From NCBI RefSeq assembly GCF_003725795.1, contig NZ_RBEE01000045.1, positions 62,001 to 126,000 of the forward strand: a DNA stretch of 64,000 nt. The letters are read 5' to 3'. This document shows, one piece after another, positions 1 through 64,000 of this stretch. The number at the start of each line of letters is the position of its first letter. Positions within the stretch are counted from its first letter, which is position 1. Made by a program: the position numbers and the translations under genes. This DNA comes from Pedobacter jejuensis (GTDB taxonomy: Bacteria; Bacteroidota; Bacteroidia; Sphingobacteriales; Sphingobacteriaceae). The notes beneath the pieces were generated by a model. The model saw only the letters and a program-made list of their open reading frames with translations, did no database searches and had not been told where the DNA came from.

Positions 1-413
1 ACTTAAATCAGGAAGCTGGAAAAGCCATTCTGTATGGTGGCGTACCGGAAGAAGACGCATTAAAATTTGTGACTCTAAATCCTGCCCGCATGCTTCATAT
101 TGATGATAAAGTAGGAAGTTTAAAACCAGGAAAAGATGCTGATGTGGTAATCTGGTCGGCAGCACCGCTTTCTATTTATGCAAAAGCAGAAAAAACTTTT
201 GTTGATGGCATTGCCTATTGGGATATGGAAAAAGATGCTATAACCATCAAAACGCAACAAGCAGAGAAAGCTCGTTTAATTCAGAAGATGTTGGATAGCA
301 AAAGCAGCGGCGTTCGCACACAACGTCCGTTTGGGAATGCACCACGCCTTTACAATTGCGAAACTTTAGAAGAATATTCAGCAGAATTAAATGAGAAAGA
401 ACATGCAAACTAA
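1..413 (+). CDS. Amidohydrolase, C-terminal part (cut by window edge)
   Basis: The reading frame is open from base 3, so the gene continues to the left of the window; only about 136 C-terminal residues are visible. They carry the typical end of imidazolonepropionase-like amidohydrolases: a TLNPARMLHID stretch, then GSLKPGKDADVVIWS, which forms the small beta-sandwich wrapped around the TIM barrel. The metal-binding part lies outside the window. The gene overlaps the start of a second amidohydrolase, a tandem pair seen often in Bacteroidota, so the two products probably work together in or beyond the periplasm. The substrate cannot be deduced. A GTG at 69 is internal, not the start. Confidence 0.85.
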   Translation, partial: LNQEAGKAILYGGVPEEDALKFVTLNPARMLHIDDKVGSLKPGKDADVVIWSAAPLSIYAKAEKTFVDGIAYWDMEKDAITIKTQQAEKARLIQKMLDSKSSGVRTQRPFGNAPRLYNCETLEEYSAELNEKEHAN

Positions 414-1725
414 CATAAAATATTTACTGGGTTTAGCTTTATCAGCATCAAGTCTGATGTGTTTTGCTCAAGCCAACATATCGCCTGCAAAAAAACAAAC
501 CAAAACCATCGCGATAACTGGCGCAACTGTACATGTAGGCAATGGAACAGTCATCGAAAATGGCACAATCCTTTTTGGTAATGGAAAAATTATATCGGTT
601 ACTGCCGGCGGACAAGTACCACAAGGTGATGTTATGAATATTAATGCGTCTGGAAAACACATTTACCCGGGCTTAATTGCGGCGACAACAAACTTAGGTT
701 TAATCGAAACAGAATCGATAAAAGCAACTTTAGATTATCAGGAAATTGGTGATTACAATTCACACATTCGTTCTATTGTTGCGTATAATACCGATTCGAA
801 AGTTCCGGCTACTTTAAGAAGCAACGGTATTTTGATGGCGCAACCAACACCTCAAGGCGGAACAGTTTCAGGAAGTTCTTCGGTTGTTCAGTTGGATGCC
901 TGGAATTGGGAAGATGCTGCTGTAAAAACAGATGACGCCATGCACATGACCTGGCCAGTTACACCACGTTTTAGAGGAGGATTTGGTGGTTTTGGTAGAG
1001 GCCCGGCTACATCACCAGAATTGCTAAATGAACGTACACAAGCTGCAATTAGTCAACTAAATTCATTTTTTGCAGAAGCCAAAGCGTATTCAGAAATGGG
1101 CAAACCTGAGGTAATTAATAATCGTTTTGATGCCATGAAGAAAGTTTTTTCTGGCGCAGAAAAATTATTTATTGCTGCTGAAAGTCAGAAAGACATCGTT
1201 GCTGCTGTCAACTTTGCCAAAAAATTCGGCATTACTCCGGTAATTACCGGGGCTGATGAAGCTTATTTAGTTATCGATTTCTTAAAAGACAATAACATTT
1301 CTGTTGTGGTTAAACAACCTCATGCTTTACCAAACAATAACGATGATGATGTAAATATGCCATACAAAAATGCTGCTGTTTTAGCAAACGCAGGCTTAAA
1401 TGTAGTACTGAGCATTGATGGTTACTGGCAACAACGCAACCTTCCGTTTATGGCCGGTACGGTTACCGCTTGGGGTTTGGATAAAGAAAAAGCTTTATCA
1501 ACAATTACCCTAAATGCTGCAAAAGCAATGGGTATTGATAAAACTACCGGAAGTATAGAAACCGGAAAAGATGCTACTTTATTTATATCTGCAGGTGATG
1601 CTTTAGACATGAGAACCAATAAAGTTGAGCAGGCTTTTATTCAGGGAAGAGATATTAACCTGGATAATTTGCACAAACAATTGGATAAAAAATTCAGTGA
1701 TAAATATACCGCTGAGAAAAAATAG
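391..1725 (+). CDS. Amidohydrolase-family protein lacking the HxH metal motif
   Basis: This is a 444-residue secreted protein: a basic N-terminus, a hydrophobic core and an Ala-Gln-Ala cleavage region near residue 27 form a signal peptide. The amidohydrolase fold is recognisable from the N-terminal beta-sandwich, PGLIAATTN at 93-101 and the C-terminal TLNAAKAMGID...GSIETGKDATLF. Active members normally have PGxIDxHxH at the first position, giving two metal ligands; here both are absent. The ATG at 391 overlaps the upstream gene by 23 bp; ATG 403 (residue 5) is an alternative start. Either a partner subunit of the upstream enzyme or a divergent enzyme is possible. A terminator-like hairpin follows. 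Confidence 0.85.
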   Translation: MRKNMQTNIKYLLGLALSASSLMCFAQANISPAKKQTKTIAITGATVHVGNGTVIENGTILFGNGKIISVTAGGQVPQGDVMNINASGKHIYPGLIAATTNLGLIETESIKATLDYQEIGDYNSHIRSIVAYNTDSKVPATLRSNGILMAQPTPQGGTVSGSSSVVQLDAWNWEDAAVKTDDAMHMTWPVTPRFRGGFGGFGRGPATSPELLNERTQAAISQLNSFFAEAKAYSEMGKPEVINNRFDAMKKVFSGAEKLFIAAESQKDIVAAVNFAKKFGITPVITGADEAYLVIDFLKDNNISVVVKQPHALPNNNDDDVNMPYKNAAVLANAGLNVVLSIDGYWQQRNLPFMAGTVTAWGLDKEKALSTITLNAAKAMGIDKTTGSIETGKDATLFISAGDALDMRTNKVEQAFIQGRDINLDNLHKQLDKKFSDKYTAEKK

Positions 1726-1743
1726 ATTTGATTTTTCTAATTT

Positions 1744-1784
1744 AAAAAACCTTCATCGATTAGTTTTGATGGAGGTTTTTATTT
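1744..1784 (+). terminator. Terminator after the amidohydrolase pair
   Basis: An A-rich arm with ACCTTCATC pairs with GATGGAGGT across a short loop, with one G-U pair, and is followed by a T run. It sits just after the stop at 1725. Confidence 0.7.
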
Positions 1785-1884
1785 TATAAATTTAAAAACC
1801 AAAAGCTTATCACAAGAACTATTTATTATCTTCTTTAATTTCCTTCTCACTCTTCATTTTCTACAAATTTCAATCAAAAAAACA

Positions 1885-2634
1885 ATGGAAAACCAAATCG
1901 CTAAGATGCAGAAGGAATTATCATTACTAAAATGGTATGCCGTTATTTTAACATTCACCTTTATTGCTAGTGGACTACTTGCCTTCAAAAAATCTGGAAT
2001 GCAACATTTTGAGGAAATATCAGCCGAAAGAATTAACATAGTTGAAAAGAATGGAGCATTGAGAATGGTTATTTCCAATAAAAGCCGTTCGCCTGAAGTA
2101 TTGGCCTACGGTAAAGGCTTTACGCCACCTATTCCCGGCGGAACACGTCCCGGTCTTATTTTCTTTAATGATGAAGGCACTGAAAATGGTGGACTCGTTT
2201 TTATGGGTGGCAAAGACTCTACAGGTAAATATTCTGCCACAGGCCATTTATCTTTCGACCAATACAATCAGAACCAGGTACTTTACCTACAATATGCAGA
2301 TAGTAATGGTGAGCAAAGTACTGGTCTGCATATTGATGATTGGCAAACTTCTCCTCCATTTTGGCAATGGCGGGCAGCTTATAAAAAAGCACAAACACTT
2401 CCCGATGGTAGTGAAAAAGAGGCATTGTTAAAGAAACTGATGGAGCCAAAAAATGGGCAAAAAGCTTACGCCCAACGCGTTTTCGTAGGCAAAGATGAGG
2501 AGAAAACGGCAATGGTTATATTAGCAGATCGTATGGGAAAACCGAGGTTAAAACTACTGGTAGATTCGAATGGAGTAGCTAAATTAAACTTTCTTGACCA
2601 AAATGGTAAAGTAACCTATAGCTTACCTAAATAA
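1885..2634 (+). CDS. Membrane-anchored protein of unknown function
   Basis: The 249-residue product starts with a short charged helix, MENQIAKMQKELSLLK, that could form a coiled coil. A single membrane segment follows at about residues 17-34, then a long soluble part. The soluble part has a beta-rich repeat-like pattern (ERINIVEKNGALRMVISN, then FFNDEGTENGGLVF, and near the C-terminus MAVILADRMGKPRLKLLVD), as if three similar strand-turn-strand blocks were stacked. I do not recognise a named family. It stands alone between hairpins, so the context gives no function. The ATG at 1885 is preferred because the membrane helix follows directly. Confidence 0.75.
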   Translation: MENQIAKMQKELSLLKWYAVILTFTFIASGLLAFKKSGMQHFEEISAERINIVEKNGALRMVISNKSRSPEVLAYGKGFTPPIPGGTRPGLIFFNDEGTENGGLVFMGGKDSTGKYSATGHLSFDQYNQNQVLYLQYADSNGEQSTGLHIDDWQTSPPFWQWRAAYKKAQTLPDGSEKEALLKKLMEPKNGQKAYAQRVFVGKDEEKTAMVILADRMGKPRLKLLVDSNGVAKLNFLDQNGKVTYSLPK

Positions 2635-2718
2635 TCAATCCAATCGGTTTAGAAATATTATTCTTTATCTAATGTAAACCTATATAAAAATGAAACATTG
2701 GGCTTGAATCAACTGACT

Positions 2719-2760
2719 GCAAAATTCCATCGATCAATTTCGATTTTGCTTTTTATTTTA
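2719..2760 (+). terminator. Terminator-like hairpin
   Basis: GCAAAA pairs with TTTTGC and ATCGA with TCGAT around a six-base loop, with a small one-sided bulge, followed by a T-rich run. It ends the unit containing the anchored unknown. Confidence 0.6.
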
Positions 2761-2866
2761 ACATTAAGCCATAAAACCTACAATTTCACAATCATTTCTT
2801 AATCTAAAATCGAACTTCAGTTAACACGGTAACATCAACTTTGCACCATAAAATCAGAAACTAATT

Positions 2867-5800
2867 ATGGTCAAAAATTTACTATTCGCAGTATTAATGC
2901 TGTGTTTTTGTGTTTCTAGTTCCCTAAAAGCACAAACTACGCAAGCATCCATTTCAGGTATCGTAACCGATGAACAAAAGAAACCAATTCCTGGTGCTTC
3001 CGTTCAAGTAAGAAACAATTCCACTGGTTTTACAACCAGAACATCAACCAATGCACAAGGTGAGTACACCTTTAAAGAACTTCCTTTAGGTGGACCTTAT
3101 TCAATCAAAGCGCAATTTGTTGGTTTTGGTGAGCAAACCAGAAGCGGCTATATGTTAAACCTTGGCGATGTGGTAAAAGTTACCATTTCTATGCAAGAAG
3201 CTTCGCAAAATTTAGAAGCGGTGCAAGTGGTGGCATCAGGTTTAAGAAACAAAGTTCAAAACTTTGGTGCTTCAACCGAAATCTCTGCCAAAACAATGAA
3301 TCAATTACCAGTAAATGGTCGTAACTTCTCAAATTTGATGGATTTATCACCATTAAGTCGTGGCGGCGGTATATCTGGTCAATTGGGTTCTTCTACAAAT
3401 TATACTATTGATGGTATGAATGCTAAGAATCCAACATCGGCGGGTAGTACAACCAGCAGAAGTGGTGCGCCTTATTCCATTTCAATTGAGGCAGTGAGAG
3501 AATTTAAAGTGGTTACAAATCAGTACGATGTAACATTAGGTAGAGCGGGTGGTGGTACCGTTACTGCCGTAACAAAATCAGGTACGAATGATATCAGTGG
3601 AAGTGCTTTCGTTTATGGTCGTGCAGATTGGTTAGCCAGTCCTTATGACATCAGAGGTATTAAACGTGATAATGAATTCTCAACTTATCAATATGGATTT
3701 ACATTAGGCGGACCTATCATTAAAGATAAATTACATTATTTTGTAGGTTTAGATCATCAAAAGGATTCCCGCCCGTTAATCATTGCTGATATTAATGGCC
3801 CTGCTGATGAAGCTAGATTTAGAATAACCAATTCTACATTAGCTAATTTCTTGGCAATTGCACAAACAAAATATGGTGTTGCAAACACAGAGCAATACGG
3901 TTCGTTTGATAAAAAACGTGGTTCTGATGCAGCGTTTGCCCGTTTAGACTGGCAAATTAACGACAGAAATTTGTTAACCATTCGTGATAACTATACAAAC
4001 GATAGAAATCCTTTGGGTTTAGCAGATAATACAGCAATTAACTTTTATGAGAGTTATGGTAATGATAAGAATGTTGATAACAGCTTATTGGCTACATTAC
4101 GTTCGACAATTAATAGCAAAGTAACTAACGAATTAAAAGTTCAGCATTTATATACATATCAGGCGAGTACACAAAACGACCAACTTTCGTTTGCAATTCC
4201 AAGAGCAATTGTTGGTAACGTGCAATCTACTTTATCTGACGGTTCTGCTGCAAATACTGCTATTCAAATTGGTGGTCACCGTTTTGGCCAAGAAGGTTTT
4301 ACCAATAACGTTTTCCAATTGGTTGATAACTTCTATTACAACACCGATAAAATCAAATACACATTTGGTGTTGATGTAATGTACACCAATGCAAAATCAC
4401 TTTATGGTAGCGAGGTAAATGGTCGTTTCGAATATACCAATTCTACAACGGCTTCATCATTGCAAAACTTTAATAACTTGGTTCCAAATAGATTCTATCG
4501 TGAAGTTCCACTTGTTGCAGACCCAACCGTTAAAGCTGGAATTTGGAATGTAGCAGCTTATGGCCAAATGCAAACTAAATTGGCTAAAGGCTTAGATTTC
4601 GTTGGAGGTTTACGTGTAGATTATAGTATCTATCCAAAATCGCCTTTAAACCAAGCCTTATTTAATGCTATTGGTGTTAGAACTGATAATGAATTGAAAC
4701 AGTTTTTGGTTCAGCCAAGAATTCAATTTAACTGGGATATCAATGAAAACAGAACAGACTTTGTTCGTTTTGGAGCGGGTATTTTCGGTTCAGATATAAA
4801 TAATTACATGACCATTAATAACCTAACCTTCGATGGTAAACACTTCGCTACCGTTGATGCTTTTGCAGGGGATGTACCAACACCTAACTTTATTGGTTAT
4901 AGAAATGGAACGGTTGCCACGCCAACTTTAACAGCTCAACAAGTTCCTACAATTAATACGTACGCAGAAGACGCAAAGGTGCCGGTGGTTTACAAAGCGA
5001 ATCTTTCATACAGTAAATTACTTACAGATAAATTTAAAGTTGGTATTACTGGCTATGTTACCTTAGGCCGTAACAATTATATGTATGTTGATAGAAATAT
5101 GGCGGCAAACCCATACTTCACTTTACCTAACGAAGCCAACAGAGGTGTATTTGTTCCTATAATACCAGCAAACGGTGCGGCAGATTGGAAAACAGGTCGT
5201 TTAAGTAACGCTTTCGGTCGTGTGTTAGAATTAAACAGCAAGGGTAGAGTAAATCAATTTGCTGTTGTATTAGATGCAACTTGGAATTATTTCAAGGATG
5301 GAGAAATCTCAGCAAGTTATACATACAATGATTCAAAAGATAACACATCTTATAATGGTAACGTAGCCAATACAGCAACTTTATCATTACCTGTGAAAGA
5401 TGACCCAAGAGATTTAAGTAAAATGAGCTATTCTGATAATCATTTCAGAAGTAAAGTTGTTGTTTATGGAACTTTACCAACATTTTATGGCGTTACAATT
5501 GGTGTTCGTTACTCTGGAATTGGCGGCACACGTTACAGTCTATTATCTGGCGTAAATAATAACGGCGATTTTGTTGCTACTAACGATTTAGCTTTCATTT
5601 TCGACCCAAACAACACAAGCGTACCACAAAACATACGTACTGGTTTACAAACTTTACTAAACAACCCGGCCGCGAGTCAAAGTTTAAAAGATTATATCAC
5701 AAAATACGCAGGTCAGATTGCGGAGCGTAATGGTGGTATAAATGATTTCTTTGGTATTGTTGATTTAAGAATAAGCAAAAAGTTTAAGATTTATAAAAAC

Positions 5801-6070
5801 CATACTATTGAAGTTTCCGGAGATGTTTTCAACTTAGGTAACTTACTAAATAAAAAATGGGGTGTAAACGAAACTTTAGGAAGTCAGGCTTTATATGCAT
5901 TAAATGGCACACCTTTAATTGCTGCAACACCAACTACACCAGAAATTCCTGCAGTTCCGAATTACAACGCAACTACAAGATCATTTAATTACCGTGTAAA
6001 TAACGCTGGTATCGTAATCCCATCAGGTAATCCTTGGCAAGCACAAATTGGTTTGAGATACGGATTTTAA
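2867..6070 (+). CDS. TonB-dependent receptor, Oar/SusC-like, with carboxypeptidase-like N-terminal domain
   Basis: This is an outer-membrane importer of 1067 residues driven by TonB. In order: a signal peptide (about 1-22, ending LKAQ); a carboxypeptidase-regulatory-like beta-sandwich (about 26-110, with SGIVTDEQKKPIPGASV); a plug domain from about 130 (LPVNGRNFSNLMDLSP, NYTIDGMNAKN); and a long beta-barrel ending in an aromatic residue (GLRYGF), as outer-membrane proteins do. The sequence resembles the Oar subgroup rather than classical SusC, and no SusD partner lies next to it, so a polysaccharide substrate cannot be claimed. It is flanked by its own terminator and appears to be monocistronic. 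Confidence 0.93.
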   Translation: MVKNLLFAVLMLCFCVSSSLKAQTTQASISGIVTDEQKKPIPGASVQVRNNSTGFTTRTSTNAQGEYTFKELPLGGPYSIKAQFVGFGEQTRSGYMLNLGDVVKVTISMQEASQNLEAVQVVASGLRNKVQNFGASTEISAKTMNQLPVNGRNFSNLMDLSPLSRGGGISGQLGSSTNYTIDGMNAKNPTSAGSTTSRSGAPYSISIEAVREFKVVTNQYDVTLGRAGGGTVTAVTKSGTNDISGSAFVYGRADWLASPYDIRGIKRDNEFSTYQYGFTLGGPIIKDKLHYFVGLDHQKDSRPLIIADINGPADEARFRITNSTLANFLAIAQTKYGVANTEQYGSFDKKRGSDAAFARLDWQINDRNLLTIRDNYTNDRNPLGLADNTAINFYESYGNDKNVDNSLLATLRSTINSKVTNELKVQHLYTYQASTQNDQLSFAIPRAIVGNVQSTLSDGSAANTAIQIGGHRFGQEGFTNNVFQLVDNFYYNTDKIKYTFGVDVMYTNAKSLYGSEVNGRFEYTNSTTASSLQNFNNLVPNRFYREVPLVADPTVKAGIWNVAAYGQMQTKLAKGLDFVGGLRVDYSIYPKSPLNQALFNAIGVRTDNELKQFLVQPRIQFNWDINENRTDFVRFGAGIFGSDINNYMTINNLTFDGKHFATVDAFAGDVPTPNFIGYRNGTVATPTLTAQQVPTINTYAEDAKVPVVYKANLSYSKLLTDKFKVGITGYVTLGRNNYMYVDRNMAANPYFTLPNEANRGVFVPIIPANGAADWKTGRLSNAFGRVLELNSKGRVNQFAVVLDATWNYFKDGEISASYTYNDSKDNTSYNGNVANTATLSLPVKDDPRDLSKMSYSDNHFRSKVVVYGTLPTFYGVTIGVRYSGIGGTRYSLLSGVNNNGDFVATNDLAFIFDPNNTSVPQNIRTGLQTLLNNPAASQSLKDYITKYAGQIAERNGGINDFFGIVDLRISKKFKIYKNHTIEVSGDVFNLGNLLNKKWGVNETLGSQALYALNGTPLIAATPTTPEIPAVPNYNATTRSFNYRVNNAGIVIPSGNPWQAQIGLRYGF

Positions 6071-6107
6071 TATAGAAAGTTACATCTGTATCTTTCTAAA
6101 AAGTCAT

Positions 6108-6148
6108 AAAAAAGGGGAATGGATTTTTATCCGTTCCCTTTTTTTATG
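6108..6148 (+). terminator. Terminator after the TonB-dependent receptor
   Basis: AAAGGGGAA and GGAT on the left pair with ATCC and TTCCCTTT on the right around a short loop, followed by a T run. Confidence 0.8.
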
Positions 6149-6152
6149 TTTG
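6145..6152 (+). promoter_or_regulatory. Minus-7 element for the ABC exporter
   Basis: TATGTTTG is a perfect match to the Bacteroidota -7 consensus TAnnTTTG and lies 22 bp before the ATG at 6175. No clear TTTG is seen at -33. Confidence 0.5.
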
Positions 6153-6174
6153 CATTAACAAACAACAAAACTTA

Positions 6175-7929
6175 ATGGGATTATTATTAGACTACCTGAA
6201 AAACCACAAGTGGATTGTGGCCTTGGCGTTATTGCTTGCAGGTGTAAATATTGGCTTTTCTTTAATGGATCCTTACTTTACCGGTAGGATTTTAGATTTA
6301 TACATTAACAAACGAGCATCATTCACAAGTAAAAGCACATACATCTGGGGCGCTTTAGGTTTCATTGGTTTAGCCATTGGTGCTGCAATGATTTCGCGTA
6401 TTGCTAAAAACTTTCAGGATTATTTTACCAGCGTTATCGTACAAAAAGTTGGCGCCAAAATGTATGCTGATGGTTTGCAGCATTCCTTAAAATTACCATA
6501 TCAGGTTTTTGAAGACCAGCGAAGTGGTGAAACCTTAGGCATTTTACAAAAAGTTAGGTTAGATTCTGAAAAGTTCATCACATCATTTATTAGTGTGCTT
6601 TTTGTAAGCTTAATTGGGATGGTTTTCGTAATTGTTTACTCCGTTTCCATCAGCTATAAGGTAACGTTAGTTTATTTCGCTGCAATTCCAATTATCAGCT
6701 TTGTAAGCTGGTTCCTAAGCAGAAAAATTAAAACCATACAACGCTCTATCGTTGGCGAAACAACTGCGCTTGCAGGTTCAACAACAGAATCTTTAAGGAA
6801 TATCGAATTGGTAAAAAGTTTGGGCTTGGCCGATCAGGAAATTGAACGACTGAACAAAACCACTTACAAAATTTTAGGTTTAGAACTTAAAAAAGTAAAA
6901 TATGTTCGAAGCATGAGCTTTGTTCAGGGCACAACCGTTAACCTGGTAAGGAGTTCTATGATTGTGGTACTATTACTTTTAATTTTCGACAATACCATTT
7001 CTCCCGGACAATACTTCTCTTTTTTGTTTTATTCATTTTTCTTATTTGGTCCGCTGCAAGAATTGGGCAATGTAATTTTAGCCTGGCGAGAGGCTGAAGT
7101 ATCTTTAGGTAATTTCAAAAAGATTTTAAGTACATCGGTTGATAAAAAACCTGCCAACCCAATATCCATTAAAAAGATTAAAGAACTCGCTTTTAAAGAT
7201 GTTAGCTTTAAACACTTAACTGCAAATAGAAATGCACTTGAAAACATTTCCTTCGATACACATAACGGACAAACCATTGCTTTCGTTGGTCCATCGGGTT
7301 CCGGAAAATCTACTTTAGTAAAGCTTTTAGTTGGTTTGTATCCTGCAAGAGATGGCGAAATACTCTACAATGGTACACGAAGTAACGATATTGATTTAGA
7401 TGCCTTACGCGAGAAAATTGGTTTTGTAACTCAAGATACCCAACTATTTTCAGGAACAATTAGAGAAAATTTGCTATTCGTTAATCCAACAGCAACCGAT
7501 GAAGAGTGTTATAAGGTATTGAATCAGGCGGCTTGCCAAACTTTATTAGCTAGAGCCGATAAAGGTTTAGATTCGTTAATTGGCGAAGGTGGCGTTAAAG
7601 TTTCAGGTGGAGAAAAACAACGTTTATCTATTGCAAGGGCATTACTTCGTCAACCTGATATTTTAGTTTTTGATGAGGCTACTTCATCTTTAGATTCTAT
7701 TACAGAAGAAGAAATAACCAAAACAATCAGATCAGTTTCTGATTTGACTGATCACATTACAATTTTAATTGCCCACCGTTTATCAACCATTAAGCATGCC
7801 GATGTGATTTACGTTTTAGAAAAAGGTCATATCATTGAAAAAGGTAACCATGAAGATTTAATTGCTCAAAATGGGTTATATCAGGCCATGTGGCGCCAAC
7901 AAATCGGCGAGAGAATTGTTGAAGCTTAA
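6175..7929 (+). CDS. ABC exporter, fused permease and ATPase
   Basis: This 584-residue half-transporter has a six-helix type IV exporter domain (about 1-320) fused to an ATPase domain. The ATPase has Walker A GPSGSGKST near residue 372, the signature VSGGEKQR, Walker B ILVFDEATSSLD near 500, and the switch histidine in IAHRLSTI. It would work as a homodimer in the inner membrane, pumping a lipid or hydrophobic compound outward. No second half-transporter gene is adjacent, and the neighbours do not reveal the substrate. A small PLDc_N membrane protein follows after 15 bp and is probably co-transcribed. Confidence 0.92.
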   Translation: MGLLLDYLKNHKWIVALALLLAGVNIGFSLMDPYFTGRILDLYINKRASFTSKSTYIWGALGFIGLAIGAAMISRIAKNFQDYFTSVIVQKVGAKMYADGLQHSLKLPYQVFEDQRSGETLGILQKVRLDSEKFITSFISVLFVSLIGMVFVIVYSVSISYKVTLVYFAAIPIISFVSWFLSRKIKTIQRSIVGETTALAGSTTESLRNIELVKSLGLADQEIERLNKTTYKILGLELKKVKYVRSMSFVQGTTVNLVRSSMIVVLLLLIFDNTISPGQYFSFLFYSFFLFGPLQELGNVILAWREAEVSLGNFKKILSTSVDKKPANPISIKKIKELAFKDVSFKHLTANRNALENISFDTHNGQTIAFVGPSGSGKSTLVKLLVGLYPARDGEILYNGTRSNDIDLDALREKIGFVTQDTQLFSGTIRENLLFVNPTATDEECYKVLNQAACQTLLARADKGLDSLIGEGGVKVSGGEKQRLSIARALLRQPDILVFDEATSSLDSITEEEITKTIRSVSDLTDHITILIAHRLSTIKHADVIYVLEKGHIIEKGNHEDLIAQNGLYQAMWRQQIGERIVEA

Positions 7930-7944
7930 TAAATCTTCATCGCA

Positions 7945-8163
7945 ATGGTATTAGCACAAGTAGAAAGCAGCAATCAAATTGCAATTATTATAATTATCGC
8001 AGCCATACTTTGGTTAGCTCTTATAATAATTGCATTGTATCATATTTCAAAAAATGCATCAATGGCATTTCCAGTAAAAGTAATTTGGTTTGTAATCATT
8101 TTACTGGCGCCATTTATAGGTTCATTGGTGTATCTCGTTTGGGGAAGAAATAAAAGTTTTTAA
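7945..8163 (+). CDS. Small PLDc_N-domain membrane protein
   Basis: This 72-residue protein has two membrane helices and the end motif of the PLDc_N family (W...ILLAPFIGSLVYLVWGR). In larger proteins this domain precedes phospholipase D/cardiolipin synthase catalytic domains; on its own it is common in Bacteroidota and its role is unknown. It follows the ABC exporter by 15 bp. Its stop codon borders the first unit of a long tandem repeat. Confidence 0.8.
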   Translation: MVLAQVESSNQIAIIIIIAAILWLALIIIALYHISKNASMAFPVKVIWFVIILLAPFIGSLVYLVWGRNKSF

Positions 8164-8196
8164 TTTTTTTGCCTTAAAGAACAGCCTTGAAAATTT

Positions 8197-8376
8197 GGAA
8201 AGCAATGACAGAAATACTTCGGTTTGTTTCTGCCCCGTTATTCCTCCAAGCGCTATGAAAAATAGCGGCTTTCCGTACTACCGGGTTTAGTTTGCAAGGT
8301 ATTTCGCTTTTTTTAACGTTTTGAATGGCAGACGTAAATAATTATGCTGGGCTGTGTTAATTAAACCTGACTGTAC
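8197..8376 (+). ncRNA. Candidate structured RNA, copy 1
   Basis: GGAAAGC (8197-8203) pairs with GCTTTCC (8268-8274) and encloses two hairpins: CAGAAA/TTTCTG (8209-8232) capped by a C(UUCG)G tetraloop, and CGCTAT/ATAGCG (8251-8267). Next, GTAC...CGGGTTTAG (8275-8290) pairs with TTAAACCTG...GTAC (8361-8376) as a second long-range helix. The UUCG loop occurs on the plus strand only, so that strand is preferred. That it is transcribed is inference. Confidence 0.45.
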
Positions 8377-8566
8377 GAAAATACTTTTTGCTGAACTAAC
8401 GCTTCATTTTTATTGCAGGAATTACCCAAAAAGATTGTAGGGAAGGCAGGATTGACATTAATCTTGCTACTGTAATTGCTTTTCAAATAATTTATATAGA
8501 ATTAACATTCGCTAGAAAACTACTTTTTAATACATCATTATCGTTTAATTTTTACCTTAAAGAATT

Positions 8567-8746
8567 GGAAAGCAATGACAGATATACTTCGGTTTGTTTC
8601 TGCCTCGTTATTCCTCCAAGCGCTATGAAAAATAGCGGCTTTCCGTACTACTGGGTTTAGTTTGCAAGGTATTTCGCTTTTTTTAACGTTTTGAAGGGCA
8701 AACGTAAATAATTATACTGAACTACGTTAATTAAACCTGACTGTAC
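8567..8746 (+). ncRNA. Candidate structured RNA, copy 2
   Basis: The same fold as the upstream copy: closing stem 8567-8573 with 8638-8644, the UUCG hairpin with one changed base giving a U-U mismatch, an unchanged CGCTAT/ATAGCG hairpin, and the long-range helix in which C-G has become U-G (still paired). The pairing regions are better conserved than the linkers. Confidence 0.45.
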
Positions 8747-8930
8747 GAAAATACTTTTTGCTGAACTAACGCTTCATTTTTATTGCAGGAATTACCCAAA
8801 AAGATTGTAGGGAAGGCAGGACTGACATTAATCTGAATACTGTAACTGCTTTTCAAATAATTAATATAGAATTACAATTTTGCTAGAAAAAAAGCTTTTA
8901 ATCCGTGATAACTAATCATGAGACACACAA

Positions 8931-10214
8931 CTAAATCTTACTCGTATGCTCGTTTATATCCTGCAAACTTAATTTCGTAAGTGATTTTGTTTTAAACCAG
9001 GTAATAAAAGCAATTCCAATTGTCATACTTCCGCCAAATACCACAGCAGGAACAGTGCGCATTAGTTTTGCAGTTAAGCCCGATTCAAATGCACCGATTT
9101 CATTTGAAGAACCGATAAACATACTATTTACTGCTGACACCCTTCCCCTCATTTCATCGGGCGTAAGCAATTGCATAATGGTAGAACGGATGATTACGCT
9201 CACGCTATCAAAAGAACCTTCTAAGAAAAGGAAAAATAGCGTTAAGTAAAAACTTTTTGATAGTCCGTAACAGATAATACTCAAACCAAAACCGGTTACT
9301 GCAATTAGTAGGTTTCGCCAAGGCTTATTCATTGGTGAAAATCTGGTCATGGCAAGCATGGTGATTACAGAACCTGCAGAAGCTGCAGCTCGCATAAAGC
9401 CTAAACCCTCCGGACCAACCTTTAAAATATCGTTCGCAAAAACCGGAAGCAAGGCAACCGCTCCACCAAAAAATACCGAGAATAAGTCCAAACTCATTGC
9501 CCAAACCATCATTTTGGTTTTAAACACAAATTGAATTCCTTCGGTTAAACTTTTTACAATTCCTTCTTTAGGTATAAAAGATGGCGGGTGAACATTCAGA
9601 AAGAAAATGCAAATCAGTGCGATAAAAATAAATGTGATGATAACGACATAAGTTACGGTTATCCCGAAGAAACCATAAATCAATCCTCCGGCTGCAGGAC
9701 CTAAAATGGAAGCCATTTGCCAGCTGGAACTACTCCAGGTGCTTGCATTTGGATACAACTCTTTAGGTAAAATTTGCGCCATGAGCGAAAAAGTTGCTGG
9801 TCCGAAAAAACCCCTAGCTAAACCAATACCGAAAACCATAGAGTACATAATTGGCACAATGTATCCAACCGGTACATATCTATGCATGTAAGTAGTTGTT
9901 ACCGCCAACATAATTAATGAGCACAGGAAAACACCAGAAAATATTTTTAATAGTAAGCCTCTTTTTTCACTTTTATCTGCAATGTAGCCGCCATACAAAG
10001 CAATTGTAATGGCAGGAATAGCTTCGCAAAGACCGATTAAGCCTAATGCCAATGGGTCTTTCGTTAAATGATAGATATAAATACCAAGTACAACAGCTTG
10101 CATTTGATAAGCAAACGTAAAGAAAAAGCGCATGCCGAGGTAAGACCTAAATTCTTTATAACGCAATGCTGCGTATGGGTCGGGTTTAGTTAAAATGGAT
10201 TTAGAATCTGCCAA
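8931..10214 (-). CDS. MFS transporter
   Basis: This is a 427-residue inner-membrane transporter with about twelve hydrophobic segments. The loop after helix 2 (GGYIADKSEKRGLLL) carries the family A motif, and the layout resembles the EntS/MFS_3 group, which contains enterobactin exporters and many uncharacterised drug exporters. The substrate is unknown. The start is a TTG: no ATG lies at the expected N-terminus (MADSKSILTKPDPYAALRYKEF), and a TAGTTTTG -7 element at 10232-10239 puts transcription onset just upstream. It reads toward the tandem repeat and stands alone. Confidence 0.88.
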   Translation of the reverse strand: MADSKSILTKPDPYAALRYKEFRSYLGMRFFFTFAYQMQAVVLGIYIYHLTKDPLALGLIGLCEAIPAITIALYGGYIADKSEKRGLLLKIFSGVFLCSLIMLAVTTTYMHRYVPVGYIVPIMYSMVFGIGLARGFFGPATFSLMAQILPKELYPNASTWSSSSWQMASILGPAAGGLIYGFFGITVTYVVIITFIFIALICIFFLNVHPPSFIPKEGIVKSLTEGIQFVFKTKMMVWAMSLDLFSVFFGGAVALLPVFANDILKVGPEGLGFMRAAASAGSVITMLAMTRFSPMNKPWRNLLIAVTGFGLSIICYGLSKSFYLTLFFLFLEGSFDSVSVIIRSTIMQLLTPDEMRGRVSAVNSMFIGSSNEIGAFESGLTAKLMRTVPAVVFGGSMTIGIAFITWFKTKSLTKLSLQDINEHTSKI

Positions 10215-10231
10215 TGAAGTGTGTTTAAATG

Positions 10232-10239
10232 CAAAACTA
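10232..10239 (-). promoter_or_regulatory. Minus-7 element for the MFS gene
   Basis: On the minus strand this reads TAGTTTTG, matching TAnnTTTG, and lies 17 nt before the TTG start. No convincing -33 TTTG is seen at normal spacing. Confidence 0.4.
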
Positions 10240-10303
10240 AGCTTTGAAAAACAAATAATAGAACGGAATAATAAATTTGTACAATAGTTACTACAAAATG
10301 ATA

Positions 10304-12409
10304 TTATGATATTTTATCAAAAGAAATTCCTCTTTCCAATTTTTGCAAATGCGCTTTAAGTGAAGAATGTTCTTGTTTTTCCAATTGGGGATCAGTTTCA
10401 AAAAGTTCGATAACGGTATTTCTAGCTTCGGATAATATAATCTGGTCTTTAGCTAAATCAGCCAGTTTTAAATCCAGCACACCACTTTGCTGTGTTCCGG
10501 TAATGTCTCCCGGACCTCTAAGTTGCAAATCTATTTCAGAAATTTCGAAACCATTATTGGTTCTAACCATCGTTTCTAAACGAACTTTCCCTTCTTTGCT
10601 CAGTTTATTACCGCTCATTAAAATACAAAACGAATGATCAGACCCTCGTCCAACCCTTCCACGTAATTGGTGTAATTGCGATAAACCAAATCGCTCTGCA
10701 TTTTCGATAACCATAACCGATGCATTGGGCACATTTACACCAACTTCAATTACCGTTGTTGCAACCATTATCTGACTTTTACCATCAATAAACTGCTGCA
10801 TTTCGAATTGCTTATCAGCATTTGGCATTTGCCCATGCACGATGCTAATTTGATAATCTGGTCTTGGAAATTGATAACTTAATTGTTCAACGCCTGCTTC
10901 TAGGTGTAGCAAATCCAACTTTTCACTTTCTTTTATTAAAGGATAAACGATATAAACCTGCCTTCCTTTTGCAATTTCCTGCTTCATAAAGCCGAACATC
11001 CTTAATCTTTGCCCTTCGAATAAATGCCTAGTTTCAATAGGTTTTCTTCCAGCAGGCAATTCATCAATTACAGACACATCCAAATCTCCATATAGCGTCA
11101 TGGCTAAAGTTCTGGGTATTGGGGTAGCGGTCATTACCAAAATATGCGGTGGAATCGTGTTTTTCCTCCATAGTCTTGCCCGTTGTTCAACCCCAAAACG
11201 ATGTTGCTCATCTATAACAACCAAACCTAAATTTTTAAATTGAACTTTATCTTCGATTAAAGCATGTGTACCAATTAAAACATCAATCTCACCAGATTCT
11301 AATTGCTCGTGTAAAATTGTTCTATCTTTCTTTTTTGTGCTTCCGGTAAGTATGGCAACCTTCACCAAATCATCAGTTACCAATTCGGTAATAGAAGCAT
11401 AATGCTGCCTGGCAAGGATTTCAGTTGGCGCCATCATACAAGCTTGGTAGCCATTATCATTTGCTAAAAGCATGCTCATCAATGCAACCGCTGTTTTTCC
11501 ACTTCCCACATCACCTTGCACCAATCTATTCATTTGTACACCACGCTGTGTATCAATCCGAATTTCTTTAACAACACGTTTTTGTGCATTTGTTAATTCG
11601 AAAGGTAAAAACTCTTTGTAAAAGCGATTAACTTTCTCGCCAACTTTATCAAACTTTACGCCTTTAAATTTTAACTGACGCAGTTGCTTATTGTGTAGCA
11701 ATTGCAATTGTATAAAAAATAATTCTTCGAATTTCAATCGCCGTTCAGCTGCATTTAAATCTTGCTGGTTTTTCGGAAAATGAATGTTGAGTAAAGCGGT
11801 TTTTTTATCGCAAAGCTGATACTTGCTTAATATATAGTGTGGTAAATTTTCTTCCACCTGCGGAATAACCTGATCGAGTAATCCTGCAATTATTCTTTGC
11901 AAACCTTTCGAATCTAACGTGAATTTTTTAAGCTTCTCGGTAGAATTATAAACTGGCTGCAAGGTTAGATTTCCCCTGCCCGCGATTTTGTTATGATAAA
12001 GCTCCATTTCAGGGTGAGAAATACTAAACGTCCCATTAAATAACGATGGTTTCCCAAATGCAACATAAGCAACGCCAACTGTGATATTATCTTCCACCCA
12101 TTTTAAACTCTGGAACCAAACCAATTCCATTAGGCCGGTATCATCTTTAAAAACCGCTACAATTCGTTTGGTTCTTTTCTCACCTACAACCTTCTTACTA
12201 ATTACTCTTCCAATAATTTGGATGTATTGCGAATCGAAATTTATCTCATTAATTTTGAAATATTTGGTCCTGTCGATATATCTGAAAGGATAATGGGATA
12301 AAATATCTTGATAAGTGAACAGACCAAGATCTTTTTTTAAAACATCAGCACGATTTGGTCCGATGCCTTTTATAAACTCAACGGGGGTATTTAATATCGA
12401 GTTATACAA
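10304..12409 (-). CDS. recG: ATP-dependent DNA helicase RecG
   Basis: RecG remodels stalled replication forks and branched recombination intermediates. At 701 residues it has the normal length. The N-terminal wedge/OB domain opens with a helix-hairpin-helix-like stretch (VEFIKGIGPNRADVLKKDLG). Walker A GDVGSGKT is near residue 300, the DEQH box near 398, MTATPIPRTLAM follows, and the helicase-C QLRGRVGRG motif is present. The start is TTG, six bases after the stop of the EamA gene; no in-frame ATG fits the conserved N-terminus. It is the last gene of a four-gene operon that has no obvious functional theme. Confidence 0.97.
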   Translation of the reverse strand: MYNSILNTPVEFIKGIGPNRADVLKKDLGLFTYQDILSHYPFRYIDRTKYFKINEINFDSQYIQIIGRVISKKVVGEKRTKRIVAVFKDDTGLMELVWFQSLKWVEDNITVGVAYVAFGKPSLFNGTFSISHPEMELYHNKIAGRGNLTLQPVYNSTEKLKKFTLDSKGLQRIIAGLLDQVIPQVEENLPHYILSKYQLCDKKTALLNIHFPKNQQDLNAAERRLKFEELFFIQLQLLHNKQLRQLKFKGVKFDKVGEKVNRFYKEFLPFELTNAQKRVVKEIRIDTQRGVQMNRLVQGDVGSGKTAVALMSMLLANDNGYQACMMAPTEILARQHYASITELVTDDLVKVAILTGSTKKKDRTILHEQLESGEIDVLIGTHALIEDKVQFKNLGLVVIDEQHRFGVEQRARLWRKNTIPPHILVMTATPIPRTLAMTLYGDLDVSVIDELPAGRKPIETRHLFEGQRLRMFGFMKQEIAKGRQVYIVYPLIKESEKLDLLHLEAGVEQLSYQFPRPDYQISIVHGQMPNADKQFEMQQFIDGKSQIMVATTVIEVGVNVPNASVMVIENAERFGLSQLHQLRGRVGRGSDHSFCILMSGNKLSKEGKVRLETMVRTNNGFEISEIDLQLRGPGDITGTQQSGVLDLKLADLAKDQIILSEARNTVIELFETDPQLEKQEHSSLKAHLQKLERGISFDKIS

Positions 12410-12414
12410 TGTGG

Positions 12415-13317
12415 TTACTGTTTCTTGTAAAAAACACTTTTAAGCAATTGCAAATTAAAAATAAAAATCGATAACAGTAAAAGCAAGTAAGCAAATAGCT
12501 GGTGGATATCAATTTTCTCTTTAAAATAAAAAAATGCAACTGCAAAAGCAACTATTGGATTTAGGTAAATTAAGATTCCTAAAGCGGATGATGGCATCCC
12601 GACCAGCGCATAAGAATTTAAAAACAAAGGAATGATGGTAAATACAATAGCGATTAAAAATATGTGCCACCAAAAAAAGGTTTCAGTTGGAAAAGAATTA
12701 CTACTAAACAAATACATCGGCAGCATTATTAATCCTGATATGATTAATTGAACACCAAGGAAATTAAATTTATCTACATTTTGGATAACCTTAAGCGTAA
12801 TTACATAAAGTGCATAAGATGATGCAATAACAATTGCCCAAATTACTTCCTGTAATGAACCCGTAGCCAATAAAATAATACTTGTAAATGCAATTACTAT
12901 CGCGATTACTTTAGTTTTAGTTAAGCGCTCTTTTAGGATAAGAAAACCACATAAAGCGGTAAGCAGTGGGCAAACCATATAAGCAAATGCAGCCGCTTTT
13001 AGGCTTACACTATTTACAGCATAAATATAGGTAAACCAATTGCCGGTGATTAGTAATGCAGAAAATATAGTGAGCAATAAGAGTTTTCTCTTTCCTTTTG
13101 ATGTAAGCGATTTAACGTAGCTTATATCTTTTTTAAGTGCTTCTTTTCTGAATATAAGAATGGTTGTCCACACCATTAGGATGGAAATAAATATTCTATA
13201 ATATAAAATCTCCTGAGGTGGGAAATATTTTATACTTCGAAGCGGGATAGACATTGTTCCCCAGATGATATACGGAATAATGCCAGCAAGAAAGTATTTG
13301 CTTTTACTTGCTGCCAA
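12415..13317 (-). CDS. EamA-family transporter, RarD-like
   Basis: This 300-residue inner-membrane protein has about ten helices arranged as two EamA repeats. The motifs match the RarD subgroup: IIWGTMSIPL near the start, EILYYRIFIS, NWFTYIYAVN and LLTALCGFLILKERL. RarD was named for a chloramphenicol-sensitivity phenotype; members are thought to export small metabolites. The TTG start follows the RidA stop by 2 bp, and recG begins 5 bp after this gene ends, so all are translated from one message. Confidence 0.88.
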   Translation of the reverse strand: MAASKSKYFLAGIIPYIIWGTMSIPLRSIKYFPPQEILYYRIFISILMVWTTILIFRKEALKKDISYVKSLTSKGKRKLLLLTIFSALLITGNWFTYIYAVNSVSLKAAAFAYMVCPLLTALCGFLILKERLTKTKVIAIVIAFTSIILLATGSLQEVIWAIVIASSYALYVITLKVIQNVDKFNFLGVQLIISGLIMLPMYLFSSNSFPTETFFWWHIFLIAIVFTIIPLFLNSYALVGMPSSALGILIYLNPIVAFAVAFFYFKEKIDIHQLFAYLLLLLSIFIFNLQLLKSVFYKKQ

Positions 13318-13319
13318 AA

Positions 13320-13700
13320 TTATTTAACTATGGCTATGACAGAAATTTCTACATTAACGTTTTTAGGCAAAACAGAAACTTGCACGGTTTCACGAGCAGG
13401 AAAATCAGCAGTAAAATATTGCCCATAAATTTCGTTAACCTGAGCAAAAGTACCCATATCACTTAAAAAAATTGTAGATTTTACAACATTATCAAACGTC
13501 AAGCCAGCCTCTAATAACACTGCTTTAAGATTTCTCATAACCTGATGCGTTTCATCATCAATATTATTGATGTTTAATTCTCCACTCTCTGGGTTGATGG
13601 CTACCTGACCAGACACAAAAAGGAAATTTCCAGCTTGTACGGCCTGACTATATGGACCTATGGGTGCAGGTGCATTTGTTGTTGTAATTATTTTTTTCAT
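13320..13700 (-). CDS. RidA-family enamine/imine deaminase
   Basis: RidA proteins hydrolyse reactive enamine/imine intermediates such as 2-aminoacrylate from PLP-dependent dehydratases. The product is 126 residues, the normal trimer-subunit length. GPYSQA (15-20) and Arg103 in PARETVQV, the residue that holds the substrate carboxylate, are both present. It lies 12 bp after a 45-residue membrane-protein gene and 2 bp before the EamA transporter gene, within an operon. Confidence 0.94.
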   Translation of the reverse strand: MKKIITTTNAPAPIGPYSQAVQAGNFLFVSGQVAINPESGELNINNIDDETHQVMRNLKAVLLEAGLTFDNVVKSTIFLSDMGTFAQVNEIYGQYFTADFPARETVQVSVLPKNVNVEISVIAIVK

Positions 13701-13712
13701 AAAGTATTGTAG

Positions 13713-13850
13713 TTATTTAGCAAGCCATGGAATAAGCTTGTAGATTATGCCGGCAAGAAATACAGAAATAGCCAATGCATTGATAAAATGCATTATTTTC
13801 AAATTAATGTTATCTGGCCTGTTCGGATCTTTTTTCCTGAAGAAGTACAT
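13713..13850 (-). CDS. 45-residue membrane protein, first gene of the ridA-recG operon
   Basis: This short gene was found by reading the gap. It starts with ATG at 13850 (MYFFRKKDPNRPDN), has a charged N-terminal tail and one hydrophobic helix (about residues 19-40: IMHFINALAISVFLAGIIY), and ends LIPWLAK before a TAA. It stops 12 bp before ridA. The clean tail-plus-helix composition and tight spacing make it a real gene. I recall tiny proteins of this type annotated as a DUF in Sphingobacteriaceae, but the family number is uncertain. A TAAGTTTG -7 element ends 4 bp before the ATG, so the message may be nearly leaderless. Confidence 0.75.
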   Translation of the reverse strand: MYFFRKKDPNRPDNINLKIMHFINALAISVFLAGIIYKLIPWLAK

Positions 13851-13854
13851 AATA

Positions 13855-13862
13855 CAAACTTA
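13855..13862 (-). promoter_or_regulatory. Minus-7 element touching the start of the 45-residue ORF
   Basis: The minus strand reads TAAGTTTG, then four bases, then ATG. It matches TAnnTTTG; no good -33 is visible. Confidence 0.4.
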
Positions 13863-13895
13863 GGTAAAAACCTTTATACAGAAAACTAAAAGGCA

Positions 13896-13930
13896 TAAAA
13901 AAAGTCCCGATTTGCATCGGGACTTTTTTA
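13896..13930. terminator. Strong terminator after ompA
   Basis: AAAAAAGTCCCGAT and ATCGGGACTTTTTT form a 14-bp stem with a four-base loop. On the minus strand the T run follows the stem, terminating ompA. Confidence 0.93.
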
Positions 13931-13949
13931 TAAACTTTATATTGAAATA

Positions 13950-15314
13950 CTAGTTTCTAGCAGTTTCAACACGACGGTTTTGGATACGACCTTCTTCAGT
14001 ATCGTTAGAAGCAATTGGATTAGCTTCACCATTACCTTTAGTAGCAACTTGACTAGCGTTAACACCAGAGTTTACTAAGTAAGTTTTAACAGAATTTGCT
14101 CTGTCTTTAGATAATTTCATGTTATATGCAGCAGTACCTTCGCTTGAAGCGTAACCGTTTACAGTTACTTTACCACCGTTTTCACGTAACACTGAAGATA
14201 ATTTATCTAAAGTTGGATAAGATTCAGTTTTTAATACTGATGAATTGAAATCAAAGTTGATTTTTTCGAAACCAGTTACATTTGAAGCACTATCAACTGG
14301 TGCAGTCATTTTTGGAAGTGGACATCCTGAACCATCAACAGCAGTACCAGCAGGAGTTCCTGGGCATTTGTCGAATTGATCAGCAACACCATCACCATCA
14401 GTATCTTTTTTCAAATCTTCAACAGATTTTTCAACAGCAGAAACACGGTTTTTCAATGCTTCAACTTCTTGACGTAAAGTTGGATCTTTTAAATCATCAT
14501 ACATTGTAGCTAATGGGTTAGACCATTCCAAACTAGGTTTAGCAGATGAACCTAAAGAGAATTCTAAACCAGCATAACCGTAAGAGAATTTATCTTTAGT
14601 AGTTCCTTGAGCATAGATACCATCTAAGTTATCAGCATCAACAAAGTTCATAGTGTAACCTAAGTTAAAGTTAACACGCTCAGAAACTTTGAATTTAACA
14701 CCAACACCAACTGGGATATACATAGCTTTTACGTAATCTTTAGCCTCATGTGGATCTCCAACTGGACCAGTAGCTCTACCTTTCCAATCAACAACATTAC
14801 CGTTAGTGTAAGTTACTTTTGGCGCATAAGCCATATAACCAGCACCAGCTGTAACGAAGAAACCTACTGAGTTCTCACGACGTAAGAAATCGATAGAACC
14901 AACATTAACAACACCACGTAAATCTACAGCATATTGTAATTCAGTTTCAAATTCTCTAGCAGTTGCACTTCCAGGAGCGATTGGGCCTGTAGTAGCATCA
15001 TTAGAACCTGATACTTTACCACGTACACCGTTTAATTCTAAAGCGAATGAGTGACCTAATTGTTTACGGATGTTTAAACCGTAACCTAAGTTAACATCCC
15101 ATTTGTTGAAGTCATTTGAACCACCGATTGCAACAACTGGCGCTAAAACACCACCATTAACACCGATTGACCAAGTTCTGTACTGTCCTCTTCCACCAAA
15201 AACTTTGGTAGAAGAAGTCGTTGCAGGAGTTTCCTGAGCGACAGCAAGAGAAGCAACTCCTGTTAATGCCACTAAAGAAAGTGCAACACTTTTCTTTAAA
15301 GTAGAATAATTCAT
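13950..15314 (-). CDS. OmpA-family outer-membrane protein
   Basis: This 454-residue structural porin-like protein links the outer membrane to peptidoglycan. A signal peptide (about 1-26, ASLAVAQ) precedes an eight-stranded-barrel-like domain (about 38-265), a coiled-coil stretch, a calcium-binding thrombospondin type-3 repeat (DTDGDGVADQFDKCPGTP, about 305-322) and an OmpA C-terminal domain (about 345-454) with the peptidoglycan-binding pattern NMKLSKDRANSVKTYL and GRIQNRRVE. It has a textbook promoter and a strong terminator, so it is a single-gene, probably highly expressed unit. Confidence 0.96.
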   Translation of the reverse strand: MNYSTLKKSVALSLVALTGVASLAVAQETPATTSSTKVFGGRGQYRTWSIGVNGGVLAPVVAIGGSNDFNKWDVNLGYGLNIRKQLGHSFALELNGVRGKVSGSNDATTGPIAPGSATAREFETELQYAVDLRGVVNVGSIDFLRRENSVGFFVTAGAGYMAYAPKVTYTNGNVVDWKGRATGPVGDPHEAKDYVKAMYIPVGVGVKFKVSERVNFNLGYTMNFVDADNLDGIYAQGTTKDKFSYGYAGLEFSLGSSAKPSLEWSNPLATMYDDLKDPTLRQEVEALKNRVSAVEKSVEDLKKDTDGDGVADQFDKCPGTPAGTAVDGSGCPLPKMTAPVDSASNVTGFEKINFDFNSSVLKTESYPTLDKLSSVLRENGGKVTVNGYASSEGTAAYNMKLSKDRANSVKTYLVNSGVNASQVATKGNGEANPIASNDTEEGRIQNRRVETARN

Positions 15315-15371
15315 AATCTTTTTTTCTTTTTAAGGGTTAAACAATTTAATTGATTAATTTTTTAGTAACTG

Positions 15372-15401
15372 CAAAATTAAACAAAATATTAAAATTTCAA
15401 A
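15372..15401 (-). promoter_or_regulatory. Promoter of the OmpA-family gene
   Basis: The minus strand has TTTG (15401-15398), 18 nt, then TAATTTTG (15379-15372): both consensus boxes are perfect. The predicted onset is about 50 nt before the ATG. Confidence 0.8.
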
Positions 15402-15449
15402 CTTTTATACAAACTCCGTTCCAAACTTCTTTACATTTAATGATTTTCT

Positions 15450-15457
15450 TACATTTG
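15450..15457 (+). promoter_or_regulatory. Minus-7 element for aminopeptidase P
   Basis: TACATTTG is a perfect TAnnTTTG match 29 bp before the ATG at 15487; the -33 box is poor. Confidence 0.5.
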
Positions 15458-15486
15458 GCCACTACCCAATTTACATTATATTAGTT

Positions 15487-16776
15487 ATGAAATATCCACG
15501 AATCAATCAGGATTTATTTATTTTAAACAGAAATAACTTTGTTAAAAAGCTAAAGAACAACTCATTAGCTATATTTCAGTCAAGCGATGAATTCCCGCGT
15601 AGCGGCGACCAAAACTATATCTTTAAGCAAAATCCGGATTTATTTTATTTATCAGGAATCGACCAAGAACAGACAATCTTGCTATTATACCCTGATTGTC
15701 CTAACCCAATGTACAGACAAGTCCTGTTTTTAAGACAGACAAATGATCATATAAAAGTTTGGGAAGGTTATAAATATACAAAAGAACAGGCAAAAGCTAC
15801 ATCAGGGATAGAAGCAATTTATTGGTTAGAAGATTTTGATAATATTTTGCACAGCATTGTGAACTATGCAGATAACATCTACCTAAATACAAATGAAAAT
15901 GATAGGTATGCACACTCAGTACCCTATCGTGATATCCGCTTTATCTCAGAAATGCGCTCTAAGTATCCGCTACATCATTATGAACGCTCTGCACCAATAA
16001 TGCGAGATTTAAGATCTACAAAATCGGAGATAGAAATTGAACTAACTAAAAAAGCTTGTGGTTTAACAAGGGATGCATTTTTGAGGGTTTTAAAATTTAC
16101 AAAACCAGGTGTAAAAGAATATGAAATCGAAGCTGAAATTATACATGAATTTATTCGTAATGGCGCAACCGGGCATGCTTACACACCAATTATAGCTTCA
16201 GGGCATAATGCAAATATTCTTCACTACAACGATAACAATCAAGTATGTAAAGATGGTGATGTAATTCTATTCGACTTCGGTGCTGAGTATGCGAATTACA
16301 ATGCAGATATGAGTCGTTCTATTCCTGTAAATGGAAAATTTACTCAAAGGCAAAAAGATGTTTATAACGCGGTTTTACATGTTATGAAAGAAGCAACGAA
16401 ATTAATCGTTGCTGGCACTGTATTAAGCACCTACCATGAGGCAGTTGGAGAAATTATGTCAGAACAATTGATAAATCTTGGATTGTTATCAACTGCCGAT
16501 GTTAAAAGCCAAAACCCGGCGTGGCCTGCTTACAAAAAGTATTTTATGCACGGCACATCTCATCACTTAGGTATTGATGTGCATGATTTTGCCGGTCGCT
16601 ATGCGCCATTTTCCGAAGGAAATATTTTAACGGTAGAACCCGGAATTTATATACCCGAAGAAGGTTTAGGTATCCGTTTGGAAAATAATATTCTGATTAC
16701 ATCAACAGGAAATATTGATTTAATGGCTCATATTCCTTTAGAGGCAGAGGAAATTGAAGATTTAATGAACAGTTAA
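15487..16776 (+). CDS. pepP: Aminopeptidase P (Xaa-Pro aminopeptidase)
   Basis: This dimetal peptidase removes N-terminal residues preceding proline. Its 429 residues comprise a creatinase-like N-terminal domain (about 1-170, with SSDEFPRSGDQNYIFKQNPD and FYLSGI typical of AMP_N) and a pita-bread catalytic domain. All five metal ligands are visible: the Asp of LFDFGAEY (about 263), the Asp of YNADMSR (about 274), the His of GTSHHLG (about 358), the Glu of VEPGIY (about 384) and the Glu of RLENN (about 398). The gene stands alone, divergent from ompA. Confidence 0.95.
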   Translation: MKYPRINQDLFILNRNNFVKKLKNNSLAIFQSSDEFPRSGDQNYIFKQNPDLFYLSGIDQEQTILLLYPDCPNPMYRQVLFLRQTNDHIKVWEGYKYTKEQAKATSGIEAIYWLEDFDNILHSIVNYADNIYLNTNENDRYAHSVPYRDIRFISEMRSKYPLHHYERSAPIMRDLRSTKSEIEIELTKKACGLTRDAFLRVLKFTKPGVKEYEIEAEIIHEFIRNGATGHAYTPIIASGHNANILHYNDNNQVCKDGDVILFDFGAEYANYNADMSRSIPVNGKFTQRQKDVYNAVLHVMKEATKLIVAGTVLSTYHEAVGEIMSEQLINLGLLSTADVKSQNPAWPAYKKYFMHGTSHHLGIDVHDFAGRYAPFSEGNILTVEPGIYIPEEGLGIRLENNILITSTGNIDLMAHIPLEAEEIEDLMNS

Positions 16777-16797
16777 TAGATTCCGAATTAAATAACT

Positions 16798-17700
16798 CTA
16801 ACTGTTCTTCTCAAACGCTTCAGAAAAACGGTAGATGTTAAAATCATCTTTTTTCATGGCTTCGTGGATACTTTCACGAAGCCTATTTTTATCAATGGGT
16901 TTCATTTTATTTTGCTGAATGATTTTCCAGGCTTTTTCTGCGAATAAAAACGCTCTTATGAACTTTTGATTTCCTTCAACAGGCTTTACAATCCAATCAC
17001 ACAGTTCTGCAATGCCTTCATTTTTATCTGCTACGGTTTTTAAAATCGGAATAACTTTAGCCCCTTGATGAACGATTTTTTTAAGATTGTTGGCAAAAGT
17101 TGCAGCACCATCTCTATCCGCTTTATTAATGACAAAGCAATCGGCAATTTCCATCAAACCAGATTTTATATTCTGAATTTCATCACCCGATTCGGGTACT
17201 AAAACAACAATGGTTTTATCGGCTAAACCAGCAATTTCTACTTCTGATTGACCTACACCCACCGTCTCTACCAAAATTAAATCAAAGTTGGATGCTTTTA
17301 AAACATCAACCATTTCAATGGTTTTTGCAGAAATGCCACCCAAAGCGCCGCGTGTAGCAAGCGAACGAATAAAAACGTTCGGATTATTAAATTGTGCAGC
17401 CATTCTAATTCTATCGCCTAGTAGCGAACCAAAATTAAATGGCGAAGTTGGATCGATAGCCAAAATCGCAACACGTTTACCATCATTGGTAAATTGATTG
17501 GTTATGGCATTAACCAAGGTACTTTTACCAGCGCCCGGTGGCCCTGTGATACCCATAACTGGGACATTTTTCAGACTATCTAAATCTTTTAAAATTAAGT
17601 TTGCCGGTGAAATATCATTCTCTACCAAAGTTAAAACCCTGGCCAAAGTCTTATAATTTCCTTGCTTAATTTCGTTTAAAAGAGTTAGATGGGTATTCAT
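16798..17700 (-). CDS. meaB: MeaB/ArgK-type GTPase, B12-enzyme chaperone
   Basis: MeaB protects and reloads adenosylcobalamin-dependent methylmalonyl-CoA mutase. The 300-residue product has Walker A GPPGAGKST (about 53-61), the ETVGVGQSEVE switch region and the base-specificity motif NKAD. An upstream in-frame ATG at 17754 would add 18 hydrophobic residues, but a TAATTTTG -7 element lies inside that extension and the family starts just before LTLLNEIKQGN, so 17700 is chosen. No mutase gene is in the window, so its client is encoded elsewhere. Confidence 0.93.
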   Translation of the reverse strand: MNTHLTLLNEIKQGNYKTLARVLTLVENDISPANLILKDLDSLKNVPVMGITGPPGAGKSTLVNAITNQFTNDGKRVAILAIDPTSPFNFGSLLGDRIRMAAQFNNPNVFIRSLATRGALGGISAKTIEMVDVLKASNFDLILVETVGVGQSEVEIAGLADKTIVVLVPESGDEIQNIKSGLMEIADCFVINKADRDGAATFANNLKKIVHQGAKVIPILKTVADKNEGIAELCDWIVKPVEGNQKFIRAFLFAEKAWKIIQQNKMKPIDKNRLRESIHEAMKKDDFNIYRFSEAFEKNS

Positions 17701-17727
17701 CAATAAAACTATATTTGTACAAATAAA

Positions 17728-17755
17728 CAAAATTATAACCCGGATATAAGCCAAA
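17728..17755 (-). promoter_or_regulatory. Promoter of the MeaB gene
   Basis: The minus strand has TTTG (17755-17752), 16 nt, then TAATTTTG (17735-17728). The spacing is slightly short. It lies 27 nt before the preferred ATG and decides that start. Confidence 0.5.
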
Positions 17756-17771
17756 TCCGCAAGAAATTTAA

Positions 17772-18650
17772 ATGAAAGTTACCGGATTTACATTTATCAG
17801 AAATGCCGTTTCAAATGATTACCCCATTAAAGAAGCAATACTTTCGGTTTTGCCGCTGTGCGATGAATTTATAGTTGCATTGGGTAATTCTACTGATGAA
17901 ACTTCCGCCCTTGTTAAAAGCATCGACCCAAAAAAAATTAGAACCATTGATACTATATGGGACGAAAATTTAAGAGAAGGTGGACGCGTATTTGCAGCAG
18001 AAACCAATAAAGCATTGGCTGAGGTATCAAAAGATACAGATTGGTTGGTTTATATTCAAGGAGATGAAGCCATTCATGAAGATTATCTGCCATTAATTAG
18101 ACAAGAAATGGAAAAAGAGCTTCACAATGACAAAATTGAGGCATTACTTTTAAAGTATAAGCATTTTTATGGTTCTTATGATTATGTTGCAGAATCGCGT
18201 AGTTGGTACAGGCGAGAAATAAGGGTTATTAAAAACCTACCTGGAGTTAAATCTTATAAAGACGCACAAGGGTTTCGTATTTTTGATAGGAAACTTAACG
18301 TTAAACTTATTGATGCCTACGTATTTCACTATGGTTGGGTAAAGCCACCTGCTGGTTTGGTTAGAAAAGGAATAAATTTCAATTTGTATTATGATAAAAA
18401 TGCAGTACAAGTTGATGTTCCCTCAAACGCAGAGTTTGATTATGGCAATGCTGATAATTTAAAACTTTTTAAAGGCACTCATCCAAAAGTTATGTTAGAA
18501 AGAGTAAATGCATTGAATTGGAAATTCTCCTACGACCCAAGTAAGATTAAAAGCACACATTCTTTAAGAGTTAGAATTTTAAATAAGATTCAAAAATATA
18601 CTAACATTAGAATTGGAGAGTATAAAAATTATAAGATAGTAGCTAAATAA
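17772..18650 (+). CDS. Glycosyltransferase family 2 protein
   Basis: This 292-residue GT-A-fold transferase begins MKVTGFTFIRNAV, like the family of predicted GT2 enzymes that open with 'G..FIRNA'. It has FIVALGNSTDETS (nucleotide binding), LVYIQGDEAIHED (the position of the metal-binding DxD; here GDE) and a charged C-terminal tail. It is cytoplasmic and membrane-associated by family habit. It opens the surface-glycan locus and its stop is one base before the next transferase, so the two are co-translated. The sugar donor is unknown. Confidence 0.86.
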   Translation: MKVTGFTFIRNAVSNDYPIKEAILSVLPLCDEFIVALGNSTDETSALVKSIDPKKIRTIDTIWDENLREGGRVFAAETNKALAEVSKDTDWLVYIQGDEAIHEDYLPLIRQEMEKELHNDKIEALLLKYKHFYGSYDYVAESRSWYRREIRVIKNLPGVKSYKDAQGFRIFDRKLNVKLIDAYVFHYGWVKPPAGLVRKGINFNLYYDKNAVQVDVPSNAEFDYGNADNLKLFKGTHPKVMLERVNALNWKFSYDPSKIKSTHSLRVRILNKIQKYTNIRIGEYKNYKIVAK

Positions 18651-18651
18651 T

Positions 18652-19704
18652 ATGAAAATTGTTTTTGATTGTGAGCGGATGAAATATCCCTATACCGGAC
18701 TTTTTGAATATTGCCACAAACTTGCATCTGCACTTAAATCTGCAGCCTCAATAAATGATGATGTAGTGCTCTATCTTCAGCAGAAAGATCAACACTTTTT
18801 TTCACGTTCATTTGATTTCATAAATCAGAAGAGCTTTCATAAAGTTTTATTTCCAGCATTTAGTAAAGACATAAAACTATGGCATACAACACATCAAACA
18901 TCGTGGTATATGCCGCCTGGCAATCGAAAAGTTAGAAGGCTAATCACAGTTCATGATTTAAATTTTATTTATGAGGAAGAATCAGAAAAGAAAAGAGGTA
19001 GAAAATTAAAGAAGCATCAAGAACTAATAGATAAAGCAGATCATATTGTAGCGATTTCTGAATTTACCAAGCAGGATATTTTAAAATATTTGGTTGTTAA
19101 AAAACCGATTTCAGTGATTTATAACGGATGTGATTTTGAGGTTTATCCTGAATTTAACATTCCTGTTTATAAACCAACTAATTCATTTATTTTTACGATT
19201 GGCACTGTTATTCCTAAGAAAAACTTTCACACACTACCGTGTTTATTGGTTAATAATAATTTTCAATTAATCATATCTGGCAAAGAAAATGAGGATTATG
19301 TAAAGGAAATACTCGCTGAAGCAAAAAGATATGATGTTTTAGATAGGGTACACATTACAGGACCAATATCTAAAGAAGATAAATACTGGTATTATAAAAA
19401 TTGTAGCGCTTTTGCATTTCCATCACTAGCAGAGGGTTTTGGTATTCCTGTTATTGAAGCCATGAATTTTGGAAAACCTGTATTCTTATCTACATGCACC
19501 TCACTGCCGGAAATAGGTGGCGAACACGCATATTACTTTCCAAATTTTGAGCCTAACAGTATGCAAAAAGCATTTGACCAAGGCATGGAACATTACAAAA
19601 ATACACAACCAGCCGAAAAAATTAAGCAGCATGCTCAGCAATTTAGTTGGGAAACTTGCGCTAAAGCACATTGGGCGCTTTATAAATCTTTGGCAAACTC
19701 CTGA
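18652..19704 (+). CDS. Glycosyltransferase family 4 (GT-B fold)
   Basis: In this 350-residue enzyme the C-terminal half has the GT4 landmarks: GTVIPKKNFHTLP (start of the nucleotide-sugar domain), HITGPISKEDKYWYYKNC, and the E-x7-E motif in SLAEGFGIPVIEAMNFGKPV. It transfers a sugar from an NDP-sugar to a growing glycan. It begins one base after the GT2 gene. Its 3' end overlaps a convergent gene by 25 bp, so the two coding regions share sequence on opposite strands. Confidence 0.9.
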   Translation: MKIVFDCERMKYPYTGLFEYCHKLASALKSAASINDDVVLYLQQKDQHFFSRSFDFINQKSFHKVLFPAFSKDIKLWHTTHQTSWYMPPGNRKVRRLITVHDLNFIYEEESEKKRGRKLKKHQELIDKADHIVAISEFTKQDILKYLVVKKPISVIYNGCDFEVYPEFNIPVYKPTNSFIFTIGTVIPKKNFHTLPCLLVNNNFQLIISGKENEDYVKEILAEAKRYDVLDRVHITGPISKEDKYWYYKNCSAFAFPSLAEGFGIPVIEAMNFGKPVFLSTCTSLPEIGGEHAYYFPNFEPNSMQKAFDQGMEHYKNTQPAEKIKQHAQQFSWETCAKAHWALYKSLANS

Positions 19705-20876
19705 TTGAGTTTCTGCATAGAAAGCTCTTTTTTGAAGTTAATGGTTAGCATTTGATAAATAATAAAAAACCAAACCATAACACAAGGCAAAGCCTTTAGC
19801 GAATAAATCCGAATAAAATACCTCACATCTTTCGGAACAATATCAGTCGGCGATAAACTGGTTATAAGAAATGCCAAGATGAGCAGTGTAATTACAAACC
19901 AGTTCTTTTTCGGTTGAATTACAAACCAAATTGCTATTCCTACAAATGCAATAATATAAGTTGGAGATTCTGAACCAGTACTAAATATTACGGTAAAAAT
20001 TAGCGTAGAAGCCAGAAGCATTAGTCTGTATCCAACTTCCTTATACTGGTCTATCCGAATATAGGGTAAAATAAATAATGTAAGTCCACCCATTAACATA
20101 GGCCAATTAGGGATAGCTTTGTTATGTGCAACCCGCCTCACAAAGCCCATTAAAGAAATATCCTGAAAAGAATCTAAACTCGTATTGCTGTTATTCTTTT
20201 CAACCAAAGATATATACCACTCGTGATAGGTATTTAATATATATTGAGGAGATGAAAACAACATAGGTACAAAAAAGAGTAATGCCAGACAAAACAGACC
20301 GTATAAAATAAACTTTAGTTTATCCTTAGTAAAAAAGAAAAAAGCAAGCGCCACAATTCCGTACAGTTTCACCATTGTACCAAAAGCAATAAAAAATGCT
20401 GATTTAAAATTTTCTTTTCTGATAATGTAAGAGAAACTCAATAGAATGCTTCCGGTTAAGGCTACATTAAATTGATAACTAAAAAGCGAAGTTAAAGCTT
20501 CATGTGCGCATATATATGCTATAATAATTTTTGTATTTGTTTTTAAAGGTAAGCTGAAAATACCCCATAGAAGCACTAGAACATTAGCTACGTTCCATAA
20601 AACGGTTCCGGTCCAATCAGGTAGGATAGCAAATGGTGCAATAAATAAGGTAAAAGCTGGTCCGTAATGATTACAATCGAAATATGGATTTAAGGGCGAA
20701 TTAAAATACAATGGCTTTAAATCAATTAAATGCCAAAAAGTATATTTAAAAATAAGATAATTGTTAAAAGAATGATGCAGATATTGCTTTACAGCCGCTA
20801 CAACAGCTAATAAAATATACAAGCCGTAAACAATTTTTTGATTCAAAAGAAATTTGAATCTTATTCCATCTATCAT
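19680..20876 (-). CDS. GT87-like (DUF2029) polyprenyl-linked mannosyltransferase-type membrane protein
   Basis: This 398-residue protein has about ten membrane segments. The N-terminal periplasmic stretch FNSPLNPYFDCNHYGPAFTLFIAP resembles the DUF2029/GT87 family, GT-C-type enzymes that use lipid-linked sugars on the outer face of the inner membrane. It would add a sugar after flipping. The tail overlaps the GT4 gene by 25 bp (convergent). A sugar-polymerase role is an alternative, since no other Wzy-like protein is in the locus. Confidence 0.8.
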   Translation of the reverse strand: MIDGIRFKFLLNQKIVYGLYILLAVVAAVKQYLHHSFNNYLIFKYTFWHLIDLKPLYFNSPLNPYFDCNHYGPAFTLFIAPFAILPDWTGTVLWNVANVLVLLWGIFSLPLKTNTKIIIAYICAHEALTSLFSYQFNVALTGSILLSFSYIIRKENFKSAFFIAFGTMVKLYGIVALAFFFFTKDKLKFILYGLFCLALLFFVPMLFSSPQYILNTYHEWYISLVEKNNSNTSLDSFQDISLMGFVRRVAHNKAIPNWPMLMGGLTLFILPYIRIDQYKEVGYRLMLLASTLIFTVIFSTGSESPTYIIAFVGIAIWFVIQPKKNWFVITLLILAFLITSLSPTDIVPKDVRYFIRIYSLKALPCVMVWFFIIYQMLTINFKKELSMQKLNQEFAKDL

Positions 20877-21024
20877 TAGGGGTTTTTAATAAAGTGTAAA
20901 GATTCAATTAATTTTACATTTTTTAAAATTGATAATTTCATAGTTACAACTCGCGTATCTATCATAAAAATGTCCTTTCCACCGCAATCATTTAGGAGAG
21001 ATTAAAATAAGTTATCTAAATGTT

Positions 21025-21032
21025 TAGCTTTG
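21025..21032 (+). promoter_or_regulatory. Minus-7 element for the MsbA-like gene
   Basis: TAGCTTTG, a perfect TAnnTTTG, ends 18 bp before the ATG at 21051. It overlaps a TTG that would otherwise extend the reading frame, arguing for the ATG. Confidence 0.55.
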
Positions 21033-21050
21033 TTGTTTAGAGCATATTTA

Positions 21051-22886
21051 ATGAAAATATATTTCCGATTATTATCTTTCGCAAAGCCAATAGAAAAATT
21101 TGCAATCCCTTACGTTATTGCTACTTTGTTATCAATTCTTTTTGGAACGTTTAACCTTGCATTGCTTTCTCCATTATTTGAAACTTTACTAAATGCAAAT
21201 AAAGCTGTAGATAAAAGTAATAGTCTTACAAATAAAGCTGCCGAATCCATTTCTCTTTTAGGTAAATTAAGAGAATTAGTTAATGAATCCATTGCCAAAA
21301 ATTCTATTGAAACAACCTTATTATATGTATGCGTAATTATTGTTATTTCTGTGTTACTATCTAATCTATTTAGATATTTTTCGCAACGCTACATGGAAGA
21401 TTTAAGGGTTCATACGCTGCTCAATTTTAGAAAAAGAGTGTTCGATAATGTGATGAACTTACATGTTGGCTTTTTTAATAATGAGCGAAAGGGCGATATT
21501 ATTTCGAAAGTAGCTTCAGATGTTCAAGTTGTTCAATTCACGGTTACAAATACCCTACAGGTAGTTTTTAAAGAGCCTGTTACCTTAATCATTTATGTAA
21601 TTTTACTTTTTAATATTTCAGCAAAGCTTACACTTTTCTCACTTTTAGTTATCCCGGTTTCAGCTTTTATCATCAGTAAAATAGTTAAGCGTTTGAAACA
21701 ACAAGCTAAAGAATCTCATGAATCATTTGCGAAAATGATTGGCTTTTTAGATGAATCTTTAAGTGGAATCAAAATCATTAAGGCGTTTAATGCGACAGAA
21801 AGAGTAAAAGATAAATTTAATAATGAAAATATTTTTTATTCTAACTTGACTAGAAAAATGGTTAGGAGACAGCAATTAGGATCCCCTGTATCCGAATTTT
21901 TGGGAGTTTTAATGATCGCAATTATTGTCTGGTATGGCGGAAAACTAATATTGCATAATGATGAAAATGCGCTCGCTGCTTCTGATTTTATTGCATATAT
22001 CGCCATATTTTCTCAGGTTATGCGACCTGCAAAAGCTCTAACAGATTCATTTAGTGGCATTCATTCTGGAATTGCTGCCGGCGAAAGGGTATTAGAATTA
22101 ATCGACACCAAACCCGAACTGGTAAATAAAGCCGATGCACAAAAGTTAAATATTTTTAACAAGTCGTTAATTTTTGAAAATGTTGCCTTTAATTATGGTG
22201 AAAAACAAGTTTTGAGAAATATTAATCTTGAAATAAATAAAGGTGAAACCGTAGCTTTAGTTGGCCCATCAGGCGGCGGAAAAAGCACTTTAATGGATTT
22301 AATACCAAGATTTCACGACCCGAAAGCTGGTACAATCAAAATTGACGGTTTTGACTATAAAGATTTAACTGTTGAAAGCATTAGAGCGAACATGGGTACC
22401 GTTAACCAAGAATCCTTCTTATTTAACGATAGTATTTTTAATAACATCGCGTTCGCTAAACCAGATGCTACAGAAGAAGAAGTTATTGCAGCGGCTAAAA
22501 TTGCCAATGCACACGATTTTATTTTGAATACTGAAAGCGGTTATCAAACTTTTGTTGGCGATAGGGGCAACAAACTTTCTGGCGGACAAAGGCAACGTGT
22601 TTGTATTGCCAGAGCAGTTTTGGCCAACCCGCCAATTATGCTTTTAGATGAAGCTACCTCCGCTCTTGATACCGAATCTGAAAAACTGGTTCAAGATGCT
22701 TTGAACAACTTAATGAAAAACAGAACATCCATTGTTATTGCACACCGATTAAGCACCATTCAACATGCTGATAAAATTATCGTGATAGATAAAGGTGAAG
22801 TTATCGAAACTGGCAACCACCAACAATTAATTGCACAAAATGGTTTATACCGCCGCTTAATTGACATGCAGGCTTTTAATGATTAA
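21051..22886 (+). CDS. MsbA-like ABC exporter of the glycan locus
   Basis: This 611-residue half-transporter has six membrane helices (about 1-330) and an ATPase domain with Walker A GPSGGGKST near 404, LSGGQRQR, Walker B IMLLDEATSALD near 529 and IAHRLSTIQHAD. The long hydrophilic insertion after helix 1 (LLNANKAVDKSNSLTNKAAE) is typical of Bacteroidota MsbA-like proteins. In this locus it would flip a lipid-linked glycan or lipid A. The start is ATG 21051; the upstream TTG at 21030 lies inside the promoter. It abuts a convergent gene with no gap. Confidence 0.92.
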   Translation: MKIYFRLLSFAKPIEKFAIPYVIATLLSILFGTFNLALLSPLFETLLNANKAVDKSNSLTNKAAESISLLGKLRELVNESIAKNSIETTLLYVCVIIVISVLLSNLFRYFSQRYMEDLRVHTLLNFRKRVFDNVMNLHVGFFNNERKGDIISKVASDVQVVQFTVTNTLQVVFKEPVTLIIYVILLFNISAKLTLFSLLVIPVSAFIISKIVKRLKQQAKESHESFAKMIGFLDESLSGIKIIKAFNATERVKDKFNNENIFYSNLTRKMVRRQQLGSPVSEFLGVLMIAIIVWYGGKLILHNDENALAASDFIAYIAIFSQVMRPAKALTDSFSGIHSGIAAGERVLELIDTKPELVNKADAQKLNIFNKSLIFENVAFNYGEKQVLRNINLEINKGETVALVGPSGGGKSTLMDLIPRFHDPKAGTIKIDGFDYKDLTVESIRANMGTVNQESFLFNDSIFNNIAFAKPDATEEEVIAAAKIANAHDFILNTESGYQTFVGDRGNKLSGGQRQRVCIARAVLANPPIMLLDEATSALDTESEKLVQDALNNLMKNRTSIVIAHRLSTIQHADKIIVIDKGEVIETGNHQQLIAQNGLYRRLIDMQAFND

Positions 22887-24122
22887 CTATTCTGATGCAA
22901 CATAATCAATAGCTTTGCTTACCTTATCAATCACCACGTTCCAATTATAATTTTTTAACACATACTTTTTTGCATTGTTTTTGAGTAGCTCAAGGTCGGT
23001 TGATGGATTCATTAAATTATCGAGTGCTTTTGTAAAAGTTTCAGCATCTGAAAATAGATAGCCTCCTTGGCTATTCTCAATATGATCTTTTAACACTTCA
23101 CTAAAATCATTTGCAATAACAGGAATTCCTGCCATCATACTTTCTAAGGTAACTAACGAAAGACTCTCATAAAAAGAAGGAATAATCAATGCTTTGGCAT
23201 GTTGCAAACAATTAGCTTTTATCTCCTCACTTACAAATCCTTGTGGCAAAATGCTGTTGCTTACAGGAATATTCATGAATGATTGCCCGATTAGCATTAG
23301 TTTTAGGTTAGATATATCGGTTTTTTTATACTCAAGAAAATACTCAAACAGTATATCACATCCCTTCGCTGGATCTATCCTTCCAATATAAACAATATAG
23401 GGATCGCGAATACCCAAAGAATTCTCATTTTGATGTTTTACATACTCGTTTATCCCCACCCCAACCACATCGCTATAAATAGCTTCATTATGAAAGAGCT
23501 TATTTACAAAATGCTGTTCGGCCTTGGTATTATATAAAATTGCCTTTGGCAGTTTAAAAAAGGATTTAAAGTTAGGAAAATAGATAGGCGGTTCATCGTG
23601 AGCAGTTGGAATCAGTATTGATCGTTCTGGAGCAATCTGCAAACCATAAAAGGTTGGGAAGTATAAATAGGTAAAAAAAATTATCGCATCATAGTCTTGC
23701 TTATTATTGCTCAAAAAATCAATGAGCGAAGGTGAGTACGGCCCCTGCTGTTTTGCCCACTCTTTACCACTTTCCTCAGCATTATTATATTGACCAGGTA
23801 AGTTTTCAACAAAATTTAGCAAACCAAAAAACCGAAGCGTTTTTTGAAAAAAGGTTTTCTTTCTCAATTTACGCTCAATAGATTGGGTTTTCTTTTTATT
23901 TCGCTCTTGTGCTACTTCAAAACGCCTGATTTTAACCCCATTTATATTTGAAATACCTTTTTGATATTCATTTCGCCAAGTAGTGTAGTCTTTAGCACAC
24001 GAAGTAATTACTTCAAGATTAAACAAAGGATTAAGTTTTTCTGCCAGGATTCTACAATGATATTCTGCACCGCCGTTAACCTCTAAACCGTATCTTTGTA
24101 CAACAATTGCGATTTTTTTCAT
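22887..24122 (-). CDS. Glycosyltransferase family 4
   Basis: This 411-residue GT-B enzyme has an N-terminus with VQRYGLEVNGGAEYHCRILAE, the acceptor-domain pattern of hexosyltransferases. The donor domain has VYIGRIDPAKGCDILFEYF and the E-x7-E motif in PSFYESLSLVTLESMMAGIPV. It acts in the cytoplasm on a lipid-linked acceptor. The stop directly abuts the stop of the ABC exporter. It is transcribed from one half of a mirror-symmetric divergent promoter shared with the DUF5672 gene. Confidence 0.9.
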   Translation of the reverse strand: MKKIAIVVQRYGLEVNGGAEYHCRILAEKLNPLFNLEVITSCAKDYTTWRNEYQKGISNINGVKIRRFEVAQERNKKKTQSIERKLRKKTFFQKTLRFFGLLNFVENLPGQYNNAEESGKEWAKQQGPYSPSLIDFLSNNKQDYDAIIFFTYLYFPTFYGLQIAPERSILIPTAHDEPPIYFPNFKSFFKLPKAILYNTKAEQHFVNKLFHNEAIYSDVVGVGINEYVKHQNENSLGIRDPYIVYIGRIDPAKGCDILFEYFLEYKKTDISNLKLMLIGQSFMNIPVSNSILPQGFVSEEIKANCLQHAKALIIPSFYESLSLVTLESMMAGIPVIANDFSEVLKDHIENSQGGYLFSDAETFTKALDNLMNPSTDLELLKNNAKKYVLKNYNWNVVIDKVSKAIDYVASE

Positions 24123-24140
24123 AAACTGTTTCTGTAATCA

Positions 24141-24148
24141 CAAAGTTA
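24141..24148 (-). promoter_or_regulatory. Minus-7 element, left half of mirrored promoter
   Basis: The minus strand reads TAACTTTG 18 nt before the GT4 start. It forms the left arm of a perfect 11-bp inverted repeat with the divergent promoter. Confidence 0.6.
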
Positions 24149-24169
24149 TATTTAATCTATTAATTAATA

Positions 24170-24177
24170 TAACTTTG
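24170..24177 (+). promoter_or_regulatory. Minus-7 element, right half of mirrored promoter
   Basis: TAACTTTG lies 44 bp before the ATG at 24222; it is the mirror image of the element at 24141-24148. Confidence 0.6.
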
Positions 24178-24221
24178 GAATTTTATAAAAAAATTGCTGT
24201 AGATTTTATTTCAACTGAAAA

Positions 24222-25025
24222 ATGAGAAATAGCGTTACCATAGTTATACCATTGTATAAAGACTCGCTGAATGCCCTTGAAATAATTTCATTAGCTCAAT
24301 GTTTTAAAGTTCTTGGTAGTTATAATATTGTTGCAGTCAAACCTAAATCTTTGATATTAACAAATTACGATTATAAGTTTAAAGAGGTTTACAGCTTTGA
24401 TGATGACTACTTCAGCGATATTGCAGGATATAATAGGCTAATGCTTTCTCCGGTATTTTATGAACAATTTTTGGCAACTGAATTCATTTTAATTTATCAG
24501 CTGGATGCATTCATATTTAAAGATGAATTGCAAGAATGGTGTAATGCAGGCTATGATTACATCGGGGCTCCATGGCTTAGGGAAGCTGACTACCCAGATT
24601 TATTCAAAAAGATGAAGAATCAATTTATGGCTTATTTTCATACTAGATATAATTTTAAAAAGACAAATACAAATATCCCGAGCGATTTACAATTTGAAAA
24701 TAAGGTTGGAAATGGTGGCTTTTCACTAAGAAATGTAAAGAAGTTTTACCATTTATGCTTATCTGAAGCAAAACTAATTGCAGACTACACTCACCAAAAT
24801 TTCCATCGTTTTAATGAGGATGCTTTCTGGAGCGTAGAGGTAAACCGTAAATCGACGCGATTAAAAATTCCTAGCTATAAAAAAGCTGCGTACTTTGCAA
24901 TTGAAAATAATGGATATTATGGCTTAAAGCTAACTAAAGGTCGTATTCCCTTTGGTTGCCATGCGTGGGATAAAAATATCGAATTTTGGCGACCAATATT
25001 TAAAGCTGAAGGTATAGAAATTTAA
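24222..25025 (+). CDS. DUF5672-family protein, probable glycosyltransferase
   Basis: This 267-residue protein has the DUF5672 pattern: FILIYQLDAFIFKDEL with a metal-binding-like QLDAF, GYDYIGAPWL, VGNGGFSLR, NEDAFWS and a C-terminal PFGCHAW. The family has a GT-A-like layout and sits in polysaccharide loci; direct biochemical evidence is lacking as far as I know. Its last 4 bp overlap the end of the convergent GT2-like gene. Confidence 0.88.
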   Translation: MRNSVTIVIPLYKDSLNALEIISLAQCFKVLGSYNIVAVKPKSLILTNYDYKFKEVYSFDDDYFSDIAGYNRLMLSPVFYEQFLATEFILIYQLDAFIFKDELQEWCNAGYDYIGAPWLREADYPDLFKKMKNQFMAYFHTRYNFKKTNTNIPSDLQFENKVGNGGFSLRNVKKFYHLCLSEAKLIADYTHQNFHRFNEDAFWSVEVNRKSTRLKIPSYKKAAYFAIENNGYYGLKLTKGRIPFGCHAWDKNIEFWRPIFKAEGIEI

Positions 25026-25897
25026 TATCGTCCAATTATGATTTTTAAATTAAACAGTAAAAACCTAGGGAATCCCAGCACACGGTAAAGCCTACATTTC
25101 CAAAACACACCTGTTTTAGCCAATGCATTATAGTTTTCGGCTGACAGCATTTTTAATAAGGCTTTACAAGCCATTTTTTCTCCTCTTGCCACTTCTATTG
25201 CATCGAGGTTAGCAACATTTAGAGGAAGCTGCTGTTGATGTTTCAATGAAATTTGTATTGCCGATTTCAGCCAGTCTGCTGAATAGTTACCCTCAGAAAA
25301 ATGGTCTATCAGAATATCAAAGGTGACCATTACCTTATGTTTTCTAGCAACCTGAAGCGAAAAATCAATGTCGTAACCATGAAATAACGGAAGTGTATTT
25401 TCATCAAATTTATTGGCGGTAGTAATACTTTTTCTTGCACACATCCAAACACCATCAATGCATGCTACCTGCGTTAGCTGCTCATTTTCAGAATTGAAGT
25501 ATTCTTTCTTTGTTACACCTGTATTATATTTATAACGCTGTATAATATTTACTTTATTGGTTTTTGCTTCATTACCAGCAAAAGCACATCCACTTGGGGT
25601 TAGCGCCTTGTAAGTTGAACCTGCCACACCCAAAAGACCAATGGTTTCATCATGCATGATTTCGCATACTTTAGCTCCCCAATTAGACGTAAGCAGTTCT
25701 ACATCTTCATGCATAAAGCAAAGTATATTATATTTCGCTTTGGCTGCACCAGAATTATAAAGTTCACATAAACCCTTTGTCCCATCAATGTTATCGAAAC
25801 TGAACAATTCATAAGGTACGCCAATCGTATCGGCAATATTTTTTTTTACATTTTCTAACTGCAATCCATTAACAGAAGCTATTATAATTGATATCAT
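25022..25897 (-). CDS. Glycosyltransferase, StrF-like GT2
   Basis: This 291-residue protein starts MISIIIASVNGLQLENVKKNIADTIG and continues with GLCELYNSGAAKAKYNILCFMHEDVELL, the pattern of the Glyco_tranf_2_5/StrF domain (HED in place of the usual DxD). ACIDGVWMCARKS and HGYDIDFSLQ are the acceptor-side motifs. It is probably part of glycan assembly. A TAATTTTG box ends 5 bp before the ATG, so the message may be nearly leaderless. Confidence 0.85.
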   Translation of the reverse strand: MISIIIASVNGLQLENVKKNIADTIGVPYELFSFDNIDGTKGLCELYNSGAAKAKYNILCFMHEDVELLTSNWGAKVCEIMHDETIGLLGVAGSTYKALTPSGCAFAGNEAKTNKVNIIQRYKYNTGVTKKEYFNSENEQLTQVACIDGVWMCARKSITTANKFDENTLPLFHGYDIDFSLQVARKHKVMVTFDILIDHFSEGNYSADWLKSAIQISLKHQQQLPLNVANLDAIEVARGEKMACKALLKMLSAENYNALAKTGVFWKCRLYRVLGFPRFLLFNLKIIIGRY

Positions 25898-25902
25898 TCC
25901 TT

Positions 25903-25910
25903 CAAAATTA
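25903..25910 (-). promoter_or_regulatory. Minus-7 element close to the StrF-like GT start
   Basis: The minus strand reads TAATTTTG, five bases, ATG. The region is very AT-rich, so a chance match is possible. Confidence 0.3.
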
Positions 25911-25941
25911 AAATAAAAAAGTTCAGTTAAAGAAAATCAAA

Positions 25942-25949
25942 TACCTTTG
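25942..25949 (+). promoter_or_regulatory. Minus-7 element upstream of glf
   Basis: TACCTTTG is a perfect TAnnTTTG. It would give glf a leader of about 150 nt (26104 start). Confidence 0.4.
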
Positions 25950-26103
25950 TTTGATACATCAACTTACAATATGGACTTAATTCCTATTATGTATAGCATT
26001 TAGATAAAATGATTACAACTAATATTCCTTAAATACCATTTAAGAAATTTACAATAAGGGCTTACATCCCAAATACAATTAAAAGAAGAATTGACCTTTT
26101 GAA

Positions 26104-27228
26104 ATGCAGAATATCGATAATAAGCAGTATGATTATTTAATTGTTGGATCAGGACTTTTCGGGGCCACCTTCGCCCATGAGATGACTAAAGCAGGCAAAA
26201 AATGTTTAGTTATCGATAAAAGAGATCATTCAGGTGGCAACATCCATTGCAAAAAAATTGAAGATATCAATGTTCACTGGTACGGTGCACATATTTTTCA
26301 TACAAATGATAAAACACTATGGGATTATGTAAATCAATTCGCAGAGTTTAACAGATACACAAATTCTCCCATTGCAAATTATAAGCAAACATTTTATAAT
26401 TTGCCCTTCAACATGAATACTTTTTATAAGTTATGGGGAAGTAAAACACCTTCCGAGGCTAAAGCTGAGATTGCCAGACAAATTGAACATTTAAATTTAG
26501 ACGAGCCTCAAAACCTCGAAGAGCAGGCACTAAAGTTAGTCGGTACCGACATTTATGAAAAATTGATTAAGCATTACACCGAAAAGCAATGGGGTAAAAA
26601 AGCAACAGAACTACCTGCTTTTATTATTAAAAGGCTACCAATAAGATTTACTTTCGATAACAACTATTTTAATGATAAATACCAGGGTATCCCAATAGGC
26701 GGATACAATAAGATTATCGACTGTATGCTTAAAAATAGTGATGTAAAATTAGATACAGATTTTTTTGAAGACAGAGCGTTCTGGAGCAGTCAAGCAAAAA
26801 AAATCGTTTTTACAGGCAAAATAGACAACTATTTTGATTTTAAATTCGGCGAACTCGAGTATAGAAGTTTACGTTACGAGCTTGAGGTACACGATACGGA
26901 AAACTTTCAAGGTAATGCAGTAATGAACTTTACCGATGCGGAAACTCCATATACCAGAGTTTACGAACACAAACACTTTGAATTCGGCACCCAGCCTAAA
27001 ACTGTTATCACAAGAGAGTATCCTATTACCGACACTAAAAATGCCGAACCTTATTATCCCATAAATGATGAGCGGAATATGTCTGTCTTGAAGCAATATC
27101 AGCAATTGGCTGAATTAGAAAGCAATGTAATTTTCGGAGGTAGATTGGCCGAATACCGTTATTATGATATGCACCAGGTTATAGCTTCTGCATTAAAAAA
27201 AACAAAAAGTGAACTTGAAACTGAATAA
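26104..27228 (+). CDS. glf: UDP-galactopyranose mutase
   Basis: Glf interconverts UDP-galactopyranose and UDP-galactofuranose using reduced FAD. The 374-residue protein has the FAD-binding VGSGLFGATFAHE (14-26), the DKRDHSGGNIH second nucleotide-contact motif, HWYGAHIFHT, and PIGGYNKIIDCML, which surrounds substrate-binding residues. It implies that the surface glycan made by this locus contains galactofuranose. The stop is 17 bp inside the next gene, which starts with GTG. Confidence 0.96.
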   Translation: MQNIDNKQYDYLIVGSGLFGATFAHEMTKAGKKCLVIDKRDHSGGNIHCKKIEDINVHWYGAHIFHTNDKTLWDYVNQFAEFNRYTNSPIANYKQTFYNLPFNMNTFYKLWGSKTPSEAKAEIARQIEHLNLDEPQNLEEQALKLVGTDIYEKLIKHYTEKQWGKKATELPAFIIKRLPIRFTFDNNYFNDKYQGIPIGGYNKIIDCMLKNSDVKLDTDFFEDRAFWSSQAKKIVFTGKIDNYFDFKFGELEYRSLRYELEVHDTENFQGNAVMNFTDAETPYTRVYEHKHFEFGTQPKTVITREYPITDTKNAEPYYPINDERNMSVLKQYQQLAELESNVIFGGRLAEYRYYDMHQVIASALKKTKSELETE

Positions 27229-28030
27229 CAAACTGACCATATTTTCTGTCCACCACAAGGCATTAGCAGTGCCCGAATGCAATTATATTCAGCCTATACA
27301 GGTCGGGAAGATTTTTTCTAATCTTGAATTGGGATTTATTTCTGATGATGATGGAAATAATATCTCAGCAAAAAATAAAACCTTTAGCGAATTAACTGCG
27401 GTTTATTGGATTTGGAAGAATTTAGATAAAATAAGCAGTGAATTTATTGGTCTTTGTCACTATAGAAGATACTTCACATTACCTCAATTAAGGGTGAAGA
27501 AAAAATTATGGATTACTAAAGAAATTATCGACCAAAGAGATATTTACAATAGCCCATTTAGTACCGAAGGTTTTCAACTGGTATGTAGTGAAAGCTTAGA
27601 AACCGAGCTATTGAAAGATCTTAATTCAGGCAATGTTATCGTTCCTTCTGCTACCCAACTATTATTAGAGCCTGGTTTTACTGCTTCGATAAAAATGCAT
27701 TATATCTATCACCACATTAAAGAAGATTGGTATTTAATGCGTGATACTGTTATTAAATTCCATCCAGAAATGGAACAAAATTTTGATATATTTTTTGATA
27801 GTGAAACAAAAATGCATTGCTATAATATGTTCATATCAAGCAAAGAAGTTTTTGGAAAATATTGCAGTTGGCTTTTCCCAATCCTATTCGAACTGGAGAG
27901 AAAGGTGAAATTATCTGAATACGAATATCAGCAGCGAATACTTGGTTTTCTTTCAGAAAGGTTATTTAACCTATATCTGTTCCACTATAATCTGCAAAAA
28001 GCTGAATACCCATTAATATTTTTCAATTAA
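27209..28030 (+). CDS. DUF4422 protein, probable galactofuranosyl-type glycosyltransferase
   Basis: This 273-residue protein carries the DUF4422 landmarks NISAKNKTFSELTAVYWIWK and FIGLCHYRRYF near the start, and MHCYNMFISSKEVF further on. Members lie in capsule and O-antigen loci, often next to glf, so transfer of galactofuranose is a reasonable inference. The start is GTG, overlapping glf by 20 bp; no in-frame ATG precedes the conserved IFSVHHK, so translational coupling is likely. Confidence 0.87.
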   Translation: MNLKLNNKLTIFSVHHKALAVPECNYIQPIQVGKIFSNLELGFISDDDGNNISAKNKTFSELTAVYWIWKNLDKISSEFIGLCHYRRYFTLPQLRVKKKLWITKEIIDQRDIYNSPFSTEGFQLVCSESLETELLKDLNSGNVIVPSATQLLLEPGFTASIKMHYIYHHIKEDWYLMRDTVIKFHPEMEQNFDIFFDSETKMHCYNMFISSKEVFGKYCSWLFPILFELERKVKLSEYEYQQRILGFLSERLFNLYLFHYNLQKAEYPLIFFN

Positions 28031-28034
28031 GCAA

Positions 28035-29123
28035 CTAACCTCCAACAACCCATCTCATTTTGGTTTTAAGAAGCAGCCGGGTTATTACGAATGCTATAAG
28101 ATACACAACTAAAAATCTCAAAACCGAAGCTAAAATATTTTGTCCTACAGATAAGTATAGATAATTCCATCTGTTTGATTTAAAAATTTCGGGTAAAAGT
28201 CTAATAATTAAGATTTGGTGTATGAGGTATATCCCAAATGTAGTTTGTCGTGGTTTCAATTTGGTATCGATAAAACGAACCGCACCAATTTTTAGGAGCA
28301 TTACAAACATGGTTAATGAATATAAAATATTTGAGATTCTTAGTGTATTATATTCATCTCTTGAGCCATGATGGATTAAGAAAATGACTTCGCAACAGGC
28401 AAATGCAAAGAAAGCTATATTCACAATAACAACATACTCCCACTTAACCTTCTTAACAAATGACATTACGTGATCGAAATACTTGTTTAGGTACACCCCT
28501 AACCAAAGGTAAAATACAAACCCAAAAAGTGCAGCAGAATGGTGCGTAACAAACCACTCATAATATAGGTTACAGCTGTAAACTAGCGATATAAGTAACA
28601 ATATTAGTCCGAACCATAGTTTATATAAATACTTTTTAAACAATAATAAGATACTGATACAAATCAAAAAATTAAGTATAAACCAAAAGCTACTTTCAAA
28701 AAGGATATATCTAAATTCCTCAGAAAAATAACCAACAGGGTCTCCATTAAAAAAAGATCTGCCAAGCTTAATATTTAAAACGGCCTTATGAACGAGGTTT
28801 AGAATTACTAATATCATAATCCAGAATAACCATGGCTTAATGGTACTTTTAAACCGGCGAACCAGATATTGCATTGGTGTATATTCAGTAAACTTATAAT
28901 TGATAAGAAAACCACCTATCAAAAAAAAAGCAATTGTAGCAAATTTCCAAAATTGCATGGATGCAACTTGGAGGTATAAATCTGTCTTATCTTCATATTT
29001 GATTCCCCAAAGTACTGCTGAGTGCTCGAATACAATTCCAACCATAGAGATGCATCTAATGGTATCTACAAAATTAAAATTCTTTTTTTCTTGCGTTGGT
29101 ATCTTTCGTGTTTCGATTTCCAT
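28035..29123 (-). CDS. Membrane acyltransferase (Acyltransferase_3 family)
   Basis: This 362-residue protein has about ten membrane helices. It begins with FNFVDTIRCISMVGIVFEHSAVLWG, containing the His-bearing first helix typical of O-acyltransferases, and FFLIGGFLINYKF, the R/K-rich loop region. Such enzymes add acetyl or other acyl groups to surface sugars. It closes the glycan locus, convergent with the DUF4422 gene with only 4 bp between stops. A terminator hairpin lies just upstream of the start. Confidence 0.88.
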   Translation of the reverse strand: MEIETRKIPTQEKKNFNFVDTIRCISMVGIVFEHSAVLWGIKYEDKTDLYLQVASMQFWKFATIAFFLIGGFLINYKFTEYTPMQYLVRRFKSTIKPWLFWIMILVILNLVHKAVLNIKLGRSFFNGDPVGYFSEEFRYILFESSFWFILNFLICISILLLFKKYLYKLWFGLILLLISLVYSCNLYYEWFVTHHSAALFGFVFYLWLGVYLNKYFDHVMSFVKKVKWEYVVIVNIAFFAFACCEVIFLIHHGSRDEYNTLRISNILYSLTMFVMLLKIGAVRFIDTKLKPRQTTFGIYLIHQILIIRLLPEIFKSNRWNYLYLSVGQNILASVLRFLVVYLIAFVITRLLLKTKMRWVVGG

Positions 29124-29156
29124 GTAAAGATTTTAGTAACTGGCCAAATATCAATA

Positions 29157-29191
29157 AAAAAAAGAGTTCCAAATTAATCGGAACTCTTTTA
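29157..29191 (-). terminator. Orphan terminator on the minus strand
   Basis: AAAAGAGTTCC pairs with GGAACTCTTTT (11 bp, nine-base loop); on the minus strand it is followed by a run of eight T. It has no annotated gene directly upstream. Confidence 0.8.
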
Positions 29192-29408
29192 ACATTTATG
29201 TATGTAAAATTTTACAGTTACTTTATCGCAATATATTGGATTCAACCAAGCGCAACTGCAAAGAAAATGAATTTCATTATCCGGATTATAAAATCTCTAA
29301 ATTGATATTTTATTTAGCAGTTTCTGATTCTGAATAAGTATTTAAGTTTGCTTTGCTCTTTTAAAAAATTTCTGAGATGGGCAATGTTGACCTAAATATT
29401 TTTAACCA

Positions 29409-29438
29409 TAAAAAAAGTGGCCTTTTGAGCCACTTTTA
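29409..29438 (-). terminator. Terminator of the rimP-nusA-infB operon
   Basis: AAAAAGTGGC pairs with GCCACTTTT around a seven-base loop, 19 bp past the infB stop; on the minus strand the T run follows. Confidence 0.85.
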
Positions 29439-29456
29439 AAATATCACTTTTTAGAA

Positions 29457-32400
29457 CTACAATTTCCTTGCAACTTCTACTTGTTCGTAAGCTTCTACGA
29501 TATCGCCAACTTCGATGTTGTTAAAGTTTTGAATGTTTAAACCACATTCATAACCTTTCAATACTTCCTTAACATCATCTTTAAAGCGTTTTAACGATGC
29601 TAACTCACCTGTGTAAACTACAACACCATCTCTAACGATACGAATTTTGCTGTTACGGGTAATTTTACCATCTAATACCATACAACCTGCAATGGTACCA
29701 ACTTTAGTAATTTTGAAAGTTTCGCGTATCTCTACGTTAGCCACAATCTTCTCTTCAAACTCTGGGTCTAACATACCTTCCATCGCCGATTTAATCTCAT
29801 TGATTGCATCGTAAATGATAGAATATAAACGTATATCGATTTGCTCTTGCTCTGCCAGTTTACGTGCACCTGTTGATGGACGAACCTGGAAACCAATGAT
29901 AATCGCATCTGAAGCCGAAGCCAATAATACATCAGATTCTGAAATCTGACCTACACCTTTACTAATAATATTGATTTGGATTTGCTCAGTCGATAATTTT
30001 AATAATGAATCGGCTAATGCTTCGATAGAACCATCCACATCACCTTTAACGATGATATTAAGCTCTTTGAAGTTACCAATTGCTAAACGACGACCAATCT
30101 CATCCAAGGTAATGTGTTTCTGAGTACGCAAACCTTGCTCACGTTGTAACTGCATACGTTTGTTTGCAATGTCACGTGCTTCAGTTTCACTTTCTAAGGC
30201 ATTAAATCTATCACCTGCTGTAGGTGCGCCTTGCATACCTAATACTTGTACTGGTTGCGATGGCCCTGCGGAATCTACCTTCGCACCACGTTCGTTTGTT
30301 AACGCTTTTACACGTCCACTATAACTTCCTGCTAAGATTGGGTCTCCAACTCTTAATGTACCAGCCTGAACCAATACTGTAGTTACAATACCACGTCCTT
30401 TATCTAGTGCCGATTCAATTACTGTACCTGTAGCTCTCTTATTAGGGTTCGCTTTCAGCTCTAGTAATTCAGCTTCTAATAATACTTTATCTAAAAGTAA
30501 ATCAACATTTAAACCGCTTTTGCTTGATATTTCTTGAGATTGATATTTACCACCCCAATCTTCAACCAAAATGTTCATTACCGATAATTGCTCACGTACT
30601 TTATCCGCATTTGCACCTGGTTTATCAACTTTAGTAAAAGCAAATACCAATGGAACACCTGCTGCTTGTGCATGGTTTATCGCCTCTTTTGTTTGAGGCA
30701 TTACTGCATCATCCGCAGCAATAACAATAATTGCAATATCTGCTGCCTTAGCACCACGAGCACGCATCGCTGTAAACGCTTCGTGACCAGGAGTATCTAA
30801 GAAAGTTACTTTTTTGCCAGTTGGTGTAGTTACCATGTAAGCACCAATGTGCTGTGTAATACCACCCGCTTCACCGGCAACTACATTTGCTTTACGAATA
30901 TAATCCAGCAATGAAGTTTTACCATGATCCACGTGACCCATAATTGTAACAACCGGAGCTCTTTCAATTAGGGTTTCAACTGCATCTTCTTCTTCAATAA
31001 CGTTTTCCTCATCTTCATCAGGTTTAACGAATTGAATTTCATAACCAAATTCATCAGCAACAATTGTCAATGTTTCAGCATCTAAACGCTGATTGATTGA
31101 CACGAACATACCCAGACTCATACAAGTACCAATAATTTTGGTAACTGGTACGTCCATCATACTTGCAAGTTCGTTTGCTGTAACAAATTCTGTTACTTTT
31201 AATATTTTCGATTGAGATTCAAGTTCATTTGCTGCTTCTTCTGCGTTATATGCAACATCATCACGTTTTTGACGACGTAATTTAGCACGTTGAGCGAATT
31301 TACCCGATTTACCTGCACCACTTAAACGAGCAAGTGTTGCTTTGATTTGATCTTGAATTTCCTTCTCAGTAGGCTCTTCTTTAGGTCCGCTTGGTGTAGC
31401 ATTTCTATTTTGAAAACCTGGTCTGGTGTTGTTATTATTTCTATTTCCCTGATATGGGGTTCCACCGCCACCTGCTGGTCGGTTACCTTGGTAAGGCGTG
31501 CCACTTGCAGGTCTGTTACCTTGGTAAGGTGTACGAGGTTGCCCTGGCGCGCCACCTTGTCCTTGAGTAGCTGGATTTTGACCAGGCTGACCCTGACCAC
31601 CACCATGCTGACCTTGTTGACCTGGTGCTCCTGGAGTTTTCTTGCGTTTACGTTTGCGTTTTGCCGCTTCGCTATCACTCGATGAGGCTACAGGACCATT
31701 TCTTCTATCAGGAGTTGTTGGTAAAACAATTTTACCAATAATATTCGGACCAGTTAATTTAACCGAACGGGCTTTCATAACCTCAGGTTCAGTGCTAACT
31801 GGTGTTGCTGGTTTAACTTCTGGTGTAGCTGGAACTTCAGCTTTCGGTGCTTCTGCTTTAGGTTGCTCTACAACTGGTTTTGGAGTTTCCTCTACCTTTG
31901 CAACTGGTTGTGGCGCTTCTGCTTTAACTTCAGGCTGATCTTTCTTAACTTCTATCGGCTTTTCCTCTACATTAGGTTGCTCTGCAACTGGTTTCGGTGC
32001 TTCTTCAACTTTCGGAGCAGGTTCTGGAGTTTCTTCCTTTTTAGCTGGTCTTGTTTTAGAATTAAGATCGTTTAAATCAATTTTACCTACAATTTTAACA
32101 CCCGGAAGACTACCATCATCGGCTTTATCTTCTGTTTTAGTTTCCTTTACAGGTTCCGCAACAGGAGGTGTTTCTACTTTTGGTGCCTCAGCTTTAGGTT
32201 TCTCTACCTGTGGAGCGAACGATTGAGTATTTTTGATTAAAATCTCTTCGTTTTTCTCAAAATCGGTGTTCTTTTTCGGTGCTTCAGCTGGCTTTTCGGT
32301 CTCAGGCTCGTCACGACGTATTTTACCAATCACTATTTGTTTGGCTTCTTCTCTTACGATCTTATCTCCCTGATACTCTTTTAATAAGGCATTATACATA

Positions 32401-32534
32401 TCGCCCGAAAGTTTAAACATAGGGCTTTTCTCGGCTGAGAAACCCTTTTTGTTTAAAAACTCTACGGCCGTACCCATGCCAATATTAAGTTCTTTAATAG
32501 CTTTAATTAAAATGATTGGTTTGTCGTCTGACAT
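29457..32534 (-). CDS. infB: Translation initiation factor IF-2
   Basis: IF-2 is the GTPase that places initiator tRNA on the 30S subunit and promotes subunit joining. Its 1025 residues include a short IF2_N domain at the start ([21 protein letters not shown]), a long low-complexity Pro/Ala/Glu/Lys-rich linker (about 75-280), a basic KRKRKRKK patch followed by Gly/Gln-rich repeats (about 295-390), then the G domain with GHVDHGKT near 537 and DTPGHEAF, and the C-terminal domains ending in VARKL. The fourth G motif reads TKVD instead of NKxD near residue 636. It is the last gene of the rimP-nusA-infB operon, 62 bp after nusA. Confidence 0.98.
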
Positions 32535-32596
32535 TTAGCTCCTGTTATTGTTTTTATTTTAATACAAAAGTAGTGTTTATTTGGCAATTACACCAC

Positions 32597-33841
32597 TTAT
32601 TCAAATTCTGACTTCAAAATTTGAACCACTTCTTTAATGGTTTCTTCTTCAAGGTCGGTGCGTTTTACTAAATCTTCTACCGTAAGTGCTAAAACACTCT
32701 TAGCAGTATCGCAACCGATAGCCTTTAATTCGTCGATAATCCAGCTATCAATCTCATCTGAGAATTCTTCTAAATCAACATCTTCATCTGTTTCTTCACC
32801 AGCTTCGCGGTAAACATCAATTTCATAACCGGTTAATTTACCAGCAAGTTTAATATTATGCCCACCACGGCCAATCGCCAATGATACTTGATCAGGTTTT
32901 AAATAAACCGATGCGTGTTTAGTATCATCATCTAATTTAATAGAAGTAATTTTTGCCGGACTTAAAGCACGTGTAATATATAATGAAGTATTATTTGTGA
33001 AATTAATCACATCAATATTTTCGTTTTTCAATTCGCGAACAATACCATGAATACGAGATCCTTTCATACCTACGCATGCACCTACCGGATCAATACGATC
33101 ATCGTAAGATTCTACAGCAACTTTGGCACGTTCTCCTGGTTCACGAACAATTTTCTTTATGGTAATTAAACCATCGAAAATCTCTGGAACTTCTTGTTCA
33201 AACAAACGCTGTAAAAACTCAGGTGCTGTTCTTGATATAATAATTTTCGGGTTGGCATTAATCATTTCTACTTTAGAAATTACTGCTCTAACAGAATCTC
33301 CTTTTTTGAAATAATCTGCAGGAATTTGTTCTGTTTTCGGCATTAAAAGTTCGTTACCTTCATCATCCAAAACCAAAGTTTCTTTTTTCCATACCTGATA
33401 AACTTCACCCGATACCACTTCACCTACTCTATCTTTATATTTTTTGAAGATTTCGTCTTTTTCTAATTCTAACACCTTAGAAACTAAAGTTTGGCGAGCA
33501 GCTAATATTGCTCTACGACCGAAACTCTCTAAAGTAATTTGTTCGATATAGTCATCTCCAACTTCTAAAGTATTGTCTAATTTAGAAACTTCAGCAAGTT
33601 CGATTTCTAGGTCATCATCTTCAGAAAATCCGTCTTCCATTACTTTTCTCGTTCTCCAGATTTCCAAATCCCCGTTATCAGGATTTACAATAACATCACA
33701 GTTTTCGTCTGTTCCGTATTTTTTACGCAACATGCTACGAAAAACTTCTTCCAACACACTAATCACCGTTGGGCGATCTATATTTTTGAAATCCTTAAAC
33801 TCCTGGAAAGAGTCGATTAAATTAATTGTTGTAGTACTCAT
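32597..33841 (-). CDS. nusA: Transcription termination/antitermination factor NusA
   Basis: NusA binds RNA polymerase and modulates pausing, termination and antitermination. Its 414 residues include an N-terminal polymerase-binding domain (about 1-125), an S1 domain (RVGEVVSGEVYQVW, about 137 onward) and two KH domains (VGACVGMKGSRIHGIVREL and SLAIGRGGHNIKLAGKLTG). The C-terminal acidic repeat region is short, as in Bacteroidota. It is preceded by rimP with a 64-bp gap and followed by infB. Confidence 0.97.
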   Translation of the reverse strand: MSTTTINLIDSFQEFKDFKNIDRPTVISVLEEVFRSMLRKKYGTDENCDVIVNPDNGDLEIWRTRKVMEDGFSEDDDLEIELAEVSKLDNTLEVGDDYIEQITLESFGRRAILAARQTLVSKVLELEKDEIFKKYKDRVGEVVSGEVYQVWKKETLVLDDEGNELLMPKTEQIPADYFKKGDSVRAVISKVEMINANPKIIISRTAPEFLQRLFEQEVPEIFDGLITIKKIVREPGERAKVAVESYDDRIDPVGACVGMKGSRIHGIVRELKNENIDVINFTNNTSLYITRALSPAKITSIKLDDDTKHASVYLKPDQVSLAIGRGGHNIKLAGKLTGYEIDVYREAGEETDEDVDLEEFSDEIDSWIIDELKAIGCDTAKSVLALTVEDLVKRTDLEEETIKEVVQILKSEFE

Positions 33842-33905
33842 TTTTTACCATGATTAAATAGATTTGTAGGGTTACAAGGTAATCTCGTTTCGCTCCTAAA
33901 TCGTA

Positions 33906-34370
33906 TTACTTAAAACTTATTAATACACTTGTTTCTAATATATCATTAAACGGAACAGATGTTTGTACTGAAACCGCTTTTTTACCTTTTTCTTTAACTG
34001 ATTCTTCAATCAGAATATTATTATCGGTAACCTCTAAAAGCTTACCTTCTTTTTTTTGTCCGCCTGCAAATTTAATGCTGATAGAACGGCCAATGTTTTT
34101 ATTATACTGGCGGATAAGTTTTAATGGCTCACCAACACCAGGAGAAGAAACTTCTAAGTTATAAGCTTGTTCTATGGTGTTTTCTTCTTCTAAATGAAAA
34201 CCAACATGCCTGCTAATGGCTACACAATCTTGTATGCTTATACCTTCATCGCCATCCACATTAATAATTAATTTATTGTTTGGCAACATTTTTACTTCAA
34301 CCAAAAAAAGTTCTGGTCTGTCTGCAATTTTCTCTTCTACGAGCGCTGTAACTCTCTTTTCTACCTGCAT
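33906..34370 (-). CDS. rimP: Ribosome maturation factor RimP
   Basis: RimP assists 30S assembly. The 154-residue product has the two-domain layout, with LFLVEVKMLPNNKLIINVDGD, ISRHVGFHLEEE and the highly conserved LEVSSPGVGEPLK. It opens the operon. The leader between its promoter (34434-34464) and the ATG is about 57 nt and contains a terminator-like hairpin. Confidence 0.96.
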   Translation of the reverse strand: MQVEKRVTALVEEKIADRPELFLVEVKMLPNNKLIINVDGDEGISIQDCVAISRHVGFHLEEENTIEQAYNLEVSSPGVGEPLKLIRQYNKNIGRSISIKFAGGQKKEGKLLEVTDNNILIEESVKEKGKKAVSVQTSVPFNDILETSVLISFK

Positions 34371-34390
34371 ATTTTAATCTGATTTCATAG

Positions 34391-34415
34391 AAAAAGGGGA
34401 CATTGTCCCCTTCTC
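34391..34415 (-). terminator. Terminator-like hairpin in the rimP leader
   Basis: On the minus strand AAGGGGAC pairs with GTCCCCTT around a three-base loop, followed by TTTC. It lies downstream of the rimP promoter and 20 bp before the ATG, and also downstream of the lipoprotein gene. It may terminate the latter, attenuate the former, or both. Confidence 0.7.
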
Positions 34416-34433
34416 TTTTCTTCGATTACGATG

Positions 34434-34464
34434 CAAATGTACATAAATTTTAGAAATAATCAAA
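34434..34464 (-). promoter_or_regulatory. Promoter of the rimP-nusA-infB operon
   Basis: The minus strand has TTTG (34464-34461), exactly 19 nt, then TACATTTG (34441-34434): an ideal Bacteroidota promoter. Confidence 0.82.
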
Positions 34465-34491
34465 CTCTAATACAGGAATTTACACGTAAGA

Positions 34492-34920
34492 CTATCTTTT
34501 TAGCGTTTGTTGTTGCGGCTCTAAGTTGTGTTTTATGGTGCCTTTAAATAGCTTGCCTCCGTTTGCGAATTCTACACCAATATAACTTTCGACCAAATAT
34601 TTTTTACTTTTTAAAAATGATTTTTGAGGTGAAAAAATAAGAGAATCGCCGCTAAGAATTGTCTTGCCTAAAATATTTATTTCATCCTGCAAACTATCTG
34701 TATCGCCCGGTGTTAATAAAACCGAAATAAAATCGACAGAATCTGGATTGGCCTGGTAAACTTTTTTAATTTCGAATAAACTAGCTTCATCAATATTTTT
34801 AATTATGATTGAGCTGCTGTCGGCAGAAAACTTGATGGTTGGCTTATTGTTTTTACTCTTACAGGAAGCTATATTTATTGCAACAACAAAAACAAACAAA
34901 TATTTAACAGATTTAAACAT
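34492..34920 (-). CDS. Lipoprotein of unknown function
   Basis: This 142-residue protein has a lipoprotein signal peptide (MFKSVKYLFVFVVAINIASC, Cys20 as the lipidation site). The rest is a small beta-rich domain with SADSSSIIIKNIDEASLFEIKKVY and SYIGVEFANGGKLFKGTI. No family is recognised. The residues after the cysteine (KSKNN) are lysine-rich, and outer-membrane versus inner-membrane placement cannot be told. It is divergent from the PF04020 gene with only 18 bp between starts. Confidence 0.78.
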   Translation of the reverse strand: MFKSVKYLFVFVVAINIASCKSKNNKPTIKFSADSSSIIIKNIDEASLFEIKKVYQANPDSVDFISVLLTPGDTDSLQDEINILGKTILSGDSLIFSPQKSFLKSKKYLVESYIGVEFANGGKLFKGTIKHNLEPQQQTLKR

Positions 34921-34938
34921 TTTACTAAATTAAACATT

Positions 34939-35283
34939 ATGAGATTAATTATTGAAATCCTTTTGATGGGATTAGCCGTTTTTATCGGTGCGAAACTGGT
35001 TCCGGGTGTAACTGTAGATGGTTATGGAAGTGCAATTATTGCAGCTGTATTAATTGCATTGGCGAATGCTACAATTGGATTCATTTTAAGATTATTAACT
35101 TTTCCGGTAAATTTTCTAACGTTAGGGTTAATGTCATTCATCATTACAGTACTAATGATTTTATTGGTTGATAGCATGATGACATCATTTAATACTACAG
35201 GATTTTTTGCAGCCGCATTTTTAGCGATTGTAGTAGCGCTGATTAAAGCAATTTTTGGTGCAATTGCTGGAGATAAAGAATAA
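34939..35283 (+). CDS. Four-helix membrane protein, PF04020 (phage holin family 4, superfamily II)
   Basis: This 114-residue protein has four membrane segments and the PF04020 pattern: a Gly/Val-rich motif after helix 1 (VPGVTVDGYGSAIIAAVLIALAN) and FPVNFLTLGLMSFIITVLMI. Despite the holin name, such proteins are common chromosomal membrane proteins of unknown role, and nothing phage-like lies nearby. It is followed by palindromic repeats rather than by a plain terminator. Confidence 0.85.
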   Translation: MRLIIEILLMGLAVFIGAKLVPGVTVDGYGSAIIAAVLIALANATIGFILRLLTFPVNFLTLGLMSFIITVLMILLVDSMMTSFNTTGFFAAAFLAIVVALIKAIFGAIAGDKE

Positions 35284-35303
35284 TTCAGTTTACAGTTTTT
35301 AGT

Positions 35304-35397
35304 AATCAGTTGGCAATATAAATCCAACTGATTGCTTTTCGGTTCTAAGTTTTCAGTTGGCTTTTTGAACTGCCAACTGAAAATTGCCAACTGAAAA
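35304..35397. repeat. Cluster of CAGTTGGC / GCCAACTG palindromes
   Basis: AATCAGTTGG (35304-35313) pairs with CCAACTGATT (35324-35333). TTTTCAGTTGGC (35350-35361) pairs with GCCAACTGAAAA at 35372-35383 or with the identical copy at 35386-35397. The second copy touches the acyl-CoA dehydrogenase stop. Confidence 0.8.
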
Positions 35398-36537
35398 CTA
35401 CCTGATAACTTCCCTAGAAATTACCATTTTCTGTATTTCAGAAGTGCCCTCGTAAATCTGCGTAATTTTCGCATCACGCATTAAACGTTCTACATGGTAC
35501 TCTTTCACAAAACCGTAACCTCCGTGAACTTGAACTGCTTCTATAGTAACATCCATAGCTACTTTTGATGCAAATAGTTTAGCCATAGAACCAGCCTGTG
35601 TATAAGGTAAACCTTGATCTTTTAACCATGCGGCTTTATATACCAATAACCTGGCAGCTTCGATTTGCGTTGCCATGTCTGCTAATTTAAAAGCAATTGC
35701 CTGGTGTTCTGAAATTGGTTTTCCGAAAGATTTTCTGGCTTTAGCATATTGTGTTGCCAATTCGAAAGCACCTTGGGCAATACCTAATGCTTGTGCAGCA
35801 ATTCCAATTCTACCACCTTCTAAAGTTTTCATTGCGAACTTAAAGCCAAATCCGTCTTCACCTATTCTATTCTCTTTTGGTACTTTCACATCGTTAAACA
35901 TTAATGAGTGCGTATCAGAACCACGAATTCCTAATTTATTTTCTTTCGGACCAATCGTAAATCCTTCCATACCTTTTTCAACAATAAAAGCATTAATGCC
36001 TTTATGCCTTAACTCAGGATGGGTTTGTGCTATAACCAAATAAGTTGAAGCAGAACTCCCATTAGTAATCCAGTTTTTTGTTCCATTGAGCAGATAATAA
36101 TCGCCTTTATCTTCGGCTGTTGTGCTTTGAGAGGTTGCATCAGATCCAGCTTCTGGTTCTGATAAACAAAAAGCACCAATTTTTTCGCCAGAAGCCAGAG
36201 GTTTAAGGTATTTCTCTTTTTGCGCCTCACTTCCATAAGCCTCTAAACCATAGCAAACCAGGGAGTTATTAACAGAAACAACAACAGATGCTGAAGCATC
36301 GATTTTGGAAAGCTCTTCCATTACCAACACATATGAAATTGCATCCAATCCGCTTCCATTATATTTTTCAGAAACCATCATTCCTAAAAACCCAAGCTCT
36401 CCAAGCTTTTTAATTTGTTCGGTGGGAAATTTCTGATGTTCGTCTCGCTCGATAACACCAGGTTTTAACTCCTGATTAGCAAAATCTCTGGCAGCTTGCT
36501 GAATCATTATCTGTTCTTCACTTAATTCGAAATGCAT
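35398..36537 (-). CDS. Acyl-CoA dehydrogenase, short-chain type
   Basis: This FAD enzyme makes the first double bond in beta-oxidation. The 379-residue protein has the two family signatures, AFCLSEPEAGSDATS (FAD contact, about 125-140) and QVHGGYGFVKEYHVERLMRDAKITQIYEGTSEIQ near the C-terminus, whose glutamate (IYEGT) is the catalytic base of short-chain/butyryl-CoA-type members. The N-terminus starts directly at ELSEEQIMIQQAARDFA, so it is complete. It stands alone; an enoyl-CoA isomerase and a dienoyl-CoA reductase for the same pathway are near the right end of the window. Confidence 0.94.
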   Translation of the reverse strand: MHFELSEEQIMIQQAARDFANQELKPGVIERDEHQKFPTEQIKKLGELGFLGMMVSEKYNGSGLDAISYVLVMEELSKIDASASVVVSVNNSLVCYGLEAYGSEAQKEKYLKPLASGEKIGAFCLSEPEAGSDATSQSTTAEDKGDYYLLNGTKNWITNGSSASTYLVIAQTHPELRHKGINAFIVEKGMEGFTIGPKENKLGIRGSDTHSLMFNDVKVPKENRIGEDGFGFKFAMKTLEGGRIGIAAQALGIAQGAFELATQYAKARKSFGKPISEHQAIAFKLADMATQIEAARLLVYKAAWLKDQGLPYTQAGSMAKLFASKVAMDVTIEAVQVHGGYGFVKEYHVERLMRDAKITQIYEGTSEIQKMVISREVIR

Positions 36538-36590
36538 AACATTTATGTATAAAAGGTTAGTATATCAAAAGTAGTATTTATTGTTCGAAA

Positions 36591-36614
36591 ATACTATGGC
36601 TGCATAGTATTTAT
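36591..36614. terminator. Hairpin after the YbhN-like gene
   Basis: AAATACTATG and CATAGTATTT form a perfect 10-bp stem with a four-base loop; no strong T run, so termination is uncertain. Confidence 0.45.
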
Positions 36615-36698
36615 TTTGTAATTTACTCGGTAAAGCAGAATGCCTTCATTGCGAACCAGTCCATTCTTGCTAATATGATTTGGATGTAATTAGCTTTT

Positions 36699-37667
36699 TT
36701 ACTTTTTAGAAATCACAAAAATTAAACTTAAGCAACCCAATATTATGGTAAGTAAAAATTGTGACGAATGCAGGATGGTTGCATAAGCCAATCCATCTTT
36801 AAAAGGAATAGCATATAGCACTAGCGCTTGAGCAACCATCCAATGAAAAACCCCAATACCACCTTGAACAGGTGCAACCATGGCAAAACTTGAAAATACA
36901 AGGGCAGTAAAAGCAACATTAAAGCCTAAACCTGAAGTAATCTGAATTGCCGAGAACGCTAAATACATGGAGAGCCAATAGAAAAACCATATCCCTAATG
37001 TGTAAGCGATAAAAAGCGATTTGTTTTTTAAGTTGCTATAAGAATTGAATCCTTGTTTTAAACCAACGTAAACCCTTAAAAATTTTTTATTTAGTGCCTG
37101 TCTTATAAAATATATGGCGGCGGCAATGAGACTGAGCGACAGTACGATTAGTAAAATCGACCAGAAATAATTTATCGAGTGGATTTTAGCAACAACATTA
37201 ACGTAAATGGTTTTGAAAAGAAAATCGGAAACCAAATCGTATTGACAAAGCAACATCAGGAATGCTGATAAAAGCAGCATAAATATATCAAACAACCTTT
37301 CGGTAATTACAGTGCCAATGGAGGCAAACATGGGCACCTTTTCTGATTTTAACATAACCGAACAGCGACCGATTTCGCCAAAACGTGGAAGTACCAGATT
37401 AGCCAGATAGCCAATTATTACAGCATGATAAGTATGCCAAAAAGTAACCTTGTAATTTATAGATTGATATAGCATACGCCATCGTAGCGCACGAAGAACA
37501 TGAGCTATCCATACTGAAATGGCCGAAAACACAACCCAAAGAAAATTTGCGTTCTTAATTTCTTCCCAAATCTTTTCTAAATCCTGCCCGCTAAATGCGA
37601 AATACAAAATACCTATTCCAATTGCAAAAAGGACAAGGTATTTTAGTACCGATTTAAGGTTCAACAT
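36699..37667 (-). CDS. YbhN/LPG-synthase-like membrane protein (PF03706)
   Basis: This 322-residue protein has about eight membrane helices and the lysylphosphatidylglycerol-synthase membrane-domain pattern: IAHVLRALRWRMLY, NLVLPRFGEIGRCSVML and APVQGGIGVFHWMVAQAL. It lacks the cytosolic aminoacyl-transfer domain of MprF, so the flippase-like part stands alone. The ATG at 37667 is chosen over the preceding TTG. It lies 9 bp after panD and is probably co-transcribed with panD. Confidence 0.88.
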   Translation of the reverse strand: MLNLKSVLKYLVLFAIGIGILYFAFSGQDLEKIWEEIKNANFLWVVFSAISVWIAHVLRALRWRMLYQSINYKVTFWHTYHAVIIGYLANLVLPRFGEIGRCSVMLKSEKVPMFASIGTVITERLFDIFMLLLSAFLMLLCQYDLVSDFLFKTIYVNVVAKIHSINYFWSILLIVLSLSLIAAAIYFIRQALNKKFLRVYVGLKQGFNSYSNLKNKSLFIAYTLGIWFFYWLSMYLAFSAIQITSGLGFNVAFTALVFSSFAMVAPVQGGIGVFHWMVAQALVLYAIPFKDGLAYATILHSSQFLLTIILGCLSLIFVISKK

Positions 37668-37676
37668 CAAGTTGTT

Positions 37677-38027
37677 TTATTTTAGCAAATGATTATTATC
37701 ATCAGGAAAAACAAGTATCGGATTGTATTTTTTGGCTTCATCAATTGGCAAAGCACCGTAAGACATTATAATAAGTACATCACCAAGTTGTGCCAAACGA
37801 GCAGTTGCGCCATTTAAACAAATGGTTCCAGTACCTCTTTCTCCCTTTATAACATAGGTTTCGAAACGGGCACCGTTATTATTGTTAACAATCTGCACCT
37901 TTTCATTAGCAATAATGTTGGCTGCATCCATTAAATCTTCATCAATCGTAATACTGCCCACATAATTCAGTTCGGCTTGTGTTACTTTAACACGGTGTAT
38001 TTTAGATTTTAATATCGTGATAATCAT
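37677..38027 (-). CDS. panD: Aspartate 1-decarboxylase
   Basis: PanD makes beta-alanine for pantothenate and coenzyme A. It is translated as a proenzyme that cuts itself at Gly24-Ser25 (NYVGSITID) to create the pyruvoyl cofactor on the new N-terminus. The 116-residue length is standard, and [10 protein letters not shown] and [13 protein letters not shown] are conserved. It lies downstream of panC on the same strand, so the two beta-alanine-using steps are neighbours, separated by a long inverted repeat. Confidence 0.97.
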
Positions 38028-38060
38028 TTGGCAAAGTTAGCAATAAAGTTATAATGAATT

Positions 38061-38114
38061 AGTGAATGATTGAATGTTGAAATTAGAGAATAGTTAAACA
38101 TTCAATCATTCACT
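38061..38114. repeat. Perfect 18-bp inverted repeat between panC and panD
   Basis: AGTGAATGATTGAATGTT (38061-38078) and AACATTCAATCATTCACT (38097-38114) are exact reverse complements with an 18-bp spacer. The arms are built of repeated TGAATG/TGATTG. There is no T run. Confidence 0.85.
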
Positions 38115-38132
38115 CAATCAAAATTCGTTCAT

Positions 38133-38978
38133 TTATTTAATAATCATATTATCTATCAGCCTCGTAGCACCAACTTTTGCGGCAACTAAAGCAACCAATT
38201 TATGCTCTGTTTTGGATGCTGCAGCCTGTAACGTATCACCATTAGCAATTGTAAAGTAATCCAATTCAACACCCTCAATACCATCATAAAATGATTTTGC
38301 TTGTTGTTCCAATTCACTTAGCGGAAAAGAATTAAAATTATCAACAACAAATTGTAACGATTTACTTAATACAAGTGCATTTTTTCTATCCGTTTCGGAT
38401 AAATGAATGTTTCTGCTGCTCATGGCCAAGCCATCATCTTCTCTAATAATTGGACAAGTGATGATGTTTATCGGCAGTTTGAAATGCTCAAGCATATTTT
38501 TAATCATTAAAACCTGCTGGTAATCTTTCTGCCCAAACATGGCAACATCGGGTTCTACTGCATCAAAAAGTTTTTTTACAATTTGAGTTACACCTTGGTA
38601 ATGACCTTTTCTAAATGCACCTTCCAATAAAAATTCTGCATTACCTAAATCGATATGCCAATTTTCATCTCCGCCAGCCGGATACATCTCCTCTACGTTT
38701 GGCATAAATACGGCATTGCAACCAGCTTCATCAAGCATAGCCAAGTCGTGCTCAATTGGGCGGGGATATTTTTCGAGGTCTTTCGGATCGGTAAACTGTG
38801 TTGGATTTACGAAAATGCTACAGATAATAACATCTGCATTTTCTTGCGCCAATTTAATTAATGAAATATGGCCATTGTGCAAAGCACCCATTGTGGGTAC
38901 AAGAGCAATTTTTTTACCCGCTGCTTTTAGTGGTTTTAAATAAGCTTTAAGCGCTGCTTTGGTTTTTAATACTTCCAA
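38133..38978 (-). CDS. panC: Pantothenate synthetase
   Basis: PanC joins pantoate and beta-alanine using ATP. The 281-residue protein has the HIGH-like VPTMGALHNGH (27-37), SIFVNPTQF, FGQKDYQQ and the KMSKS-like loop DDGLAMSSRN. The start is TTG, placed by the family's conserved N-terminus (MEVLKTKAAL); no ATG fits. It is divergent from the GT5-like gene, and panD lies downstream. Confidence 0.96.
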   Translation of the reverse strand: MEVLKTKAALKAYLKPLKAAGKKIALVPTMGALHNGHISLIKLAQENADVIICSIFVNPTQFTDPKDLEKYPRPIEHDLAMLDEAGCNAVFMPNVEEMYPAGGDENWHIDLGNAEFLLEGAFRKGHYQGVTQIVKKLFDAVEPDVAMFGQKDYQQVLMIKNMLEHFKLPINIITCPIIREDDGLAMSSRNIHLSETDRKNALVLSKSLQFVVDNFNSFPLSELEQQAKSFYDGIEGVELDYFTIANGDTLQAAASKTEHKLVALVAAKVGATRLIDNMIIK

Positions 38979-39048
38979 ACTTAACGATATGAGTTGAGGG
39001 GGTAAAGGTGTAAATTAATCTAAACGAAACCAAACAAATGCCGTCGAT

Positions 39049-39080
39049 ATTGATAAATAGTATTATTATTCTTATCTTTG
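39049..39080 (+). promoter_or_regulatory. Promoter of the GT5-like / DUF4270 unit
   Basis: ATTG (39049-39052), exactly 20 nt, then TATCTTTG (39073-39080). It lies inside the extended reading frame that begins at 39038 and so places the true start downstream (39122 or 39128). Confidence 0.75.
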
Positions 39081-39121
39081 CAGCTCATTATCTTTTAATT
39101 AACTTAATTTTTTCTTTGAAT

Positions 39122-39952
39122 ATGGAGATGGCAAAAACGAAGCTGCTGATTGTTACACACGAGATGTCGCCTTTCCTCGAGCTTACTAAAATTTCTGAAA
39201 TTACTCGCCAATTGCCACAGGCTATGCAAGAAAAAGGATTCGAAATCCGCATCTTGATGCCAAAGTTTGGTAACATTAACGAGAGAAGAAATCGTTTACA
39301 CGAAGTAATACGCTTATCTGGAATGAACATCATAATTGATGACAACGATAACCCTTTAATCATTAAAGTGGCTTCTATTCCGGCTGCACGTATGCAGGTT
39401 TATTTCCTGGATAATGAAGAGTATTTCCAACGCAAACAGGTTTTTGCTGATGCAAGCGGAAAATTCTTTGATGACAATGACGAACGTACTATCTTTTTCT
39501 GTAAAGGTGCATTAGAAACCGTTAAAAAATTGGGTTGGGCACCGGATATCGTTCACTGCCACGGCTGGATGAGTTCATTAGTACCTGCTTACATTAAAAC
39601 AACCTACAAAAACGACCCAACTTTCAAAAACTCGAAAGTTGTGTATTCTGTTTACGAAGGTGGTTTTACTGAAACTTTAAATGCTAACTTCTATAAAAAA
39701 GCTGTTATGGCTAACATGACAGAAGACGATACAAAAGCATTTGAACCCGCAGATGTAAATAGCTTACATGTTGGAGCGATAACACACTCAGACGCAGTAG
39801 TTTTAGCAGATGAAAACTTAGATAAAGATCTGTTAAAATTTGTTAAAGATTCCAATAAGCCAACTTTAGCTTATAACTTAACCGATAATTTCGAAAACTT
39901 CTACTCATTTTATGAAGAAATCTCGAATGAAGAATTGGTTTCTGTTGCTTAA
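39122..39952 (+). CDS. Half-length starch/glycogen-synthase-like protein (GT5 N-terminal domain)
   Basis: The product is about 276 residues and matches only the N-terminal Rossmann domain of glycogen synthase: KLLIVTHEMSPFLELTKISEI, EIRILMPKFGNINERRNRLHEV, PDIVHCHGWMSSL and KVVYSVYEGGF. Full synthases are about 480 residues and carry KTGGL near the N-terminus; here that position reads ELTKIS and the donor-binding C-terminal domain is absent. Glycogen synthesis is therefore unlikely. The ATG at 39122 (or 39128, MAKTKLL) is preferred over 39038, which lies upstream of the -7 promoter element. The DUF4270 gene follows after 21 bp. Confidence 0.87.
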   Translation: MEMAKTKLLIVTHEMSPFLELTKISEITRQLPQAMQEKGFEIRILMPKFGNINERRNRLHEVIRLSGMNIIIDDNDNPLIIKVASIPAARMQVYFLDNEEYFQRKQVFADASGKFFDDNDERTIFFCKGALETVKKLGWAPDIVHCHGWMSSLVPAYIKTTYKNDPTFKNSKVVYSVYEGGFTETLNANFYKKAVMANMTEDDTKAFEPADVNSLHVGAITHSDAVVLADENLDKDLLKFVKDSNKPTLAYNLTDNFENFYSFYEEISNEELVSVA

Positions 39953-39973
39953 TTAGGTATTATTATTTTAAAT

Positions 39974-41407
39974 ATGAAATTTACAAAACAAGACTTATTA
40001 ACCCTGTTGATAGGTCTTTTTCTTTTTGCATCATGTAAAAACCCCAATGGTGTTGGCTTAGATGTTGACCCAAATTCGGTTATACAAGGTACTTTGGTAA
40101 ACGATCAGCTGGTTACTTCTCAAACGGTTAAAGAGCCTGATTTTATTACTTCTACGCTAAGTCAATATCCACTAGGCTACATTACCGACCCTGTTTTTGG
40201 TAAAACTGAAGCAAGTGTGGGTATGACAGTTTGGCCGTCTGAACTAAATCTTGATTTTACATCTGCAACTTTAGATTCAGCAGTTTTGGTTTTAAACCTT
40301 GGCACTCAGTTCTATGGAGATACAACTTCTTCAAGATACAGTATAGATGTTTATCAATTAACAGCGCCAATTGCAAAATATAAAGCTTCTGATGCTATAC
40401 CCCATAGCGCAACACTTTTAGGAAATTTTAACAGTAGAATTTTTCCTACTACGCCAATTAAAATAACTGATATTGTTAAAGGTGGTAAAGACACACTTAA
40501 AACGGTTAAAGCTCAAATTCGAATTCCTTTAAATAAAGCTTTTATACAAAGTAACATTTTGAGCTTACCCACTACTGGAACATCTACAAATGATAAGTTT
40601 GCTCAGTATTTTAAAGGTTTATATGCTGAAGTAAACAAAACATCATCAACTGGTACAGGAGGTGTAGCATTTTTAGATTTTGCTGGCACAAACTCATATT
40701 TACAATTGGTTTATAAAACCACGAGTACATCTAATGTTATAGATACTTTGTTTAAAAACTTCCCTATTAATACAACTACGGGGCAGATTGTAACAGCTAA
40801 CATTAAACATGATTATACCGGCACAGCTGTTAAAACTCAATTGGATAATCCCGGTTCTACTACCAGTCCGACGCAATACGGTATAACATACTTGCAGGCT
40901 TTAGGTGGTGTTAAAACAAAAATTTCATTCCCTAACCTTAAAAACTTTACAGCTACCTACGGAAAAGCTATTGTTAACAAAGCAGAATTGGTGGTTGATT
41001 TAAGTTCAGGGACTTTTGCTTATCCATTTAATGCTCCGCAAAGATTGTCGCTTTACCGCTGGGATATTGCAGAACAAAATGTAAACGTTCCTGATCACGA
41101 TCAGCAAGGAACAACATCAACTGGTGCGACTAATGCTGGAGATACCAGAGCTAAAGGTGATGCTGAGTTTGGTGGCTATTACGATTCACTTAAAAACAGA
41201 TATGTGTTTAACGTTTCAGCATATGTACAAGATTTGATTGATGGAGCCAAAGTTGACTACGGTACATTTTTAGCACCAACTAATTTTCTTGCCACACCGT
41301 TCGATCTTGGTCCTTCGGGTTCATCTGCAGCAAGAGCTGTTATTGGTTCATTTGGTAACACAACAAACCGATTGAAACTGAATATTTATTATACGAAGGT
41401 TAATTAA
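39974..41407 (+). CDS. DUF4270 family lipoprotein
   Basis: This 477-residue protein has a lipoprotein signal (LIGLFLFASC, Cys21) followed by KNPNGVGLDVDPN, the hallmark start of DUF4270. The remainder is a long beta-rich domain, with SATLDSAVLVLNL and YVFNVSAYVQDLIDG. The family is Bacteroidota-specific and of unknown role; it usually sits between the GT5-like gene and glmS, as here, which suggests a cell-envelope function. A terminator follows. Confidence 0.9.
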   Translation: MKFTKQDLLTLLIGLFLFASCKNPNGVGLDVDPNSVIQGTLVNDQLVTSQTVKEPDFITSTLSQYPLGYITDPVFGKTEASVGMTVWPSELNLDFTSATLDSAVLVLNLGTQFYGDTTSSRYSIDVYQLTAPIAKYKASDAIPHSATLLGNFNSRIFPTTPIKITDIVKGGKDTLKTVKAQIRIPLNKAFIQSNILSLPTTGTSTNDKFAQYFKGLYAEVNKTSSTGTGGVAFLDFAGTNSYLQLVYKTTSTSNVIDTLFKNFPINTTTGQIVTANIKHDYTGTAVKTQLDNPGSTTSPTQYGITYLQALGGVKTKISFPNLKNFTATYGKAIVNKAELVVDLSSGTFAYPFNAPQRLSLYRWDIAEQNVNVPDHDQQGTTSTGATNAGDTRAKGDAEFGGYYDSLKNRYVFNVSAYVQDLIDGAKVDYGTFLAPTNFLATPFDLGPSGSSAARAVIGSFGNTTNRLKLNIYYTKVN

Positions 41408-41426
41408 TAACACTACAATATATGTA

Positions 41427-41460
41427 AACCCGTTTGGCATCACCAAGCGGGTTTTTTTAT
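41427..41460 (+). terminator. Terminator after the DUF4270 gene
   Basis: AAACCCG...TTTGG pairs with CCAAG...CGGGTTT, followed by seven T. Confidence 0.88.
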
Positions 41461-41493
41461 GAACTTTTTTGTTTAAAATATTCATGTTTGGTT

Positions 41494-41511
41494 TAAACAA
41501 ACGTTTGTTTA
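41494..41511. promoter_or_regulatory. 18-bp palindromic operator candidate before glmS
   Basis: TAAACAAACGTTTGTTTA is a perfect palindrome with a central CG, like operators of LacI/PurR-family repressors. It lies immediately before the glmS -7 box, within the promoter spacer. Assignment to a regulator is inference. Confidence 0.55.
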
Positions 41512-41512
41512 T

Positions 41513-41520
41513 TATATTTG
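41513..41520 (+). promoter_or_regulatory. Minus-7 element of glmS
   Basis: TATATTTG matches TAnnTTTG 19 bp before the ATG at 41540; TTTG at 41487-41490 is a possible -33 with a 22-nt spacer. Confidence 0.55.
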
Positions 41521-41539
41521 GTCAAAATAAAATTAATAT

Positions 41540-43378
41540 ATGTGTGGAATAGTAGGTTATATTGGCTATAGAGAAGCATGGCCAATTGTTTTAAAAGGAC
41601 TTAAAAGATTAGAATATAGAGGTTACGATAGTGCTGGTATAGCCATTATAAATGAAGGAGGTCAGAACATTTACAAAAAAGTTGGTAAAGTTGCAGCACT
41701 CGAAGAATTTGCGGAAAGTCAGGATAAAACTGGTACAATTGCTATGGGTCATACCCGATGGGCTACGCATGGCGTTCCTTCTGATCGTAATTCGCATCCA
41801 CATACTTCAAATAACAATAAACTTTCCATCATTCACAATGGAATTATTGAAAACTACGCCACACTAAAAGAAGAACTTATTTCCCGTGGCCACGAATTTA
41901 AAAGTGATACAGATACCGAAGTTCTCATTCATTTAATAGAAGAAATTCAAAAAATTGAGCAAACTGATTTGCTTGAAGCTGTTCGATTGGCATTAAAAGA
42001 GGTTACTGGTGCTTATGCAATTGTAATAATGGATAGAGAAAATCCTGATCAACTTATTGCAGCTAGAAAAGGTAGTCCGATGGTTATTGGTGTAGGTAAA
42101 GGCGAATACTTTATTGCTTCTGATGCGACACCAATAATTGAATATACTAAAAACGTAATTTATCTTAACGACCATGAGATTGCCTTAGTTACTAAAGATG
42201 ATTTATTGGTTAAGCGCTTAGATAATGTTGTTCAATCACCTTTAATTCAAGAATTAGAGTTGAAGCTAGAGATGTTGGAAAAAGGCGGCTTCGACCATTT
42301 TATGTTGAAAGAGATTTACGAACAGCCAAGATCCATCAGAGATTGTATGCGTGGTCGTATTTACCCGGAAGAAGGCAAAGTGCAATTGGGTGGCATAAAA
42401 GAATTTGTAGAGAAACTAAAAAATATTGATCGCATTATTATTGTTGCATGTGGAACTTCATGGCACGCAGGCTTAGTTGGTGAATATTTAATTGAAGAAT
42501 ATGCCCGTATTCCGGTTGAGGTAGAATATGCTTCTGAATTTAGGTACCGCAATCCAATCATTACCGAGAAAGATGTGGTGATTGCCATATCACAATCGGG
42601 AGAAACTGCAGATACAATGGCAGCGATTGAAATGGCAAAAGAGCGAGGCGCTACCATTTTCGGTATTTGTAATGTTGCAGGTGCATCTATACCAAGGTTG
42701 AGTCATGCAGGTGTTTACACCCACGCCGGACCAGAAATTGGCGTAGCATCAACAAAAGCATTTACGGCACAAGTAACGGTTTTAACTTTGATGGCGTTTT
42801 ACATGGCTCAACAAAAAGGAACCATCACGCAGTCTAAATTAATTAGTTTATTAACAGAACTTGATAGCATTCCTGATAAAATTCAGATTGCACTGGAATC
42901 AAATGATATTATAAAAGAAGTTGCTGCAAAAATTAAAGACTCTAGAAACTGTTTATTTTTAGGTAGAGGTAGTGGTTTTCCAGTTGCGTTGGAAGGTGCT
43001 TTAAAGCTTAAGGAGATATCGTACATTCACGCAGAAGGTTATCCGGCAGCAGAAATGAAACACGGACCTATTGCCTTAATTGACGAAGAAATGCCTGTTG
43101 TTTTCATAGCTACACAAAATTCATCATATGAGAAGGTAATTAGCAACATACAAGAAGTTAAAGCACGTAAAGGGAAAGTTATTGCAATTGTTACCAAAGG
43201 TGATACAGAGGTAAAGAAAATGGCCGATTACTGCATCGAAATTCCAGATGCTGATGAAGCTTTTTTGCCGTTATTAGCCACTATTCCATTGCAACTTTTA
43301 TCATACCATATCGCTGTAATGAGAGGCTGTAACGTAGATCAGCCTAGAAACTTAGCTAAATCGGTTACAGTAGAATAA
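41540..43378 (+). CDS. glmS: Glutamine-fructose-6-phosphate aminotransferase (isomerizing)
   Basis: GlmS makes glucosamine-6-phosphate, the first step toward peptidoglycan and lipid A amino sugars. The 612-residue protein has the N-terminal amidohydrolase domain with catalytic Cys2 (MCGIVGYIG), RLEYRGYDSAG and GHTRWATHG. Two SIS domains follow (VACGTSWHAGLVGEYL and LGRGSGFPVALEGALKLKE), and the C-terminus NLAKSVTVE is the active-site tail. An operator-like palindrome covers its promoter. No ribozyme leader is present (the leader is only about 15 nt). Confidence 0.98.
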   Translation: MCGIVGYIGYREAWPIVLKGLKRLEYRGYDSAGIAIINEGGQNIYKKVGKVAALEEFAESQDKTGTIAMGHTRWATHGVPSDRNSHPHTSNNNKLSIIHNGIIENYATLKEELISRGHEFKSDTDTEVLIHLIEEIQKIEQTDLLEAVRLALKEVTGAYAIVIMDRENPDQLIAARKGSPMVIGVGKGEYFIASDATPIIEYTKNVIYLNDHEIALVTKDDLLVKRLDNVVQSPLIQELELKLEMLEKGGFDHFMLKEIYEQPRSIRDCMRGRIYPEEGKVQLGGIKEFVEKLKNIDRIIIVACGTSWHAGLVGEYLIEEYARIPVEVEYASEFRYRNPIITEKDVVIAISQSGETADTMAAIEMAKERGATIFGICNVAGASIPRLSHAGVYTHAGPEIGVASTKAFTAQVTVLTLMAFYMAQQKGTITQSKLISLLTELDSIPDKIQIALESNDIIKEVAAKIKDSRNCLFLGRGSGFPVALEGALKLKEISYIHAEGYPAAEMKHGPIALIDEEMPVVFIATQNSSYEKVISNIQEVKARKGKVIAIVTKGDTEVKKMADYCIEIPDADEAFLPLLATIPLQLLSYHIAVMRGCNVDQPRNLAKSVTVE

Positions 43379-43382
43379 TTAT

Positions 43383-43429
43383 TTTAAACAGAAAGAGCCA
43401 CGGAAATATCGTGGCTCTTTCTGTTTAAA
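43383..43429. terminator. Bidirectional terminator between glmS and ssb
   Basis: A perfect 19-bp stem (43383-43401 with 43411-43429; core AAAGAGCCAC/GTGGCTCTTT) and a nine-base loop separate the convergent genes. Confidence 0.92.
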
Positions 43430-43443
43430 TGTATTCTATTTAA

Positions 43444-43881
43444 CTAAAATGGCAAATCGCCATTCACATCATTAGGCTGTATGGTAAATTCATCTTCAAT
43501 CTTCGATTCGTTATTTTGAACATGATTTACAGGTTGACCCGGCTCGAAATCACTTTTTCGGCCAAGCATGGTGAAATTTTCAGCTACAATTTCAGTAACA
43601 TATTTTTTAACCTTCTCCTTATCTTCAAAAGATCTGGTTCTTAATTTCCCTTCAATATATACAAGTTTACCCTTTTGCAGGTATTTTGATGCAACTTCAG
43701 CCAAACCTCTCCATAAAACTATGTTATGCCATTCGGTTTGTTCAACACGTTTACCATCTTTGTTATACGTTTCTGATGTAGCTAAAGGGAAGCTTGCTAC
43801 GGTAACGCCTCCATCTAAGTGGCGCACTTCTGGATCTTTACCCAGGTGCCCAACTAAAATAACTTTGTTAATCCCAGACAT
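43444..43881 (-). CDS. ssb: Single-stranded DNA-binding protein
   Basis: SSB coats single-stranded DNA in replication and repair. The 145-residue protein has an OB fold beginning GINKVILVGHLGKDPEVRHL, with EWHNIVLWRGLAEVASKYLQKGKLVYIEG, a short acidic linker and the protein-interaction tip DLPF in place of the Escherichia coli DIPF. The length is within the normal range. mutY lies upstream on the same strand 77 bp away. Confidence 0.96.
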   Translation of the reverse strand: MSGINKVILVGHLGKDPEVRHLDGGVTVASFPLATSETYNKDGKRVEQTEWHNIVLWRGLAEVASKYLQKGKLVYIEGKLRTRSFEDKEKVKKYVTEIVAENFTMLGRKSDFEPGQPVNHVQNNESKIEDEFTIQPNDVNGDLPF

Positions 43882-43958
43882 AAAATATTTTTTTTGGTTA
43901 GTTTTTTATAAACGGTGATCAATACTTCATCAAAGGTTAGTTACTCCTTTTTTAGCGC

Positions 43959-45002
43959 TTAGAAATTCTCATCAATAAAATTTCTTATCACGTTTGGTTG
44001 AGGTAATTCATCCAATGTATTTAAAAGAACCCAATTAAGTTCCTTTTGTTTACTAAAGTTAAATATATAATTTTTTAAACCAAAAAACTGTACATGGATA
44101 ATTTGGTGTGTTAATAAGTGCTTTTTATAGCTGATAAAAGTAATTTCAGTACTATCGCCAAATTGATTTTTAATTGCAGTGCGAAAATCTCCATCCATGA
44201 CTGTGCAATTCATTTCGGTTTCTATACATGGAAAATCGTAGAGATGTTGCCAAATATCTTTTGCCTGTCTTTCTCTTACTAAGATTTTATCATCTTCAAC
44301 ACAAACAAAATAATTAAAATATCTATGTTTTTTTTCTGCCTTTGCAAGCTTTACAGGCAATTGATTTACAACAGAATTATTGTAAGCAAAGCAATCTAAT
44401 CTTAGCGGACAAATCCCACAATCTGGAGATTTTGGTTTACATTGAATGGCACCAAACTCCATTATCGCCTGGTTATACAAAGCAGGATCTTCTTTGTAAA
44501 GCATCTCATTAGCCAATTTAAAAAACTGCTTTTTACCTTCTTGAGAATTTATAGCCGTATCAATTCCGTAATACCTTGCTAAAACCCTAAAAACATTTCC
44601 ATCAACTACTGCTCTTGCTTCGCCAGATGAAAAAGATGATATTGCTGCTGCGGTATATTCGCCCACACCTTTTAGTTTAATCAAATCATCATGAAGTGTT
44701 GGGAAAACGCCATTGTAATTATTCATAACAATTTGCGCTGTTGCATGCATGTTTCTACCACGAGAATAATAACCTAAACCTTGCCATAATTTAAGCACTT
44801 TAGCCTCAGTTGCATTTGCAAAATCATTAACTGTAGGAAAATTACTTAGAAAACTGTTAAAATAAGGCAAACCTTGTTCTACCCTCGTTTGCTGTAAAAT
44901 TATTTCAGATAGCCAGATGGTGTATGCATCAGTTGTATGTCGCCAGGGTAAATCTCTTTTATTTGCCTGATACCAGTTTATAAGTTCGAATTGGAATGTC
45001 AT
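43959..45002 (-). CDS. mutY: A/G-specific adenine glycosylase
   Basis: MutY removes adenine mispaired with 8-oxoguanine. With the ATG at 45002 the protein has 347 residues and begins MTFQFELINWYQANKRDLPWR, as the family does; an upstream in-frame ATG at 45080 would add 26 hydrophobic residues and is rejected. Glu33 in LSEIILQQTRV and the Asp of VVDGNVFRV are the catalytic pair; GVGEYTAAAISSF is the helix-hairpin-helix. The 4Fe-4S ligands are C-x6-C-x2-C-x5-C (CKPKSPDCGICPLRLDC). The C-terminal Nudix-like domain checks for 8-oxoG. Confidence 0.95.
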   Translation of the reverse strand: MTFQFELINWYQANKRDLPWRHTTDAYTIWLSEIILQQTRVEQGLPYFNSFLSNFPTVNDFANATEAKVLKLWQGLGYYSRGRNMHATAQIVMNNYNGVFPTLHDDLIKLKGVGEYTAAAISSFSSGEARAVVDGNVFRVLARYYGIDTAINSQEGKKQFFKLANEMLYKEDPALYNQAIMEFGAIQCKPKSPDCGICPLRLDCFAYNNSVVNQLPVKLAKAEKKHRYFNYFVCVEDDKILVRERQAKDIWQHLYDFPCIETEMNCTVMDGDFRTAIKNQFGDSTEITFISYKKHLLTHQIIHVQFFGLKNYIFNFSKQKELNWVLLNTLDELPQPNVIRNFIDENF

Positions 45003-45110
45003 TGCTGCAAATAACGGTGTAATTATTTGTTTAAAAAAAAACTTGCAATAGCCTGATATAGCGACAAATAAAAAAATCATCTTTTATTTCCCTATCTCAT
45101 TAAAAAGCAA

Positions 45111-45118
45111 TACTTTTG
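45111..45118 (+). promoter_or_regulatory. Minus-7 element of the HU gene
   Basis: TACTTTTG matches TAnnTTTG 52 bp before the ATG at 45171. Confidence 0.5.
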
Positions 45119-45170
45119 CAACCCCAAAACACTGATAATTAAATACACAATATATAATAAATAATAAAAT

Positions 45171-45473
45171 ATGACTAAGGCAGATATTATTTCAGAAATA
45201 TCAACAAAAACCGGAATTGAGAAGGTTGATGTGCAGGAAACAGTTGAGGCATTCTTCAAGGTTATCAAAACTAGCATGATTGGCGGCGAAAATGTATATG
45301 TTAGAGGCTTCGGAAGCTTTGTTGTTAAAAAGAGAGCTCAAAAAACGGCTAGAAATATCTCTAAAAACACTGCAATAATTATCCCTGAGCATTTTGTTCC
45401 AAGCTTTAAACCTGCAAAAGTATTTGTAGATAAAGTGAAAAACAACAGCAAAAAAATACAAGTAGAAGCTTAA
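45171..45473 (+). CDS. HU/IHF-family DNA-binding protein
   Basis: This is a histone-like DNA-bending protein of 100 residues: MTKADIISEISTKTGI, then VYVRGFGSFVVKKRAQKTARN, the beta-arm base, and the proline-bearing arm ISKNTAIIIPEHFVPSFKPAKVF. It is slightly longer than Escherichia coli HU because of a basic C-terminal tail. It is followed after 10 bp by a TPR protein, a linkage conserved in Bacteroidota. Confidence 0.95.
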   Translation: MTKADIISEISTKTGIEKVDVQETVEAFFKVIKTSMIGGENVYVRGFGSFVVKKRAQKTARNISKNTAIIIPEHFVPSFKPAKVFVDKVKNNSKKIQVEA

Positions 45474-45483
45474 ATCCATACAC

Positions 45484-46356
45484 GTGAACAGTAGCATCAG
45501 ATTAAAACAAACCATCATTATCGGAGCGATTTTATTGCTTGTTGCCTTTCTGTTTACAAGAGATATTAAAGGTTTAGTAAAACCTACTGAAGAAAATGGC
45601 AAAACAGCAGCTCCTGGTCAGGTATCAGAATCGGCATCAGTTTCTTCAGGTTTAAATATCCAAACAACATCTGAAGCTGCTAAGAGTGCAATAAATAAAA
45701 GTTTAGTAACTGATATTGCTGCACTTGAAAACAAGTATAAAGATGCAACAGGTGCCGAAAAAGTTGAACTTGCGCAACAGTTAGCTCAGAAATGGGATGA
45801 CGTTGAACAATTAACTCCATCAGCACTTTATTTAGAAGTTGTTGCAGAAGCAAAACCATCATCAAAAAACTGGTTGGCATCTGGTAACAAATTTTTAAAA
45901 GCTTTTGAAAGTACGCAAGATAGTTTAGCACAACCTGCTTTATTGCAGAAAGCCAATACATCTTTTACAAAAGCATTAGCGTTAGATAAAGAAAACATAG
46001 ATGCCAAAACTGGCTTAGGTGTTACGATTGTTAATGGCTTAGGTGCACCAATGCAAGGTATTGCAATGTTGCTCGAAGTTGTAGCAAAAGAACCTAAAAA
46101 CATAAAGGCAAATATGAATCTTGGCTTATTCTCTATAAAATCGGGTCAGTTTGACAAGGCAATTCCTCGTTTCAATACGGTGATTGCTACAGCTCCAACG
46201 CCCGAAGCTTACTTTTATTTAGGTACGGCTTTAGAAAATTTAGACAAAAACAAAGAAGCTATTGAAGCTTATTTAAACAGTAAAAAATTAGCAGCAGACC
46301 CAACTTTGGCATCATTTATTGATAAAAAAGTGGCTGAACTAAAGAATAAAAATTAA
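45484..46356 (+). CDS. Membrane-anchored TPR protein
   Basis: The 290-residue protein has one N-terminal membrane segment (LKQTIIIGAILLLVAFLF), a Ser/Gly-rich linker and helical repeats. TPR motifs are visible at about 170-275: ANTSFTKALALDKENIDAKTG, NIKANMNLGLFSIKSGQFDKA and EAYFYLGTALENLDKNKEAIEAYL. It probably scaffolds proteins at the periplasmic side of the inner membrane. The start is GTG, 10 bp after the HU stop. Confidence 0.88.
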   Translation: MNSSIRLKQTIIIGAILLLVAFLFTRDIKGLVKPTEENGKTAAPGQVSESASVSSGLNIQTTSEAAKSAINKSLVTDIAALENKYKDATGAEKVELAQQLAQKWDDVEQLTPSALYLEVVAEAKPSSKNWLASGNKFLKAFESTQDSLAQPALLQKANTSFTKALALDKENIDAKTGLGVTIVNGLGAPMQGIAMLLEVVAKEPKNIKANMNLGLFSIKSGQFDKAIPRFNTVIATAPTPEAYFYLGTALENLDKNKEAIEAYLNSKKLAADPTLASFIDKKVAELKNKN

Positions 46357-46392
46357 TTAACGGATTAATAAAAACATTTAAAACTAAAAATT

Positions 46393-46482
46393 ATGCCAAG
46401 CGGTAAAAAAAGAAAAAGACATAAAATGGCTACGCACAAACGTAAAAAACGTTTAAGAAAAAACAGACATAAGAAAAAATAG
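46393..46482 (+). CDS. 29-residue Lys/Arg-rich small protein
   Basis: This tiny gene (ATG CCA AGC GGT...TAG) encodes MPSGKKRKRHKMATHKRKKR and then nine further basic residues; 19 of the 29 residues are Lys, Arg or His. It lies 36 bp after the TPR gene and upstream of rng, an arrangement I recognise from other Bacteroidota where nearly the same peptide occurs. The composition points to RNA binding. I recall that small basic proteins, including one called bL38, were seen in Flavobacterium ribosome structures; whether this is one of them is uncertain. Confidence 0.8.
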   Translation: MPSGKKRKRHKMATHKRKKRLRKNRHKKK

Positions 46483-46504
46483 ATTCTTATTTTGATTTAG
46501 CTTT

Positions 46505-46538
46505 TTAAACCTCATAGTAAAAACACTATGAGGTTTAA
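46505..46538 (+). terminator. Hairpin after the small basic protein
   Basis: TTAAACCTCATAGT and ACTATGAGGTTTAA form a perfect 14-bp stem with a six-base loop; the T run is weak. Confidence 0.65.
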
Positions 46539-46637
46539 GATATTTATATACTTTTTTAGTATTTAAAATTTTGGCAAATCACTGTTTCTGTTTACTATCC
46601 ATTTGTTAATAGGCGAATAGCCTTAAATCTGTAGCTG

Positions 46638-48188
46638 TTGGTAAAAGAATTAATTATAAATTCGACTCCTGCCGGAGTTACCATAGCGTTGATTGAAGAC
46701 AAACAACTTGTTGAGCTTCACAAAGAACAAATCAATAATAACTACGCTGTAGGCGATATTTATTTGGGCCGCATTAAAAAAATTATGCCCGGCCTAAATG
46801 CTGCTTTTGTGGATGTAGGTTATGAAAAAGATGCATTTCTGCATTATTTTGATTTAGGCCCGCAGGTAGAATCTTTAATCAAGCTAACTAAGATCAAGCG
46901 TAATGGCTCGGTTACAGGCACATTATTAGATAATTTAAAGCTTGAAGCCGATATAAATAAGGCAGGCAAAATTTCTGATGTGCTCAGTAAAAACATGCTC
47001 CTTCCTGTACAAATTGCTAAAGAACCAATTTCTACTAAAGGGCCTCGTTTAAGTTCCGACCTATCAATTGCCGGCAGGTATGTGGTACTGGTGCCATTCT
47101 CCAATACCATATCCATATCAAAAAAAATAAAAAGTAATACCGAACGTAATCGATTAAAAAAGATTATTGAAAGTATTAAACCTCAAAATTTTGGGGTAAT
47201 CATCAGAACCGTTTCCGAAGGAAGAGGCGTTGCCGAATTGCAAAAAGATCTATTGGATTTAGTTGCTAAATGGGAAACCTTTACAAAAAAACTTCCTTCT
47301 GCTGAGCCTTCAAAAAGGGTTTGGGGTGAAATGGACAGATCATCAACGTTAATTCGTGATATTCTGAATCCTGATTTTACGAACGTTTACGTGAGTACAC
47401 CTGAACTGTTTGATGATATACGTTCTTATGTGCATGATATTTCTCCAGAAATGGAAAAAATAGTAAAGCTTTACAAACATAAAGAACCCATATTTGAACA
47501 TTTCGGCATCGAAAAGCAAATTAAAAATGCCTTTGGTAAAACCGTAAATTTACCAGGTGGTGCTTATCTGGTTATAGAACATACAGAAGCGCTACATGTT
47601 GTTGATGTAAATAGCGGTAACCGTACTGCCAGTAAAGAAAATCAAGAAGAAAATGCTTTACAGGTAAATAAAGAGGCGGCTAAAGAAATTGCCCGTCAAT
47701 TGCGTTTACGTGATATGGGCGGTATTGTTGTAATCGATTTTATCGATATGCACAAGCCAACAAACCGTAAAATGCTATTCGATTACCTGCGTGAATTGAT
47801 GTTGCTTGATCGTGCTAAACACACCATTTTACCTCCAAGTAAATTTGGTTTAGTACAAATTACAAGACAACGCGTTCGCCCGGAAATGAACATTGTTACG
47901 GTAGAAAAATGCCCGGCATGTGGCGGTACAGGTGAAATAAAGGCAAGTATTATCTTAATGGATGATATTGAAAATAACCTGAACTACATTTTAAGAGAAC
48001 AAAATGAAAAAGGTGTTACACTTTGCGTTCACCCATATATTGAAGCATATATAACTAAAGGCATTTTTAATTTACAACGCCGTTGGTTCTTCAAATATGG
48101 TCAGTGGATTAAAGTAAAAACCCAACCATCTTACCATTTAACTGAGTTTCACTTCATTTCAGCAAAAGATGAAGAGATAAAACTTTAA
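46638..48188 (+). CDS. rng: Ribonuclease G/E family
   Basis: This endoribonuclease is involved in rRNA maturation and mRNA decay. The 516-residue protein starts at TTG with VKELIINSTPAGVTIAL, the conserved beginning; no ATG fits. It has an S1 domain (VGDIYLGRIKKIMPGLNAAFVDVG, about 38-62), catalytic aspartates in VVDVNSGN (about 322) and VVIDFIDM (about 366), and the zinc-link CPACGGTG (about 424) that joins subunits. It lacks the long RNase E C-terminal scaffold, so it is RNase G-like. Confidence 0.94.
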   Translation: MVKELIINSTPAGVTIALIEDKQLVELHKEQINNNYAVGDIYLGRIKKIMPGLNAAFVDVGYEKDAFLHYFDLGPQVESLIKLTKIKRNGSVTGTLLDNLKLEADINKAGKISDVLSKNMLLPVQIAKEPISTKGPRLSSDLSIAGRYVVLVPFSNTISISKKIKSNTERNRLKKIIESIKPQNFGVIIRTVSEGRGVAELQKDLLDLVAKWETFTKKLPSAEPSKRVWGEMDRSSTLIRDILNPDFTNVYVSTPELFDDIRSYVHDISPEMEKIVKLYKHKEPIFEHFGIEKQIKNAFGKTVNLPGGAYLVIEHTEALHVVDVNSGNRTASKENQEENALQVNKEAAKEIARQLRLRDMGGIVVIDFIDMHKPTNRKMLFDYLRELMLLDRAKHTILPPSKFGLVQITRQRVRPEMNIVTVEKCPACGGTGEIKASIILMDDIENNLNYILREQNEKGVTLCVHPYIEAYITKGIFNLQRRWFFKYGQWIKVKTQPSYHLTEFHFISAKDEEIKL

Positions 48189-48204
48189 ATACTTGATAGC
48201 AAAG

Positions 48205-48236
48205 AAGCCTGATTTTTATAAGTCAGGCTTTTTTGT
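48205..48236 (+). terminator. Terminator after rng
   Basis: AAGCCTGA pairs with TCAGGCTT around a ten-base loop, then six T. Confidence 0.88.
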
Positions 48237-48301
48237 TTAAAAATGATTTAGTTTTTGCCACCAGTAAAATCTAAATTCGTAAATCTAAAATCGAAATTAA
48301 A

Positions 48302-49681
48302 TTGGCAAAAACAAAAACAGCATATTTCTGTCAGAGTTGCGGCTACGAATCTGCAAAGTGGTTGGGTAAATGTCCTTCATGCAATCAATGGAATACCTTT
48401 GTTGAAGAAATTATAGAAAAAAACCCAACGGCTGTGCCAACCTGGAAAAATGATACAGCACCTGCAAGAAAGTTAAGTAAGCCAAGCAAAGTAAATGATA
48501 TTCAAAGTTCGCCAGAGCGCCGAATGTTAACTGGCGACAAAGAATTAGACCGAGTACTTGGAGGTGGATTAGTAGAAGGTTCGTTAATTTTAATAGGTGG
48601 CGAACCTGGTATCGGTAAATCTACCTTAATGCTTCAATTAGCTTTAAATTTAAAAGGCAAAAAGCTGCTTTACGTTTCTGGCGAAGAAAGTGAACAGCAA
48701 ATTAAAATGCGGGCAGAAAGAATTACGGAATCTCCATCGGCCGATTGCTATATTTTAACAGAAACATCAACTCAAAATATTTTCAAACAGATTGAAATTC
48801 TCGAACCAGAAATTTTAGTTATCGATTCTATTCAAACACTTCACTCTGCACACATAGAATCTACCCCCGGAAGTGTTTCGCAGGTACGCGAGTGTACAGC
48901 AGAGCTGCTACGTTTTGCAAAAGAAACGGGTACACCTGTATTTTTGATAGGGCATATTACAAAAGACGGCGCCATTGCTGGTCCAAAAATATTAGAACAC
49001 ATGGTTGATACGGTTTTGCAATTTGAAGGCGACAGACACCACGTTTACCGGATTTTACGATCAATAAAAAATAGGTTTGGAGCAGCCGCTGAATTAGGCA
49101 TATATGAAATGCAGGGAAGTGGTTTACGAGAAGTTTCCAATCCTTCAGAAATTTTATTGACACAGCGTGATGAAGAATTGAGTGGTATTGCTATCGCTGC
49201 AATGCTTGAAGGAGCAAGACCAATGCTGATAGAAACGCAGGCTTTGGTTAGCACAGCAGCTTATGGTACACCGCAACGTTCGGCCACAGGTTTTGATACC
49301 AAGAGGATGAACATGCTTTTAGCGGTACTGGAAAAACGCTGTGGTTTCAGATTAAGTACTCAAGACGTTTTCTTAAATATTGCTGGTGGAATACGAGTAG
49401 AAGACCCCGCTATCGATTTAGCGGTTCTTATCGCTATAATTTCATCGCATCAGGATATTGCGGTTTCATCTAAAAATTGTTTTGCTGCCGAAGTAGGCTT
49501 ATCTGGTGAAATTAGAGCGGTTAACAGAATTGAGCAACGAATTGCTGAAGCAGATAAACTTGGCTTTGAAACCATATATATTTCTAAGTACAACTTAAAA
49601 GGCATCAATATTGAAAAATATAATCTGGAGATTAAGGCAGTTAGCAAAATTGAAGAAGTTTTTGGTCTGATATTCGGCTGA
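48302..49681 (+). CDS. radA: DNA repair protein RadA
   Basis: RadA is a RecA-related helicase that extends recombination branches. The 459-residue protein starts at TTG with AKTKTAYFCQSCG, as the family does. The zinc finger is C10-C13...C24-C27 (SAKWLGKCPSC). Walker A GEPGIGKST is near residue 100; the RadA-specific KNRFG motif follows (SIKNRFGAAAELGIYEM); the C-terminal Lon-protease-like domain ends the protein. It stands alone between terminators. Confidence 0.97.
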   Translation: MAKTKTAYFCQSCGYESAKWLGKCPSCNQWNTFVEEIIEKNPTAVPTWKNDTAPARKLSKPSKVNDIQSSPERRMLTGDKELDRVLGGGLVEGSLILIGGEPGIGKSTLMLQLALNLKGKKLLYVSGEESEQQIKMRAERITESPSADCYILTETSTQNIFKQIEILEPEILVIDSIQTLHSAHIESTPGSVSQVRECTAELLRFAKETGTPVFLIGHITKDGAIAGPKILEHMVDTVLQFEGDRHHVYRILRSIKNRFGAAAELGIYEMQGSGLREVSNPSEILLTQRDEELSGIAIAAMLEGARPMLIETQALVSTAAYGTPQRSATGFDTKRMNMLLAVLEKRCGFRLSTQDVFLNIAGGIRVEDPAIDLAVLIAIISSHQDIAVSSKNCFAAEVGLSGEIRAVNRIEQRIAEADKLGFETIYISKYNLKGINIEKYNLEIKAVSKIEEVFGLIFG

Positions 49682-49906
49682 TTGGCAAAAACAAATGGGG
49701 AATAGATTCAACATATTTCCACAATAAGGTGAATATTTTCCCCAATTACCCAACTCAATAATTTTTGGCACGATAAATTACTTTTCATAATTAATTGATA
49801 AACAATTAATTATAATCTATCAAGCCACTTCAATAAGTTTGGATTAACATTTGTCTAATACATTGTGTTGTACATCATGGGATGTGATCTATAACAATAG
49901 GGATGA

Positions 49907-49943
49907 TTTTCCTCGTTAGTGAGAGCTAACGAGGATTTTTTTT
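49907..49943 (+). terminator. Strong terminator 226 bp downstream of radA
   Basis: TCCTCGTTA pairs with TAACGAGGA around an eight-base loop, followed by eight T. Confidence 0.85.
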
Positions 49944-49971
49944 GCCTATTCAATTTTCGGAAAATTTTAAA

Positions 49972-49979
49972 TACTTTTG
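49972..49979 (+). promoter_or_regulatory. Minus-7 element of the DUF4920 gene
   Basis: TACTTTTG matches TAnnTTTG 47 bp before the ATG at 50027. Confidence 0.45.
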
Positions 49980-50026
49980 AACCAGATAATTACGGAAAGC
50001 TTTTATAAACTATTAGATATTACATT

Positions 50027-50491
50027 ATGAAAAAAATAATTTTTAGTCTCGGATTCTGTTTAATAGCTGCATTCTCTTTTGCACAAACTGAATTAAGCGG
50101 ACAAAAGTTTGGCGATGCAGTATCTCCAGGCAATATTAAACCTGCTGCCAAAATGGAAGCTGCTATGAATGGCAAAGATACTGCTGATATGAAAATTGAA
50201 GGCAAAGTAGTTGAGGTTTGTAAAAAGAAAGGTTGCTGGATGACTTTGGAAATGCCAAATGGAGAGCCAATGCGTGTTACCTTTAAAGACTATGCTTTTT
50301 TTATGCCTATGGATATTGTTGGCAAAAAAGTGGTTTTGGATGGCATTGCAAAAAAACAGAACATATCGGTAGAAACACTGCGCCACTATGCTGAAGATGC
50401 AAAAAAATCTCCGGAGGAAGTTGCAAAAATAACAGACCCGAAAAAGGAATTAGCTTTTGAGGCTAAAGGTGTTGTTATCCTTGATAAATAA
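50027..50491 (+). CDS. DUF4920 secreted protein
   Basis: This 154-residue protein has a signal peptide (MKKIIFSLGFCLIAAFSFAQ) and the DUF4920 core: KIEGKVVEVCKKKGCWMTLE, with a conserved C-x4-C pair, then RVTFKDYAFFMPMDIVGK and AKGVVILDK. The family is periplasmic and of unknown role; the CxxxxC pair and OB-like layout suggest metal or redox binding, which is inference. It is monocistronic. Confidence 0.88.
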   Translation: MKKIIFSLGFCLIAAFSFAQTELSGQKFGDAVSPGNIKPAAKMEAAMNGKDTADMKIEGKVVEVCKKKGCWMTLEMPNGEPMRVTFKDYAFFMPMDIVGKKVVLDGIAKKQNISVETLRHYAEDAKKSPEEVAKITDPKKELAFEAKGVVILDK

Positions 50492-50522
50492 GCTTAAAGA
50501 CTAATGCTTAAAGACTAAAGCA

Positions 50523-50562
50523 AAAATGCCCTAAACTTTGAAGGTTTAGGGCATTTTCTTTT
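50523..50562. terminator. Bidirectional terminator between the DUF4920 gene and ilvE
   Basis: AAAATGCCCTAAAC and GTTTAGGGCATTTT form a perfect 14-bp stem with a seven-base loop. Confidence 0.92.
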
Positions 50563-50578
50563 TGTAAACTATAATTAT

Positions 50579-51643
50579 TTATAATATCCAGTTCCATCCA
50601 AATTCATCAGAGGCTAAGCCGTAACGGATATCGTTTAATTTCTTTGCGATGCCATTAGAGATTGTTCTGGTTGATGAATCTGTAAGTTTATAGGTGTTGC
50701 CCAAATAACCAATTTCGCCAATTTGCGTAACCGTCGCTGCAGTACCTGCAGCAAATGCTTCGGTTAAACTGCCGTTTTCAATCCCCTCTATAACTTCTTT
50801 AACAGACACTCTACGTTCTTCAACTTCCACGCCTGCATCTTTGGCTAATTTTATAATCGTATCGCGAGTTACGCCATCTAAAACCGTACTACGAATAGAT
50901 GGAGTTATTAGTTTACCATTGATTACAAATATTAGATTTGCTGTACCAGCTTCTTCAATGTATTCGTGGTTAATTGAATCTGTCCATATCAATTGATCGA
51001 AACCTTCTTTTTTAGCTTGTTCAAACGGATATAATGAGCGAGCATAGTTACCTGCAGTTTTAGCAAAACCAACTCCACCTTCATCAGCTCTTGTATATTC
51101 AGTTTCTATCTTCACTTTTAAAGCACTGCTATAATACGGACCTGTTGGCGTTGTAAGCAATGCAAACTTATACATATCGGATGCTTTAACACCCAAATAT
51201 GGGTCGGTTGCAAACATTACCGGACGAATGTACAACGCATAATTTTCTTGTGATGGCACCCATTTTTCATCAATATTGATTAATGCTGCCAAACCTTGCA
51301 TAAAAATTTCCTCAGGGATGCTTGGCATAGACATCCTGGCTGCGGATTTATTAAAACGTTCGAAATTTTTATCTGCACGAAATACACTTATTTTCCCATC
51401 TGGTTGGCGATAGGCTTTTAAGCCTTCAAAAATGGCCTGTCCGTAATGTAATGCAGAAATTGCCGGGCTCATTGGAATCGGACCATAAGGTAAAATCTGC
51501 AAATTCTTCCATTCGCCATCTTCGTAGTCGGCAGTAAACATGTGGTCGGTAAAAACTTTACCAAAAGGTAATTGCGAAAAATCTGTAACTGATAAACGTG
51601 TAGCTTCAGCTTTTACAATATTTATATCTAGAGTTTCGATCAT
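50579..51643 (-). CDS. ilvE: Branched-chain amino-acid aminotransferase
   Basis: IlvE is the PLP enzyme for the last step of leucine, isoleucine and valine synthesis. With the ATG at 51643 it has 354 residues (MIETLDINIVKAEATRL); a TTG at 51679 would add 12 residues and is less likely. Landmarks are ALHYGQAIFEGLKAYR, the PLP-lysine region FAKTAGNYARSL, EEAGTANLIFVINGKLITP and SLTEAFAAGTAATVTQI. It is the longer, class II-like (eukaryote-type) form. It is not within an ilv operon here. Confidence 0.94.
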   Translation of the reverse strand: MIETLDINIVKAEATRLSVTDFSQLPFGKVFTDHMFTADYEDGEWKNLQILPYGPIPMSPAISALHYGQAIFEGLKAYRQPDGKISVFRADKNFERFNKSAARMSMPSIPEEIFMQGLAALINIDEKWVPSQENYALYIRPVMFATDPYLGVKASDMYKFALLTTPTGPYYSSALKVKIETEYTRADEGGVGFAKTAGNYARSLYPFEQAKKEGFDQLIWTDSINHEYIEEAGTANLIFVINGKLITPSIRSTVLDGVTRDTIIKLAKDAGVEVEERRVSVKEVIEGIENGSLTEAFAAGTAATVTQIGEIGYLGNTYKLTDSSTRTISNGIAKKLNDIRYGLASDEFGWNWIL

Positions 51644-51771
51644 GATTATATTAATTAATAATTGATGGATAGTATTCAATGCGAATGCGGCATAATTTAT
51701 ATCTTGTATCTATCCGTTTTAATTTTTGCAAATTACGAAAAAACGAACGATCTTAATAGCATTTCAAGATA

Positions 51772-52737
51772 TTAATCTTTGTTCTTTAGTGTTTTAAGCA
51801 CACTAAGCACCCAACCTTTACCCCATTCTTCCATTTGTTCATCCGTCCATAAAGAGGGATAAAAGATTCTTTTTTGAAAACGCGGAGGCAAATATTTCTG
51901 CCAATTGGTTCCACCTGTTGCAGCAACATCTATAGGATCCTTTTCGAGATAACGAACTGCAGACTTGTAATGTGCTAGCGGCCATTCTACATTTACATAT
52001 AAATCTAACTTGCGAAGTTCATTTGCCAACACAGAAACATCATAACCATTCGCTTGGAACTGTTGATATAAAGCAGAAAAATTTGTTGTTACTCTATCTT
52101 TCGCTAACTGAAGAAATTGAGCAGAATACTTTTTAATAAACTGTTTTAAAGTTAGTGTTTGCTTACCAGATGAAAGTTCTGTAGCACCAAACTTCCAGTA
52201 AATATTTTCAAATTGTTCTTCTAAAGTGGCATTGCTTAATTCTACCCTTTTAGTTTTTTCAACCAAACGAATAAAATCTGTAGCGCATATTTCTATCATT
52301 CTGTACTGGCCTGATTGAAAACCACTTGCCGGTAAAAGCGACATTCTGAACTTTAAAAACTGCTCCTTTTCCATTCCATCAACCATCACTTCGAAAGATG
52401 TTGTTAAGGCATTAAAATAAGCGTTTATCCTTTTTACACGAGCCGTAAAAAAATCAATTGTCAAATTTTCATGCTCTGCTATTTGCTTACACTCGTGTAA
52501 ACACAATTTAAAGTATAGCTCAGTAATTTGGTGGTACATTATGAAAATTTCTTCATCAGGGATTGGTGTTTTAGGGCTTTGTAAACTTAAAAGTGTATCC
52601 AAATGGATGTAGTCCCAATAGGTAAGAAAATCGGCATAAAGTAAGCCATCTAAATAAGATGCCATATCCTGCCCCATGGCTGTATATTTTTCTTGTAGTT
52701 GATTGAGTTTATCTTTTATTTCGGGCGTAAAATCCAT
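51772..52737 (-). CDS. Tryptophan 2,3-dioxygenase family protein
   Basis: This heme dioxygenase opens the indole ring of tryptophan to N-formylkynurenine. The 321-residue protein has MYHQITELYFKLCLHE (68-82, with the substrate-contacting His69), FRMSLLPASGFQSGQYR (130-146) and the C-terminal heme-side LAHYKSAVRYL followed by the ATGGT substrate loop. The spacing between the His and the GTGG-like loop differs from the classic enzyme, so activity toward tryptophan is probable but not certain. No other kynurenine-pathway gene is adjacent. Confidence 0.9.
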   Translation of the reverse strand: MDFTPEIKDKLNQLQEKYTAMGQDMASYLDGLLYADFLTYWDYIHLDTLLSLQSPKTPIPDEEIFIMYHQITELYFKLCLHECKQIAEHENLTIDFFTARVKRINAYFNALTTSFEVMVDGMEKEQFLKFRMSLLPASGFQSGQYRMIEICATDFIRLVEKTKRVELSNATLEEQFENIYWKFGATELSSGKQTLTLKQFIKKYSAQFLQLAKDRVTTNFSALYQQFQANGYDVSVLANELRKLDLYVNVEWPLAHYKSAVRYLEKDPIDVAATGGTNWQKYLPPRFQKRIFYPSLWTDEQMEEWGKGWVLSVLKTLKNKD

Positions 52738-52741
52738 AGTG

Positions 52742-52749
52742 CAAAGTTA
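52742..52749 (-). promoter_or_regulatory. Minus-7 element touching the dioxygenase start
   Basis: The minus strand reads TAACTTTG, four bases, ATG. It matches TAnnTTTG and suggests a leaderless or nearly leaderless message. Confidence 0.45.
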
Positions 52750-52773
52750 ATATTCCAAAATTGATAAACATAT

Positions 52774-52804
52774 TTTGTGCTAAATTGTAAATTTTATACA
52801 TTTG
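52774..52804 (+). promoter_or_regulatory. Promoter of the fluoride-responsive unit
   Basis: TTTG (52774-52777), exactly 19 nt, then TACATTTG (52797-52804). Predicted transcription onset at about 52811 coincides with the riboswitch 5' end. Confidence 0.85.
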
Positions 52805-52808
52805 GGCA

Positions 52809-52858
52809 ATGGCGATGGGGTACCGCCAAAACCGCCAAACAGGCTGATGACTCCTACG
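52809..52858 (+). ncRNA. Fluoride riboswitch (crcB motif)
   Basis: All conserved parts are present: TGGCG (52810-52814) pairs with CGCCA (52824-52828) as P1 around ATGGGGTAC. CCGCC-AAACA-GGC (52832-52843) forms the second hairpin, followed by the signature TGATGACTCCTACG. The loop GGGGT pairs with ACTCC near the end (P2). It lies directly in the leader of an EriC-F-type antiporter gene. There is no strong terminator between aptamer and ATG, so control of translation is more likely than control of termination. Confidence 0.93.
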
Positions 52859-52881
52859 ATTTTACTTAAAATTGATTTATA

Positions 52882-54171
52882 ATGCCTGTTAAAAACTTAA
52901 CGGAAGGTAATCTTTCGTACTTACATCGTTTCCAAAAATTAGAATTTGGGCTATTGTTAGCAAATAGCTTAAAATGGTTATTTTTCTCTGCGCTACTTGG
53001 AGGAATTATAGGGTCGGCCTCTGCATTGTTTTTAGTCGCTTTAAATTTAGTAACCGATTATCGTGAACAAAATCAATGGATAATTATTTTTTTACCCTTG
53101 GCTGGTTTACTCATTGGCTTGGCCTATCACTATTGGGGAAAAGAAGTTGTAAAAGGAAATAATCTTTTAATTGAAGAACTTCAAAGTCCGAAGAATATTA
53201 TTCCAATAATAATGGCTCCGCTTATTTTTGCAGGAACAATAATTACCCATTTATTTGGTGGCTCTGCAGGGCGTGAAGGAACAGCGGTTCAGATTGGAGG
53301 TGCATTTGCCGATCAGTTTACAAAAGTATTTAAGCTTAAGCCCCGCGACCGAAAAATCATTTTAATTTGTGGTATTAGCGCTGGATTTGCATCCGTTTTC
53401 GGAACACCATTAGCGGGCGCAGTTTTCGGAATAGAAGTTTTTGTTATTGGAAGCCTATTGTACACAGCTATTTTACCATCATTTGTTACAGCAGTAATTG
53501 CCGATTACGTTTGTAAAGCATGGGGAGTTGGGCATACTCATTATTCTATTCCAACCGTGCCACAAATGGATATGATTAATCTGCTATTATCGCTAGGCAC
53601 TGGTATAATTTTCGGATTAGCCGCAAGAAGTTTTTCTACATTAAATCATGGTTTATCTCAAGTTTTTGCGAAAATTAAATATCCACCTTTACGACCTTTA
53701 GTTGGTGGCTTTATTTTGATAGGAATAATTTATTTACTCGGCACAACACGTTATATTGGTTTAGGAATACCTGTTATTTCCGAATCATTTACACAACAAG
53801 AACCTTATTATACATTTGCTATAAAGCTATTTTTAACTGCTTTAACTTTAAGTGCTGGTTTTAAAGGTGGCGAGGTAACACCATTGTTTTTTATTGGAGC
53901 TACTTTAGGTAGCTTTCTTAGTATTTTTGTTCCTTTACCTGTTGGCCTGCTGGCGGGTATGGGTTTTGTAGCAGTTTTCTCCGGCGCAGCCAATACACCG
54001 CTTGCCTGTATTTTTATGGGTGTAGAATTATTTGGAGCAGAATGTGGTGTATATATCGGACTTGCTTGCGTTATGGCCTACTTATTTTCTGGACACACGG
54101 GTATTTATCGTTCACAAACTATTGGCAGTCCTAAACATTTGTTGCTAAAAAGACATCAGTTTTTAAGTTAG
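52882..54171 (+). CDS. CLC-F fluoride/proton antiporter (EriC-F)
   Basis: This 429-residue inner-membrane CLC-family exchanger removes fluoride. The fluoride-specific subgroup is marked by GNNLLI (92-97) in place of GSGIP and GREGT (130-134) in place of GKEGP; both are seen. Glu132 is the gating/proton glutamate. GFKGGEVTPLFFIGATLG replaces the usual GxFxP region, and the CBS domains of larger CLCs are absent. The fluoride riboswitch in its leader confirms the assignment. The N-terminal 30 residues are cytoplasmic. Confidence 0.94.
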   Translation: MPVKNLTEGNLSYLHRFQKLEFGLLLANSLKWLFFSALLGGIIGSASALFLVALNLVTDYREQNQWIIIFLPLAGLLIGLAYHYWGKEVVKGNNLLIEELQSPKNIIPIIMAPLIFAGTIITHLFGGSAGREGTAVQIGGAFADQFTKVFKLKPRDRKIILICGISAGFASVFGTPLAGAVFGIEVFVIGSLLYTAILPSFVTAVIADYVCKAWGVGHTHYSIPTVPQMDMINLLLSLGTGIIFGLAARSFSTLNHGLSQVFAKIKYPPLRPLVGGFILIGIIYLLGTTRYIGLGIPVISESFTQQEPYYTFAIKLFLTALTLSAGFKGGEVTPLFFIGATLGSFLSIFVPLPVGLLAGMGFVAVFSGAANTPLACIFMGVELFGAECGVYIGLACVMAYLFSGHTGIYRSQTIGSPKHLLLKRHQFLS

Positions 54172-54221
54172 GAATGTTTGTGGAATGAGGTATTGCGCAG
54201 TTTAGGTTTTACTATAATGTG

Positions 54222-54451
54222 CATTTAGCTTTGACAAATTTAAAAAGTTGTCAAAGCTGCTGTGTAAAGAAATATATTTTGCAAACATTCATTTGACCTA
54301 AAAATTATTAGCAAACTAAACATTCATCAGTTTAGCAGCAATACTATGCGAACGAGATATTGTGTTGTTTAGCTTTGACAACTTTTAAAAAGTTGTCAAA
54401 GCTGATGTGTATCGACATATATTTTGCAAACAGTCATTTGATTTGGAAATT
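54222..54451. repeat. Two REP-like palindromic units beside the transposase
   Basis: Unit 1: AGCTTTGACAA (54227-54237) with TTGTCAAAGCT (54248-54258). Unit 2: AGCTTTGACAACTTTT (54371-54386) with its exact complement (54388-54403). Both are followed by a shared tail (ATATATTTTGCAAAC...CATTTGA), so each direct-repeat unit is about 85 bp. This describes most of the 299-bp gap 54172-54470. Confidence 0.9.
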
Positions 54452-54470
54452 GCTGCGGCATAAGGTTTAT

Positions 54471-55085
54471 TTAAAAGCTATTCTTCTCCCTTATCTGATT
54501 ATGAATTTCAGAATGAAATCTCAAAAATTCTATTTCACCACCAAACCACTCTAAAACTTCTTGTCTTTTTAAATTACTAGGTTTCTTTGAAATTATACTA
54601 TTATAAGAACTCCATTTCCAATTTCTAAAATCGCTTACTAAAGTATGTTTCTGAGGATTTGCATGGATGTAAAATATAATTTGAGTTAAATAGCTTTCAT
54701 CATTAATCAGCACTCTTTTGAATGGGGTTTGAAATAAAGTTCCACTTCTATTCTGTTGTACGTTATAAGCCATAGCGTAAGATTGAAAAAAGTTTTTAAA
54801 CAGTTTGCTTACAACATCATGAGTTGAGGTTTCAATATTGATGTTTTTGGACGTCCTAAAACCTGACAAATCATCTTTTATTCTAATTAATAAATGGAAA
54901 TGATTACCTAATAAGCAGTATGCATATAATCCTAATACATCATTTAAATATTTATTCAATTTGACCAGAAAAAATCTATAATTATCATCAGATTTAAACA
55001 TTGGTTGTTTATCTACTGATCTATTGTATATGTGATAGAATTTTCCTTCTTCAAATTTTGTATAATAGTGCTCTACTTTTGCCAT
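54471..55085 (-). CDS. REP-associated tyrosine transposase (RAYT, Y1/IS200-like)
   Basis: This 204-residue single-strand transposase of the HUH/Y1 class has EGKFYHIYNRSVDKQPMF at the N-terminus and the HUH motif GNHFHLLI (His62 and His64). Next come TLFQTPFKRVLI and FYIHANPQKH, where Tyr139 is the likely catalytic tyrosine, then DFRNWKWSSYNS. RAYTs are usually single-copy, domesticated and flanked by REP palindromes, as here on both sides. Translation is unusual for this genome: AAAGGAGGA, a strong Shine-Dalgarno, lies 6 bp before the ATG and could be masked by an upstream TCCTCC. Confidence 0.9.
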   Translation of the reverse strand: MAKVEHYYTKFEEGKFYHIYNRSVDKQPMFKSDDNYRFFLVKLNKYLNDVLGLYAYCLLGNHFHLLIRIKDDLSGFRTSKNINIETSTHDVVSKLFKNFFQSYAMAYNVQQNRSGTLFQTPFKRVLINDESYLTQIIFYIHANPQKHTLVSDFRNWKWSSYNSIISKKPSNLKRQEVLEWFGGEIEFLRFHSEIHNQIREKNSF

Positions 55086-55130
55086 GACAATTCCTCCTTT
55101 AAGTTCTATTTATTGTGTAGGGAGGATTAT
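55083..55130 (-). promoter_or_regulatory. Strong Shine-Dalgarno with complementary upstream element
   Basis: On the minus strand, ATCCTCC (55127-55121) can pair with GGAGGA (55097-55092) that lies 6 bp before the transposase ATG, with a loop of about 23 nt. Confidence 0.6.
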
Positions 55131-55133
55131 TCG

Positions 55134-55163
55134 CTCTGACAAATTTAAAAATTTGCCAAAGCT
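55134..55163. repeat. Third, imperfect REP-like palindrome
   Basis: GCTCTGACAAATTT pairs with AAATTTGCCAAAGC with two mismatches; it is a diverged relative of the units on the other side of the transposase. Confidence 0.75.
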
Positions 55164-55186
55164 GTAAAGTGTTAAAAATCGCTTTT

Positions 55187-56488
55187 CTAATAAAGCACTC
55201 TAAATTTTATGGTGTGCTCAATCTTTTTTAGTGCTTTGAATAATTGCTTATCATACTCGGTATTAATGTCTGTAATGGCATAACCAATTTCGGAGTTTGT
55301 CATTAAAAACTGCCCTACAATATTAATGTTATGCTTTGCAAAAACAGTATTAATTTGGGCCATAATCCCTGGCACGTTTTTATGGATATGAATTAATCGG
55401 TGAGATTTATCGATTTTAGGCAACTGCAAATTCGGATAATTGCTGCTTAAATAAGTTGCTCCGGTATTCATAAAATCTATCATTCGTTTTGGAATAAAAT
55501 CCATGTTGCGAGGGTTAGATTTTACATCATCAAATATTACAATGCCCATTTTAGTACAAATATCTGTATCTATTTTGTTTTTAGAATTACCTAAATAACC
55601 GATAGTTTTGAGCTTAACAGCATTTTGCAATTGTTCTTTTCCAATTTTTTCTCCGTCAGCCAAAAGGATAATGCCAACATCTTTAACATACTTTTCTTCA
55701 AAAGAAGTTTTGTGGCGAATAGATAATCCATCATTTTTCAGCAAAGCAATACTTCTTTCATCAACATTGCCAATTACTAAACATAAAATGCGATTTTTTG
55801 GATAAGATATCGCTCTTGGCAAATCATTCACGTACAGAAACTCATCAAAACTTGGCGTTACATGGTCGGCTTTTGAAACGATACTTTCGCGGGCAATATT
55901 TTCGGTAAAGGCAAAAAACTTATTTATCATGCCGCTTTCACGAAGCTGGAAATCAGAATAACCATCCCCAATTCCAAATAATTCGCCTTCTAGTTTTAAA
56001 TGCTGAAGCAATTTTACTTTGCCACCTTCTTCGCTTAGAGGATTTGCATGGTCGTAATCAATAATTTTTCCATCACCAGTGGTGACAAAAGTATTGGCAT
56101 AAATATTTTCCTTTTTTATGTGATATTGACTTACAACCGGTGTGATAAATTCTTTAAAACCACCAGAAACGATAAGCACTTCATCGGCATGTTTTTTAAA
56201 AAATTCTGCGTTGCGAGAAAACGATGTTGAGACTTTCTTTTTTAAATGCTTAATAAGTTGCTTTAAATGGTCTTCATTTGCATCGAGTAATTTTACACGT
56301 TGAGCTAAACTTTCAGAAAATGATAATTTCCCTTCCATCGCCAAATTTGTGTATTCTTCAATTTTCTGAAATATAGATTCCTTATTTGGATGCTTTTTTA
56401 GCGAAATTCGGGCTAGCTCGTCGAGCGCTTCAACCTGGGTAAATGTACTATCAAAATCAATTATGTAATAGGCTTTTTGCTTCGGCAT
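55187..56488 (-). CDS. HAD phosphatase (SerB-like) fused to a PGDH remnant and an ACT domain
   Basis: This 433-residue protein has three parts. Residues 1-210 are a HAD-IB phosphatase with motif I DFDSTFT (11-17), the serine motif IVSGGF and motif IV GIGDGYSDF, as in phosphoserine phosphatase. Residues ~235-350 resemble part of 3-phosphoglycerate dehydrogenase (LKTIGYLGNSKNKIDTDICT, ATYLSSNYPNLQLP) but lack the NAD-binding domain. Residues ~360-433 are a SerA-type ACT domain (RLIHIHKNVPGIMAQINTVF...FRVLY). It is probably a serine-pathway phosphatase with allosteric serine sensing. The ATG overlaps the SDR stop as TAATG. Confidence 0.85.
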   Translation of the reverse strand: MPKQKAYYIIDFDSTFTQVEALDELARISLKKHPNKESIFQKIEEYTNLAMEGKLSFSESLAQRVKLLDANEDHLKQLIKHLKKKVSTSFSRNAEFFKKHADEVLIVSGGFKEFITPVVSQYHIKKENIYANTFVTTGDGKIIDYDHANPLSEEGGKVKLLQHLKLEGELFGIGDGYSDFQLRESGMINKFFAFTENIARESIVSKADHVTPSFDEFLYVNDLPRAISYPKNRILCLVIGNVDERSIALLKNDGLSIRHKTSFEEKYVKDVGIILLADGEKIGKEQLQNAVKLKTIGYLGNSKNKIDTDICTKMGIVIFDDVKSNPRNMDFIPKRMIDFMNTGATYLSSNYPNLQLPKIDKSHRLIHIHKNVPGIMAQINTVFAKHNINIVGQFLMTNSEIGYAITDINTEYDKQLFKALKKIEHTIKFRVLY

Positions 56489-57450
56489 TATTTTAAATAT
56501 TGTGTAATTTCTTGTATGCTTTGTGCAACCGGCTTAAATTGAATTCCCGTTGCATTAATTATTTTTTCGTTGCTGTAATAGCTTAAAGAAAGACTGCTGT
56601 TTGCCGTATCTTTGGTAATAGAAGGTTCTCCGCTTGAGAAAATAGAGAAAAATTTTAATGCTCGCCAAGCGAGTCCCAGCATCCAGGGTTTCGCTTCTTT
56701 TATAGGTGGTTTAACACCAAATCCCGCGGCTATTGCTGCAAATAAATCTTTGTAATGGAAATTATCTGATGATATAATGTATCGCTCGCCGCTTACAGGG
56801 CTTTCCATTAATAAAAGCATGGCTTTCGCAACATCTTCAACATCTACAAACCCGGAGGCGCCATTGGTATAATAAGGGAAACCTCCTTTAATCAACTTAA
56901 ATATTGCCCCGCTTCCTTCAAAGCCTGCGTTTTTACCTATAATTATCGATGGATTTACAATTACGGCGTCCAAACCTTCGGTGATACCCCGCCAAACTTC
57001 CATTTCACTTTCATATTTAGACAAGCCATAAGCAAAAGCTTTTGAATCATATTCCCAAAAATCTTTTTCGGTTATTTGTTGTCCTTTTTTTGCAAGGCCT
57101 AGAGCTGCTACTGAACTTACGTGTAATAGCCTGCAACCATTTTCGATACATAAGTTTACAATATTCGAAGTACCATCAATGTTGACATGAAAAAGCTTTT
57201 TCTTATCCTTTGGATTTAAAGAAACAAATGCAGCACAATGAAAAACCTTTGTAATCCCAACAAAAGCATCTTCCAAGGTAGCTGGTTCATTAATATCTGC
57301 TTCAATCCAATCTATCAAAAAATTATTTTGAATGAAAGTAGGAATTACTGAAGTTTTTCGTTTCAAAGCCCGAACAGCTAAACCACTATCGGTTAACTGT
57401 TTTATCAATTCAGATCCTAAAAATCCAGTTCCTCCGGTTACCAGTATCAT
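56488..57450 (-). CDS. NAD-dependent epimerase/dehydratase family SDR
   Basis: This 320-residue extended-SDR protein has TGGTGFLGSELIKQL (NAD(P) binding, 5-19), the HCAAFVS strand-4 motif, HVSSVAAL and the catalytic AYGLSKYESE (Tyr and Lys). The layout resembles dihydroflavonol-4-reductase/hopanoid-associated epimerases. The substrate is unknown. It is co-translated with the downstream HAD-ACT protein through a one-base overlap, which links the two in function. Confidence 0.9.
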   Translation of the reverse strand: MILVTGGTGFLGSELIKQLTDSGLAVRALKRKTSVIPTFIQNNFLIDWIEADINEPATLEDAFVGITKVFHCAAFVSLNPKDKKKLFHVNIDGTSNIVNLCIENGCRLLHVSSVAALGLAKKGQQITEKDFWEYDSKAFAYGLSKYESEMEVWRGITEGLDAVIVNPSIIIGKNAGFEGSGAIFKLIKGGFPYYTNGASGFVDVEDVAKAMLLLMESPVSGERYIISSDNFHYKDLFAAIAAGFGVKPPIKEAKPWMLGLAWRALKFFSIFSSGEPSITKDTANSSLSLSYYSNEKIINATGIQFKPVAQSIQEITQYLK

Positions 57451-57520
57451 TTATTTTTTTCGGGCTATAGGTGAAAATACGCATTCAAAAATAGATATTT
57501 GAGGCGATAGTTTTAAATAT

Positions 57521-58702
57521 ATGTCATTAACCGATTTTTTTTCGCCCTTAAATGCTGAGCAATTTACGCCAAAAGAAGGTTTTTATACAAGTCAGCTGGG
57601 TTTAAAAACACATTTTTACACAGAATCATTTCCTGATTTAGAAGAAAACCAATACGATATAGCCATATTTGGCGTGCTTGATGGAAGAAGCGCTATAAAT
57701 AATGAAGGCTGTGGTTTGGCTCCCGATTATTTCAGAGAAAAATTTTATAAATTAAACGAAGGTTCTTTTGCCAGTCGTTTGGTTGATTTAGGAAATATTC
57801 GTCCGGGTGCAACCTTAGCCGACACCTACATCGCTGTAAAAATGGCTGTTTCAGAATTAATTAAAAACAACATTATACCGGTAATTATTGGCGGTGGCCA
57901 AGATTTAACTTATGCCCAATATTTAGGTTACGAAGATTTAGAACAAAAAGTAGATTTAGTAATCGTTGATAATCAATTTGATATAGACGATGATAGCCAT
58001 GAAGGCTTGGCAACCAGATCTGATTGCTATTTAAATAAAATTTTTCTTCATCAACCAAATTATCTTTTCAATTTTAGCAACATTGGTTACCAAACCTATT
58101 TTGTAAACCAGGAAAGTTTAAGTGTAATGGACAAATTGTATTTTGATGTTCATCGCCTTGGCGAATTTGCACAGGATATTTCTTTAACTGAACCGATTAT
58201 CCGCAATGCGAATATGATAAGCTTTGATATCGGAGCCATTCGCTCTGCAGATGCTAAAGCAAACGCAAACACAACCCCGAATGGTTTTGATGGAGAGGAA
58301 GCTTGCAGAATTGCCCGATATGCCGGGATGAATGATAAGTTAACATCAATTGGTTTTTACGAATTTAACCCCGCTTACGATAGCAACGGACAAACGGCAT
58401 TTTTATTAGCAGAAATGGTTTGGTATTTTGTTGATGGTTTTTACGCTAGAAAGAAGGATTTTCCACTAACACCAAAATCGCAATATATTATTTACCGAAC
58501 CAGTTTAAAAGATGGTTCTGGAGAAATGACTTTTGTAAAAAGTAAAAAATCAGACCGCTGGTGGATGCAAGTACCTTACCCAATTGGGCAATCTAAAAAC
58601 GAAAGGTATCACCTGGTGCCATGCCGTTACGATGACTACCAAACAGCGGTTAATGGCGAAATGCCAGATCTTTGGTGGCGCACTTATCAAAAGCTATCAT
58701 AA
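57521..58702 (+). CDS. Ureohydrolase-fold (arginase/formimidoylglutamase-like) protein with changed metal site
   Basis: This 393-residue protein has the arginase-fold core, but the metal-ligand motifs are altered: GGDH reads GGGQ (124-127), DAHxD reads DNQFD (150-154), and the DxD of SFDID reads SFDIG (234-238). Three of the six ligands of the binuclear manganese site are therefore gone. The N-terminal domain (DIAIFGVLDGRSAINNEGCG) and the long C-terminal tail (SDRWWMQVPYPIGQSKNERYH) are family-specific. Proteins of this type are annotated as formimidoylglutamase in Bacteroidota; I would not assert that activity. A TlpA-like gene follows after 66 bp. Confidence 0.82.
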   Translation: MSLTDFFSPLNAEQFTPKEGFYTSQLGLKTHFYTESFPDLEENQYDIAIFGVLDGRSAINNEGCGLAPDYFREKFYKLNEGSFASRLVDLGNIRPGATLADTYIAVKMAVSELIKNNIIPVIIGGGQDLTYAQYLGYEDLEQKVDLVIVDNQFDIDDDSHEGLATRSDCYLNKIFLHQPNYLFNFSNIGYQTYFVNQESLSVMDKLYFDVHRLGEFAQDISLTEPIIRNANMISFDIGAIRSADAKANANTTPNGFDGEEACRIARYAGMNDKLTSIGFYEFNPAYDSNGQTAFLLAEMVWYFVDGFYARKKDFPLTPKSQYIIYRTSLKDGSGEMTFVKSKKSDRWWMQVPYPIGQSKNERYHLVPCRYDDYQTAVNGEMPDLWWRTYQKLS

Positions 58703-58768
58703 TTTTACACAACAAGTTGCGTTTAAAACATGCAATATTTATATTTACAGAAACGATAATCAACCCCG

Positions 58769-59911
58769 ATGAAAAAAATATTATTATCTGCAATGGCATT
58801 ATTGCCTTTGGCAGCATTAGCTCAAAAGCCATTTACCATAAAAGGTGATGCAAAAGCACTTAAAACAGGCGATAAAGTTTATTTTATTTATACAGCAAAT
58901 AGCGAACGTAAAACTGATTCAGCACTAGTAGCAAACGGAAAATTTGAATTTAAAGGAACTGTAACCGACCCGGTTAATGGTAATTTATTTAAAAATGTTA
59001 ACCCATACCTAAAAGGCGCAAACACCCGAAATATGGATTTTGCAAATTTGTTTGTAGAGCCAGGAAACATCGTAATAAATTCTGCTGATTCACTTAAATC
59101 CATGTTGGTAAGTGGAACGCCGGCAAACGATGATAACCTTAAGTTAAAAGCTAGCTTAAAGCCTGCAACAAGTAAAATTGATGCAATTAATGCTGAATAC
59201 GAAAAACTTAGTCCGGAGCAGCAAAAAGACAAAACTATAATGGCTGGCATAAGAGATAGATATGGAAAGGCAGCAGATGAGATGACTCCAATTTACCTTG
59301 CATTTGCAAAAAGTAACCCAAAATCTTATGTAAGTTTAGTAACATTGGCGCAACTGGCCAGCGACCCAGATGTGGTTACACAAGTTGAAGCTATATACGC
59401 TGGTTTAAGTCCGGAATTAAAAGCAACCAAAACCGGTACCACTTTAGCTAAAACTTTTGAAGCAGCTAAAAAAACAGCAATTGGTACAATGGCAATGGAT
59501 TTTACGCAAAACGATCCTGAAGGAAAACCTGTAAAACTATCTGATTTTAAAGGCAAATATGTTTTGGTAGATTTCTGGGCTTCATGGTGCGGTCCATGCA
59601 GAGCAGAAAACCCAAATGTTGTTGTAGCTTACAATAAATTTAAAGATAAGGGATTTACAGTTTTAGGCATTTCTTTAGACCAGCCTGGTAAGAAAGATGA
59701 TTGGTTAAAAGCTATTGCTGATGATAAATTAACCTGGACACATGTTTCTGATTTAAAATATTGGAACAATGAAGTTGCAGTTATGTACGGTATTCGCTCT
59801 ATCCCAGCCAACTTATTAATCGACCCAACAGGAAAAATCATCGCAAAAGGTTTGAGAGAAGAGGCATTGCAAACAAAACTTCAAGAACTTTTAGGAAGTA
59901 AAACAAAATAA
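58769..59911 (+). CDS. TlpA-like thioredoxin-fold lipid-side protein with DUF4369 N-terminus
   Basis: This 380-residue periplasmic thiol-disulfide protein has a signal peptide (MKKILLSAMALLPLAALAQ) and an N-terminal DUF4369-like beta domain (about 20-120, KPFTIKGDAKALKTGDKVYF). A helical linker follows, then a thioredoxin/AhpC-TSA domain from about 240 with the redox pair in ASWCGPCR (about 271-278) and the cis-proline in GIRSIPANLLID. It acts on disulfides or reduces c-type cytochrome components in other species. It ends in a strong terminator. Confidence 0.92.
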   Translation: MKKILLSAMALLPLAALAQKPFTIKGDAKALKTGDKVYFIYTANSERKTDSALVANGKFEFKGTVTDPVNGNLFKNVNPYLKGANTRNMDFANLFVEPGNIVINSADSLKSMLVSGTPANDDNLKLKASLKPATSKIDAINAEYEKLSPEQQKDKTIMAGIRDRYGKAADEMTPIYLAFAKSNPKSYVSLVTLAQLASDPDVVTQVEAIYAGLSPELKATKTGTTLAKTFEAAKKTAIGTMAMDFTQNDPEGKPVKLSDFKGKYVLVDFWASWCGPCRAENPNVVVAYNKFKDKGFTVLGISLDQPGKKDDWLKAIADDKLTWTHVSDLKYWNNEVAVMYGIRSIPANLLIDPTGKIIAKGLREEALQTKLQELLGSKTK

Positions 59912-59954
59912 TTCTGACATTCTTCGGCATTGCATTATGCTTTCCGATAGTCTT

Positions 59955-59996
59955 ATACAACAAAGCCCAGATTAAAAAATCGGGGCTTTGTTGTAT
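59955..59996 (+). terminator. Terminator after the TlpA-like gene
   Basis: ATACAACAAAGCCC pairs with GGGCTTTGTTGTAT (14 bp) around a 14-base loop, part of which pairs further. Confidence 0.82.
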
Positions 59997-60014
59997 ATAT
60001 TATTTTATTTCTTT

Positions 60015-60092
60015 TAACTTTCTGGAGCTAGGAAATCGAGCACATTTATAAAATAGTTTTCCAAACCTTATTACTTAACCTCACCCTATGAA
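60015..60092 (-). pseudogene. Duplicated 3' end of the SMI1/KNR4 gene
   Basis: From 60017 the sequence repeats the last ~50 bases of the SMI1/KNR4 gene (60325 onward) with one change, encoding the same end GLENYFINVLDFLAPES, then stops in frame upstream. Further similarity runs to CCTCACC. It is a remnant, not a gene. Confidence 0.85.
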
Positions 60093-60257
60093 AGGGAGTG
60101 GTTATTCCTTGTTCATTGCATCCCTCTCCTTGAAGAGAGGGAAACTAAAACCTGTGTTTTGAAATCCATGAACATCACTCACCATCCATTAATCCTTCTG
60201 TTCAAGGAGAGGGATAGCACAACATTAGCCAAACCTCAAACTTTAATAGGGTGAGGT
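60078..60257. mobile_element. MITE-like palindromic element (~180 bp)
   Basis: The ends ACCTCACCCTAT (60078-60089) and ATAGGGTGAGGT (60246-60257) are exact inverted repeats. A second exact pair, ATCCCTCTCCTTGAA (60120-60134) and TTCAAGGAGAGGGAT (60201-60215), lies inside. No coding frame is present. Along with the duplicated gene end it fills the gap 59912-60322. Confidence 0.8.
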
Positions 60258-60322
60258 AAAATAGGATTCAAATTTAATTTTGTATTAATTTTTTAAACTT
60301 TGATTAATGATATAGCTTTATA

Positions 60323-60832
60323 TTAACTTTCTGGAGCTAGGAAATCGAGCACATTTATAAAATAGTTTTCCAGACCTTCGTAATCATCCTCACCTGGTAT
60401 CCATGTTGCGAATTTCCAGTATTTCCAATCCGTATTTTCAATTATTGGTGGGATAAGCAAAAAATACTGTTCCTCGTTAATACCACCAACTAAAATACTT
60501 CTTGATAGTTGAACAACAATATCAAAAGACTCATCATGAACAAGCCAATCTTCAATGATTTTTGGATCGATATCTTTCAAAAAGCCTATTTCATTTACTT
60601 TAACAAATGATGGTTCTACATGCTCGTTAGGTGAAGCGAAGCCATTTGCTATTGATAAAAAAGCCTTATAATCTGCTGGTAGTTCTAACCCTAACCTATC
60701 TTCAGCTTGCTTTATTTCATCTTTTGTAGCAGGTTCATTCCCTAACCATTTTGATTTTTTTTGATCATCGGTAAAGGTGAAAACCCCTTGGCGAATAGCC
60801 GTTTCTGAAATCTTTTTTAGTATCTTTTTCAA
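60323..60832 (-). CDS. SMI1/KNR4 (SUKH) family protein
   Basis: This 169-residue protein has the SUKH pattern: WLGNEPATKDEIKQAEDRLG, LELPADYKAFLSIANGF, and an acidic C-terminus. SUKH proteins often act as immunity proteins against polymorphic toxins, but no toxin gene is next to it, so a housekeeping role is as likely. The start is TTG. It lies 17 bp after purD on the same strand and may be read through from it. Its 3' end is duplicated 306 bp downstream beyond a MITE-like element, evidence of local rearrangement. Confidence 0.86.
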   Translation of the reverse strand: MKKILKKISETAIRQGVFTFTDDQKKSKWLGNEPATKDEIKQAEDRLGLELPADYKAFLSIANGFASPNEHVEPSFVKVNEIGFLKDIDPKIIEDWLVHDESFDIVVQLSRSILVGGINEEQYFLLIPPIIENTDWKYWKFATWIPGEDDYEGLENYFINVLDFLAPES

Positions 60833-60849
60833 ATTGAATTTGTTAAAAT

Positions 60850-62121
60850 TTAAATTAAGTCGAAGCCGATATCTTCCCTAAAGTATTTACCATCGAAATA
60901 GATTCTACCGGCATCGGCTGTTGCAGATTGTAACGCGGTAAACATATCATCTTGCAAACTGGTAATAGCAATAACTCTGCCGCCATTGGTTTTAACTACA
61001 TCATTTTCTAATAATGTACCAGCATGAAAAGCATTTGAGTGACGCAGGTTTTCGATTCCTGAGATGGCTTTGCCCTTTAAATATTCGCCTGGATAACCTC
61101 CAGCTACAATCATAACAGTTGCAGCAGTTTGCTCGGAAATAACCAAATTAACCTGATTCAATTGTTTGTTGGCTGTTGCCAAAAAAAGTTCAACCAAATC
61201 ATTTTCAATTCTTGGTACAACACTTTCAGTTTCCGGGTCGCCCATACGAGCATTGTACTCAATTACATAAGGTTCTTCACCAACTTTTATCAAGCCGAAA
61301 AAGATGAAACCCGTGTAATCAATATTATCTTTCTTCAAGCCATCAACTGTTGGTTTAATAATTCGCTCTTCAACCTTAGCTAAAAATTCTGGCGTTGCAA
61401 AAGGTACCGGAGAAATTGAACCCATACCGCCGGTATTTAAACCAGTATCGCCTAAGCCAATTCTTTTATAATCTTTCGCAGAAGGAAGCGTTACGTAATT
61501 TTCGCCATCGGTTAAAATGAATACAGAAAGTTCTATACCGCTTAAAAATTCTTCGATAACTACAGTTGCACCCGCTGCACCAAATTTACCGCCAAGCATG
61601 AGTTTTAATTCTTCCTGTGCTTCTATAGTTTCTGTACAAATTAGAACACCTTTTCCGGCTGCTAAACCATCAGCTTTTAAAACAACAGGTAATGGATGCG
61701 TTTGAAGATAAGCTAAGCCATCTTCTAAAGTATCGGGTGTAAAAGATTTTGATGAGGCTGTTGGAATGCCATGGCGTTCCATAAATTTTTTAGAGAAATC
61801 TTTACTGCCTTCTAATATTGCACCTTCTTTTTTTGGTCCGATTACAGGTACATGCGAAATACTGCTATCAGCAAGAAAAAAATCATGAATACCGTTTACC
61901 AAAGGTTCTTCCGAACCAACAATTACCATATCAATATTTTCTGAAAGAACGATTTTTTTTATAGAATCAAAATCATTAACGTTAATATTGATGTTGGTAC
62001 CATAAGTGCCTGTACCACCATTTCCAGGAGCAATAATTAATTTATCACAATGTGAAGATTGGCTTAATTTCCAGGCAAATGCACTTTCTCTGCCACCTGA
62101 ACCTAATAGTAAGATATTCAT
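60850..62121 (-). CDS. purD: Phosphoribosylamine-glycine ligase
   Basis: PurD makes glycinamide ribonucleotide in purine synthesis. The 423-residue protein has the N-terminal domain with LLGSGGRESAF (the usual GGREHA with Ser for His), APGNGGTGTYG, the ATP-grasp region VVLKADGLAAGKGVLIC, FFGLIKVGEEPYVIEYNARMGDPE (metal and ATP binding) and a C-terminal AGGYPGEYLKGK. The ATG at 62121 is fixed by homology, and a TATCTTTG box ends five bases before it. Other pur genes are not in the window. Confidence 0.97.
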   Translation of the reverse strand: MNILLLGSGGRESAFAWKLSQSSHCDKLIIAPGNGGTGTYGTNININVNDFDSIKKIVLSENIDMVIVGSEEPLVNGIHDFFLADSSISHVPVIGPKKEGAILEGSKDFSKKFMERHGIPTASSKSFTPDTLEDGLAYLQTHPLPVVLKADGLAAGKGVLICTETIEAQEELKLMLGGKFGAAGATVVIEEFLSGIELSVFILTDGENYVTLPSAKDYKRIGLGDTGLNTGGMGSISPVPFATPEFLAKVEERIIKPTVDGLKKDNIDYTGFIFFGLIKVGEEPYVIEYNARMGDPETESVVPRIENDLVELFLATANKQLNQVNLVISEQTAATVMIVAGGYPGEYLKGKAISGIENLRHSNAFHAGTLLENDVVKTNGGRVIAITSLQDDMFTALQSATADAGRIYFDGKYFREDIGFDLI

Positions 62122-62126
62122 ATCGG

Positions 62127-62134
62127 CAAAGATA
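62127..62134 (-). promoter_or_regulatory. Minus-7 element touching the purD start
   Basis: The minus strand reads TATCTTTG, five bases, ATG; a perfect TAnnTTTG that predicts a leaderless or nearly leaderless message. Confidence 0.5.
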
Positions 62135-62248
62135 ATTAAAAATAGAAGATGGAAAATGGAAAAAGATGTACGATGGAAAGGTAATATGGAAGATGGGTTA
62201 GCGATCGAAAAATCTTACGCTTTTCAATCATTCATTTTGCATCTTACA

Positions 62249-63124
62249 TCATTTAGCACTTCTTGTCATTTGCTCCAGCATATCCCACATTTCATTTGGT
62301 ATAGCTTCCAATCCATTCATTTGACCTGCTCCTTGCAACCATTCACCACCATCAATTGTAATTACTTCTCCATTGATGTAGCCGGAAAAATCACTGATTA
62401 AAAATGCAGCTAAATTGGCCAATTCTTGGTGTTCGCCAACCCTTTTAAGTGGGACACGGTTCTTAAAATCAAATTTTTTCGCTAAATCTCCGGGCAATAA
62501 TCTTTCCCAGGCACCTTTTGTAGGAAACGGACCTGGAGCTATTGCGTTTGTGCGAATGCCATACTTACCCCATTCTACCGCTAAAGAGCGGGTTAATGCT
62601 AAAACACCACCTTTAGCGCATGCAGAAGGTACAACATATGCCGAACCGGTAAAAGCATAAGTTGTTATAATATTCAGAACTGTTGCGGTTTGCTTTTCTT
62701 TAATCCAGTGCTTGCCAAATGTTAGCGTACAATTAACGGTTCCCTTTAATACAATATCAATTATTGATGAAAAAGCATTTGCAGATAAACGTTCGGTTGG
62801 AGAGATAAAATTGCCTGCTGCATTGTTCAAAAGCGCATCAACCTGTCCAAATTTTTCAATTGTTTTTGCCAACACATTTTCTACTTGGTCAATTTCTCTA
62901 ACATCGCAAGCTACAGCCAAAACCTTTCCGCCTGTTTTCTCCTCCATCTCATCGGCGGTTTTTTGCAAAACATCTTGCTTACGACTGGTGATAACCAAGT
63001 TTGCACCTAACTTCAAAAAATAAATGCCCATGGCTTTACCCAAGCCAGTTCCACCTCCGGTAATTACAATGGTTTTACCTTCTAAAGAGCCATCTTTAAG
63101 CATGGGTTGATTAAATGCGAACAT
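62249..63124 (-). CDS. 2,4-dienoyl-CoA reductase-like SDR
   Basis: This 291-residue protein matches the mitochondrial DECR1-type reductase that removes conjugated double bonds during oxidation of unsaturated fatty acids. It has TGGGTGLGKAMG (NADP binding), NNAAGNFISPTERLS, and AYVVPSACAKGG, where the classical SDR tyrosine position is a serine as in DECR. The tail WGKYGIRTNAIAPGPFPTKGAWERL is also DECR-like. It lies 96 bp after an enoyl-CoA isomerase gene on the same strand, which supports the pathway. Confidence 0.88.
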   Translation of the reverse strand: MFAFNQPMLKDGSLEGKTIVITGGGTGLGKAMGIYFLKLGANLVITSRKQDVLQKTADEMEEKTGGKVLAVACDVREIDQVENVLAKTIEKFGQVDALLNNAAGNFISPTERLSANAFSSIIDIVLKGTVNCTLTFGKHWIKEKQTATVLNIITTYAFTGSAYVVPSACAKGGVLALTRSLAVEWGKYGIRTNAIAPGPFPTKGAWERLLPGDLAKKFDFKNRVPLKRVGEHQELANLAAFLISDFSGYINGEVITIDGGEWLQGAGQMNGLEAIPNEMWDMLEQMTRSAK

Positions 63125-63220
63125 AATATAAATGAATTACACAGTTATTTAATTAACTGATTATTAATAATATTTGGTTAATTGAAAACTTACACTTGCA
63201 ATAAAAAGTGGCAATTAAAA

Positions 63221-63982
63221 TTATTTTCTTTGAAGACTTTCTAAAATAGTTTTTAAGATATGGCGTGTAGCCGGCGACCACCATTGCTGAAGCATTTTTT
63301 GTAGCGTTGCAGATTGATCGGAGGTAACCGCAGCAATTAAATCTTCACGAATATTAAGTTTACTTTGCGACCAGGTGTTACTTTCCAGCTCCATAAATTT
63401 CTTGATTTTTCTTTCAGCAGCTGTTAATAAACTTTCGCCTTTTACAAGTTCATCAATTAAACCAACTTTCAAAGCTTCATCTGGTTTGTATAATTTACCG
63501 GTAAGTAAACTTCTCGATGCTTCTGCTTTACCAATCCAGAAAGCATACAACTGAAAAATACTGTTGGGCACAATGATACCAACCGGAACTTCGTTTAATC
63601 CTATTATGTATGATCCTTCAGCCATAATTCTATAATCGCAAGCTAAAGCCATTACACAGCCACCCGCCGGACTATGACCGCTAATGGCTGCAACCATAGG
63701 TTTTTTAAACGAAACCATATTTGCAGTAAAACTGAAAAAAAGGTGGAAAAAGGATTTTACTTCTTCTTCGTTGTAACCATAAAGCTCTACCAAATCTAAA
63801 CCTGCAGAAAAAAATGGTGCGTTTCCTGTTAAAATAACTCCACCAATATTATCATCTGCAGATATGTTTTTAAGCATATCATCTAATTCGGTAATTAGTT
63901 CGCGGTTTAATGCGTTTGATTTTCCTTTATCTAATGTTATGGTAGCTAAACGATCTTTTACACTAACTTTTATGGTATTCAT
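63221..63982 (-). CDS. Enoyl-CoA hydratase/isomerase, delta3,delta2-enoyl-CoA isomerase-like
   Basis: This 253-residue crotonase-fold protein has the oxyanion-hole segments APFFSAGLDLVELYG (55-69) and GHSPAGGCVMALACDYRIM (102-120), then SYIIGLNEVPVGIIVP, which matches the ECI1-type isomerases: Glu131 corresponds to their single catalytic glutamate, and the second hydratase glutamate is absent. It would shift cis/trans-3-enoyl-CoA to the 2-trans form. It lies upstream of the dienoyl-CoA reductase-like gene, a natural pair for unsaturated fatty acids. Confidence 0.88.
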   Translation of the reverse strand: MNTIKVSVKDRLATITLDKGKSNALNRELITELDDMLKNISADDNIGGVILTGNAPFFSAGLDLVELYGYNEEEVKSFFHLFFSFTANMVSFKKPMVAAISGHSPAGGCVMALACDYRIMAEGSYIIGLNEVPVGIIVPNSIFQLYAFWIGKAEASRSLLTGKLYKPDEALKVGLIDELVKGESLLTAAERKIKKFMELESNTWSQSKLNIREDLIAAVTSDQSATLQKMLQQWWSPATRHILKTILESLQRK

Positions 63983-64000
63983 ATTAAATGGTAATCTAAA

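Follow-up and report, generated by a model that had tools for sequence, protein, structure and literature searches.

Organization of the Locus

The window (the whole 64,000-nt stretch of Pedobacter jejuensis DNA that was analyzed) carries a tandem non-coding array between a small PLDc_N-type gene and an MFS gene (Table 1). A segment of 300 nt (8185–8484) is repeated at 8555–8854 with 94% identity and a spacing of 370, confirming the two tandem copies described in an earlier sequence-only reading, and weaker direct-repeat similarity extends upstream to 8166/8549 and downstream to 8538/8909. On the plus strand, both copies out-folded dinucleotide shuffles (z of −3.0 and −2.3; the minus strand of copy 1 gave −1.25).

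An Rfam scan related the repeat to Flavo-1 (RF01705; E 2e-5), so that it is neither without a recognizable family nor the Pedo-repair motif, as had been suggested. The match covers the 3′ half of each copy and is full-length to the model, with scores of 36.3 and 36.6 bits for the two right units, under the RF01705 gathering score of 42. The 5′ halves were detected, in minus-strand orientation, by R1, a covariance model built from aligned family members over the full length of the unit. Hence two units in inverted, head-to-head orientation make up each 300-nt copy.

Table 1. Coordinates of the array, its units and the neighboring genes in the window.
Feature	Position	Strand	Remarks
Small PLDc_N-type gene	7945–8163	+	Upstream neighbor of the array
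Module 1 of the tandem array (inverted unit pair and flanks)	8166–8548		Direct repeats D1–D3; approximate ends
Left Flavo-1-type unit, module 1	8190–8294	-	R1 47.5 bits, E 4e-6; outside the training set
Terminal inverted repeat, left arm (left-unit tail)	8193–8211	+	Minimum-free-energy fold
Right Flavo-1-type unit, module 1	8357–8491	+	RF01705 36.3 bits, E 2.3e-5; R1 E 2e-16 (in the training set)
Terminal inverted repeat, right arm (right-unit tail)	8470–8488	+	Minimum-free-energy fold
Module 2 of the tandem array	8549–8909		Direct repeats D1–D3; approximate ends
Left Flavo-1-type unit, module 2	8560–8664	-	R1 28.9 bits, E 0.04 alone (outside the training set); 370 nt from its module 1 homologue
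Right Flavo-1-type unit, module 2	8727–8861	+	RF01705 36.6 bits, E 1.9e-5; R1 E 8e-17 (in the training set)
MFS gene	8931–10214	-	Other neighbor of the array

This arrangement accounts for the long-range pairing at the locus. The GGAAAGC/GCTTTCC pairing (8197–8203/8268–8274), previously read as a closing stem within each copy, forms in 65% of cells across 141 distinct members, and shuffles do as well. Since the units are inverted copies, the same bases pair between the two extremities of the dimer, where the tails of both units meet to form the long terminal stem (8193–8211/8470–8488). A second long-range helix that had been proposed (GTAC..GGGTTTAG / TTAAACC..GTAC) is a product of the same inversion of both units. 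The helix supported by our analysis is instead the hairpin inside each unit: counts of two-sided changes revealed strong compensatory change in this hairpin and none in the GGAAAGC/GCTTTCC stem. When the tandem copies were compared, the unit hairpins differed at 2 of 151 positions versus 14 of 141 in the tails and spacer (Fisher p 0.0013) and, with the downstream flank (16/41) pooled, 30 of 182 (Fisher p 8e-7), consistent with the earlier impression that linkers are richer in substitutions than helices.

BIMEs consist of inverted REPs arranged as tandem modules, and the name REPIN denotes an inverted doublet (PMC2817692, PMC3116915). The locus is probably a two-module BIME-like array, in which each module consists of one head-to-head Flavo-1-type unit pair with the tails pointing outward.

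Unit Anatomy and Relationship to Flavo-1

The anatomy of the unit, as worked out here, is near certain. In the aligned genome matches, the unit begins with a 5′ TTTAAACC, followed by an imperfect hairpin, GGACTG and a 3′ tail ending in TTGCTTTTCCAAA; it measures approximately 105–135 nt, with TTTAAACC and TTCCAAA as consensus ends. The unit thus exceeds the Rfam model, as the conserved 3′ tail lies outside it. The window units share with Flavo-1 a 5′ hairpin core and internal loops and differ in their sub-threshold scores, conserved 3′ tail, inverted pairs and tandem modules. Judging from sequence and model matches, the window unit is almost certainly a divergent, 3′-extended relative of Rfam Flavo-1.

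The consensus hairpin has conserved internal loops, and the same columns are kept in alignment A3. Both 3 × 3 internal loops are mostly G-N-A on either side, with a variable N. GNA/GNA loops form stable sheared G·A motifs in DNA and are found in RNA too; their conservation would suit RNA as much as DNA. A literature search on such loop motifs in DNA returned nothing useful.

Two further features of the units were observed. Several units (L066, L082, L129) carry a short motif near TTCGACAAGCTCAG in their hairpin loop, and this motif also occurs elsewhere in the genome. A second unit subtype (L122, L068, L069, L083) possesses an extra outer stem, GCGTTAA..GGATGGAAGCGGCATCC .. GGATACAGCGGACAGC ..AACGCC.

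Copy Number, Genomic Context and Distribution

The genome of the window contains 94 Flavo-1 matches, 47 of them above the gathering threshold. In a 683 kb background, chosen regardless of the family except that the window's contig was included, all 29 units were intergenic (intergenic sequence makes up 12.8% of the total), and their density extrapolates to ~200 units per genome. In each of two complete relatives, at least 140 were counted. The 18 intergenic regions holding these 29 units lie between codirectional (12), convergent (3) or divergent (3) genes. A wider set of 141 units included 4 that overlapped a called ORF.

Units occur on both strands. Neighboring units are arranged head-to-head (24 cases), directly (20) or tail-to-tail (8), with many tandem modules whose spacers are specific to the locus, and units lacking a partner are common. 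Loci between codirectional genes were biased toward the sense orientation (36 sense vs 14 antisense, 72% sense; p 0.003). No strand switch of units between replichores was visible, in GC skew data too noisy for a firm reading.

Across the genus, Flavo-1 matches were present in 88 of 145 genomes and undetected in 57, clustering by clade. At the MFS locus of relatives, both units were found in G001 and G011, a compact pair in G008, only the left unit in G007, only the right unit in G009 and G004, and none in the others, suggesting that the site is either ancient or used repeatedly, with its halves coming and going. Between close strains, no unit was seen to be gained or lost, and no target duplication was observed. 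Close matches were also found in Flavobacterium, Chryseobacterium and a Bacteroidota MAG.

Compensatory Changes in the Unit Hairpin

Among 141 distinct units, the hairpin was paired in 94% of cells and accumulated 445 two-sided changes, versus 111 in shuffles and 33–84 in slid controls, counts that lean toward this structure because the alignment was fitted to it. The changes were almost purely Watson–Crick: 14 pairs of the units comprised 1680 Watson–Crick, 10 G.T and 8 A.C cells, compared to 2283 Watson–Crick, 372 wobble (G.T) and 12 A.C cells for RNase P RNA sampled within that genus and class. Standard changes were one-sided versus two-sided in a ratio of 10 to 442 for the units and 153 to 335 for RNase P. 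Selection by score was checked as a cause of the low wobble in the units and was not responsible.

This near-purely Watson–Crick compensation would point to a DNA hairpin over an RNA. A TPP riboswitch set also had few wobbles (2 in 264) and few variable pairs, so the wobble argument is suggestive rather than decisive; RNase P served as a further wobble control. Template-switch copying between the arms would leave a pattern identical to that of selection on a DNA hairpin. With DNA folding parameters, one module 1 unit folded better than shuffles and its partner did not.

Nature of the Repeat and Alternative Explanations

Taken as a family, these units are probably a non-autonomous DNA repeat, dispersed through intergenic sequence and akin to REP/BIME or REPIN elements, and not an sRNA gene. 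The sequence-only reading had proposed a duplicated structured RNA rather than decayed coding DNA: a duplicated, structured, non-coding element that is not decayed coding DNA is indeed present, its assignment as a dedicated regulatory sRNA is disfavored, and another of the guesses made there, a non-autonomous element, fits the dispersed-repeat interpretation.

As in BIMEs and REPINs, we found alternating inverted palindromic units that are imperfect, intergenic and high in copy number, joined into inverted doublets and tandem modules with locus-specific spacers, and complementary changes are retained (PMC2817692, PMC3116915). The differences are the size of the unit (105–135 vs 20–40 nt) and its lack of a GTAG or CGTC tag and of a linked RAYT. 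REPs tagged with CGTC, known from Bacteroidetes among others, are likewise palindromic without a linked transposase (PMC3733652); their 8–9 bp stems, 4–5 base loops and CGTC tag have no counterpart here.

In the mechanism we envisage, single-stranded DNA or a cruciform would fold the unit into its hairpin, which a protein acting in trans may recognize, whether a transposase or a factor of replication, repair or the nucleoid. Copying within or between units would maintain the complementarity of the arms, and modules could be amplified locally.

The alternative that Flavo-1 is a true structured RNA (an sRNA or UTR element), with the window copies as divergent members acting in transcripts, appears unlikely. 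The strong covariation of the hairpin, the better-than-shuffled folding of the plus strand and the sense bias of the loci would all agree with it, and the original authors judged Flavo-1 to be “probably” RNA, and not cis-regulatory (PMC2864571). However, at least 94 copies per genome in tandem modules, inverted pairs that place the unit on both strands, and the near absence of G.U argue against such a function. Likewise, RNA-seq in F. psychrophilum revealed no consistent transcription of Flavo-1: hits faced transcribed regions in either orientation without distinction, and many lay elsewhere (PMC9723704).

It is improbable that the family is a REP/REPIN proper, mobilized by a RAYT to which the link was lost or has escaped notice. 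The BIME-like architecture speaks for it, as does the co-occurrence of RAYT and Flavo-1 in 145 genomes (69 with both, 55 with neither), a strong correlation that is nevertheless confounded by clade and was rejected as evidence. When the flanks of 48 RAYT loci were scanned, units were not enriched (4 in 167 kb, vs 29 in the 683 kb background), and no cognate RAYT flanked by units was found. Eight genomes with at least 20 matches, six of them more than 90% complete, had no RAYT hit at E 1e-10. REPs are characterized by a palindrome of 20–40 bp that bears a GTAG or CGTC tag, which is also absent from the unit. Lacking the GTAG tag and any enrichment at RAYT loci, these repeats fall outside the RAYT-linked REP family.

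One truncated Flavo-1-type unit (L059:735-839, G000:C6; E 0.0036) adjoins the only RAYT in the genome of the window, at the 3′ end of the gene (stop at 758), a placement that could favor a RAYT link; the RAYTs of relatives carry no such unit at their 3′ end. Inspected RAYT flanks bear other palindromes, which stands against that link; in relatives (L091–L108), RAYT genes of this genus are bordered by palindromes of a separate family, GCACACGCGGCACGCGTGCGCCAGCGAGGG and its variants, which appear to be REPs of their own.

The least probable explanation is a classical MITE, in which the two unit tails would be the terminal inverted repeats of a deleted DNA transposon: the element is short, non-coding, high-copy and intergenic, with terminal inverted repeats of ~19 bp once units are paired (Table 1), but single units are frequent, making the dimer optional, the conserved part and its compensatory change sit in the inner hairpin, and a limited search found no transposase with such ends.

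Beyond the dispersed-repeat interpretation of the window family, a tentative possibility is that Flavo-1 as a whole is no RNA family and constitutes a distinct class of Bacteroidota DNA hairpin repeats, defined by GNA/GNA loops and REPIN-like inverted dimers and amplified by a non-RAYT enzyme. No text classing Flavo-1 as a BIME/REPIN-like repeat was found in a search that reached few subscription journals. One review counts Flavo-1 with the most abundant sRNA families known (PMC9029176). Should it be a DNA repeat, many of the sRNA genes in sRNA catalogues and in Rfam-based Bacteroidota annotations would be false, and Bacteroidota would have a BIME-like element of their own. The near absence of wobble could also serve, given wider calibration, as a simple candidate test of DNA hairpin versus RNA among Rfam motifs.

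Candidate Mobilizers and Searches of Mobile-Element Collections

A search for a recurrent gene neighboring the units, as a possible mobilizer, identified none of note. Four-helix-bundle (PF05635) genes were considered and rejected: the genome has 11, and the nearest unit is at least 0.8 kb away. By eye, no target-site duplication was seen at the array. A search of plasmid and phage collections gave no match. Two IMG/VR viral contigs (L295, L296), whose phage nature is putative, carry Flavo-1 matches over the threshold.
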